DNA of 33,023 nt, from positions 1-33,023 of the IMG/VR virus record IMGVR_UViG_3300025687_000177. One strand, written 5' to 3'. This document shows positions 1 to 33,023 of the stretch, one piece after another (position 1 is the stretch's first letter; every line of letters begins with the position of its first letter). Source of the stretch: a virus. The translations under genes were made by a program, and so were the position numbers. The notes below the pieces were generated by a model. It saw nothing but the letters and a program-made list of their open reading frames with translations, made no database searches and had not been told where the DNA came from.

Positions 1-2
1 CG

Positions 3-242
3 TTATACACCTCTGCCTTCACTCCAAGTACGACAGCCCTGACCCGCGTCGGCTCCGGTTCGCTGACTTTCACGCGCGGCGGGGCCGTTGAGTATCTGGT
101 TGTTGGGGGTGGGGGTGGTGGTGGCGCGGGTCGGGTTGTTCATGGCTGGCTCGGGTCGGGGGTTTGGGTCGGGTCGGGGGTTTGGGTCGGGGTGGCTCAG
201 GCCGGGCGGCTCAGGCGGCTCAGGCTAGTGGGTTCTCAGTGA
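3..242 (+). CDS. Partial: C-terminus of a Gly-rich fibre-like protein
   Basis: An open frame enters from the left edge and ends at TGA 240-242 (79 residues visible). It reads AVEYLVVGGGGGGGAGRV at about residues 29-46. An E-Y-L-V-V stretch running into poly-Gly is typical of the Gly-rich C-terminal parts of phage tail fibres and appendage proteins. The last 30 residues (GSGVWVG twice, then an Arg/Leu-rich tail) come from an 18-bp DNA repeat and look less like a folded domain, so the true end could lie in another frame. It converges with and overlaps the end of the leftward gene at 220-540. Fibre identity is inferred from the motif only; the N-terminus is outside the window. Confidence 0.5.
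   Translation, partial: LYTSAFTPSTTALTRVGSGSLTFTRGGAVEYLVVGGGGGGGAGRVVHGWLGSGVWVGSGVWVGVAQAGRLRRLRLVGSQ
151..192. repeat. 18-bp direct repeat, 2.3 copies
   Basis: TCGGGTCGGGGGTTTGGG occurs at 151-168 and 169-186, followed by a partial third copy. It lies inside the Gly-rich partial reading frame and adds the duplicated GSGVWV segment. G-runs like these are prone to slippage and sequencing error. Confidence 0.85.
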
Positions 243-540
243 AGCGGCCGGTCAGTGAGTTCCGCCATCGGGTCCCGAAGCCTCGGGTGTCCTCGGCCGC
301 GGCGCGGGCGCCTGCGTGGTACTCCGACGCGGCGGCGCTGCGCCATGCGGCGGGTGCGAGGTCGGTGTAGTGGCCCACCCCAGCCGAGCGAGCGAGACGG
401 GCGCAACTGCGCTCGTCGAAGTCCACAGGCAGGAGCAGGCCGCGCTCGTCGCCGTTCCAGATGGGCGCAAAGTCCTCGTCCTCGAGGGGCTGGTAGGCCC
501 CGGCGAGCATGTCTTCGTAGCCGCGCTGGAAGGGGTTCAT
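220..540 (-). CDS. Hypothetical protein, 106 aa
   Basis: The start is ATG at 540, preceded by GAGG about six bases upstream. The N-terminus reads MNPFQRGYEDMLAGAY, then an acidic patch, then an Arg/Ala-rich C-terminus ending in NSLTGRFTENPLA. No family is recognised and there is no signal peptide or membrane segment. It is the last gene of the leftward accessory run and is separated from the gene before it by a 21-bp tandem repeat, which would form part of its 5' leader. Its end overlaps the convergent Gly-rich frame by 23 bp. Confidence 0.68.
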   Translation of the reverse strand: MNPFQRGYEDMLAGAYQPLEDEDFAPIWNGDERGLLLPVDFDERSCARLARSAGVGHYTDLAPAAWRSAAASEYHAGARAAAEDTRGFGTRWRNSLTGRFTENPLA

Positions 541-556
541 GGGTTGCCTCGTGGGG

Positions 557-724
557 TCGCTCTGCCTGAAGGGCGGGTTGCTCTGCCTGAAGGGCGGGTT
601 GCTCTGCCTGAAGGGCGGGTTGCTCTACCTGAAGGGCGGGTCGCTCTGCCTAAAGGGCGGGTTGCTCTGCCTGAAGGGCGGGTTGCTCTGCCTGAAGGGC
701 GGGTTGCTCTACCTGGAGGGAGTC
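557..724. repeat. 21-bp tandem repeat, 8 copies
   Basis: Eight head-to-tail units start at 557, 578, 599, 620, 641, 662, 683 and 704. The consensus is TTGCTCTGCCTGAAGGGCGGG without its last base; units 1 and 5 start TC, units 4 and 8 carry CTAC for CTGC, and unit 8 is degenerate at its end. The array lies between leftward genes 776-1009 and 220-540. There are no spacers of unique sequence, so it is not CRISPR. Each unit can form a short GCC/GGC stem. Confidence 0.97.
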
Positions 725-775
725 TAGGTCACGTTTCTGTTGTTGGCTAGAGGAAACCACCCCTGGGCAGGGTTG

Positions 776-1009
776 TCACCACCCACCTCCCTCGCCGTCG
801 CACTCGTGGCACTCCTCGGCGCCCTCGCAGTCGGGGCAGCCGTCGTCCCCGTACAGCCGGTCGATCTCGTCGCTGCTCATGCCGTGGCAGGTCTGGCAGA
901 CGCCCGAGCCGCCGCAGGCCCGCCAGGCCGCCTCGAAGTGGGCTTCCATGCTCGCGCAGGGCGCAAGGCAGTTGCCTCGGAGACAGTAGGTAGTGCAGCC
1001 GCGCATCAC
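776..1009 (-). CDS. Small Cys-rich protein with DnaJ-like CxxCxG motifs (copy B)
   Basis: This 77-residue protein has about 11 cysteines. The second half carries CxxC-type knuckles: CGGSGVCQTCHG and later CPDCEGAEECHECDGEG, resembling the zinc-binding CxxCxG repeats of DnaJ-type domains. Binding of one or two zinc ions is inferred. It is a close paralogue of 1214-1447: both begin MMRGCTTYCLRG and share the block MSSDEIDRLYGDDGCP. The ATG at 1009 overlaps the stop of the preceding mini-ORF as ATGA, so translation is probably coupled. Its role is unknown; such small zinc proteins in phages may act as adaptors. Confidence 0.8.
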   Translation of the reverse strand: MMRGCTTYCLRGNCLAPCASMEAHFEAAWRACGGSGVCQTCHGMSSDEIDRLYGDDGCPDCEGAEECHECDGEGGGW

Positions 1010-1068
1010 TCGCCACCGAGCTTGGCCGCCCGCTCGATCGCGCTGATCGCGTCTTGTGGGTCGGTCAT
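1006..1068 (-). CDS. Mini-ORF, 20 aa, coupled to both neighbours
   Basis: ATG at 1068 overlaps the stop of the 50-aa gene before it (ATGA), and its own stop overlaps the start of the next gene (ATGA). The peptide is MTDPQDAISAIERAAKLGGE. Its GGE ending matches the ending (AAIEGGE) of the gene that precedes the other Cys-rich paralogue. It may therefore be the remnant of a larger gene duplicated together with the Cys-rich gene. Its ribosome binding site is weak. Confidence 0.35.
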   Translation of the reverse strand: MTDPQDAISAIERAAKLGGE

Positions 1069-1217
1069 CGCGGGCTCACCGGGTAGTGGCGGCCTCGGAG
1101 GTCGCGGAGGTAAATCAGCCGCCCGGCGACCGGCCGACGAGAGCGCCGGAGCGCCGCCAGGAGGCGCGCGGCGAGAGAGGGGCGGCGAAGGTCCGCCCGA
1201 GTGCGGTAGCGGGTCAC
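1065..1217 (-). CDS. Hypothetical basic protein, 50 aa
   Basis: The GTG at 1217 overlaps the TGA of the preceding Cys-rich gene (GTGA), with GGAGG six bases upstream inside that gene. The peptide is strongly basic, with many Arg, and ends GRLIYLRDLRGRHYPVSPR. The stop overlaps the next ATG at 1068. Start and stop overlaps on both sides plus a good ribosome binding site support translation. No family is recognised; the basic composition would fit nucleic-acid binding but this is a guess. Confidence 0.5.
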   Translation of the reverse strand: MTRYRTRADLRRPSLAARLLAALRRSRRPVAGRLIYLRDLRGRHYPVSPR

Positions 1218-1447
1218 CACTCACCTCCCTCGCCGTCGCAGTCGGGGCACTCCTCGGCGCCCTCGCACAGCGGGCAGCCGTCGTCCCCGTACAGCCGGTC
1301 GATCTCGTCGCTGCTCATGCCGTGGCAGCGCGGGCACCTGCGCGAGCCACCGCACGTCTCGCAGGTGTCCTCAAGGAAGGCTTCCATGCTCCCGCAAGGC
1401 GAGAGGCAGGTGCCGCGGAGACAGTAGGTAGTGCAGCCGCGCATCAC
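1214..1447 (-). CDS. Small Cys-rich protein with DnaJ-like CxxCxG motifs (copy A)
   Basis: This 77-residue paralogue of 776-1009 begins MMRGCTTYCLRGTCLSPCGS. It has CETCGGSRRCPRCHG, then the shared block MSSDEIDRLYGDDGCP, then CEGAEECPDCDGEGGEW. The knuckles are more regular than in copy B (CxxCxG twice, then CxxC). Zinc binding is inferred from spacing. ATG at 1447 overlaps the stop of the upstream gene as ATGA. The two copies are the same length and mostly identical, so this is a recent tandem duplication. Confidence 0.82.
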   Translation of the reverse strand: MMRGCTTYCLRGTCLSPCGSMEAFLEDTCETCGGSRRCPRCHGMSSDEIDRLYGDDGCPLCEGAEECPDCDGEGGEW

Positions 1448-1893
1448 TCACCCCCCTCGATCGCCGCGACGAGCGCGGGGTTGATCGGGCTGATCGTGCA
1501 GATCGTGAACCACGCGGCGGCGCGGCCCCACATGCCCGAACCAGTCGGGTAGACGACCGCGACCACGCGGGCGCAGCGGCCCGTCTGCGCGGCCTGGGCG
1601 GCGGACTCGATCGCGGCCTCCAGCGACCACTCGCCGTCCGCGGTGTCGTCGTCGTCGACCGCGACGCCGTAGCGGTAGCGGCCGTTGGGCGGCTCGTAGC
1701 CGTCGGGGATCGGGGGGAGCTCGTCGGGGATTGGGGGAAGCTCGGTCTTCGTCGTCATCGCTCTGTCCTCCTGTTGCTGGGCCTCGGGCCCGGGGCACCC
1801 CGGGCGCAGCGCCCCCGAAGGGGCGCGGGCTCCTTGTTGGTTGGTCACCTCGTTGAGGGACATGGTGGTGGGCGAGGTCTGCTTGAAGTTCAT
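1444..1893 (-). CDS. Hypothetical protein, 149 aa, with two possible starts
   Basis: The outer start is ATG at 1893, preceded by AAGGAG and a plausible -10 TAGGTT. A second in-frame ATG at 1758 (residue 46) also has a strong AGGAGG eight bases upstream. Residues 20-45 are encoded by two GC-rich hairpins and look like translated spacer. The core (from residue 46) contains an imperfect Pro-rich repeat, PPIPDELPPIPDGYEPP, then an acidic DDDDT patch and a mixed alpha/beta-like C-terminus (ARVVAVVYPTGSGMWGRAAA). No family is recognised. Either a short upstream cistron has lost its stop, or the protein is made in two forms. The stop overlaps the next ATG. Confidence 0.7.
   Translation of the reverse strand: MNFKQTSPTTMSLNEVTNQQGARAPSGALRPGCPGPEAQQQEDRAMTTKTELPPIPDELPPIPDGYEPPNGRYRYGVAVDDDDTADGEWSLEAAIESAAQAAQTGRCARVVAVVYPTGSGMWGRAAAWFTICTISPINPALVAAIEGGE
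1788..1826. other. Two adjacent GC-rich hairpins, one with a UUCG loop
   Basis: 1788-1805 is GCCCGGGG-CA-CCCCGGGC (8-bp stem). 1809-1826 is a 7-bp stem which on the - strand has a TTCG loop. Both sit just upstream of the ribosome binding site of the inner ATG at 1758. The second element and its flank resemble the hairpin at 2452-2488, including CCTTGTTG. No U-tract follows, so attenuation, mRNA protection or translational control is as likely as termination. Confidence 0.75.
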
Positions 1894-1981
1894 GGTCGGC
1901 TCCTTGTGTCCTGAACCTAGGCGCCAGCAGCGGGGGCGACAAGGTTTTCTCTGTGTTGCGGTCGTTTTTTCCTGCAGCCCC

Positions 1982-2437
1982 TCAGGCGGGCCCAAAGCGG
2001 ACCTTGATCGAGCCCATCTCCCTCTCATCCCCGTCAAGCCACCACTCGCGCCCGCCGGACGCCTCCAAGGACTCCACGCGGAACGAGATGTCGTCGGCCA
2101 CCGGCTCGCCGTTCTCGAGGTACACCGCGTCGAGCACGGCCTCCACGGCCGCGTCGGTGGTCCCGTGGGAGTCGACGAGCTCGGCTTGGCCGCGCATGCC
2201 CTCGGTGAGGCCGAGGCAGGCCATGACCCGGCGGGCCTCGGACCCCCAAGGCATGTAGCTGGGCAGCGGGTCGTACCCGCGGCACAGCCGCACGACCAGC
2301 CAACCGACCGTTTCGACGAGCAGCGGCTCGCGCTTGTCGCGGTAGCACAGCCACAGCGCGGAGCCGGTCCGCTCCAGCCGCGCGCCGATGTCGGCCATGG
2401 CCTCGTGCAGGTCTTCGTATTCGGGGAAGTCGGTCAT
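1982..2437 (-). CDS. Hypothetical protein, 151 aa
   Basis: ATG at 2437 overlaps the stop of the preceding 47-aa ORF (ATGA) and has GGAGAG seven bases upstream. The protein is acidic and soluble, with a helical N-terminus (YEDLHEAMADIGARLERTG), a Trp/Arg-rich middle (SALWLCYRDKREPLLVETVG) and a C-terminus ending GSIKVRFGPA. It has no membrane segment, signal peptide or catalytic motif that I recognise. Confidence 0.78.
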   Translation of the reverse strand: MTDFPEYEDLHEAMADIGARLERTGSALWLCYRDKREPLLVETVGWLVVRLCRGYDPLPSYMPWGSEARRVMACLGLTEGMRGQAELVDSHGTTDAAVEAVLDAVYLENGEPVADDISFRVESLEASGGREWWLDGDEREMGSIKVRFGPA

Positions 2438-2577
2438 CGCGCGTTCTCTCCGGGCGCCGCGCCCCCCCGAGGGGTCGCGGCCTTGTTGTTGTCGCGGCCC
2501 GAGGCGATCTCCTCATCGAGGACTCCCATGCGGGCCTCGATGCAGGCGGTCAAGTCGGTGATCGTCGTGAAAGTCAT
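2434..2577 (-). CDS. Hypothetical small protein, 47 aa, coupled to the next gene
   Basis: ATG at 2577 follows AAGGAGG, which overlaps the stop of the gene before it. The first 30 residues look like a real helical peptide (MTFTTITDLTACIEARMGVL). The last 15 are encoded by a hairpin (2457-2480), and the stop overlaps the next ATG as ATGA. The arrangement parallels the first 45 codons of the gene at 1893: a short peptide reading into a similar hairpin. It could be a leader peptide that controls the downstream gene. Confidence 0.55.
   Translation of the reverse strand: MTFTTITDLTACIEARMGVLDEEIASGRDNNKAATPRGGAAPGENAR
2457..2480. other. GC-rich hairpin in the leader of the 151-aa gene
   Basis: CCGCG and CGCGG arms enclose a C-run/G-run inner stem. 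With its flank (2452-2488) it resembles 1802-1839, so this is an interspersed element found upstream of leftward genes. Confidence 0.65.
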
Positions 2578-2581
2578 GGTC

Positions 2582-2797
2582 CTAGTCCTCCTTGTTCTTG
2601 GCGTCGATGACGTCGATGGTCATCACGCACATGCGGCGGGCGTGCGCGCGGTGCTGCTCGTCGTCGACGTGCCGGTACCGATGCCAGCGCATCACGTCTC
2701 CCGCCGATCGCGGCCAGTAGCCCGCGTCAATCGCGGCGATCTCAGCCATGCGCTCACGACGCTCCTGTGCCCGGTCTTCTTCGTTGTTCCAGTCCAT
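2582..2797 (-). CDS. Hypothetical charged protein, 71 aa
   Basis: ATG at 2797 has AGGAG overlapping the stop of the upstream gene. The protein is rich in Glu, Arg and His (MDWNNEEDRAQERRERMAEI; then WHRYRHVDDEQHRAHARRM) and probably mostly helical. The C-terminus is VMTIDVIDAKNKED. It has no recognised family and lies in a tight leftward run with its neighbours. Confidence 0.73.
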   Translation of the reverse strand: MDWNNEEDRAQERRERMAEIAAIDAGYWPRSAGDVMRWHRYRHVDDEQHRAHARRMCVMTIDVIDAKNKED

Positions 2798-2805
2798 GTT
2801 CGCTC

Positions 2806-3063
2806 CTAGTCGTCCAGCAGTGCGTCTTCGGCCTCTTCGGCCTCAAAAACCTCGTCCTCCAGCACGTCGATGACGTAGGGGGCGTCGTTGCGCACGAGCC
2901 CTGCCTCGAGGCGGCGGTGGACCGTCCGGTAACCGTAGCGGCGCGACCCGCGGGGGCCGACGTGCTCGGCCACGGGGAGGATGGCGCAGCCCGGGTTGCG
3001 GGTGATGTAGTCCAGGGCTTCGGCCATGCGGGGGCCGATGCGGGTGGGGGTGTTGGGGGTCAT
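2806..3063 (-). CDS. Small winged-helix-like protein, 85 aa
   Basis: I chose ATG 3063 because AGGGAAG lies about five bases upstream. A GTG at 3087 overlapping the preceding stop would add eight residues. The middle (MAEALDYITRNPGCAILPVA, then YGYRTVHRRLEAGLVRND) has the pattern of a small winged helix: a helix, a stretch where a recognition helix is expected, and a Gly-Leu-Val turn. The tail is very acidic (DVLEDEVFEAEEAEDALLDD). A DNA-binding role is a weak inference from this pattern. Confidence 0.73.
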   Translation of the reverse strand: MTPNTPTRIGPRMAEALDYITRNPGCAILPVAEHVGPRGSRRYGYRTVHRRLEAGLVRNDAPYVIDVLEDEVFEAEEAEDALLDD

Positions 3064-3083
3064 GGCTTCCCTGTCGGTGGGGG

Positions 3084-3308
3084 TCACTTCGCCACCGCCT
3101 TCCCGTCACGCAGAGTGACGGCCATCACCTTGCGCAGCTTCCCGTAGCGCACGAAGAAGCGCTCGACGCTGTTCTGCTGCAGGTCGTTCCGGTTCGCGTA
3201 GCGCCCGGTCACGCTGCAGCGGAAATCCTTGTCCGCGTTCAGGTCCTCGATGACGGCGCGCTTGCTGCTGTAGTCGCGCCCGTAGGCGGGGGCCAGAGTC
3301 AAGGTCAT
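3084..3308 (-). CDS. Conserved phage hypothetical protein, 74 aa
   Basis: ATG at 3308 has AGGAG nine bases upstream and a strong hairpin (3324-3343) just before that. The sequence begins MTLTLAPAYGRDYSSKRAVI and goes on to EDLNADKDFRCS. I recall small phage proteins of the form LxPxYGRDYKSxKAVxxDxxAxKDF, and this fits; their function is not known to me. It is the first gene of the leftward run that begins next to the gene-free array at 3309-3882, so its promoter is probably there. Confidence 0.8.
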   Translation of the reverse strand: MTLTLAPAYGRDYSSKRAVIEDLNADKDFRCSVTGRYANRNDLQQNSVERFFVRYGKLRKVMAVTLRDGKAVAK

Positions 3309-3323
3309 GGTCTGTGCTCCTGG

Positions 3324-3377
3324 GGGCGCCCGGGAGGGCGCCCTCGTTCGTTGGGGTTCAGGCGAGGGGCAGGGCGG
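3324..3377. repeat. Hairpin plus 18-bp identity, copy 1 (pair with 5776-5829)
   Basis: GGGCGCCC-GGGA-GGGCGCCC at 3324-3343 is identical to 5776-5795. AGGCGAGGGGCAGGGCGG at 3360-3377 is identical to 5812-5829. On the - strand both copies encode an ALPLA-stop ending; in copy 2 that is the true end of the gene at 5810-6583, while here no full gene precedes it. It may be a remnant of gene exchange. Confidence 0.85.
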
Positions 3378-3425
3378 CCCTTGTTGTGCTTACGCTAAAT
3401 CCGCTGGTTTTCGGCGGCAATGGTT

Positions 3426-3457
3426 GTTTGTCAAGCGTTTGTCAAGCGTTTGTCAAG
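3426..3457. repeat. 11-bp tandem repeat x3 carrying TGTCAA (TTGACA on - strand)
   Basis: GTTTGTCAAGC is repeated at 3426, 3437 and 3448, the last copy ending slightly differently. Read on the - strand each unit holds TTGACA, the consensus -35 hexamer, so these may be stacked leftward -35 boxes or binding sites at one helical turn. The nearest -10-like box (TAGCGT, 3397-3392) is about 31 bp from the closest TTGACA, too far for an ordinary promoter. Confidence 0.85.
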
Positions 3458-3494
3458 ACCATAAACTCGGCTCGGTGGGGCTTAGTGGCGGGGT

Positions 3495-3699
3495 GTGCCG
3501 GCACTGTACCAGTTGGCCTGGTACATACTTTTGCTAGTCCTGATCGACCTTATAGACCCATGTACCAGTGTTCCACCTATTGAGAGGCATTTGAAAAATT
3601 CAAGTAAGGCGATTCTAGTGGTACACGTGAAAACGCGCCGGAAATGCCGATCAGCACTAGCAGAAGTCTGTACCAGCGGTCAGGCCGATGTGCCGGCAC
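3495..3699. promoter_or_regulatory. TGTACCAG site cluster bounded by two GTGCCGGCAC palindromes
   Basis: GTGCCGGCAC lies at 3495-3504 and again at 3690-3699. TGTACCAG and its complement form a perfect inverted repeat at 3505-3512/3518-3525 with a 5-bp spacer. Further copies are at 3561-3568, 3619-3625 (opposite strand, one mismatch) and 3669-3676. This looks like a set of operator half-sites for a dimeric DNA-binding protein. No candidate protein is identified in the window. Confidence 0.7.
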
Positions 3700-3742
3700 G
3701 ACACCCGGGGCGAACAAGGACGGCTCCTGTGGGTTGTGGGTC

Positions 3743-3779
3743 TGTCAAGAAAGTGTCAAGGGTGTCAAGCGCTTGTCAG
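3743..3779. repeat. Second TGTCAA cluster
   Basis: TGTCAA occurs at 3743, 3754 and 3763, with a fourth partial site (TTGTCAGG) at 3774. Spacings are 11, 9 and about 11. It mirrors the cluster at 3426-3457 on the other side of the TGTACCAG block. Confidence 0.8.
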
Positions 3780-3868
3780 GAGACCCCCGGAGGAGACCCC
3801 CGGAGGAGACCCCCGGAGGAGACCCCCGGAAGAGACCCCCGGAGGAGACCCCCGGAAAGGACCCCCGG
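3778..3868. repeat. 13-bp tandem repeat, 7 copies
   Basis: The unit is AGGAGACCCCCGG, with variants AAGAG and AAAGG in units 5 and 7. The array lies immediately downstream of the leftward gene 3883-4071 and abuts the second TGTCAA cluster. Since 13 is not a multiple of three, the array is not selected as protein sequence. Confidence 0.95.
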
Positions 3869-3882
3869 AAGAGCCGAGCCGC

Positions 3883-4071
3883 CTAGGGCTCCGCTTCCGC
3901 TGGCGCCGGTCCGGGCCGTTCTTGAGGTCGGTGTGGCTTGAACAGACCCACCGCACTGGCGAGCGCAAGCGCGAGCGCGATCACGAGCGCGACCTGGCCC
4001 GCTAGGCGCAGGTCTTCGTCGGGGTCTGGGGTGTGCAAGCCCACCTCCTCCAAAGCTTTGCGGAGGGGCAC
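3883..4071 (-). CDS. Small single-pass membrane protein, 62 aa
   Basis: The GTG at 4071 uses the last base of the upstream TAG stop (TAGTG), with GAGGG upstream. After a hydrophilic N-terminus (PLRKALEEVGLHTPDPDEDL) there is one clear transmembrane helix (VALVIALALALASAVGLF, about residues 28-45), followed by a short Pro-rich tail. The function is unknown; small membrane proteins in phage accessory regions can modify the host envelope, but nothing specific is visible here. Confidence 0.68.
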   Translation of the reverse strand: MPLRKALEEVGLHTPDPDEDLRLAGQVALVIALALALASAVGLFKPHRPQERPGPAPAEAEP

Positions 4072-4424
4072 TAGGTGCCCTCGATGGTGGTGGGCGCGAC
4101 GGTGCCACCCGCGCCGTCGGTCCGGGCCCACCGAAGGCCTAAACCGCCGTCAGGGCTCCACTCCCCGGCTTCGTACTCGTACTCGATCCACTCCGTGATG
4201 GCGGACAGGAGCGCATCCCACCGGGGCCCTTCCCAGTACATGGCAGCGGCGCCGCCGTCCGTCAGGCCGAGACGCGTCCCCATGGCATAGATGGCGGCGT
4301 GTGCGAGCTCTTCCGGGTCCGTGGTGGGCGACACCTGGACCCCGCAAGAGGGGCAGGCGCTGGGGGGCGCCGCGTCCGCGTACGCCTTGACCAACCTCCG
4401 GCAGGCTTCGATGTGCTTTTCCAT
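4071..4424 (-). CDS. Hypothetical protein, 117 aa, with one CxxC
   Basis: ATG at 4424 follows AAGGAAGA. The sequence begins MEKHIEACRRLVKAYADAAP, then CPSCGVQV, a helical middle (DPEELAHAAIYAMGTRLGL) and an acidic, aromatic end (AITEWIEYEYEAGEW). A single CxxC with one further Cys could bind a metal or form a disulfide. No family is recognised. A perfect 24-bp palindrome lies upstream, and the stop overlaps the start of the membrane protein gene downstream. Confidence 0.75.
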   Translation of the reverse strand: MEKHIEACRRLVKAYADAAPPSACPSCGVQVSPTTDPEELAHAAIYAMGTRLGLTDGGAAAMYWEGPRWDALLSAITEWIEYEYEAGEWSPDGGLGLRWARTDGAGGTVAPTTIEGT

Positions 4425-4480
4425 GGTCTTCTTCCTTCGTTGTGTCGCGCGCTCGCGCGCAGGGGCACCCCCACGCTGGG

Positions 4481-4504
4481 CGCCCCCTCCCGCGGGAGGG
4501 GGCG
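4481..4504. terminator. Perfect 24-bp GC palindrome
   Basis: CGCCCCCTCCCG followed by its exact reverse complement, between the stop of 4514-5005 and the ATG at 4424. It would form a very strong hairpin in leftward mRNA. No T-run follows, so it may act in termination, processing or protection of mRNA. Confidence 0.6.
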
Positions 4505-4513
4505 GGAGCAGCG

Positions 4514-5005
4514 CTAGCTGGTGCGGTAGATGTAGAAGCACTCCCCCGTGTCGGGGTCCCGCTCTTCGTATTCGGTGCCGTCGTAGGGGCTCAGGCAGTG
4601 CCCGCGCCCGTCGTGCCTCGCGTCGCGCTTCCACGCGTCCCGGTCGAAGTAGTGTTGCAGCGTCCCCGGCAGGTCGGGCAGCACGCAGTCGTCGAGGTAC
4701 GAGTCGAGCGCAGCGTCCCACGCGAGGTCCGCCTCGTCGTCGGTCAGGACGGCGAATTCGCCCCCGCAGGTGTCGTAGGACACACCCTCCCCGTAGAGCC
4801 CCTCGCCGTCTTCGTAGAGCTCCGCGGCGAGCGCTTCGACCACGGCGTCGAACCGGACGGAGGCGCCGGTCCCGTCGTGTTGGAACGAGTTCGTCCCGGA
4901 GTCGTAGACGTAGGGCTCGGGAGCGTTGTCGTAGGACAGCCAGAGGATGTGCCGCGCGAGCGCGCAGGCGCGGGGGTCGGGCTTCTCGGTCGCTTCGTTG
5001 GTCAT
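4514..5005 (-). CDS. Hypothetical acidic protein, 163 aa, ArdA-like C-terminus possible
   Basis: ATG at 5005 starts MTNEATEKPDPRACALARHI. The protein is very acidic throughout, with long Asp/Glu stretches (AELYEDGEGLYGEGVSYDT; LTDDEADLAWDAALDSYLDD). Near the C-terminus it reads LPGTLQHYFDRDAWKRDARH followed by CLSPYDGTEYEERD and FYIYRTS. The LPxxLQxYFDxxAxxRD pattern recalls the C-terminal part of ArdA-type DNA-mimic antirestriction proteins, and the acidity would fit a DNA mimic. The match is loose, so an antirestriction role is only a hypothesis; I also recall phage hypothetical proteins with this ending. Confidence 0.75.
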   Translation of the reverse strand: MTNEATEKPDPRACALARHILWLSYDNAPEPYVYDSGTNSFQHDGTGASVRFDAVVEALAAELYEDGEGLYGEGVSYDTCGGEFAVLTDDEADLAWDAALDSYLDDCVLPDLPGTLQHYFDRDAWKRDARHDGRGHCLSPYDGTEYEERDPDTGECFYIYRTS

Positions 5006-5018
5006 GGTCGGTCTCCGT

Positions 5019-5210
5019 TCAGCGGTAGGACAGCGCCGCGGCGAGAATCACTAGGGCGCACAGGGGATGGGGGAGGGAGAGGAGCGCGGCGAGGGGCTCA
5101 AGGTTCGCCGCGGTCTGCTCGATCGCGGCTCCCCACATGCGCGCACACTCTGGCGAGGCATTGAAAATGGACAGAACCGGATCCCCGGCTGGGTACAGAG
5201 CGGGGGTCAC
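5019..5210 (-). CDS. Small protein with C-terminal hydrophobic helix, 63 aa
   Basis: The GTG at 5210 overlaps the stop of the upstream gene (GTGA), so translation is likely coupled. The first 35 residues are soluble (SIFNASPECARMWGAAIEQT). The last 25 form a hydrophobic segment (LAALLSLPHPLCALVILAAA) ending in SYR, suggesting a tail-anchored topology. The function is unknown. Confidence 0.62.
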   Translation of the reverse strand: MTPALYPAGDPVLSIFNASPECARMWGAAIEQTAANLEPLAALLSLPHPLCALVILAAALSYR

Positions 5211-5521
5211 GACGCCCCCCGGATCCGCTCATAGACATAGGCGGGCTCTTCGTCGTTATCGTCGCCCGTCCATTCGCCGTCTTCGTCGACGGGCGATCCT
5301 TCGCAGGCGCTGGGGCGGTAGTCGAGCGCGCAGGACACCGCATAGAGGTCACACCACTGCCCGCCGTGCCATTCGACGCAGAACCAGTACAAGCCCCGGG
5401 CGAGGTCGAAGAGCACGCACTGCTCATCCTCGTCGGCCTCCGGCCATCGGGCGTTGATGTAGTTGAGGACCCCGCGCGGGGACCAATCGAAGCTTTCGGG
5501 CAATTCGTAGACGCTTTCCAT
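5207..5521 (-). CDS. Conserved phage hypothetical protein, 104 aa
   Basis: ATG at 5521 has an ideal AGGAGGT seven bases upstream. Core features are GVLNYINARWPEA, LARGLYWFCVEWHGGQWCDL and an acidic tail (EGSPVDEDGEWTGDDNDEEP). I recall short phage proteins with a YWFxxxWHGGQWxxLY block whose function is unknown to me. Upstream is an AT-richer patch (5530-5585) with a TACAAT box on the - strand at 5582-5577, so a leftward promoter may begin here. Confidence 0.78.
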   Translation of the reverse strand: MESVYELPESFDWSPRGVLNYINARWPEADEDEQCVLFDLARGLYWFCVEWHGGQWCDLYAVSCALDYRPSACEGSPVDEDGEWTGDDNDEEPAYVYERIRGAS

Positions 5522-5576
5522 AGCGCACCTCCTGAGGTCTTTTTACTAATCGGCGGAGAAAAAGGCAAGGGGGAAA

Positions 5577-5582
5577 ATTGTA
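5577..5582 (-). promoter_or_regulatory. Candidate -10 box TACAAT
   Basis: TACAAT read on the - strand, in the AT-richer patch about 55 bp before the ATG at 5521. No clear -35 hexamer is seen at the usual distance, so support is weak. Confidence 0.3.
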
Positions 5583-5630
5583 AGCGCTCCGCCTAGCGCC
5601 CGCGCACGCGCAGGGGCACCCCCGCACATC

Positions 5631-5652
5631 GGCGCGCCCTTGCGGGCGCGCC
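5631..5652. terminator. GC hairpin GGCGCGCCC-TTGC-GGGCGCGCC
   Basis: A perfect 9-bp stem with a 4-nt loop, just past the stop of the 29-aa ORF. It is probably part of the transcript end or the leader of the next leftward gene. No T-run follows. Confidence 0.6.
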
Positions 5653-5662
5653 CGCGCATGAC

Positions 5663-5752
5663 TTAGGCTCCGGGGGATGTGTATTGGGATGGGCCGGCGG
5701 TCACGGTGGCGACGGCGGCAGGGATGAGGATGATGATGCAGTAGAGGAGCAT
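5663..5752 (-). CDS. Tiny membrane peptide, 29 aa
   Basis: ATG at 5752 with GGAAAG upstream; the stop is TAA at 5663-5665. The first 20 residues, MLLYCIIILIPAAVATVTAG, form one hydrophobic helix, followed by a short polar end. The size and composition fit small phage membrane peptides. The leader hairpin (5776-5795) matches the leader of the gene at 3308. The function is unknown. Confidence 0.5.
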   Translation of the reverse strand: MLLYCIIILIPAAVATVTAGPSQYTSPGA

Positions 5753-5775
5753 GGTCTTTCCGGTGGTTGGTCGGC

Positions 5776-5829
5776 GGGCGCCCGGGAGGGCGCCCTGTCC
5801 GGTGGGGGTTTAGGCGAGGGGCAGGGCGG
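5776..5829. repeat. Hairpin plus 18-bp identity, copy 2 (pair with 3324-3377)
   Basis: Same hairpin (5776-5795) and same 18-mer (5812-5829) as copy 1. Here the 18-mer is the 3' end of the gene at 5810-6583. Confidence 0.85.
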
Positions 5830-6583
5830 GGTGGCCTTTGGTGCTTCGATGGGTCTGTAGTGCGTTCTGAGCCCTTCTAGTGCTCGAACCATGGGCCGCA
5901 AAGACCACGTGCGCACCTGGTCTAGCGCATGCCATACAATCCGCACAGCCGACTTCAACGCGTTGTGCCGGACAGGGCAGGACAGTAGTGCGGACGCGAC
6001 TAGCAGCGCGCTTAATTTCGCGCGCTTCGGTGTCGGTGAACGATTGTCCGTCCTTTGTGGGGACCACACTAGATACCGTGGTCCAACCCATGGCGCGCGC
6101 TTCGGCCGCGTCGGTGGGGTCGTCCAGCGACGCAACGCAATTGACGTTGCCCGGCAGGGACGCGGCCCACGCGGCGACGTCGGGGTCTCGCCACGCGTGC
6201 GTGTAGGTCCAGCCGACCAAATCCGGGCGGAGTTTATGTGCCCGCTTGATTGTGTCGCGGTAGACCGAGCCATCGGGCCCTACTACATCCCCGGAGACGT
6301 TCCAGCGTACAAGCGCGTCCTGAGGCAAGGCGAGAGCCCATGCGAGGGGATCAAACGTCGCGCCCTTACCGCCCGCTTCGATGGGTGCGCCGCGCCGACT
6401 GTGCAGTGCTACGTTACCTCCCTGCGCATAACAGCCGGCGTCAAGCAATGCGCAGGACGACGGGCACGTATGACCGACAGGTCGGTACGTGGCGAAGACG
6501 GCTCGACGCTTGTGGACGCCCCTCAATTTGTCATTACTGCTAGCACTTTTCGTGCCAAAGCCCATAACGGTAGTGTGGGTCAT
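5810..6583 (-). CDS. Gp88/DUF7227-like phage protein, 257 aa
   Basis: ATG at 6583 with GGAGA nine bases upstream. The N-terminal part contains ATYRPVGHTCPSSCALLDAG followed by CYAQGGN. A CPxSCxLLxxGCYA cluster near the N-terminus is typical of phage proteins annotated as gene product 88 or DUF7227. Further on come VRWNVSGDVVGPDG, an alternating beta/alpha pattern (LVGWTYTHAWRD; VNCVASLDDPTDA) and a C-terminal CPAQxxxxxxCADCMAC cluster. The Cys clusters and barrel-like pattern suggest a metal or Fe-S site, but the biochemical role is not established. Its codons look less GC-rich than its neighbours, which may reflect transfer. It is the first leftward gene from the divergent region at 6584-6773. 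Confidence 0.78.
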   Translation of the reverse strand: MTHTTVMGFGTKSASSNDKLRGVHKRRAVFATYRPVGHTCPSSCALLDAGCYAQGGNVALHSRRGAPIEAGGKGATFDPLAWALALPQDALVRWNVSGDVVGPDGSVYRDTIKRAHKLRPDLVGWTYTHAWRDPDVAAWAASLPGNVNCVASLDDPTDAAEARAMGWTTVSSVVPTKDGQSFTDTEAREIKRAASRVRTTVLPCPAQRVEVGCADCMACARPGAHVVFAAHGSSTRRAQNALQTHRSTKGHPALPLA

Positions 6584-6599
6584 TTTGTTTGTCTCCGGC

Positions 6600-6676
6600 G
6601 TCGCACCGTGCGACTAGGTAGATACTACCACGCTTTCGCGAAAAAGGTGCCTAGGGGTCGTAGCTTGTGTCCCCTA
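6600..6676. promoter_or_regulatory. Divergent control region with four inverted repeats
   Basis: Within the 190-bp space between the leftward gene and terminase: GTCGCAC-C-GTGCGAC (6600-6614), GGTAG-ATA-CTACC (6617-6629), TTTCGCGAAA (6634-6643), and TAGGGG/CCCCTA arms (6652-6657, 6671-6676). The second contains TAGTAT on the - strand, a fair -10 box for the leftward gene. These are probable binding sites for regulators of the divergent units. Confidence 0.55.
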
Positions 6677-6759
6677 ACACAGGGGGGGCTCGTCTCAAAA
6701 TAGCCCCCTACGTGCACAAACACGGCACCCCCATCTCCACCCCCATCCCCAGCCCCTGC

Positions 6760-6765
6760 TACGCT
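6760..6765 (+). promoter_or_regulatory. -10 box TACGCT before terminase
   Basis: TACGCT lies eight bases before the GTG start at 6774. It resembles the leaderless boxes of other rightward genes here, with two extra bases of spacing. Confidence 0.45.
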
Positions 6766-6773
6766 GCCATCCC

Positions 6774-9164
6774 GTGGGCACGCAGCACCAGATCGAGGCC
6801 GCGCAGGACCTCGCGATCAACCACCTCTACCACTTCGTCCGCGCGATGTGGTCGGTGGTCGAGCCCTCCCGCAAGTTCGAGACCAACTGGCACATCGAGG
6901 CGATGTGCTGGGAGATCGAGAAGATGGGGGACGGGCTCACGGACGGCACCACGGACCGACTGACGATCAACGTCCCGCCCGGCTCCATGAAGAGCCTCGC
7001 GGTCAGCGTCTTCCGCCCGTCCTGGAAGACGCTCCGCAACCCGGGCCTCGTCAGCGTCTACCTCGCGCACACCGAGGGGCTCAGCAAGCGGGACGCGCAG
7101 AAGTACCGAGACATCGTCAAGAGCCCCCGCTACCGCTCGCTCGTGGCCAGGCACGTCAAGAACCTGTGCCGCGAGCTCCGCGAGCTCGAGCCCGAGGCCC
7201 GCGAGCGGCGCAGGCTGGAGATCGGGGCCTACAACAACCTCATCCCCAGCACCTTCGGCAAGACGCGCCGCCAGGCCGAGCCCGTGTTCGACAAGTACGT
7301 GCAGCGCCCGCTCGAGGGCTCGTCTGCGCGCAACACCCACCGGGACTCGAGCACGCCCGCCGTGCCGAGCCTGATCTGGAGCATCCGCAAGGACCAGGAC
7401 CAGTTGCTCAACATGGGCACAACCCTGCGCGGCGCCCGCATCGCCCAGCCCATCAAGGCGGGCCTGACCGGCAAGCGCGGCGACGACCTTGTGATCGACG
7501 ACCCCCACGACGTCGCGGACGCGATCGAGGGCAGCGCCGAGACCATCGCCAAGCGCATGGACGAGCGCGTGACCCGCGTCGACCAGGTGGCGAGCACCCG
7601 CCTGAACGACCAGCGCTACGGCAAGCACTCCTTCACGCTCATCATGCAGCGTGTGCACGTGCTCGACCTCGCCGGCCGCGAGATCGAGCGCACCCGCGAG
7701 GCGATGGCGTACTGGAAGGCGCTGGCCGCCTTCGAGCGCCACCGCGACGAGGCCGAGGCCAAGGCTAGGTCGGAAGCCGAGGCCGCCGAAGCGAAGGCCG
7801 AGGAGGGCGCCCCCGGCGCCCCCGGCGCCGAGGAGAGCGGGACCGCCTACGAGCGCGCCTACGCCGACGCGCTTCGCAGGCACATGGGCGACGCACAGGA
7901 GCCCCCGAAGCCGAAGCACGCGGACGGCTACAGGCGCAGCCGCGTGGTCACCATCCCCATGCGGGCGGTGGACCCGAGGAAGTTGACGAAGCGGGACGAT
8001 CCCATCCCCTACGAGTGGGACCCTAGGTGGTCGGTGCCGGTCCACGCCGAGGGCGCCGCCGCGGAGGCCGAGGCCGAAGAGGGCAAGGTCCTAGCGGTCG
8101 TCGCCGCCGCCGCCGCCGCGGACGTCAGGGCCGCACTGGATGGCTGGTACACCCCCGAGGGCGGTCTGCCATCCGAGCTCCGGCAGAGGCAAGAGGCGTG
8201 GGCGAGGGCGGAGCTCGGCCTCGTCACCAACGCGCTGGGCGACATGGTGCCCGTCGATACCGCTCCGGCCTACTACCTGACCTACGACGGGCCCAGGGGC
8301 CTCGGCGCGCTGATGGACCCCGGGCGCATGCCGGAGTACACCGTCCGTTCGCTTGAGGCTCGACTGGAGGACCAGGCCGAGGCGCAGTTGCAGCAGAACC
8401 CCCGCCCCACCAAGGGCGCGATGTTCGACAAGCCGCTGAAGAACTGCCGGAAGTACTTCGAGCACCCCGCAGTGATCGCCGCGCGCTGCGACCTGTTGTT
8501 CTCGGTGGACGCCTCGTTCGGCTCGGAGAAGACGACGGCGAGCAAGGTGGCGCTGACGTTGTGGGGTCGTCCGCTGGACAACAACGACGCCGGGCTGAAC
8601 CCGAAGGACATGTACTTCCTTGACCGCCTAGCCCAGCGCATGACCTTCCTCGACACTCTGGCCGCGCTGGCGGGCTGGATGGAGAAGTGGCCGACGGTCC
8701 GGCTCAAGCTCGTCGAGGCCAAGGCCAACGGACCGGCCATCATCGAGGTGCTCAACCAGCACTTCGCCGGCGTCGTGCCCTTCGACCCAGGGCGCTCAAG
8801 CAAGGAGGAGCGAGCCTCGGTCATGGCGCCCTACATGGACTCGGGCGACATTTGGGTCCCGGCGGGGCACTACAACGACACCACCATCGCCCGGAACCCC
8901 CACACGCCGTGGTGGTGGGGCGAGGGCGCGGCCCAGGAGGAGTTCGCCACGTTCCCGAAGGGCCGCAGCGACGACACCGTGGATAGCGCCGCCAATGCGG
9001 TCATCTACATGACGTCGGGGCGCATGGGCTCGCGAGGGTACTCCCTGCAGTACCTGGTCGACGAGGACCAGGAGAACTTCCTGCCGGGAGAGACGGAGGG
9101 GCCCGCCTTCATGGGCCTGGCGGGGTTCCTGGGGCGGCGGCCGGTGGGGTGGCTGAAGGGGTGA
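6774..9164 (+). CDS. Terminase large subunit with long internal insertion, 796 aa
   Basis: This is the ATP-driven DNA packaging motor with a headful or site-specific nuclease. The N-terminal ATPase has a Walker A variant VPPGSMKS (residues 67-74) and Walker B-like LVIDDPHD (about 239-246). The C-terminal RNase H-like nuclease shows LLFSVDASFGSEKT (about 572-585), a central LVEAKANGPAI motif and GRSDDTVDSAANAV near the end. Usual length is about 450-600 residues. The excess lies between the two domains, about residues 300-500, and includes two Ala/Glu-rich stretches probably forming coiled coils. I see no intein motifs. I use the GTG at 6774 because it follows a TACGCT box and gives the conserved N-terminus. 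No small subunit gene is recognised. Confidence 0.95.
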   Translation: MGTQHQIEAAQDLAINHLYHFVRAMWSVVEPSRKFETNWHIEAMCWEIEKMGDGLTDGTTDRLTINVPPGSMKSLAVSVFRPSWKTLRNPGLVSVYLAHTEGLSKRDAQKYRDIVKSPRYRSLVARHVKNLCRELRELEPEARERRRLEIGAYNNLIPSTFGKTRRQAEPVFDKYVQRPLEGSSARNTHRDSSTPAVPSLIWSIRKDQDQLLNMGTTLRGARIAQPIKAGLTGKRGDDLVIDDPHDVADAIEGSAETIAKRMDERVTRVDQVASTRLNDQRYGKHSFTLIMQRVHVLDLAGREIERTREAMAYWKALAAFERHRDEAEAKARSEAEAAEAKAEEGAPGAPGAEESGTAYERAYADALRRHMGDAQEPPKPKHADGYRRSRVVTIPMRAVDPRKLTKRDDPIPYEWDPRWSVPVHAEGAAAEAEAEEGKVLAVVAAAAAADVRAALDGWYTPEGGLPSELRQRQEAWARAELGLVTNALGDMVPVDTAPAYYLTYDGPRGLGALMDPGRMPEYTVRSLEARLEDQAEAQLQQNPRPTKGAMFDKPLKNCRKYFEHPAVIAARCDLLFSVDASFGSEKTTASKVALTLWGRPLDNNDAGLNPKDMYFLDRLAQRMTFLDTLAALAGWMEKWPTVRLKLVEAKANGPAIIEVLNQHFAGVVPFDPGRSSKEERASVMAPYMDSGDIWVPAGHYNDTTIARNPHTPWWWGEGAAQEEFATFPKGRSDDTVDSAANAVIYMTSGRMGSRGYSLQYLVDEDQENFLPGETEGPAFMGLAGFLGRRPVGWLKG

Positions 9165-9235
9165 TGGCGCGGACGAGGGCGCGAGGGAGGGCCCCCACCC
9201 CCAACCCTGACAACGCTTTCTGCGCGACCGTGCGC

Positions 9236-9241
9236 TAGGCT
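9236..9241 (+). promoter_or_regulatory. Leaderless-type -10 box TAGGCT (portal)
   Basis: TAGGCT is exactly six bases before the ATG at 9248, with no ribosome binding site between. A TANNNT box this close places the transcription start at the ATG. Confidence 0.65.
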
Positions 9242-9247
9242 CCCCGC

Positions 9248-10978
9248 ATGGCCACCGACGAAACCACCACTGCCACCCAGGCCGAGGCCGACTACGAGCG
9301 CATGCTCATGGAGGCGTCCGGCCTTGCCCAGGGCCGCGCGCCCAGCCTGCCGCACGCCCCCAGGCTCTCCCTGGACAGCCTCATCAACCGCATGTCGGGC
9401 ATGGGGGTCAAGGAGCAGGACCGCAGCCGCAACACGGTGGTGGACACCGACGCCCCCGAGCTCGACAAGCCCTCCCTCAAGCACATCGCCATGCACGACG
9501 GCTACGTCGTGCGGTACTTCAACGACCAGGTCAACGCGGCCATCCGCCGGGGCTGGTACCTGAAGAGCGGGATGGACGAGCACCGCGGCGTGTTCGACGC
9601 CGAGGACAAGCGCCTGGGCCTGAAGCGGAACCTTAGGGAGGGCTTCGGTCACGCCCTCGAGCAGGGCGCCGCACTCATCCTCATGGTGCTCGACGACGGT
9701 CTGCCCCCCGACCAGCCCCTGAACATCGACAAGGTGCGGCGCATCGACGCGCTCCACATGTTCGAGGTCGACGAGTTCGAGGCCGTCGAGTGGGTGGTCG
9801 ACCCCCACGATCCCAACTGGCGCGAGGTCCGCCTGTGGCAGATCACGCCGCAGACCCCCAGCCGCGTCGCGTCGACCGGGGACGGCCGCCCGGGCGGCAC
9901 GCTCGACGGCTACGGCAACAGCACCTTCCGCGTGCATACCAGCCGGTGCCTGTACATCCCCGGGCGCATCACCACGCCCCGGCGTCGCATTGATAACCTA
10001 GGCAAGGACCGCTCGTACCTGCACGCGCTGTGGGACAGTCTCGTCTCGCTCTACACGGTGAACAAGGCGGGCGCTGAGAGTGCCGCGCGCCTGCAGATGT
10101 ACATGCTCAAGGTCAAGGGCATGAGCTCGATGAACGCGAGCTCTGCGTGGACGACCACGAAGCAGCGCATCAAGAGCTTCGCGACCGGCCTGGGCATCTT
10201 CGGCATGGGCATCATCGGGGACGAGGACGAGCTCGTCGTCGCCAACGCCAACGCCTCGGGCTACGACCAACTGAAGAAGGGCGCCGAGGGCAGTTGGGCC
10301 GCCGTGACCGGCCAGGACCGCAAGCAGGCGTTCGGGGAGACCGGAGGTGGCCTGAGCTCGTCGGGTGACACCGAGCGGGACGAACGCGACCGGCGCACCA
10401 GTGACATCCAGGAGACCCACCTCCGGCCCATTCTTGAGGTCTATTACGACATCCAGATCGGGGTCATGGCGAAGAGGGGACCGGAGGCGGAGGGCGACGC
10501 CGCCGCCTTCAACGACCGCGTGGAGACGCTCCGCGGCGCCCGCCTGGAGTTCGAACCGCTCGAGGCCATGACCGACAAGGCCCGGACGGACATGTACCGG
10601 CACCAGGCCGAGGCCGACATGATGTACCTCCGCGAGGAGGTGTTCACGCCCGAGGAGCTCCGCGAGGCCCGGAGCAGGAGCATCGTCGGCTTCCCGGTCG
10701 TGCGTGGCCGGGTCAAGTCGACCGGCCTGACCACACCCACGCTGACGGCGCTGCAGTTGGTGGCGAGCGTCGACCCCGAGGCGGCAGGCAACATCGCCCT
10801 GGCCCTGCTCAAGGGCGAGGAGCCGGACTGGCCCGACAAGATCAAGAAGTACGAGCCCTCTGCGTCGGCCGTGGCCCCGGGCGCGCCCGAACAGCCCGGC
10901 AAGCCCGACGGCCGCGCCACGGGACAGGTGGGCAAGGCCAAGGCCACAAGCAGGGGCGGCAACGCGGGCAAGGGCTAG
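9248..10978 (+). CDS. Portal protein, DUF1073 type, 576 aa
   Basis: This forms the dodecameric ring at the capsid vertex through which DNA passes. The sequence has features of DUF1073-type phage portals: an N-terminal region with YVVRYFNDQVNAAIRRGW, a middle with HTSRCLYIPGRITTPRRRID followed by RSYLHALWDSLVSLY, an RLQMYMLKVKG stretch, and the Gly/Ser loop FGETGGGLSSSGDTERD. The C-terminal 60 residues are low-complexity Ala/Pro/Gly/Lys. Position right after terminase supports the call. The start follows a leaderless-type box. A strong hairpin follows the stop. Confidence 0.92.
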   Translation: MATDETTTATQAEADYERMLMEASGLAQGRAPSLPHAPRLSLDSLINRMSGMGVKEQDRSRNTVVDTDAPELDKPSLKHIAMHDGYVVRYFNDQVNAAIRRGWYLKSGMDEHRGVFDAEDKRLGLKRNLREGFGHALEQGAALILMVLDDGLPPDQPLNIDKVRRIDALHMFEVDEFEAVEWVVDPHDPNWREVRLWQITPQTPSRVASTGDGRPGGTLDGYGNSTFRVHTSRCLYIPGRITTPRRRIDNLGKDRSYLHALWDSLVSLYTVNKAGAESAARLQMYMLKVKGMSSMNASSAWTTTKQRIKSFATGLGIFGMGIIGDEDELVVANANASGYDQLKKGAEGSWAAVTGQDRKQAFGETGGGLSSSGDTERDERDRRTSDIQETHLRPILEVYYDIQIGVMAKRGPEAEGDAAAFNDRVETLRGARLEFEPLEAMTDKARTDMYRHQAEADMMYLREEVFTPEELREARSRSIVGFPVVRGRVKSTGLTTPTLTALQLVASVDPEAAGNIALALLKGEEPDWPDKIKKYEPSASAVAPGAPEQPGKPDGRATGQVGKAKATSRGGNAGKG

Positions 10979-10991
10979 GGGCCCCAAGCAG

Positions 10992-11019
10992 CAGCGCCCC
11001 GGCCAAAGCCGAGGCGCTG
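10992..11019 (+). terminator. Hairpin after the portal gene
   Basis: CAGCGCC-C-CGGC-CAAA-GCCG-A-GGCGCTG: an 11-bp stem with one internal C/A mismatch and a 4-nt loop, 14 bp past the portal stop. No T-run follows; it may serve both the portal transcript and the convergent leftward gene. Confidence 0.65.
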
Positions 11020-11063
11020 GGAGGAAGGCCCCAGGAGGGCGGCCACCAGGGAGACGACGGCCT

Positions 11064-11360
11064 TCAGCCCCGCGTGGCCTTACGGGGCACCGCGCCGCCG
11101 CCGAAGCGGTGCTTGGTCACGGTCGTGACGACGTTGACCACGAAGGCGTCGAAGCCGAGGTCCTCGATCGCGACCTGGGCGCGGTGGGGGCTGCTGTAGG
11201 CGATGGCGAGGCCTACCTTCGCCGACCATTTCGCGACGCCTCCGTTGATGAAGTACAGGAAGTTGCCGTCGGGCGCGTACTTCGCGATGGCGTACTGCGT
11301 CGTCGTGTCGACCACGGCCTTGCCGGGGGTGGTGCTGAAGTGCCTGTCGTTGGGGGTCAT
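11064..11360 (-). CDS. Hypothetical protein, 98 aa
   Basis: ATG at 11360 with GAGGAG upstream. The sequence runs MTPNDRHFSTTPGKAVVDTT, FLYFINGGVAKWSAKVGLAI, then RAQVAIEDLGFDAFVVNVVT and a basic C-terminus. The strand pattern suggests a small beta-rich fold. No family is recognised. It lies just downstream of the tRNA-Arg on the same strand and is probably co-transcribed with it, forming one leftward island between portal and protease. Confidence 0.75.
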   Translation of the reverse strand: MTPNDRHFSTTPGKAVVDTTTQYAIAKYAPDGNFLYFINGGVAKWSAKVGLAIAYSSPHRAQVAIEDLGFDAFVVNVVTTVTKHRFGGGAVPRKATRG

Positions 11361-11437
11361 GTCGCTCTCCTCAGGCTCCCGCCCATCTGTGGCCAGAAGC
11401 GGCCGTCCGTCTGTGGCCCCGCAGGGCCGATGTGTGA

Positions 11438-11513
11438 TGGTGTTCCCGGCAGGAGTCGAACCTGCGACCGTCCGCTTAGGAGGCGGGCGCTCTATCCGCT
11501 GAGCTACGGGAAC
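11438..11513 (-). tRNA. tRNA-Arg (anticodon CCU), CCA encoded
   Basis: Read on the - strand: acceptor GTTCCCG pairs with CGGGAAC, then discriminator A and an encoded CCA (11440-11438). The D arm GCTC...GAGC, the anticodon loop CTCCTAA (11482-11476) with anticodon CCT at 11480-11478, and the T arm GCAGG-TTCGACT-CCTGC are all normal. The first pair of the anticodon stem is a C/A mismatch. It reads AGG codons, which the virion genes use (for example several in terminase). A -10-like TAGCGT lies at 11530-11525. Confidence 0.95.
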
Positions 11514-11524
11514 CCTCGGGAGCA

Positions 11525-11530
11525 ACGCTA
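11525..11530 (-). promoter_or_regulatory. -10 box TAGCGT for tRNA-Arg
   Basis: Read on the - strand, 11 bp before the tRNA 5' end. It fits the TANNNT pattern of this genome. Confidence 0.4.
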
Positions 11531-11536
11531 GTGCTG

Positions 11537-11575
11537 CGGCAGCGGCGTGGCCACGGTTTCTGCCCGCCGCTGCCG
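11537..11575. other. 11-bp inverted repeat
   Basis: CGGCAGCGGCG (11537-11547) and CGCCGCTGCCG (11565-11575) with a 17-nt loop, in the divergent space between the tRNA promoter and the protease promoter. It may be an operator or an insulating hairpin. Confidence 0.6.
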
Positions 11576-11635
11576 CCCGCCGCCGCGCCCTAGGCCCGCG
11601 CCATCGACCCGACCACACTTTCTCCGGCTCGCTGC

Positions 11636-11641
11636 TAGTCT
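11636..11641 (+). promoter_or_regulatory. Leaderless-type -10 box TAGTCT (protease)
   Basis: TAGTCT exactly six bases before the ATG at 11648, with no ribosome binding site. Confidence 0.65.
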
Positions 11642-11647
11642 TCGATC

Positions 11648-12838
11648 ATGCCGCTGGACGCGCCCCAGGACACCATCCCCCAGGAGATCATCGACGAGCT
11701 CCTCGCCACGTGCCCGCCCACCGAGGACGAGGTGCGCGTGGTCGTCGACCGCGGCGTGATGCTCAGGCAGCCTCGGCCGAACGGCAACGGCGGCTGGCTC
11801 ATCGACGCGTTCGTGACTCGGCCGGGTGTCTTCGAGTACCCCTGGGGCAAGGTGTTGGTCACGCCCGAGCTCCTTCACGACCCCGAGACCCTCCGTACCT
11901 TCCGCCAGAAGCCGGTGACGGTAGAGCACCCCGAGGTGGGGTACGTCATCATCGACAACTACGAGGCCGAGTCGGTGGGGATGAGCGGCGAGCGCACGGA
12001 CGTGGCGGAAGACGGCCGCGTCCGCATGACCCTGAACATCACCACGAAGCGTGGCGTGGATGCGGTTCGGAAGGCGCAGTCGATCTGGAACGACGGCACC
12101 AAGCCGAAGCACGAGATCAGCCTGGGCTGCCTGACCGCGCACCGCAAGGAGTCCGGCAACCACGAGCAGTTCGGGGAATACGACTTCGTTCGCACGATGA
12201 TGGTTGCGAACCACATCGCGCTCACCGACAATGGGCGTGCCGGACCCGATGTGCGGATCCGAAACGACAGCCGGAACGGGGACAAGACCAAGGTAGGTCC
12301 GCCCGGAGACCCCGGCAACGAAACCTCGCGAGGAGCCATGTCGGCCGAACTCGAAGCGAAGATCACCGCCCTCACCGCCGACCTGGCCCGCGTGACCGCG
12401 CAGTTGGGTGAGCGGGACACCAAGATCGAGGACCTTGAGGCCAAGCTCGAGGCGGCGGGGGAGACCAAGGTCACCCTTGACTCCAAGGTCACCGACCTGG
12501 AGGCGGCCGTGGCCGCGCACCCGGAGCAGGTCCAGAAGGACCGCATTTGGCGGCGCACCCTCGACAGCATGGTCGAGAAGACCATCGGCTTCGAGGAAGC
12601 GGACAAGCTCGACACCGAAGCCCTGGAGGCCAAGCTCGTCGAGAAGCTTGAACTCCCCGTCGTGTCGCTGGACTCCGTCCCCGCAGGCGTGGCCCATCGC
12701 ATGGCGATCGAGTACCACCTGAAGCACGGCAAGCCCGACGCCTACTCGGCGCTGAACGGTGGCACCCGCACCAACAAGACCTCCGGCAACCCCTTCGGTG
12801 ACATCGACCTCACCGGCACCTCGAAGGACCGCTCCTGA
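11648..12838 (+). CDS. DUF2213 head maturation protease with scaffold-like C-terminus, 396 aa
   Basis: This is expected to cleave capsid precursors during head assembly. Residues 1-190 match the DUF2213 pattern: KPVTVEHPEVG (about 88-98), HEISLGC (about 155-161, likely holding the Ser nucleophile) and NHIALTDNGRAGPDV. A linker follows, then a long helical region (about 231-300, heptad-like, Glu/Lys-rich) typical of scaffolding proteins. So protease and scaffold appear fused. An in-frame ATG at 12338 preceded by AGGAG could yield free scaffold, but only two bases separate the two, which is short. The stop overlaps the next start (TGATG). Confidence 0.85.
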   Translation: MPLDAPQDTIPQEIIDELLATCPPTEDEVRVVVDRGVMLRQPRPNGNGGWLIDAFVTRPGVFEYPWGKVLVTPELLHDPETLRTFRQKPVTVEHPEVGYVIIDNYEAESVGMSGERTDVAEDGRVRMTLNITTKRGVDAVRKAQSIWNDGTKPKHEISLGCLTAHRKESGNHEQFGEYDFVRTMMVANHIALTDNGRAGPDVRIRNDSRNGDKTKVGPPGDPGNETSRGAMSAELEAKITALTADLARVTAQLGERDTKIEDLEAKLEAAGETKVTLDSKVTDLEAAVAAHPEQVQKDRIWRRTLDSMVEKTIGFEEADKLDTEALEAKLVEKLELPVVSLDSVPAGVAHRMAIEYHLKHGKPDAYSALNGGTRTNKTSGNPFGDIDLTGTSKDRS

Positions 12839-14037
12839 TGTCGAACCTCTACCCCACCACGTTCCAGGGCCGCCTGCGTGAGTTCCACGTCGGCATGGCT
12901 GCCGGCACCAAGCACTGCGACCGGGTCGACGGCGTCGCCTCGACCCCGCAGAGCAGGCAGGTCGACACCCTCGTCGTCGACAACGCCGTCGCGAGCACCG
13001 CGTACACCTTCACCTTCGAGGGCGTGGCCTACACGTACACCTCGGCCTCGGGCTCGCCCACGAAGGCGGAGATCGCGGAGGGCATCCGCGACCTCGCCAT
13101 GTCGAAGAGCGCCATCGCCACCAAGGCGACGGTGACCTTCGCCAGCGACACCGTGACCTTCACGGCGGTCTTCGCGGGCACGGCCTACGCGTTCACGCTG
13201 ACCGAGTCGGACGCCAACCTGACCCACGCCACCACGGCCGCCGCCGATGCCTCGGGCATCACCTTCGGCCGGGCGGTGGTCAGCCGCGGCTACCCCACCG
13301 CCGCGAACAGCAACGCCCGCAACGACAGCCAGGAGCAGTTCGCCCAGGCGAGCACCGCCAACCTGGTCGCGCAGGCGGACGTGTGGACCCTGGCCGATCC
13401 GAGTTCGGGTGACGTCTTCGCGTCGATCTCGATTCGGGGCGTCGAGGCCGCCGACCTCGCCGTCTCGGTCGCCTACGACACCGACCTCGGCACCACCATC
13501 GCCGCGCTGGACGCCGCACTGGACCAGGCGCTGGCCGACAACGGCTGGGACGCCTACATCACCATCACCTCGGACGCCACCACGATCACGGCCACGGCCA
13601 CGTTCGCGGGCGTCGACTTCGACTTCAAGGTCGGCTCCGAGGCGACGGCGGCCCACAGCAAGTCCAGCAACAAGGGCTGGGTCAGCGGCTCGAGCGCCTA
13701 CACCTCGTTCTTCGACGCCTTCCGGGGCATGGCGAGGCGGGACTCGCGCATCCGCGCGACCTCGGTCGGCTCCGCGCCCACCGCCTACCCCGCCAACGAG
13801 CACGTCGTCTGCCTGCTCACCGGCGAGCTCGCCGTCTACAGCGGCGAGGCCGTCACGCTCGGCGGGCAGGTCTTCGTCGACCTGAACGTCGGCGCCACCG
13901 CCGGGCGCTTCTACGCCTCCGGCGCCGCTGGCCGCCTCCCGCTGCCGAAGGCGATGGCGCGCTGGCTGCGCACCGACAACAGCACCTCCGGCACCAGCGC
14001 GGTGTCGACCCTTGAGCTCAACCGGCTGACCGCCTGA
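12838..14037 (+). CDS. Virion structural protein with duplicated beta-domain (decoration-like), 399 aa
   Basis: ATG at 12838 overlaps the protease stop (TGATG). Position between protease and major capsid protein is typical of head decoration or cement proteins. The ends are capsid-like: the N-terminus MSNLYPTTFQGRLREFHVGM and the C-terminus GQVFVDLNVGATAGRFYASG. In the middle, two related segments of about 75-90 residues each have a helical stretch followed by VTFASDTVTFTAVFAG (about residue 99) and ITSDATTITATATFAG (about 243). They look like a tandem domain duplication, probably displayed on the surface. The decoration function is inferred from position and composition. Confidence 0.75.
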   Translation: MSNLYPTTFQGRLREFHVGMAAGTKHCDRVDGVASTPQSRQVDTLVVDNAVASTAYTFTFEGVAYTYTSASGSPTKAEIAEGIRDLAMSKSAIATKATVTFASDTVTFTAVFAGTAYAFTLTESDANLTHATTAAADASGITFGRAVVSRGYPTAANSNARNDSQEQFAQASTANLVAQADVWTLADPSSGDVFASISIRGVEAADLAVSVAYDTDLGTTIAALDAALDQALADNGWDAYITITSDATTITATATFAGVDFDFKVGSEATAAHSKSSNKGWVSGSSAYTSFFDAFRGMARRDSRIRATSVGSAPTAYPANEHVVCLLTGELAVYSGEAVTLGGQVFVDLNVGATAGRFYASGAAGRLPLPKAMARWLRTDNSTSGTSAVSTLELNRLTA

Positions 14038-14051
14038 GAGGACTGACCGTC

Positions 14052-15257
14052 ATGCCCCTTGGAATCATCGACGCGGGCGCCTGGGCCGCCAACGGAGGTC
14101 AGGGCGAAGCCCCGGTCTTCGGCCAGCAGGACCACTCCGGCTTCTACGCCGGTCTGGCCCGGGCCGCCCACTACGGCGCGCAGAACCCCGGAGCGGACAA
14201 CCAGCCCGCGACGACCCGCCTGACCCTCGACAGCATCTCGCGGCGCTTCCTCCACGCCGTCCAGCCTACGCTGGGCGCGGAGCGCATCCTCGCCATGTCC
14301 CTCGGGGACGTGAAGAACGCGCTGGACTCGTTCTCGCCCGTCGGTGGGGCCTCCATCAACGTGAACGACTTCGTGCAGGTCTTCGCGGAGGTCATCAACG
14401 AGCCTCGCACCCAACTGACGTTCACGTCGCTGTTCCCGGCCGCGCAGAGCATCCGCGAGGACGCACGCGAGTTCGAGATCCGCGCCGAGTACGTGGCCGG
14501 TGCGGCGCGCATCTGGTACGGCGGCGACGACCTGCAGGTCGCCAGCCACTCGCGCGAGTCCGAGCGCCGGCCGATCCGCACGATCGCCGCGGCAGTCAAG
14601 CTCGACACCTTCGACCGCCAGTGGGAGAGCACGCTGGGCATCGACGCGTGGGCCACGGACATGCGCACGCAGTTGCGCGCCATGGACGAGCTCTCGGAGG
14701 CCATCTTTTGGGAGGGCGCCGAGGAGCACGGGCTGTACGGCCTCATGAACCTGCCGGGTCAGCCCCGCCAGGAGGTCACGGGCATCACCTTCGGCGCCAA
14801 CCTGAGCACGGTGAGCGACTTCGACGCCGCGAAGAACGCCATCCTCGGCGTCCTGCAGTCGCAGTACCTCACCCACCTCGGCCGGGCGGGCAACCCCGAC
14901 ACGGTCATCGGCTCGCCGCGCTTCCTCACCTACATGAGGAGCCAGGTGCACCCGGAGCAGCCCAACCTGACCCTGTTCGCTGCGGTGAACGCGGTCATGC
15001 CGGGCCTGACCTGGCGCGAGGACCCCTACATGACCGGCAACGGTCCGGGCGGCCTCGACGTCATGGTCATCGGCAACAGCGCCGACTTCCCCGAGTACAT
15101 CCTGCCCGGCGGTATCAAGGCCACGCCCATCATCCCCGAGGGCTGGGGCTTCATGATCAAGCAGGCCATGTGGCGTCGCATCGGCGGCCTCCGCATGCGC
15201 CCGATGGGCAAGATCCGCACCCTGATCGCCTACGTCGACTGCACCTACGGCAGCTGA
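14052..15257 (+). CDS. Major capsid protein, DUF2184-like (HK97 fold), 401 aa
   Basis: This is expected to be the main shell subunit. The start has GAGGACTG upstream, 14 bp after the previous stop. Features include VFAEVINEPRTQLTFTSLFP, then the long central helix region DRQWESTLGIDAWATDMRTQ, LMNLPGQPRQEVTG, the repeat GSPRFLTYMRSQ, and a C-terminal VMVIGNSADFPEYILPGGIK with RRIGGLRMRPMGKIRTL. These fit DUF2184-type capsid proteins of myoviruses. The strong terminator after it fits a highly expressed unit (protease, decoration, capsid). Confidence 0.88.
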   Translation: MPLGIIDAGAWAANGGQGEAPVFGQQDHSGFYAGLARAAHYGAQNPGADNQPATTRLTLDSISRRFLHAVQPTLGAERILAMSLGDVKNALDSFSPVGGASINVNDFVQVFAEVINEPRTQLTFTSLFPAAQSIREDAREFEIRAEYVAGAARIWYGGDDLQVASHSRESERRPIRTIAAAVKLDTFDRQWESTLGIDAWATDMRTQLRAMDELSEAIFWEGAEEHGLYGLMNLPGQPRQEVTGITFGANLSTVSDFDAAKNAILGVLQSQYLTHLGRAGNPDTVIGSPRFLTYMRSQVHPEQPNLTLFAAVNAVMPGLTWREDPYMTGNGPGGLDVMVIGNSADFPEYILPGGIKATPIIPEGWGFMIKQAMWRRIGGLRMRPMGKIRTLIAYVDCTYGS

Positions 15258-15280
15258 TCGGGCGGGCCCGGCGCCCACAC

Positions 15281-15324
15281 CAAGCAAAGGCCCCGTTCGT
15301 TGACTCGGACGGGGCCTTTGCTTG
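15281..15324 (+). terminator. Strong terminator after the capsid gene
   Basis: A perfect 16-bp stem, CAAGCAAAGGCCCCGT and its complement, with a 12-nt loop. The arm ends in CTTTGCTTG. It closes the 11648-15257 unit. Confidence 0.9.
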
Positions 15325-15344
15325 TCGGGGAACCGCAGCAGCAC

Positions 15345-15350
15345 TAGGCT
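15345..15350 (+). promoter_or_regulatory. -10 box TAGGCT for the 110-aa gene
   Basis: TAGGCT lies about 21 bases before the ATG at 15372, with AGGAGG in the short leader. So this unit has a promoter and a normal ribosome binding site rather than a leaderless start. Confidence 0.5.
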
Positions 15351-15371
15351 ACGACACGAAAGGAGGGCGAC

Positions 15372-15704
15372 ATGCCCAAGAAGAAGACCGACGAGACCGC
15401 CGAGGCCAGCAGCGACGGCGCGGAGAAGACCGACACCCCCACCACGACCACCACCCCCAAGGACCTGGTCGAGATCACCAACCACACGGCGGCGGAGCTC
15501 CGCTTCCGCTACGAGCTCGACGGCCAGAAGGGCGGCGTGGACATCGAGGGCAACACCTACCGCGCCGCGGCCAACCGCGCCGTCGTGCACCGCCGGGTCT
15601 ACGACGCCATCAAGACGGGCAAGGCGTTCTCGGCGCTGCGGGCCGAGAACGTCAAGGACCGCAACAAGGGCCTCGAGGTCCGCGCCGTCGGGAGCGTGGT
15701 CTAG
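15372..15704 (+). CDS. Hypothetical virion-region protein, 110 aa
   Basis: ATG at 15372 follows AGGAGG with ideal spacing. The N-terminal 30 residues are disordered and charged (MPKKKTDETAEASSDGAEK, then a Thr-run). The rest is a small folded domain (DLVEITNHTAAELRFRYELD; NTYRAAANRAVVHRRVYDAI). It stands alone between two terminators and downstream of the capsid gene, as head accessory genes often do. No family is recognised. Confidence 0.75.
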   Translation: MPKKKTDETAEASSDGAEKTDTPTTTTTPKDLVEITNHTAAELRFRYELDGQKGGVDIEGNTYRAAANRAVVHRRVYDAIKTGKAFSALRAENVKDRNKGLEVRAVGSVV

Positions 15705-15713
15705 ACCCCACAA

Positions 15714-15784
15714 GAGAGGGGCGCCACATGGCGCCGCCTGGGTGGATCGACCGCTGAGGGGTTCGAGTCCCCTCCCTCTAACCA
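15714..15784 (+). tRNA. Degenerate tRNA-like element with encoded CCA
   Basis: The 3' half is a normal tRNA: T arm AGGGG-TTCGAGT-CCCCT (15757-15773), acceptor strand CCCTCTA (15774-15780), A, then CCA. The 5' strand GAGAGGG (15714-15720) pairs at six of seven positions. The space between (36 nt) is too short and gives a D-arm-like GCC-ACAT-GGC but no normal anticodon stem-loop. It may be a decayed tRNA, a tRNA-like 3' structure or an attachment-site remnant. I do not assign an amino acid. Confidence 0.5.
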
Positions 15785-15791
15785 CACACAG

Positions 15792-15816
15792 CGCCGCCCC
15801 CACACCGGGGGCGGCG
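15792..15816 (+). terminator. Terminator hairpin CGCCGCCCCC-ACACC-GGGGGCGGCG
   Basis: A perfect 10-bp stem with a 5-nt loop followed by TTGCTCGTTCT. It lies just after the tRNA-like element and before the next promoter. Confidence 0.8.
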
Positions 15817-15833
15817 TTGCTCGTTCTGCGTGC

Positions 15834-15839
15834 TACGCT
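15834..15839 (+). promoter_or_regulatory. Leaderless-type -10 box TACGCT (neck unit)
   Basis: TACGCT exactly six bases before the ATG at 15846. Confidence 0.62.
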
Positions 15840-15845
15840 CGGCGC

Positions 15846-16238
15846 ATGGCTACCGCAGACCTCTTCCGCGAGCTCGGCCCGGAGTACGCCGCCTTGGCGG
15901 ACGACGTCATCGAGCCGTGGCTCACTCGCGCTGGCATCCGCATCGACGCGGATTTCAACGGCGCCTACCGCAACGACGCCGTGGCGCTGCTCGCGCTGCA
16001 CCTCTACACGATGGCGCAGCCTGCGAGCGCGGGGGGCGGCGGAGGCGTGGGCGGTGTCGTCGCCCGCCGGCGTGCGCGCAACTGGGAGATCGCTTACGCG
16101 CAGGGCGGCGCGTCGTCGTCCACGGGCGGGGACTCGTTCGAGCAGACGTCCTACGGCCGCCAGTACCTTGAGCTCCTCCACATCGCGGGCATGGGCGCCC
16201 CCCAGGGGCTGTTCCCGAGCACCGTGGTGCTGCTGTAG
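15846..16238 (+). CDS. Head-tail connector, DUF4054-like, 130 aa
   Basis: The sequence begins MATADLFRELGPEYAALADD, continues VIEPWLTRAGIRID and AVALLALHLYTMAQ, and ends LLHIAGMGAPQGLFPSTVVL. This helical layout, with an AxxLLAxHLxT core and a Gly-rich loop (residues 61-70), fits DUF4054-type connector proteins found right after the capsid gene. It would dock under the portal ring. The start follows a leaderless-type box. Confidence 0.8.
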   Translation: MATADLFRELGPEYAALADDVIEPWLTRAGIRIDADFNGAYRNDAVALLALHLYTMAQPASAGGGGGVGGVVARRRARNWEIAYAQGGASSSTGGDSFEQTSYGRQYLELLHIAGMGAPQGLFPSTVVLL

Positions 16239-16287
16239 GGCGGGTCGGAAGGCCCGCGGGCCCAACGGCCTCCGGTTCGGAGACACC

Positions 16288-16824
16288 ATGTCCGGCATCA
16301 AGCTCGAGTGGAAGGACGAGGGTTGGGCCCAGTTCATGGCCGACCTCGAGCGGGTCGGCAACGCCGGACTGCACGTCGGCATCGACGAGAAGGACCAGCA
16401 CCCGAGCGGCAGGCAGACCGCCGCCATCGCGGCCTGGAACGAGTACGGTACGGAGGTCAACCACCAGGGCCGACCCATCCCGGAGCGCCCCGCCTTCCGC
16501 ACCACCGTGCGTAGGGAGCAGCCCCGCCTGGCGAGACGGATGGCTGAGGCCGTCAAGGGCGTGCTAGGCGGGCGGGAGAACCTTGAGGGGGCGTTGCAGG
16601 AGATCGGGGACGACCTCGTGCAGAGCCTTCGGGAAGCTGTGCAGGACTGGGCCGTGCCGCCCAACGCCGCTCGCACGATCAAGCGGAAGGGTGAGAACAA
16701 CCCCCTCGTCGAGACGAAGCACCTGCAGAGCGCCATCCAGGCCAAGGTCGACGGCGCTGCGAAGGTTGACCCTCGCGGGCGCGGCTCGAAGCTCCGCGAC
16801 CCGCTGACGGGCCGGTTCGTCTAA
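16288..16824 (+). CDS. Neck/tail completion protein, HK97 gp10-like, 178 aa
   Basis: The start is ATG 16288 with CGGAG upstream; the same frame stays open far upstream but without coding character. Residues 29-75 read LHVGIDEKDQHPSG, AAIAAWNEYGTE and IPERPAFRTT. The pattern IAxxNEYGTxxxxIPxRPFxR is typical of phage virion morphogenesis (gp10-like) neck proteins. A helical middle follows, and the C-terminus ends RDPLTGRFV. It forms one unit with the connector gene before it. Confidence 0.82.
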   Translation: MSGIKLEWKDEGWAQFMADLERVGNAGLHVGIDEKDQHPSGRQTAAIAAWNEYGTEVNHQGRPIPERPAFRTTVRREQPRLARRMAEAVKGVLGGRENLEGALQEIGDDLVQSLREAVQDWAVPPNAARTIKRKGENNPLVETKHLQSAIQAKVDGAAKVDPRGRGSKLRDPLTGRFV

Positions 16825-16856
16825 CCGCAGAGGGCTGGTTCACCGCCCCCCTACCG

Positions 16857-17309
16857 TCAGTCCAGCGACCCCACTGACAGGCGCCCCATGTAGGCGAGCA
16901 TGTCGAAGGTCTTCGGCTCCACGACCGCGATGGAGGGCTCTTCGTCCTCCTCGTACAGCACCTCGGCCTCGCAGGGCTCCGAGACCATGTAGGGGAGCAC
17001 GTCCTCAAGGAACTGCTGGATCTCGCCCTCGTAGTTCTTGAGCGAGCAGCACACGTTCCAGACGCGCCCGTCCAGGTCGCATGCGTTGTCCTCCCAGTCG
17101 TCGGGCATGTACAGGACGATGCCGAAGGGGACGCAGTCGGCTCGGCCCACGAAGGCCCACCTCCGCAGCCAGGGGAGGTGGTTGTGCTCCTTGAGCGCGT
17201 GGAACCACCTACGCCCGGTCCAGGCGGGCGCGCTGTTCAGGGACTTCACCACCGACAGGCCCTCGTCGTTGAGGGTCACCTTGAAGCGCAGGCCGGTGTA
17301 CATGCCCAT
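16857..17309 (-). CDS. Conserved phage hypothetical protein, 150 aa
   Basis: ATG at 17309 lies one base past the stop of the upstream leftward gene, with AAGGGGG upstream. The start MGMYTGLRFKVTLNDEGL matches a widespread type of phage protein beginning MGMYTEL; function unknown to me. It has WFHALKEHNHLPWLRR in the middle and an acidic C-terminus. It belongs to a leftward island within the virion module. Confidence 0.78.
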   Translation of the reverse strand: MGMYTGLRFKVTLNDEGLSVVKSLNSAPAWTGRRWFHALKEHNHLPWLRRWAFVGRADCVPFGIVLYMPDDWEDNACDLDGRVWNVCCSLKNYEGEIQQFLEDVLPYMVSEPCEAEVLYEEDEEPSIAVVEPKTFDMLAYMGRLSVGSLD

Positions 17310-17310
17310 G

Positions 17311-17681
17311 TCAGGCCCCCTTGCCGGACCCGAGGCAGCCCATGGCCGACAACCGGTCGTGGTACTTGTGGGTCATGTCGTTCTCCGCTTCGGCTAGGAC
17401 GCCCTGGGCGTCCAAGCACGCAGCGAGCACACCGAGCGCTTGCTGCTGGGTGTCGACGGGTTGGGCCACGCCGTAGGTGAGCGCCCCGAAGCACTCGAAC
17501 ATGGTCGAGTCCACGATGTCGCACAGCCTCATGTACCCCCTCACGGCTTCCTTGCGCACCTGGGACGCGTTGCGGAGCTCCTTGAGTGCCTGACGCGCTC
17601 GCTGCTCGGCCTCGGTCGGTACGTCGGTGAGCGGGTCGGTCTTGTCGTTGGTCGCCCCGCCGGGGTGGTGTCGTCGTTCAT
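17311..17681 (-). pseudogene. Helical protein with a frame change near its start
   Basis: The promoter-proximal start is ATG at 17681 with AAGGAGA upstream, reading MNDDTTPAG. The protein-like frame that ends at 17311 is a different one. Adding one C in the CCCC run at about codon 7 would give MNDDTTPGGATNDKTDPLTD and then a helical protein (EAEQRARQALKELRNASQVR; CDIVDSTMFECFGALTYGVA), about 124 residues. No ATG or GTG with a ribosome binding site lies early in the protein-like frame. A sequencing error, real mutation or -1 frameshift are all possible. No family is recognised. Confidence 0.65.
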
Positions 17682-17699
17682 GGTGTCTCCTTCCCAGCA

Positions 17700-17705
17700 A
17701 GGCTA
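17700..17705 (-). promoter_or_regulatory. -10 box TAGCCT, leftward, with shared leader
   Basis: Read on the - strand, TAGCCT is followed by TTGCTGGGAAGGAGACACC and the ATG at 17681. The box and leader are nearly identical to those of the DUF3310 gene (27104-27079). Confidence 0.6.
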
Positions 17706-17718
17706 GGGTGCGCGCTGC

Positions 17719-17724
17719 TAGTCT
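17719..17724 (+). promoter_or_regulatory. Leaderless-type -10 box TAGTCT
   Basis: TAGTCT exactly six bases before the ATG at 17731. It is divergent from the leftward box only 14 bp away. Confidence 0.65.
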
Positions 17725-17730
17725 GACCAC

Positions 17731-18105
17731 ATGATCTTCAACCGCACGCTCACGTACTACCGCTACGGCGCGGCCGTGCCCAACGCGCAGGGCGGGGACG
17801 ACTACCCCTCTCCGACCACAGGCACGTTCGTGGCGTCGGTGCAGCGCCCTGCTCGGCCGCTGATGCGCGAGTGGCTGCGCGTTCGGGACCAGGCGGGCAT
17901 TCGCACCGACGACGCGTGGTACGTGGACACCGCGACCGACCTCCGCACCTTCAACGAGCCCGCCGGTGTGCCCGCCGACCGCGTCGACATCGTGGACGAG
18001 CTCGGCAACACGCTGACCTACGAGGTCTGCTCGTCGCAGGCGGTCGAGGGCCCGATCCCGCACTGGGAGTGCATCGTCTGCCGCGTGGCCGAGGGCAAGC
18101 AGTGA
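17731..18105 (+). CDS. Putative head-tail/tail completion protein, 124 aa
   Basis: The sequence starts MIFNRTLTYYRYGAAVPNAQ and contains FVASVQRPARPLMREWLRVR and an acidic middle, with VDIVDELGNTLTYEVCSSQA near the end. Position between the neck protein and the terminator-like protein fits a head-closure or tail-adaptor role, inferred from gene order only. Its stop overlaps the next GTG (GTGA). It opens the sheath-tube unit and follows a leaderless-type box. Confidence 0.7.
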   Translation: MIFNRTLTYYRYGAAVPNAQGGDDYPSPTTGTFVASVQRPARPLMREWLRVRDQAGIRTDDAWYVDTATDLRTFNEPAGVPADRVDIVDELGNTLTYEVCSSQAVEGPIPHWECIVCRVAEGKQ

Positions 18106-18647
18106 GCATCCGCAACGACCTGGTGCAGGCCGCCCGCACGTGGCTGAAGGCCGCCGCGACCCTGACCGACGCGCAGGTCAAGGACGCGCACCGCGCCTTC
18201 CAGGTGCCCCAGGGGGACTACCTCGTCGTGCGCTGCCTCACGCCGGGGCGCCTGCTCACGCTCTCCCCCGAGAAGGAGTACGTCGACAACGCGGGCACCA
18301 TGCAGGTCGTGGTCGGCGGCAAGTACGAAGCCGACCTAGCCGTGCAAGCGTTCGGGGACAGCGCCCTGGACTGGCTCGAGGACGCCCGGCTGGCCCTCGC
18401 CACGTGGTCGATGATGGACACCACCCACGCCGAGGGCGTCGCGTTCCTGGCGGGCGACGTCGTCTCCCTGAACGAGCTCATGCCCGCCACCGTGCAGCCC
18501 CGGGCCGTGATGGACGTGAAGGCGTGGTACAGGGTCCGTAGGGCCCCGGAGACCGTCGTGCAACTCGAATCGGTTGACCTGGGCCTGACCATCAACGAGA
18601 CTGGCGGTGCACCCCTGACGGTGTCCAGCACGCTCCCCCTCCCGTAG
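18102..18647 (+). CDS. Tail terminator/neck protein, gp12-like (LIC_12616 type), 181 aa
   Basis: The GTG at 18102 overlaps the upstream stop. The C-terminal part has LNELMPATVQPRAVMDVKAW followed by ETVVQLESVDLGLTI, resembling the RAVFDVxFxxxxxVxxxxxxIExVE pattern of phage neck terminator proteins that cap the tail tube next to the sheath gene. The N-terminus begins SIRNDLVQAARTWLKAAATL. Position directly before the sheath supports the call. Confidence 0.72.
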   Translation: MSIRNDLVQAARTWLKAAATLTDAQVKDAHRAFQVPQGDYLVVRCLTPGRLLTLSPEKEYVDNAGTMQVVVGGKYEADLAVQAFGDSALDWLEDARLALATWSMMDTTHAEGVAFLAGDVVSLNELMPATVQPRAVMDVKAWYRVRRAPETVVQLESVDLGLTINETGGAPLTVSSTLPLP

Positions 18648-18670
18648 CCCCCGACGAGGCTCTTCGACGC

Positions 18671-19738
18671 ATGGCCACCAACCTCGCCCCCCTGCTCCAC
18701 ACGTTCAACATCAACCTGGCTGCGGCGTCGCTGACGCCGGAGGGCTTCGGTCTCCTGACCATGCTCGTCGACCAGGCCCAGGGCACGGGCAACGACCTGG
18801 GTTCGGGCACCCCCCGCTACGTGGAGATCACCACGCTCGCGGCGGCGCAGGCCCTGCGGACGGCCAGCTACATCTCCGCTGAGGTGCTGGCGCTCATCAC
18901 GCCGGTGTTCGACGCAGGCATGCCTCGCTCGAGCCGGGGCATCCGGCTCGTCCGCGTGGACACCGCTGCGGGAACCCCGGAGACCTACTCCGACGCTTAC
19001 ACCATCTACGACGGGCTCGGCCTCTCGAACGTGTGGGCCATCCTCACGGACAGCCGCGTCCCCTCGGTCATGGCCGCGCTGGCGGCCACGGTCGAGAGCA
19101 CCGGCAAGCACGTCTACTTCATCCAGGACGACGACGGCGACTGGGTAACCACCGGCGGCGTGCCCTCCGCGTTCACCGGCCTAGTCGAGTACGAGCGCCT
19201 CGTCGTGGTCAGCAACGACACCGACACCGACCCCAGCGATGTCGCCTGGGTCGCCAACCGCACCGCGTGGAACGTGGACGAGGTCAGCGTCGGCTGGGGC
19301 TGCAAGCTCTACGGCATCACCGGCCCGGCCACCGACCTGACCCAGGCCGAGGCGGGCTTCGCCTTCACCAACAACGCCAACATCATCGGCGCTTACGGTG
19401 CGACGGACTACTTCATCCGCAAGGGCGTGAACATCTCCGGCACGCAGGTCAAGGTCCTGCTCAGCCGGGACGTGCTACGCGCCCGCATCGACGAGGACGT
19501 GCAGAACCTCGTCGTCTCCCTCAGCGGGCAGGGCCTGTTCGTGCCCGCCAACCAGGACGGCGTCGACATGATCCTGGGCCTGGTCACCAACCGCCTCGAG
19601 CGCATGAGCCGGGCGGGACACTTCGACTCCTACGCGACGCCCACCGCCTCGGTGAGCGGCACCTCCATGACCGTCTCGGGCACCGCCAACGCTGCCAAGG
19701 AGACGATCTCCTACACCTTCAACTTCGACCTCACCTGA
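18671..19738 (+). CDS. Tail sheath protein, DUF3383-like, 355 aa
   Basis: This is expected to form the contractile outer tail layer. Features include GTPRYVEITTLAAAQALRTA, VRVDTAAGTPETYSDAYTI, a mid-region DPSDVAWVANRTAW, YGATDYFIRKGVNISGTQV, and the C-terminal DEDVQNLVVSLSGQG and MILGLVTNRLERMSRAGHFD. The late position of a conserved helix before the end fits DUF3383-type sheaths, which are shorter than T4-type. It sets the particle as a myovirus. No clear ribosome binding site or box is seen; the start is 23 bp after the previous stop. Confidence 0.85.
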   Translation: MATNLAPLLHTFNINLAAASLTPEGFGLLTMLVDQAQGTGNDLGSGTPRYVEITTLAAAQALRTASYISAEVLALITPVFDAGMPRSSRGIRLVRVDTAAGTPETYSDAYTIYDGLGLSNVWAILTDSRVPSVMAALAATVESTGKHVYFIQDDDGDWVTTGGVPSAFTGLVEYERLVVVSNDTDTDPSDVAWVANRTAWNVDEVSVGWGCKLYGITGPATDLTQAEAGFAFTNNANIIGAYGATDYFIRKGVNISGTQVKVLLSRDVLRARIDEDVQNLVVSLSGQGLFVPANQDGVDMILGLVTNRLERMSRAGHFDSYATPTASVSGTSMTVSGTANAAKETISYTFNFDLT

Positions 19739-19848
19739 TCGGCCACCGACCGCCCGGGGCCCCGACCGACAACAAGGCCACCGGCCGACCAGCCCCGACC
19801 AACCGCCCTTCGGCCACGAGGCCCTGACCGGCCACCCTGGAGCATTCG

Positions 19849-20310
19849 ATGCCCACGCCTCCGCAGACCCCCGTCACGCACAACCCGGCAGCGCACACCG
19901 TGTCCATCGGTGGCCTCCAGATCTTCGGGTTCGGTGAGCAGTCGGGCATCACCTACGAGCCCAAGACCCAGGCCGAGGTCACGAAGGGGATCGACGGCGC
20001 CGTCGCGGTGAACTTCCGCTCGGACAGCCGCCACCGCGAGGTGAGCATCACCGTCCTGAACGGCTCGATGGGCGCGAAGAACCTCGCCATCCAGCGGGCG
20101 GCCCAGGCCACGGTGCTGTCGGCGGGCGGGCGCATCGCCGCCAACAACTACCAGCACAACGACCCGCAGAAGGGCACGACCACCAACGCGGCCGTCGCCG
20201 TGTTCCTGGACGACCCGCAGGGCGGCCTCGAGCAGAACGCGGGGGAGCTCACCTTCAAGCTCTTCCTCATCAACACCACCGAGACACAGAACACCCTCGC
20301 GGTGGTCTGA
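19849..20310 (+). CDS. Tail tube protein, DUF3277-like, 153 aa
   Basis: ATG at 19849 with TGGAG upstream. The protein is beta-rich: HTVSIGGLQIFGFGEQSG, ITYEPKTQAEVTKGIDGAVA, SRHREVSITVLNGSMGAKNL and ELTFKLFLINTTETQNTLAV. This matches inner tail tube proteins that directly follow the sheath gene. Length 153 is normal for the family. Confidence 0.85.
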   Translation: MPTPPQTPVTHNPAAHTVSIGGLQIFGFGEQSGITYEPKTQAEVTKGIDGAVAVNFRSDSRHREVSITVLNGSMGAKNLAIQRAAQATVLSAGGRIAANNYQHNDPQKGTTTNAAVAVFLDDPQGGLEQNAGELTFKLFLINTTETQNTLAVV

Positions 20311-20389
20311 CGTCGCCCCGCCCGAGCGCGCATGAGGCGCGCGGGGCGCAGAACCCGGGGGCGGGGGCGCCCCCACCCGAGAGGGCACC

Positions 20390-20920
20390 ATGAGCGCGTT
20401 CAACTTCGAGTTCGTCTGCAAGGACGAGGACGGCAAGCAGCACACCTACAAGGGCCAGAAGCACTTCGTGGTCGACGGCTTCGAGCTCATGTCGCGCTGG
20501 AAGGCGATGGTGCTCCAGCCGCTCGCCTCGGCGTTCAACATCAGCGTGAAGGACCTCGACGTCGGCAAGATGCTCAAGGGCTCGGGCAGCGTCGAAGGCC
20601 GGATCACGGCGGGCGTGGACGGCGCCGCGGTAGGCGAGGCCATCAGCCGGGTGCTGACCTCCCCGAACGTCTTTGAGCTCTGCCGAAGCACCCTGAACCT
20701 CTGCCAGCGGGACGGGCAGGCCATCGTCAACGAGGCGCAGTTCGAACTCGCCTACCGCGGCAACTACGACGAGCTCCTCGCCGCCGCCTTCCTGGCCGCG
20801 AAGGCCAACGGTTTTTTCGGGCGGCTCGGTGGTCTGATCGACGGGCTGCCGAAGATCCTGGAAGCGGTGCAGAAGTCGGTCGACTCTTCGGGTTCGACGG
20901 AGAGCGACAGCGAGCAGTAG
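20390..20920 (+). CDS. Tail assembly chaperone, short form, 176 aa
   Basis: ATG at 20390 with GAGAGGG upstream. The protein reads FNFEFVCKDEDGKQHTYKG, then a helical core ending FELAYRGNYDELLAAAFLAA and KANGFFGRLGG. This is the pattern of tail assembly chaperones that coat the tape measure protein. Inside the gene the slippery sequence TTTTTTC (20812-20818) is in the right phase for a -1 frameshift into the downstream frame. The normal stop gives this short form. Confidence 0.85.
   Translation: MSAFNFEFVCKDEDGKQHTYKGQKHFVVDGFELMSRWKAMVLQPLASAFNISVKDLDVGKMLKGSGSVEGRITAGVDGAAVGEAISRVLTSPNVFELCRSTLNLCQRDGQAIVNEAQFELAYRGNYDELLAAAFLAAKANGFFGRLGGLIDGLPKILEAVQKSVDSSGSTESDSEQ
20812..20818 (+). promoter_or_regulatory. 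Slippery heptamer T TTT TTC for -1 frameshift
   Basis: In the zero frame it reads GGT TTT TTC, the canonical X XXY YYZ arrangement. The -1 frame is open from here to the TAG at 21115. Confidence 0.85.
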
Positions 20921-21117
20921 ACCAGGCGGACCGAGACCTCGCGTACCCCTACTGGCTATACACGTTGGCGTTCGCGGAGGAGACGCGCTGCCGGGTCGAG
21001 GACCTGCTCAAGCGCCCCTTCGACGCCGTGTTCAGTGACCTAGTGATGCTCCGCCACGTGCGGGACATGCAGGACATCGCGCGCAGAGAGCAGGAGCAGG
21101 CACGGAAACGGGGCTAG
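20818..21117 (+). CDS. Frameshift extension of the tail chaperone (G-T type), 99 aa
   Basis: The -1 frame from 20818 has no stop until TAG 21115-21117. The last 65 residues are clearly protein-like: DQADRDLAYPYWLYTLAFAE, then TRCRVEDLLKRPFDAVFSDL and a helical Arg/Gln-rich end. There is no suitable start codon of its own. The fusion from 20390 would be about 242 residues. Such long forms are known across tailed phages (lambda gpGT). Confidence 0.85.
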   Translation, partial: RAARWSDRRAAEDPGSGAEVGRLFGFDGERQRAVDQADRDLAYPYWLYTLAFAEETRCRVEDLLKRPFDAVFSDLVMLRHVRDMQDIARREQEQARKRG

Positions 21118-21134
21118 GGTGTCAAGACGCCGCG

Positions 21135-21212
21135 TCACACGCGTTCAAGGCCCTCCAACGGGATCTGGAACATGGCCGCTGTGTCGGCCCACGGCTTGTC
21201 GCCCACGGTCAC
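21135..21212 (-). CDS. Mini-ORF, 25 aa
   Basis: The GTG at 21212 overlaps the upstream stop (GTGA). The peptide MTVGDKPWADTAAMFQIPLE ends GLERV. It is the last ORF of this leftward island. Support is the overlap only. Confidence 0.35.
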   Translation of the reverse strand: MTVGDKPWADTAAMFQIPLEGLERV

Positions 21213-21403
21213 TCCTCCACGCTGACGCGCACGGTCCGCCCGCTGACCGTGTCGACGCACTCGATCGCGTTGCGGGTCGAGGTGCAGACGAGTTGGCGGT
21301 CGCTGTGCGTGGGCCTTGTTCCGACCCACGCGATCACGCCGAAGCCTAGGAACCCGACCACAAGCACCGCGATCACCACCATCTCGATCGTGCGCGTGTC
21401 CAT
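21209..21403 (-). CDS. Small membrane protein, 64 aa
   Basis: ATG at 21403 overlaps the upstream stop (TGATG). One N-terminal transmembrane helix (MVVIAVLVVGFLGFGVIAWV, about residues 8-27) is followed by a soluble domain with two Cys (QLVCTSTRNAIECVDTVSGR) and RTVRVSVEE. The helix would anchor the domain, perhaps in the periplasm, where the two Cys could form a disulfide. Function unknown; an envelope role is possible. Confidence 0.65.
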   Translation of the reverse strand: MDTRTIEMVVIAVLVVGFLGFGVIAWVGTRPTHSDRQLVCTSTRNAIECVDTVSGRTVRVSVEE

Positions 21404-21492
21404 CACTCGCCCTCCACGGTCGCGGGCCACGTCTCGACGCCCTTGCGGTCTTGGGCGGACCGAGGGCGTCCACCAGACCTGCGACGCGGCAT
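21403..21492 (-). CDS. Hypothetical basic peptide, 29 aa, leaderless
   Basis: ATG at 21492 lies six bases after TATTTA, which has TTGATG 17 bp upstream on the same strand. So a leaderless start is plausible. The peptide begins MPRRRSGGRPRSAQDRKGVE and its stop overlaps the next ATG. An upstream GTG at 21522 would add ten residues (VDGNALYLVN) but has no ribosome binding site. Confidence 0.45.
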   Translation of the reverse strand: MPRRRSGGRPRSAQDRKGVETWPATVEGE

Positions 21493-21546
21493 GTTGACTA
21501 AATACAGCGCGTTGCCGTCCACATCAACCAGACGTATTTAGTCAAC
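21493..21546. promoter_or_regulatory. 13-bp AT-rich inverted repeat around a leftward promoter
   Basis: GTTGACTAAATAC and GTATTTAGTCAAC are perfect arms (21493-21505, 21534-21546) with a 28-bp spacer. One arm overlaps the -10 box TATTTA (21504-21499), and the -35 TTGATG (21527-21522) lies in the spacer. Arm centres are about 41 bp apart, near four helical turns. This looks like a paired operator. Confidence 0.65.
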
Positions 21547-21568
21547 CATCCAACCGAGCACTCGCCGC

Positions 21569-21754
21569 TCACGAGCGATCCCCGCTCGCCGCCGCCGCCG
21601 ACCTGCACCACTCCGAGCCGTTGAGCAGCATCATCAAGAACCGCATCGTCAGCATGTTGGCGGCCGGCAGCAGGTCGCCGCTGCTGGTGCTGCCGTCCGG
21701 GTGGCGCCAGTCCAGCCGCTCCCCGACCGGCGGCCACGTCTCGCGGTTGTCCAC
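21569..21754 (-). CDS. Hypothetical protein, 61 aa (possible frameshifted N-terminus)
   Basis: The protein-like frame begins at GTG 21754, with GAGG five bases upstream, and reads DNRETWPPVGERLDWRHPDG, then AANMLTMRFLMMLLNGSEWC. Upstream, ATG 21800 with GGGAGAAGG reads MSEDTKNSNP in another frame. Removing one C from the CCCCC run would join them as MSEDTKNSNPWVEVDVDNRE. So either the GTG is the true start or the gene is frameshifted. No family is recognised. Confidence 0.6.
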   Translation of the reverse strand: MDNRETWPPVGERLDWRHPDGSTSSGDLLPAANMLTMRFLMMLLNGSEWCRSAAAASGDRS

Positions 21755-21871
21755 GTCGACCTCGACCCAGGGGGTTGGAGTTCTTCGTGTCTTCGCTCAT
21801 CGCCTTCTCCCTACCGGCCCTCAGGGCCGCACACCCCAACCCTAGGTCCCCCACCGAACCCCTGTCCACGG

Positions 21872-21877
21872 TATCGT
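21872..21877 (+). promoter_or_regulatory. Leaderless-type box TATCGT (tape measure)
   Basis: TATCGT lies seven bases before the ATG at 21885. The block GTCCACGGTATCGTGCC is identical before the gpJ-like gene at 28370. Confidence 0.65.
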
Positions 21878-21884
21878 GCCTGTC

Positions 21885-23600
21885 ATGGCTTCCTTCTCCA
21901 GCAGCGCCCGCAGCGTGCTCGGCCGCTTCTCCCTCGTCCTGGACGCGGACACCTCCAAGGCAGTCCGGCAGTTCGTGGGCGCGGCGTCCGTGCTCGTGGC
22001 CTTCGAGAGGGTCGTCACCGGCGTCGTCGGCGCCATCAAGGACATGGTCGACGTTACGGCCCAGGCGGGCGACAGCGCGGCCGTGCAGGCGGACGAGGTC
22101 GGGCTCAGCGCCGAGGCGTGGCAGGAGTACGCCTGGGCGGCGAAGATCGCGGGCACGTCCGTGGACAGGCTCCGCACCGCGCTCCGGCGCATGGGCGACA
22201 ACGCCATCGACGCCCAGCGCGGCGCCGGCCAGGCGGTCAACGCCTTCGCGGAGATCTTCGGTTCCGTCGACAACATGCCGAAGAGCCAGGACGAACTCTT
22301 CACTCGCATCCTGAAGCACTTCCAGGACATGGGCAACAGCGCCGAGGCCATCCAGCGCAAGGGCGGCCTGATGGCGCAGATCTTCGGCCGCGCCGGCGCG
22401 AAGAGCGCCGCGCTCTTCAAGCTCGGGCCCGAGATGTTCGCCAAGCTCCGGCAGGAAGCCCGAGACTTGGGCATGGTCATCAGCGAGGACCTGGCCCGGG
22501 CGACGCAGAAGTACAACGACGAGCTCCTGCGCCTCAAGGGGGTCTGGACCGGCCTGCAGTACACGGTGGGGTCCCGGCTGCTGCCTCAGGCCACCAGCCT
22601 GGTCCTCATCACGAGGGAGTGGGCCGTCGAGCAGCGGTCCCTGATCCTAGCCGGGCTTGAGCCCTGGCTCCGCCTTGTCGAGAGCGGGCTCAACCAGGTC
22701 AAGTGGGTCATCGACCGACTGCAGCGCGGCATCAGGCAATTCATCGGACCCATCGAGTGGCTCACCGAGGCGTTCAGTTGGATGGGCATGGCCGTGGCGG
22801 TGGGCGGCACGCTCGTGCTCGGCGTCATGTTCCTAGCCGGTGCGGTGTCCCTGCTCGGGACGGCGTTCACGTTCGTGTCCACGTCGATGGCGGCGTTCTA
22901 CGCGGTGGCTGCGCCCTTCATCTGGCCCGTGCTCGCCATCGCGGGCGTGTTCGTGATGGCGGCCGTTGCGGTCGACGACTTCATCACCTTCCTGCGGGGT
23001 GGGAAGTCGGTGCTCGGGGATTTCCTAGAGAAGACGGACTCCCTAGCCGACTTCTGGTCCGCCTGGAACGAGATCAAGGGCATCTTCGAGGACCTTGAGC
23101 CGTACTGGGAGTCGCTCAAGATCTACATGACGAGCCTGTCCACCATCATGGACAACCAACTCACGCCCGCGATTCAGCGCATGGCGAAGCCGCTCATGAC
23201 GCTGGTCAAGTTGTTCACCAAGTTGACGCTGTGGCAAGCGAAGACCAGGGCATCACAGACGAGGCAGTTCATCGAGGGCACGGCGACGGGTGTCGAGGAG
23301 ATGCAGCGCCGCTCACCGGCGGACGCGTTCAAAGACACGATGCAGTGGTTGTTCGGCCGAGGCGGACCGATGGGTGAGGCTCGGACCAGTGGCAAGATGC
23401 TTGTGAATGCCGCCAACTCCGGCCCCAGCAGCACGCTGATGCGCGGCTCGGAGATCGATCTGTCCGCTACGGACAGGTTCATCATGCCCACCACGACCAT
23501 CAACATCAACGGGGTGCACGACCCTGAGGCGGTGGCGGCCGGGGTGCTTGAGGAGGCCAACCGGATCAGCAGCACCGCCGTCAACAACAGGGAGATGTGA
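21885..23600 (+). CDS. Tail tape measure protein, 571 aa
   Basis: This is expected to set tail length and to span the tube lumen. It begins MASFSSSARSVLGRFSLVLD; I prefer ATG 21885 over a GTG nine bases earlier because it follows the TATCGT box. The first half is helical with tape-measure features (DTSKAVRQFVGAASVLVAFE; GLSAEAWQEYAWAAKIAGTS). Residues about 295-370 contain two to three hydrophobic segments (MAVAVGGTLVLGVMFLAGAV; FIWPVLAIAGVFVMAAVAVD), often found in these proteins. The end is TTTININGVHDPEAVAAGVL. It is short for the class, suggesting a short tail. Confidence 0.9.
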   Translation: MASFSSSARSVLGRFSLVLDADTSKAVRQFVGAASVLVAFERVVTGVVGAIKDMVDVTAQAGDSAAVQADEVGLSAEAWQEYAWAAKIAGTSVDRLRTALRRMGDNAIDAQRGAGQAVNAFAEIFGSVDNMPKSQDELFTRILKHFQDMGNSAEAIQRKGGLMAQIFGRAGAKSAALFKLGPEMFAKLRQEARDLGMVISEDLARATQKYNDELLRLKGVWTGLQYTVGSRLLPQATSLVLITREWAVEQRSLILAGLEPWLRLVESGLNQVKWVIDRLQRGIRQFIGPIEWLTEAFSWMGMAVAVGGTLVLGVMFLAGAVSLLGTAFTFVSTSMAAFYAVAAPFIWPVLAIAGVFVMAAVAVDDFITFLRGGKSVLGDFLEKTDSLADFWSAWNEIKGIFEDLEPYWESLKIYMTSLSTIMDNQLTPAIQRMAKPLMTLVKLFTKLTLWQAKTRASQTRQFIEGTATGVEEMQRRSPADAFKDTMQWLFGRGGPMGEARTSGKMLVNAANSGPSSTLMRGSEIDLSATDRFIMPTTTININGVHDPEAVAAGVLEEANRISSTAVNNREM

Positions 23601-23664
23601 TGCTCCTCGCCCTCGGCGCCCCCGCCCTCGGCGCCCCCACGCAGACCAACCCCGGAGGCACACC

Positions 23665-24225
23665 ATGACCACGCGCTTGATCCGAGACGCCGACGAGGCC
23701 GAACTCGAGCTCGACGTGGTCCGGTCGTTCATCATCCGCCCGAGCTACACCACGCCGCGGCACACGGTGGAGCAGGGCGCGAAGGTGCTTGACCACGTTC
23801 ACGCGGAGCCCCTTGTGGTGGACATCGGCTTCCGCATCACCAGCAACCCGCTGCCCGACCAGGCCGGTGAGGAGGGCTGGGACCGCGTCGCCTACGCGAG
23901 CGACTTCCTGCGGGAGACGCCCTTCCTAGACCCGCCCACGCTGCGCATCGAGAGCGACGACCCGAAGATCGACGAGCTCGAGAACATGGTCATCCAGTCC
24001 GCGCCGGAGCGCAGCGACATGGCCTCGGGGAGGTCCGTGGACCTGACCATGACCCAGGCCCGCTTCGGCTCCGTGCGGCAGGTCGCCACGCCGGACCTCT
24101 CCGTGACGTCGAGAGGCAAGAAGAAGGACGGCAGCAACGGCACGGACGACGCGAACGACGAGGACATCTCGTGGTTCCGGCGCCTGATGAACACGGCGGG
24201 CATCACGAAGGGCAGTGGGTTCTAG
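23665..24225 (+). CDS. Dit-like baseplate protein, 186 aa
   Basis: The start is ATG 23665 with GGAGG upstream. The stretch FIIRPSYTTPRHTVEQGAKV followed by LDHVHAEPLVVDIGFRI matches the N-terminal domain of Dit-like phage tail proteins (hPVEqGAxIxDHxxxxPxxlxixG). The C-terminus is charged (KKKDGSNGTDDANDEDI). It sits after the tape measure gene, where a baseplate ring protein is expected. Confidence 0.8.
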   Translation: MTTRLIRDADEAELELDVVRSFIIRPSYTTPRHTVEQGAKVLDHVHAEPLVVDIGFRITSNPLPDQAGEEGWDRVAYASDFLRETPFLDPPTLRIESDDPKIDELENMVIQSAPERSDMASGRSVDLTMTQARFGSVRQVATPDLSVTSRGKKKDGSNGTDDANDEDISWFRRLMNTAGITKGSGF

Positions 24226-24431
24226 GTCGGGGAGGAGGCCGCCAGCCACGCCTTGCGCGCTTCCCGGACGAGCGAGAAGCACTGTCTCGCGCTGCCACCC
24301 CAACCCTTGATTAGGTAGCCGCACCGATGGCCGGGCGCGTCCCGCACCACGAGCAGCACGAGGCCGTGCCTCTCATCCACGGCCGTCCACGTTGTCCGTC
24401 GGTTGGACCCCTCCTTCCGGTCGAACCTCAC
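24222..24431 (-). CDS. Hypothetical protein, 69 aa, coupled to DenV-like gene
   Basis: The GTG at 24431 overlaps the DenV-like stop (GTGA), with GGGAGG upstream. It begins RFDRKEGSNRRTTWTAVDER, then LVLLVVRDAPGHRCGYLIKG and SARQCFSLVREARKAW. The alternating strands and helix suggest a small alpha/beta protein. No family is recognised; co-translation with a repair enzyme hints at a linked role. Confidence 0.68.
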   Translation of the reverse strand: MRFDRKEGSNRRTTWTAVDERHGLVLLVVRDAPGHRCGYLIKGWGGSARQCFSLVREARKAWLAASSPT

Positions 24432-24892
24432 GGCGTGCCTCCCGCCGCCTTGCGCGCCCCACGCGGGCCGAACACGATCTCCCGCCGCCACGAGCGGTAC
24501 CAGCGCTGCACCGGCTCGCCGCACCAACGGTGGTCCTGGACCGCTTCGCGCTGGCACAGCCTGTTGTAGGAGCGGAGCCTGTCGAACTCGTCCGGCTCCC
24601 ACCCCACGTCCGGTCCCTCGGCGCAGGGCGGCGTCTCCGGGTGGTTCACCTCGAAGCTGCGGGCGCGCATCTCGTTCACGAGCGCGCGGTGACGGGCGCG
24701 CAACCACGAGGGCTTGTCGTAGAAGAAGCGCACGTGCCCCTTCCCGAGCGTGTACTGCGAAGGACGAGGACTTTTGCACCCGCTGCGCACCCACTTCGTG
24801 ATGAGGGCGAACACGCGCGGGAGCTCGCGATACTCCGCGATCAGGTGCTTGTCGGTGAGGTAGGCAGGGTCGATGGTGTTGATGCGGGTCAT
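24428..24892 (-). CDS. denV: Pyrimidine dimer DNA glycosylase (T4 endonuclease V-like), 154 aa
   Basis: The enzyme cuts the glycosidic bond at UV-induced pyrimidine dimers and nicks the abasic site. The start MTRIN is as in T4 DenV, giving the N-terminal catalytic Thr2 after Met removal. HLIAEYRELPRVF places His16, Arg22, catalytic Glu23 and Arg26 at the T4 positions. Further on, YTLGKGHVRFFYDKPSWLRA matches the T4 core, and the C-terminus has HRWCGEPVQRWYRSW. At 154 residues it is slightly longer than T4 (138). ATG at 24892 has GGAGG upstream and a TAGGGT box before that. It forms a leftward island with the 69-aa gene. Confidence 0.95.
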   Translation of the reverse strand: MTRINTIDPAYLTDKHLIAEYRELPRVFALITKWVRSGCKSPRPSQYTLGKGHVRFFYDKPSWLRARHRALVNEMRARSFEVNHPETPPCAEGPDVGWEPDEFDRLRSYNRLCQREAVQDHRWCGEPVQRWYRSWRREIVFGPRGARKAAGGTP

Positions 24893-24969
24893 GGTCGCCT
24901 CCGTGGTCCTACCCTAGGCAGCGCGCTCCGGGGCGGCCAACGCTTCTTGCTGGGGCGCCCCGGGGCGAC

Positions 24970-24975
24970 TACCCT
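24970..24975 (+). promoter_or_regulatory. Leaderless-type -10 box TACCCT
   Basis: TACCCT exactly six bases before the ATG at 24982. Confidence 0.65.
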
Positions 24976-24981
24976 CTCCGC

Positions 24982-25374
24982 ATGGCCGTCTGGTTCAGGT
25001 TCGACCCCACGCAGGAGCGCGAGACGCAGCACGACATCGAGCTCGGCTCGGGTAACGACGTGCGCTCGTTCACGATCCGCACGGAGTGGAGCAGGCGCAT
25101 GGAGCAGTGGCTGTTCTCGATGTGGGACGGCGCCCTGAACGAGGCCGACCCCGGAGCCAACGCTATCTGCATCAACGTGCCCCTGCGCCCCGGCACGCCC
25201 ATGGTGTTGGACACCAACCGCCTGCAGAGCACGCTGCCCCTCGGAGGGCTGGTGATCTGCCGCGGCCCCGAGAACTACGTACAGAGCGACCTGGGCGACG
25301 CCCTGCGCGTGGGCTGGTTCAAGTGGGACCTGGTGCCCGCCGCGGTCGACGACCTCGCCTACGACGTGGTGTAG
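24982..25374 (+). CDS. Baseplate plug protein, Pam3 gp18-like, 130 aa
   Basis: The protein is beta-rich: MAVWFRFDPTQERETQHDIE, RSFTIRTEWSRRMEQWLFSM, INVPLRPGTPMVLDTNRLQS, LPLGGLVICRGPENY and a final SDLGDALRVGWFKWDLVPAA. The G-x-L-V-I followed by a DLG block near the end fits the small plug proteins first described in cyanophage Pam3. Gene order between the Dit-like and hub genes supports this. Single-gene unit with its own box. Confidence 0.78.
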   Translation: MAVWFRFDPTQERETQHDIELGSGNDVRSFTIRTEWSRRMEQWLFSMWDGALNEADPGANAICINVPLRPGTPMVLDTNRLQSTLPLGGLVICRGPENYVQSDLGDALRVGWFKWDLVPAAVDDLAYDVV

Positions 25375-25432
25375 GGCTGGACCTGGACCTGGAGCCCAGC
25401 GCCGGGCCCTAGGCTTCCCGCCCTGAGGCGGC

Positions 25433-25438
25433 TACCCT
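25433..25438 (+). promoter_or_regulatory. Leaderless-type -10 box TACCCT
   Basis: TACCCT exactly six bases before the ATG at 25445, in GCGGCTACCCTTTC. Confidence 0.67.
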
Positions 25439-25444
25439 TTCTGC

Positions 25445-26302
25445 ATGCCTGCTACCGCCCTCTTCCGTCGCAAGGTAGTCGTGCTCGTTGGGGAGCCCGG
25501 GGAGCAGGGACATGAACTGTCCTCGATCAACCCGGACAACAGCCCAGGCATGTCCATCGAGTTCCGCGTGGCCTACGCCAGGCGTAGGCAGCCCGGCAAG
25601 GCCACGATCAAGATCTACAACGTGTCCGACGACACCGCGGACATGCTCAAGAGCAAGACGGCGCTGGTGCGGCTGTCCGCCGGACACATCACCCGCGGCA
25701 CGGCGGTCATGTTCGAGGGCAACCCGGTGCCTGGGGGGCTGAAGCACAAGCGCCAGGGCGGCGAGCGGGTGCTGGTGGTCGAGTGCCAGGACGGCGGGCG
25801 GCGGTACCGCGTCGGCCGCGTCTCGCTGTCCTACGGGCGGGAGACGCCCGCGCTCGAGGCGTTCAACGAGATCGTCCGGCAGACCGGCTACCCGAAGGGC
25901 AAGGAGGATCTCTCCACAGCCCTGCCGCTGGTGCGGGGCTGGGCCTTCGAGGGCACAGCGAGGGACGCGCTGGACGAGCTCGCCGGGCTTACCGATCGCG
26001 AGTGGTTCGTCCGGGACGGGCGCCTGTTCATGATCGACCCCAGGAGCGACACCGGGGAGCGCGTCGTGGTGGTGAGCGCCGAGGAGGGCAACCTGGTCGA
26101 CTCCCCCACGCCCGTCCTGATCGACGACCTGCCCGGGCTTGAGGTGACGGCCCAACTGATCCCCGAGATGCGCCCCGGCCGCCTGTTCAAGGTGGAGAGC
26201 AAGGACCACAACGGGTACTGGGTCGCGAAGGAGGTCAGCCACGCGGGCACGTCCTTCGAGGGCGACTTCCAGACGGTGATGCGCGGGTTCAGGGTGCGCT
26301 GA
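25445..26302 (+). CDS. Baseplate hub protein, gp27/gpD-like, 285 aa
   Basis: The hub links tube and spike. It starts MPATALFRRKVVVLVGEPGE, has a beta domain with FRVAYARRRQPGKATIKIYN, a middle PALEAFNEIVRQTGYPKG and GTARDALDELAGLTDREWFV, then VIDDLPGLEVTAQLIPEMRP and the end GDFQTVMRGFRVR. The T-A-R-D-A-L-D-E-L block followed by a W-F-V strand is typical of phage hub proteins. Convergent with the next leftward island; a hairpin follows. Confidence 0.82.
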   Translation: MPATALFRRKVVVLVGEPGEQGHELSSINPDNSPGMSIEFRVAYARRRQPGKATIKIYNVSDDTADMLKSKTALVRLSAGHITRGTAVMFEGNPVPGGLKHKRQGGERVLVVECQDGGRRYRVGRVSLSYGRETPALEAFNEIVRQTGYPKGKEDLSTALPLVRGWAFEGTARDALDELAGLTDREWFVRDGRLFMIDPRSDTGERVVVVSAEEGNLVDSPTPVLIDDLPGLEVTAQLIPEMRPGRLFKVESKDHNGYWVAKEVSHAGTSFEGDFQTVMRGFRVR

Positions 26303-26327
26303 AGACGAGGGCTTCCCACACGAAGAC

Positions 26328-26359
26328 GAGAGCCGCCCTCCCGAAGGAGGACGGCCCTC
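26328..26359. terminator. Terminator-like hairpin between convergent genes
   Basis: The arms GAGAGCCGCCCTCC and GGAGGACGGCCCTC pair with two mismatches around a CGAA loop. It lies between the hub stop and the end of the leftward unit, so it may act on both strands. Confidence 0.65.
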
Positions 26360-26413
26360 TAGTCATGAGACCCAACTAGGCTGGGTTATCCAAAGCGCCC
26401 CGGGGGCGCGGGT

Positions 26414-26626
26414 CTAGCGCCGGGAGAACCGCTCGTCCACCTCCACGCGAGGGTCCACGACGGGCGACACGAACATGTTCGCAAGGTCAAGCACGTTTCG
26501 CAGGCACGCGTCCTTGCGCTCCAGCGGGTTGCGCAGGCGGGCCTGGAACTGCCTGTACTCGTGCGGGCTGAGCCGCTTGTGCTCGTGCGGGTCGAGCCTG
26601 AGAGTGTTGTTGCGGTTGTTGGGCAT
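26414..26626 (-). CDS. Hypothetical basic protein, 70 aa
   Basis: ATG at 26626 overlaps the DUF3310 stop (TGATG). It runs MPNNRNNTLRLDPHEHKRLS, then EYRQFQARLRNPLERKDACL and NMFVSPVVDPRVEVDERFSR. It is basic, probably helical and has no known motif. It is translationally coupled to DUF3310. Confidence 0.7.
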   Translation of the reverse strand: MPNNRNNTLRLDPHEHKRLSPHEYRQFQARLRNPLERKDACLRNVLDLANMFVSPVVDPRVEVDERFSRR

Positions 26627-27078
26627 CAGGACAGCCAGAAGCCCACGCGGCGGAAGCGCTTCTTGGCTTCGGCATCCAGGGCGGGGCACGCGGGGTTGTC
26701 CATCTGCCGCTCGTAGGGCACGAAGCCCTCGCGACCGGCGCGGGGGTCCTCCGCGTTCGTGCTGCCCGCGTGCGCCGCCATCTGCTCGTACCACTCCGCC
26801 TTCCTGATGTCCTCCTCGGCGGCGCCCTTGCGCCCGGCCCGGAGGTGGTACTTCGCCGCGTTGCCGAGGCAGAAGTGGACGAAGCCCTCGTGCGTGAGGT
26901 AGTCCCGGATCGTGTCGATGGCCTCGCGCTCGCCGGCGTAGTGCGACGGCGCCGAGTCGAAGCCGGTGGCGTCGGCGGGCGGCAGGAACGGGGCGCCGTC
27001 GGTGGAGGCGCCTCCCTCCGGGTGGAAAGCCTCGTTCTCGTCGAACAAGGACAACTGGTAGGTCTTCCATCGGGTCAT
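26626..27078 (-). CDS. DUF3310 protein (T7 gp1.7-like), 150 aa
   Basis: Start ATG 27078 with GGGAG upstream; a TTG further upstream is less likely. The domain reads SHYAGEREAIDTIRDYLTHE, GFVHFCLGNAAKYHLRAGRK and AEEDIRKAEWYEQM. This is the clear DUF3310 pattern (HYxxGxxEAIDxI, FCxGNxxKYxxR, KxxxEDIxKAxWY). T7 gp1.7, which has this domain, is a nucleotide kinase; whether this protein has that activity is not visible. The N-terminus (TRWKTYQLSLFDENEAFHPE) is an extension. Confidence 0.9.
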   Translation of the reverse strand: MTRWKTYQLSLFDENEAFHPEGGASTDGAPFLPPADATGFDSAPSHYAGEREAIDTIRDYLTHEGFVHFCLGNAAKYHLRAGRKGAAEEDIRKAEWYEQMAAHAGSTNAEDPRAGREGFVPYERQMDNPACPALDAEAKKRFRRVGFWLS

Positions 27079-27098
27079 GCTCGTCTCCCTTCCCCGCA

Positions 27099-27104
27099 AG
27101 GCTA
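27099..27104 (-). promoter_or_regulatory. -10 box TAGCCT, leftward, with shared leader
   Basis: TAGCCT followed by TTGCGGGGAAGGGAGACGAG and the ATG, as at 17705-17682. Confidence 0.6.
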
Positions 27105-27125
27105 GGCCCTCGTCCGACGGGCGGC

Positions 27126-27131
27126 TACTCT
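27126..27131 (+). promoter_or_regulatory. Leaderless-type -10 box TACTCT
   Basis: TACTCT exactly six bases before the ATG at 27138, in GCGGCTACTCTTTC. Confidence 0.66.
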
Positions 27132-27137
27132 TTCGAC

Positions 27138-27761
27138 ATGCTGACGCCCGAACAGGAAGAGATCGTCCTCGCGATCACCAAGGGCCAAATCGCCCTGCAG
27201 CACAAGGTCGCCTACGGCGTCGTCGAGGCGTTCACGCCGGCTACCGCGACCGAGGGTGCGACCGCCGACGTCGAGCTCGCGGTCAAGTTCCGGCGCAAGG
27301 TGGATGGCGTCGTCGAGACCTACTCCCCGCAGCCGCTCAGGAACGTGCCCGTGCAGTACGGTCGCGTCGTCTACCCGCTTGCGGTGGGGGACGAGGTCGC
27401 GATCTTCTTCTGCGACCGCGGCAGCGCCACCGCCTATGTGCGAGGCGGCACAGGCAACGAGCCCGACGGACTGAGGCGCAACGCGCTGAGCGACGCGTTC
27501 TGCGTGCCGATGGACTGGAGCCGGGCCGGGGGTGCGGCGGGGCACGTGGCGAACGCGCTGGTGCTCGACGTCACCGACCTGAGCGAGATCCGCCTAGGCA
27601 AGAACGCGTCCCTGGGCGTGGCCCGAGAGACGGACGAGGTCATGCCCCTAGCGGCGTGGGCGAGCTTCTTCACGGCTGTGGGCGCGGCGACGGGCGTGGC
27701 TGTGCCTGGCGGCACGTTTGCCCTCATCACCACATCCTCGAGCAAGGTGAAGGCCGAGTAG
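27138..27761 (+). CDS. Baseplate spike protein, Gp138-like, 207 aa
   Basis: The OB-like N-terminal domain starts MLTPEQEEIVLAITKGQIAL and has AFTPATATEGATADVELAVK, then PLRNVPVQYGRVVYPLAVGD, EVAIFFCDR and ALSDAFCVPMDWSRAG. The VPVxYGR...PLxVGDxVxxxFxDR...HxxxDAxxxP pattern fits Gp138 N-terminal domains of central spikes. The rest (LVLDVTDLSEIRLGKNASLG) is likely the beta-helical tip. It follows the hub gene after a leftward island. Confidence 0.85.
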   Translation: MLTPEQEEIVLAITKGQIALQHKVAYGVVEAFTPATATEGATADVELAVKFRRKVDGVVETYSPQPLRNVPVQYGRVVYPLAVGDEVAIFFCDRGSATAYVRGGTGNEPDGLRRNALSDAFCVPMDWSRAGGAAGHVANALVLDVTDLSEIRLGKNASLGVARETDEVMPLAAWASFFTAVGAATGVAVPGGTFALITTSSSKVKAE

Positions 27762-27813
27762 GGGCGCCTGATGGGGCGCACAAGACCCCCACCACCCTCG
27801 CTCGCCCTTCGGC

Positions 27814-27819
27814 TACCCT
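27814..27819 (+). promoter_or_regulatory. Leaderless-type -10 box TACCCT
   Basis: TACCCT exactly six bases before the ATG at 27826. Confidence 0.66.
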
Positions 27820-27825
27820 TCTCTC

Positions 27826-28209
27826 ATGCCCCACGCCGTCGACTACGAGACCGACATCACCGCAACCACCGGCTTCGTTTCCGGTGCGGCAGCCATCCGC
27901 CGCAGGATGATCCACCGCCTTGAGCGCGTGGTGGGCGAGTGGGCCTTCGACCGCAGCAGGGGGCTGCTGCCCCAGGAGCAGATCAGGCCGTTCAGCGCGG
28001 TGGGCTTCCGTCGGCGCCTCCAGCGCGAGATCACGACCATGCCCGGCGTGCGCAGCGTGAGCATTCGGTCGGTGACCGAGACCGACGGCGCCGTCAGCGC
28101 AAGCGGGTCCGTGCTCCTGGAGAGCGGAGACACGCTCGCGCTTCAGGCCACGCTGCCCGGGCCCGCGCAGCAGAACCTCCCGCCGACCATCCTGGTGTTG
28201 ATGCCGTAG
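27826..28209 (+). CDS. Baseplate wedge protein, gp25/W-like, 127 aa
   Basis: A small protein with MPHAVDYETDITATTGFVSG, then RMIHRLERVVGEWAFDRSRG, an FRRRLQREITTMPGVRSVSI block and a beta end. The early helix followed by L-x-x-x-x-G-E-W-x-x-D and the later I-x-x-x-x-G-V-x-x-V fit gp25-like wedge proteins, which start sheath assembly. Position before the gpJ-like gene supports it. Confidence 0.78.
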   Translation: MPHAVDYETDITATTGFVSGAAAIRRRMIHRLERVVGEWAFDRSRGLLPQEQIRPFSAVGFRRRLQREITTMPGVRSVSIRSVTETDGAVSASGSVLLESGDTLALQATLPGPAQQNLPPTILVLMP

Positions 28210-28230
28210 GGCTTCGGCCAGAACTAGGTG

Positions 28231-28320
28231 GGCCTGCCTCGGCAGAGGGGCCTGCCTCGGCAGAGGGGCCTGCCTCGGCAGAAGGGCCTGCCTCGGCAGA
28301 AGGGCCTGCCTCGGCAGAGG
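28231..28320. repeat. 18-bp tandem repeat, 5 exact-length copies
   Basis: The unit is GGCCTGCCTCGGCAGAGG (copies 3 and 4 have GAAG). Each copy contains CTGCC-TC-GGCAG, a small inverted repeat. The array lies between the gp25-like stop and the promoter of the gpJ-like gene. Confidence 0.96.
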
Positions 28321-28356
28321 GCTCGATGCGGGCTCGCCCGGGCGCCTCGTCCACGG

Positions 28357-28362
28357 TATCGT
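28357..28362 (+). promoter_or_regulatory. Leaderless-type box TATCGT (gpJ-like gene)
   Basis: TATCGT lies seven bases before the ATG at 28370; the surrounding GTCCACGGTATCGTGCC is identical to that before the tape measure gene. Confidence 0.66.
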
Positions 28363-28369
28363 GCCCGAC

Positions 28370-29521
28370 ATGGCCTTCACCTCCGCCGGCATCACCATCG
28401 ACACCGAGGACGAGACGTTCGAGGCCCTCGTCACCGCCTTCGAGGCGCAAACAGGGCTGTCCGTCGACCGCACGCGGGACGACGACCAACTCGTGCCTGC
28501 TCTGCTGCGCATCGTGGCCCGCGCGCTCCGCGCCCGCGACGAGGAGCGCGTCGAGATCTTCAACGCGGGCTCGCCCCGGTCGGCGTCCGGCCTGCGCCTG
28601 CACGAGATCCTGAGCCTAGTCACGGAGCCGCAGTCGGCCACCTACACGACCGACACCGCCGCCATCACCGCGACGGCGGGCACGTCCATCCCGGTCGGCA
28701 GCCTGGTCGAGATCAACGACACCCGCTTCCAGGTGACGCAGGGTGTGACCGCCACGGGCTCGGGCGACACCGTCATCATCCAGGCGCTCGAGGCTGGCGA
28801 CGTGGCCCTGCCCGCCAGCACGGCGCTGGACATCGTCACGCCGGTGGTGGGGTGGACGGGCATCACCTCGTCCGCGGCCCCGTCCATCGGCCGCGCCCGG
28901 GAGAGCGACAGCGCCTTCTACACGCGCGCCACCACCAACCCGTCGAACGGCTACGGCAACATCAACGCCGTGCGCGCCGCCCTGCTCAAGCTCAGCTTCA
29001 TCACCGCAGCGGAGGTGGTCGAGAACACGAGCTCGAGCGCAGCCACGGTGGACGGCATCAGCATGACCGCGCACAGCGTGGCGGTCATCGTCTGGCCGAG
29101 CACGCTGACCACGGCGCAGAAGGAGCAGGCCGCTGCCGTCATCCACCAACGCACCGCCATGGCGACGGAGTACATCCCGACCTCGAGCGCCGACGTGACC
29201 GTCCAGGTGACCAACAGCGGTGGAGGCACCACCGAGGTGCGCTTCGACTACGCCACCAGCGTCACCATCCCGCAGACCACGAACCTGACCTTGGCGGCAG
29301 GCTACGAACTTGCGGACGTGGAGTCGGAGTACCGAGCCGCGGTCATCGACTACTACAGCAACCTGACCGTGGGCCAGACCGTGCGCCGCCTTGAGCAGGC
29401 CGTGCTCGCGGCGGGCATCGAGGGCATCGTGGGGGCCGACATCAAGCCCAACGGCATCGCCACGGACTACACGCCGAACCGCAACGAGATCGTCCTGCTG
29501 GGCACGCACACGGTGGGGTGA
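28370..29521 (+). CDS. Baseplate J-like wedge protein, 383 aa
   Basis: Start ATG 28370, three codons after a GTG that falls inside the promoter box. The N-terminus (MAFTSAGITIDTEDETFEAL, then FEAQTGLSVDRTRDDDQLVP and a helical LLRIVARALRARDEERVEIF) and the later RARESDSAFYTRATT, GYGNINAVRAALLKLSFITA and AAGIEGIVGADIKPNG fit gpJ-like proteins. The usual pair of beta domains is visible between. It forms the wedge ring with the gp25- and DUF2612-like proteins. Confidence 0.85.
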   Translation: MAFTSAGITIDTEDETFEALVTAFEAQTGLSVDRTRDDDQLVPALLRIVARALRARDEERVEIFNAGSPRSASGLRLHEILSLVTEPQSATYTTDTAAITATAGTSIPVGSLVEINDTRFQVTQGVTATGSGDTVIIQALEAGDVALPASTALDIVTPVVGWTGITSSAAPSIGRARESDSAFYTRATTNPSNGYGNINAVRAALLKLSFITAAEVVENTSSSAATVDGISMTAHSVAVIVWPSTLTTAQKEQAAAVIHQRTAMATEYIPTSSADVTVQVTNSGGGTTEVRFDYATSVTIPQTTNLTLAAGYELADVESEYRAAVIDYYSNLTVGQTVRRLEQAVLAAGIEGIVGADIKPNGIATDYTPNRNEIVLLGTHTVG

Positions 29522-29569
29522 GGGCCGACCGGACCCTCCTCCGTCCTAGGCCGCCGCGCTCCCAGCGGC

Positions 29570-29575
29570 TACCCT
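29570..29575 (+). promoter_or_regulatory. Leaderless-type -10 box TACCCT
   Basis: TACCCT seven bases before the ATG at 29583, in GCGGCTACCCTTTC. Confidence 0.63.
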
Positions 29576-29582
29576 TTCGTGC

Positions 29583-30209
29583 ATGTCGCTTCCCCCCTAC
29601 ACGATCGGCCTCGGCCACGAGGTGCAGGCCCTTGGGCCGAACGCCCCAGCCTTCTCCCTGAAGCACGACGTCACGGTGGTGCAGGACGGCGTGGCCCTGC
29701 TCCCGGGCGCCTGGCGCGTCCAGCCCAACATCAAGGCCCTGCTCAAGGCCGCGCTCCTAGCGATCCAGGAGCGCGCCGACGAGAACTGGGCCGTCTACAC
29801 GGGCCAGAGCTTCTGGCTGGCGACGGGCACGGCGCTTGAGCAGTGGGCGCATCGCGTAGGCACCACGCGCGGTGGTCTGAGCGACGAGGAGCTCAGGAAC
29901 TGGATCATGGCGAAGGTGCTGGCCGACAACAGCAAGGGCACCGCGGACAGCGCCCTGGACGTGCTCCTGGCGGCGACCCAGCCGCGCAAGGCCGAGTACA
30001 TCAACCTGGGCTCGGGCTGCTGCCAACTGCAGATCTTCCGGGAGGAGCCCCTGGGGGCGATCCTGCGCGGGCGCGTGCACAGGCTCATGGAGAGCATCCA
30101 GCCCAACGGGCGGGAGATGCACGTCGTGGAGTGCGTCGTCGGCGCCCGAGGGCCCTACCGGGCCGACGGGCTGACGACGGCCGCTGGGCCGCTGGGGCGG
30201 GTGGTCTAG
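29583..30209 (+). CDS. Baseplate protein, DUF2612-like (gpI position), 208 aa
   Basis: The helical block GTALEQWAHRVGTTRGGLSD followed by EELRNWIMAKVLADNSKGTA and LDVLLAATQP is typical of DUF2612-type baseplate proteins (LxxxGxxxGxxRGGxSDxxYRxxIxAKIxxNxSxGT). The C-terminus begins QLQIFREEPLGAILRGRVHR. It directly follows the gpJ-like gene, as expected for the protein that links baseplate to fibres. Confidence 0.82.
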   Translation: MSLPPYTIGLGHEVQALGPNAPAFSLKHDVTVVQDGVALLPGAWRVQPNIKALLKAALLAIQERADENWAVYTGQSFWLATGTALEQWAHRVGTTRGGLSDEELRNWIMAKVLADNSKGTADSALDVLLAATQPRKAEYINLGSGCCQLQIFREEPLGAILRGRVHRLMESIQPNGREMHVVECVVGARGPYRADGLTTAAGPLGRVV

Positions 30210-30220
30210 CCGAGGGGCCC

Positions 30221-30484
30221 CTAGCCGGGGCCCTGGTATCCGGGGTCGTCGACCACGAACTCGTCTTCGTGCCAGGGGTCGTCGTCCCAGAGGGCTTCCG
30301 AGTCCTCTTCGTCGTCCCATAGGCCGTCCGCGTCCTGCTCCGAATACTCGTCCCAGTCCTGCTCTGCGAGCCAGCCGAGGCGCCACCGATCGTAGTCCTT
30401 GGTGTGCCTCGGGTGCGGGTTCTTGTTCAGGCCCTCGCCGCGCAGGTACGCCTGGGACCCTTCGTCGAAGGGGGTGATGGTCAT
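30221..30484 (-). CDS. Rmf/CrpP-like small protein with acidic tail, 87 aa
   Basis: ATG at 30484 with GGAGG upstream and a TAGGCT box before that. Residues 8-45 read EGSQAYLRGEGLNKNPHPRH and YDRWRLGWLAEQD. The G-x-x-A-Y-x-x-G-x-x-x-x-x-N-P...W-x-x-G-W pattern is that of ribosome modulation factor (Rmf) and CrpP-type proteins. The last 40 residues are extremely acidic. Rmf drives ribosome dimerisation; the role of phage versions is not established. Confidence 0.78.
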   Translation of the reverse strand: MTITPFDEGSQAYLRGEGLNKNPHPRHTKDYDRWRLGWLAEQDWDEYSEQDADGLWDDEEDSEALWDDDPWHEDEFVVDDPGYQGPG

Positions 30485-30672
30485 GCAGCCTCCGTCGCGG
30501 CGCCTTGCCGCTGGGGCGAGCCTAGGGCGCGTGGGGCGGGACCGTCCACCCTCGTCGCCTCACCGCCGGGCGTCAGGGCCGCCTGCCGCTCGCCTCGCCT
30601 CGCCTCGCTGCCCACGCCGTGCTGTGCTCCGCGCCCTCGCTGGGCTAACCTCCCCTGAACCACGAGGAGCCT

Positions 30673-31425
30673 ATGCCCCGCCCGAGCACCTTCCCCACCC
30701 TGGACACCAACGGCACGCGGACCACCGCGCCGCTGAGCGCGAACCAGACCGACGGCTTCACAGAGAACCAGCAGGTCGCGAACTCGATCTGGAACTGGCT
30801 CTTCCACTGGATCCATGCCTGGATCGTGTACCTGGACGACATCGCGACCACGCAGTTCGGCGTCGAGCACGACGTGACGAGCGGCGTCCACACCGACGTG
30901 AACGCGGACAGCCTCAAGGCGCACGCGATCTACGTCGAGGACGACGTGTTCGGGTCGACCGCGCGAGTCGGCGCGATCATCGAATCGGCCGCCCGGTCTA
31001 CGATCAGCACGACCGGGAACGCGATCGCAGACACGGTCCCAGCGAACACGATGACCAACAAGGGCGTCGTGCGGATGCAGGGGTCCGTCGAGCATTCCGC
31101 AGAGTCCACCGGGCCCTCGGTGATCGGCGTCGAGATCTCGGTCGCGGGCGCAGTCATCCAGTCCACAGGCATCACCACCCCAAGCGTGAACGACTGGATC
31201 GCGTGGGAGGCCGAGTTCGCGTACGACTCAGGCACCGGGAACATGCAGTACCACATCCGATTCCGGTCCAACGCGTCGCTCACCACCGCGGACGAGTTCG
31301 TGGGTGAGTTCGCGTTCACGGCCAGTTCGGATGCAATCTTCGCGGCGGCAGTCGCGTACACCGGAGGCACCGGCCTCACCGCCGTGGCTCGGGCGATGAC
31401 GATCGAGCTCCACCTCCGAGGATGA
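30673..31425 (+). CDS. Candidate tail fibre or appendage protein, 250 aa
   Basis: ATG 30673 with GAGGAG upstream and a TAACCT box about 21 bp before. The N-terminus is polar (MPRPSTFPTLDTNGTRTTAP), followed by an aromatic helix NSIWNWLFHWIHAWIVYLDD. The C-terminal 150 residues are beta-rich with Ser/Thr/Gly (TISTTGNAIADTVPANTMTN; VIGVEISVAGAVIQSTGITT). Position after the DUF2612-like gene is where fibres are coded. Fibre identity is inferred from position and composition. The start of the lipoprotein gene overlaps or abuts its stop. Confidence 0.65.
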   Translation: MPRPSTFPTLDTNGTRTTAPLSANQTDGFTENQQVANSIWNWLFHWIHAWIVYLDDIATTQFGVEHDVTSGVHTDVNADSLKAHAIYVEDDVFGSTARVGAIIESAARSTISTTGNAIADTVPANTMTNKGVVRMQGSVEHSAESTGPSVIGVEISVAGAVIQSTGITTPSVNDWIAWEAEFAYDSGTGNMQYHIRFRSNASLTTADEFVGEFAFTASSDAIFAAAVAYTGGTGLTAVARAMTIELHLRG

Positions 31426-31427
31426 CC

Positions 31428-31727
31428 ATGCACGCCCTGACACCCTTCCGCCCTCTCATCACCACCCTCCTCGCCGCCCTCCTTCTCGCCGCCTGCGACC
31501 CACCCATAGAGGGCGCGCCCGAGGGCACCCACGAGTACGCTTCGTCGCGCTGGTGCGACGTCTACTGCCAGCGTCTCGGGGACTCCTGCGGCTGGACCCA
31601 GGCCGAGGTCAACGACTGCGCCCGCAGCTACACGGGTCTGGACTGGCTCGCCTGCAAGGACGCGCTCGGTGACCTGGCCGGCGGCGGCGACGTGGCGTGC
31701 GATGCCGAGGGGGCGTTCGCCCTGTGA
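31428..31727 (+). CDS. Cys-rich lipoprotein, 99 aa
   Basis: I chose ATG 31428 because GAGG lies six bases upstream; an ATG at 31422 that overlaps the fibre stop has none. The N-terminus MHALTPFRPLITTLLAALLL runs into lipobox LAAC with Cys23. The mature part has six more Cys (RWCDVYCQRLGDSCGWTQAE, then CARSY, ACKDALG and VACD), enough for three disulfides. The pattern recalls secreted Cys-rich proteins of Myxococcota. A membrane-anchored role such as blocking superinfection is possible but not shown. Confidence 0.78.
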   Translation: MHALTPFRPLITTLLAALLLAACDPPIEGAPEGTHEYASSRWCDVYCQRLGDSCGWTQAEVNDCARSYTGLDWLACKDALGDLAGGGDVACDAEGAFAL

Positions 31728-31755
31728 TCTAGGGTGCCTCGCAGGCACCCGATCA
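31725..31755 (+). terminator. Hairpin TGATC-GGGTGCCT-CGC-AGGCACCC-GATCA
   Basis: An 8-bp perfect stem (31732-31739/31743-31750) with an extended TGATC/GATCA arm and a two-base bulge. It begins at the lipoprotein stop and probably ends its transcript. Confidence 0.75.
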
Positions 31756-31804
31756 CGGACCGCAGAACCTGCCCTTGTCGAGAACGCGCTCAGGGACGAA
31801 GATG

Positions 31805-31833
31805 CCGCACAGAGGCGACGAACGCCTGTGCGG
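31805..31833 (+). promoter_or_regulatory. Hairpin overlapping the ribosome binding site of the phosphoesterase gene
   Basis: CCGCACA-GA-GGCG pairs with CGCC-TGTGCGG around ACGAA. The 3' arm ends in the GG of GGAGGT (31832-31837), so folding would hide part of the ribosome binding site for ATG 31841. Confidence 0.6.
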
Positions 31834-31840
31834 AGGTCTC

Positions 31841-33001
31841 ATGACGCGCCCCCTGACGCCCCGAGAGAAGTACCTCGAGCTCCTGGGCGACGCCGCCCTG
31901 CTCACCGATCACTTCCGGGACCTGATGGCGAAGTACCAGGCGGGCGACCGCCTGGTCCGCTCGGCCCGGGCCTTCGCCAAGGGCCAAAGCACCGCCGCGC
32001 TCGTGGCCCACCACGTGCGCTGGGCGGAAGACGAAGGCTACGAGCGCGGCTTCGCTGTCGGGGGCGGCGCAAGCCTCCAGGGTGCCGACGACGCCCTCAA
32101 CCCCCAGGGCGCCCCCTCGCCACAAGGCTTCCGCGTCTCGCCCCTCCCGGGCGGCGAGACCGTGCAGGAGATCATTGACCGCCGCGCCCGGTCGACGAAG
32201 TTGAAGCGCCAGCGGCGCAAGGCGCTACACGCCCGCGTGGTCCACATGGACACCCCCGAGCCCGTCGGCATCCTGTTCCACGGAGACCCGCACCTCGACG
32301 ACGACGGCACGGACATCGAGCTCGCCATGCTCCACCGCGACATCTGCATGCGCGAGCCCGGCCTGCTCCGGGCCTGCGTAGGGGACGTGCTCAACAACTG
32401 GCCCGACGCGGGCAAGCTCGCCGTGCTCTACAAGAAGCAGGGCACGAACATCGAGGAGGCGTGGAAGATCGCGGAGCACTGGATGCGTGGCGGTCGGTGG
32501 CTTGGTTTCGTCGGCGGCAACCACGACAACAACATGGGCCAGTTGGACGCCACAAGGCTCCTCGACGTCGAGACCACGCCCGCCGCTGGCGACGACCTCC
32601 GTGTGGAGCTCCGCTGGCCCGGACTCGACCCGCTCCGCATCCACATGAGGCACAACTTCTCGGGGCGGTCGCAGTGGAACCCCGTGCACGGCGCCATGAA
32701 GGAGGCGCAGATGGGTGGGGACTGCGACGTCTACGTGCAGGGCCACCACCACGAGCCGGTCATCATGAAGGCCCGGACGAAGCAGGGGAAGCCGTACATC
32801 GCGGCGAAGGTGGGCGCCTACAAGGTCGAGGACAACTACGCCCGGCGCCTCGGCTTCGCCACCGGCATCGGTGGCGGCGAGGCCATGCTCCTGGTGGTCG
32901 ACCCGCTTGAGGAGGACCCGCAGGCCCGGTTCGACCTCTTCGACTCGGTCGACCGGGGCCTTCTGGTTCTTCGGGCGCTGCGGGAGCGGCGGGGGCGCTA
33001 G
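31841..33001 (+). CDS. Calcineurin-like metallophosphoesterase, 386 aa
   Basis: Start ATG 31841 with GGAGGT upstream. The catalytic motifs are in order: GDPHLDD (about 148-154), GDVLNNW (about 181-187), GGNHDNN (about 227) and GHHHEP (about 301), giving the D-x-H, GD, GNHD and GHxH metal ligands. The N-terminal 150 residues are helical with a possible helix-turn-helix (AFAKGQSTAALVAHHVRWAE). Such phage enzymes act on phosphodiesters or nucleotides, but the substrate is unknown. It stands alone after a terminator. Confidence 0.88.
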   Translation: MTRPLTPREKYLELLGDAALLTDHFRDLMAKYQAGDRLVRSARAFAKGQSTAALVAHHVRWAEDEGYERGFAVGGGASLQGADDALNPQGAPSPQGFRVSPLPGGETVQEIIDRRARSTKLKRQRRKALHARVVHMDTPEPVGILFHGDPHLDDDGTDIELAMLHRDICMREPGLLRACVGDVLNNWPDAGKLAVLYKKQGTNIEEAWKIAEHWMRGGRWLGFVGGNHDNNMGQLDATRLLDVETTPAAGDDLRVELRWPGLDPLRIHMRHNFSGRSQWNPVHGAMKEAQMGGDCDVYVQGHHHEPVIMKARTKQGKPYIAAKVGAYKVEDNYARRLGFATGIGGGEAMLLVVDPLEEDPQARFDLFDSVDRGLLVLRALRERRGR

Positions 33002-33023
33002 GGGTTAGGGGGCGCTAGGGGTT
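32994..33023. repeat. 17-bp direct repeat at the right edge
   Basis: GGCGCTAGGGGTTAGGG starts at 32994 and again at 33011, cut by the window end. The first copy overlaps the phosphoesterase stop. It may be the start of another tandem array. Confidence 0.7.

Follow-up and report, generated by a model that had tools for sequence, protein, structure and literature searches.

A 360-bp locus in a GC-rich myovirus looks like an assembly site for a protein complex, most likely one that starts replication or controls genes. Two outer arrays of TGTCAAG and two mirrored composite arms are arranged around an AT-rich core (positions 3426 to 3785; see the table). A phage nucleoprotein site of the replication-origin type is the leading reading by analogy, held tentatively and at less than even confidence. 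Layout and absences from the fragment are the basis for ranking origin, operator and attP, and the order could change with the rest of the genome. The window is an entire public virus record (33,023 bases) that gives neither completeness nor end repeats; motif counts span this contig, which is probably an incomplete fragment, and site-level claims derive from this one sequence.

The contig (GC content, ~68%) encodes a contractile-tailed phage, with genes for terminase, portal, protease, major head protein, sheath, tape measure and baseplate on the plus strand from 6.7 kb. The first 6.6 kb carries small genes on the minus strand, mostly without assigned function. Judged by protein identity, kinship to known phages is remote: the terminase is ~28 to 38% identical, in pieces, the portal 22% and the head protein 28% over one third of its length, and DNA comparison of the first 25 kb of the contig found no near match. 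The terminase large subunit (6774-9164; 796 aa) matches in two blocks (~residues 18 to 301 and 462 to 751) separated by an Ala/Glu-rich segment of ~160 aa. A tRNA-Arg (CCT) gene lies inside the structural gene region (11438-11513, minus strand). Two paralogous 77-aa Cys-rich proteins, zinc ribbon-like by eye, are encoded on the minus strand at 776-1009 and 1214-1447, and a 21-bp tandem repeat (GGGTTGCTCTGCCTGAAGGGC, eight copies; 554-720) is found immediately upstream of the leftward gene at 220-540.

Genes on both sides of the locus point leftward. On one side is the operon starting with the 74-aa gene at 3308, and on the other is a possible gene for a 62-aa membrane protein, ending at 3883. 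The 74-aa protein has an invariant PAYGRDY motif and relatives in 208 viral-contig loci with a wide range of GC content; one relative (L018) adjoins a DUF7227/GP88-like protein, a family also encoded in the window (5810-6583). Weak similarity to an annotated winged helix-turn-helix protein (38% identity over ~54 aa; E=1e-3) hints that the second operon gene encodes a winged helix. A Pfam scan gave no match for this gene, and its fold model (pLDDT 53) is too poor to inform the winged-helix idea.

All of the sites listed in the preliminary description are present, the right array having in addition a degenerate fourth unit. The reverse site that it placed at 3619 does exist on the minus strand, but spans 3618 to 3625 and, as TGTACCAC, carries one mismatch. 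Exact TGTACCAG sites start at 3505 (+), 3518 (-), 3561 (+) and 3669 (+). Three IHF-like matches all lie inside TGTCAAG units and merely restate those units.

Features of the locus and of the adjoining operon
Feature	Position	Strand	Basis or remark
Second gene of leftward operon, possible winged helix	2806-3063	-	Weak similarity
74-aa TPAYGRDY-type protein	3084-3308	-	First gene of leftward operon adjoining the locus
Outer left array, three TGTCAAG (GTTTGTCAAGC x2.9)	3426-3457		Exact 11-bp period; TGTCAA at 3429, 3440 and 3451
Left composite inverted-repeat arm (palindrome, N13, CTGGTACATACTTTTGCTAGTCCTGATCG)	3495-3546	+	37/52 versus other arm
Left palindrome GTGCCGGCAC	3495-3504		Motif count and arm alignment
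Perfect inverted pair TGTACCAG-TTGGC-CTGGTACA	3505-3525		Alternative reading TGTACCA-GTTGGCC-TGGTACA, 7-7-7
AT-rich core, least stable 100 bp and GC minimum of contig	3518-3617		Stacking energy and GC windows
Inner TGTACCAG site	3561-3568	+	Motif search
TTGAAAAATTCAA at symmetry centre 3597	3591-3603		Midpoint of both palindromes and both arms
Inner reverse site GTGGTACA (= TGTACCAC, one mismatch)	3618-3625	-	Motif search
Right composite inverted-repeat arm	3648-3699	-	Arm alignment; contains TGTACCAG at 3669-3676
Right palindrome GTGCCGGCAC	3690-3699		Motif count
Outer right array, three TGTCAAG and degenerate TGTCAGG	3743-3780		TGTCAA at 3743, 3754 and 3763, TGTCAG at 3774 (spacing 11/9/11); orientation as left array
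13-bp tandem repeat AGGAGACCCCCGG x7.4	3778-3873		Directly beside right array; may or may not belong to locus

The locus forms a near-dyad centred at ~3597. In each arm, GTGCCGGCAC is followed by exactly 13 unconserved bases and then by CTGGTACAnACTTnTGCTAGTnCTGATCG. Ungapped inverted alignment of the arms gives 37 identities in 52 positions, and 36 in 39 without the spacer (palindrome, 10/10; next 13 bases, 1/13; final 29 bases, 26/29), which is the top such match in the contig for arms within 400 bp (runner-up, 34). When one half is aligned, with gaps, to the reverse-complemented other half, the local score is 73, against a maximum of 42 among 500 dinucleotide shuffles; the ungapped match is nevertheless the clearer statistic, because an unshuffled control window in GC-rich coding DNA, the next best along the contig, reaches 62. 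Two protein contacts at a fixed distance would be expected to leave a spacer conserved in length but not in sequence; an old inverted duplication is the alternative. The near symmetry described previously is a property of the inner arms; the outer arrays, centred 154.5 and 163.5 bp from 3597, are direct rather than inverted repeats, and the symmetry is therefore incomplete: a dyad core sits between directional flanks.

The locus holds nearly all of the contig's copies of these motifs, which answers for this contig the earlier concern that they might be as dense elsewhere. TGTACCAG occurs five times (0.23 expected; none of 100 shuffles reaches five), with four copies in the locus. GTGCCGGCAC occurs twice (0.19 expected; 2 of 100 shuffles have two), both copies here within 205 bp. 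Six of the seven copies of TGTCAAG (2.1 expected) are in the locus, and the probability of three at 11-bp spacing anywhere is ~2e-9 under a Markov model, for a motif picked after the fact. The count of TGTCAA alone is not enriched in the contig; it is the clustering that stands out.

The clusters and palindromes bracket an AT-richer core, as first described, and this core is the minimum of the contig in both GC content and stability. The arms flank a 100-bp stretch from 3518 with a mean stacking energy of -1.286 kcal/mol per step, compared with -1.631 +/- 0.058 for the contig. This is the weakest value of the contig, ~6 SD from the mean, and the next separate stretch has -1.387. GC content is 0.41 in the 100 bp from 3521 and falls to 0.38 in 50-bp windows. 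The locus does not look coding, in agreement with its earlier description as gene free: overlapping open reading frames have GC3 values of 0.56 to 0.75, versus 0.83 to 0.95 in most real genes of the contig.

The arms could also belong to another kind of inverted-repeat element, namely, a leftward structured RNA, a packaging (cos/pac) site ~3 kb before the terminase or a 205-bp terminal-inverted-repeat insertion, and together these have a small chance of being correct. Folding of the 205-nt RNA is much stronger than that of shuffled sequences for both strands (z scores of -5.6 and -7.3), and the DNA fold has a z score of -3.9; these scores show a strong inverted repeat and are no proof of RNA. 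An Rfam search found no family, and DNA sites are favoured by the arm ends, which are themselves palindromes, and by TGTACC outside the paired arms. An insertion of the MITE or IS type is opposed by the lack of a target site duplication flanking 3495 and 3699 and of arm copies in viral contigs.

A replication origin is ranked first because a melting core lies between mirrored arms at a single location with no divergent genes. Both arms of the near-dyad, the best inverted match of the contig, hold a spacer of fixed length, the least stable 100 bp lies between them, and repeated sites stand beside an AT-rich region. Since the gene sets on both sides are leftward, the symmetry does not serve divergent promoters. 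Confinement of the motifs to one locus is as expected for an origin and fits less well with a regulator that has operators at many promoters. In an origin, the mirrored pair of composite sites (palindrome, 13-bp spacer and 29-bp element with TGTACCAG) would be bound by phage proteins, as would the two 11-bp-phased TGTCAAG arrays, with at least two protein specificities overall. Protein would be loaded onto the flanks through the arrays, the inner dyad would keep the complex symmetric, and replication would start by opening of the weakly paired core that the arms enclose. Sites, symmetry, exact spacing, low-stability core, noncoding character and uniqueness in the contig are established by observation, and from them protein binding, the two specificities and strand opening or replication as the output are inferred.

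The origin of phage lambda has initiator-bound iterons adjoining an AT-rich region needed for unwinding (PMC7466680). Like it, the locus has at a single location sites of initiator type, repeated next to AT-rich DNA that is easy to unwind. The lambda iterons, however, are within the O gene and flank the AT region on one side only, whereas the sites here occur in mirror image on either side of the core, are noncoding and one turn apart, and have no known initiator gene. Iteron-type origins usually have their cognate initiator gene next to them, and because none was recognised among the flanking genes, we say that the locus would work like such an origin, not that it is a member of that class.

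Several observations count against an origin. Classical initiators usually have iterons about two helical turns apart, not one. The locus contains no DnaA-box-like sequence, and a turn of GC skew at the locus, earlier proposed as a check, was not found: cumulative skew turns at ~6.4 kb, where gene orientation flips. Pfam and PHROGs scans recognised no initiator or helicase among the flanking genes, although an initiator gene could lie in the missing part of the genome. The contig yielded no integrase, and none of its proteins was recognised as serving replication or partition. Finally, no relative of the site was found in phage, plasmid or viral collections to provide evidence of conservation.

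An operator reading is ranked second because the locus is directly upstream of the leftward operon. It would be a long-range operator or enhancer of this run of small genes, at which one or two phage regulators bind the TGTACCAG inverted pairs and TGTCAAG arrays, and looping between the arrays, whose first units are 314 bp (~29.9 helical turns) apart, controls a promoter near 3392. We regard this as rather unlikely. The possible winged helix encoded by the second gene is in its favour. A 360-bp dyad, however, is not needed for a single leftward promoter, and the full motifs are absent from the other intergenic regions of the contig. Another GC-rich phage contig (L013) counts in favour of the operator reading: it has a TGTACCAG-N5-CTGGTACA pair and two more TGTAC-type pairs in an apparently noncoding stretch (6350-6465, before a probable small-terminase gene), two of the three being of the TGTACCAGCTGAC type with the 5-bp spacing of the window. 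As TGTACCAG-N5 pairs in viral contigs (10 matches) look to be at chance level overall, those of L013 may be a coincidence.

Read on the minus strand, the units of the left array are CTTGACA, and TAGCGT lies 31 bp past the array, which favours the operator reading: this is an offset with modest enrichment of -10-like hexamers after arrays of three TTGACA elsewhere. It fits a -10 element only as TAnnnT and is without the extended TGn of most other non-AT-rich cases. The TTGACA arrays here do not resemble ordinary -35 boxes, having no TAnnnT at 16 to 19 bp. Three TTGACA at exactly 11 bp occur in 101 viral-contig stretches, where a rough estimate from base composition predicts a handful, and three CTTGACA-n4 units occur in 39 bacterial or archaeal genome stretches. 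Past the last unit of 110 nonredundant arrays, -10-like hexamers peak at 18 and 31 bases (9 each versus 2.1; P ~0.02, corrected over offsets), which suggests that TTGACA arrays elsewhere are a recurrent tandem-site promoter layout. Several of the 31-base cases have an extended TGn-TATACT-like element. It is doubtful that the left array of the window, with TAGCGT at 31 and no TGn, belongs to that layout. Arrays of three or more TTGACA at exactly 11 bp (loci L021-L121 and L203-L241) occur in many unrelated phages, mostly without the dyad, and in bacterial contigs; they look promoter or regulator related and did not identify the locus.

The preliminary description proposed an iteron origin, a multioperator switch or a partition-like site. 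Its clustered, near-symmetric, multisite character stands, but the fragment does not separate the three options, and attP is a further open reading that it did not include. An attP of a tyrosine integrase encoded off the fragment would use the TGTCAAG arrays as arm-type sites and 3505-3525 as a core with a 7-bp overlap, the other TGTACC sites binding accessory proteins. This decidedly unlikely reading is ranked third, because of the 21-bp core-like site with phased arrays on both sides, and is held down by the absent integrase and the absent tRNA piece. The site at 3505-3525 has a perfect 7-7-7 core-like layout, a resemblance in layout only. The arm-like arrays are in one-turn phase on both sides of this core, the left one 58 to 86 bp from the core centre, and the lambda P' arm lies at a similar distance from its core. 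An attP normally has int as its neighbour, and its core exactly matches an attB in the host, for which the end of a tRNA gene often serves. Tyrosine and large serine recombinases (PF00589 and PF07508) are absent from the contig, and a search for tRNA fragments at the locus found none. Among the viral-contig loci with three TTGACA, only two have an integrase-like motif within 3 kb (regex only). The locus is single, and its total length is comparable to that of the lambda att site, which has 240 bp with core- and arm-type sites (PMC4880445). Like a lambda-family attP, it has an inverted core-like site (7-7-7) between two arm-like clusters that are in helical phase, but it differs from one in having no nearby integrase and in its mirrored 52-bp arms and two GTGCCGGCAC palindromes, which are unexpected for attP.

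It is very improbable that the locus is a plasmid-type centromere, in which a ParR-like protein would bind the two clusters of 11-bp iterons. A known centromere has two iterons per 22-bp fragment, a period equal to the 11-bp spacing here, and parC of plasmid R1 likewise has two direct-repeat clusters of 11-bp period around a central region. Each R1 cluster, however, has five units rather than three, and a centromere leaves the large inner dyad unexplained. In addition, parC adjoins its par genes, and Pfam and PHROGs scans found no ParM, ParR or ParA-like protein among the proteins scanned, flanking genes included.

Three other identities were rejected. Cluster A mycobacteriophages have scattered 13-bp stoperators, 24 of them in L5 (consensus GGTGGMTGTCAAG; PMC3029335). 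These share with the locus the 3' half TGTCAAG, a noncoding location and a single orientation, but the units here overlap at 11 bp and lack the GGTGGM half, and six of seven are in one locus at an 11-bp period rather than scattered. An XerCD/dif integration site is opposed by a loose 28-bp dif-like pattern, unmatched in the locus and the contig, and a protelomerase-type telomere is opposed by a centre without a long perfect palindrome.

Searches for relatives of the locus gave little. BLAST against phages found no match, and BLAST against plasmids found three Rhizobium matches of 35 bp inside an oxidoreductase gene (E=0.3), which were dismissed as chance. A scan of viral contigs for the 29-bp arm DNA found none; one for palindrome-N13-CTGGTACA found a single match (L202), also attributed to chance, as the rest of the locus is missing there. 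Peptide pattern scans for the terminase (viral contigs) and for the major head protein (viral contigs and bacterial genomes) found none, and that for the DUF7227 protein found one match of 34% in viral contigs. None of 68 homologues of the 74-aa gene (37 to 56% identity) has an array upstream. Among these loci there is a single TTGACA/TGTCAA pair at 9 to 12 bp (L157), positioned downstream of where the gene starts. In L147, four TGTCAA at 13-bp spacing, not the 11-bp layout, lie ~400 bp upstream. All that the 68 homologues show is that the 74-aa gene family can occur without the array; the phages carrying them are too distant to show loss.

The locus may represent a new symmetric type of phage origin or switch, with two mirrored composites and two direct arrays in 11-bp phase assembling, over an AT-rich core, one complex of proteins from unassigned families, although we consider this unlikely. 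As far as the arrangement of sites indicates, one easily melted site would gather a number of protein molecules with two or more specificities. The TGTCAAG units in 11-bp phase and TGTACCAG in its mirrored composite are ready baits for the putative binding proteins. If the locus is an origin or a switch, it would provide a compact, well-bounded target for the start of replication or the control of early genes in a deeply divergent GC-rich myovirus.
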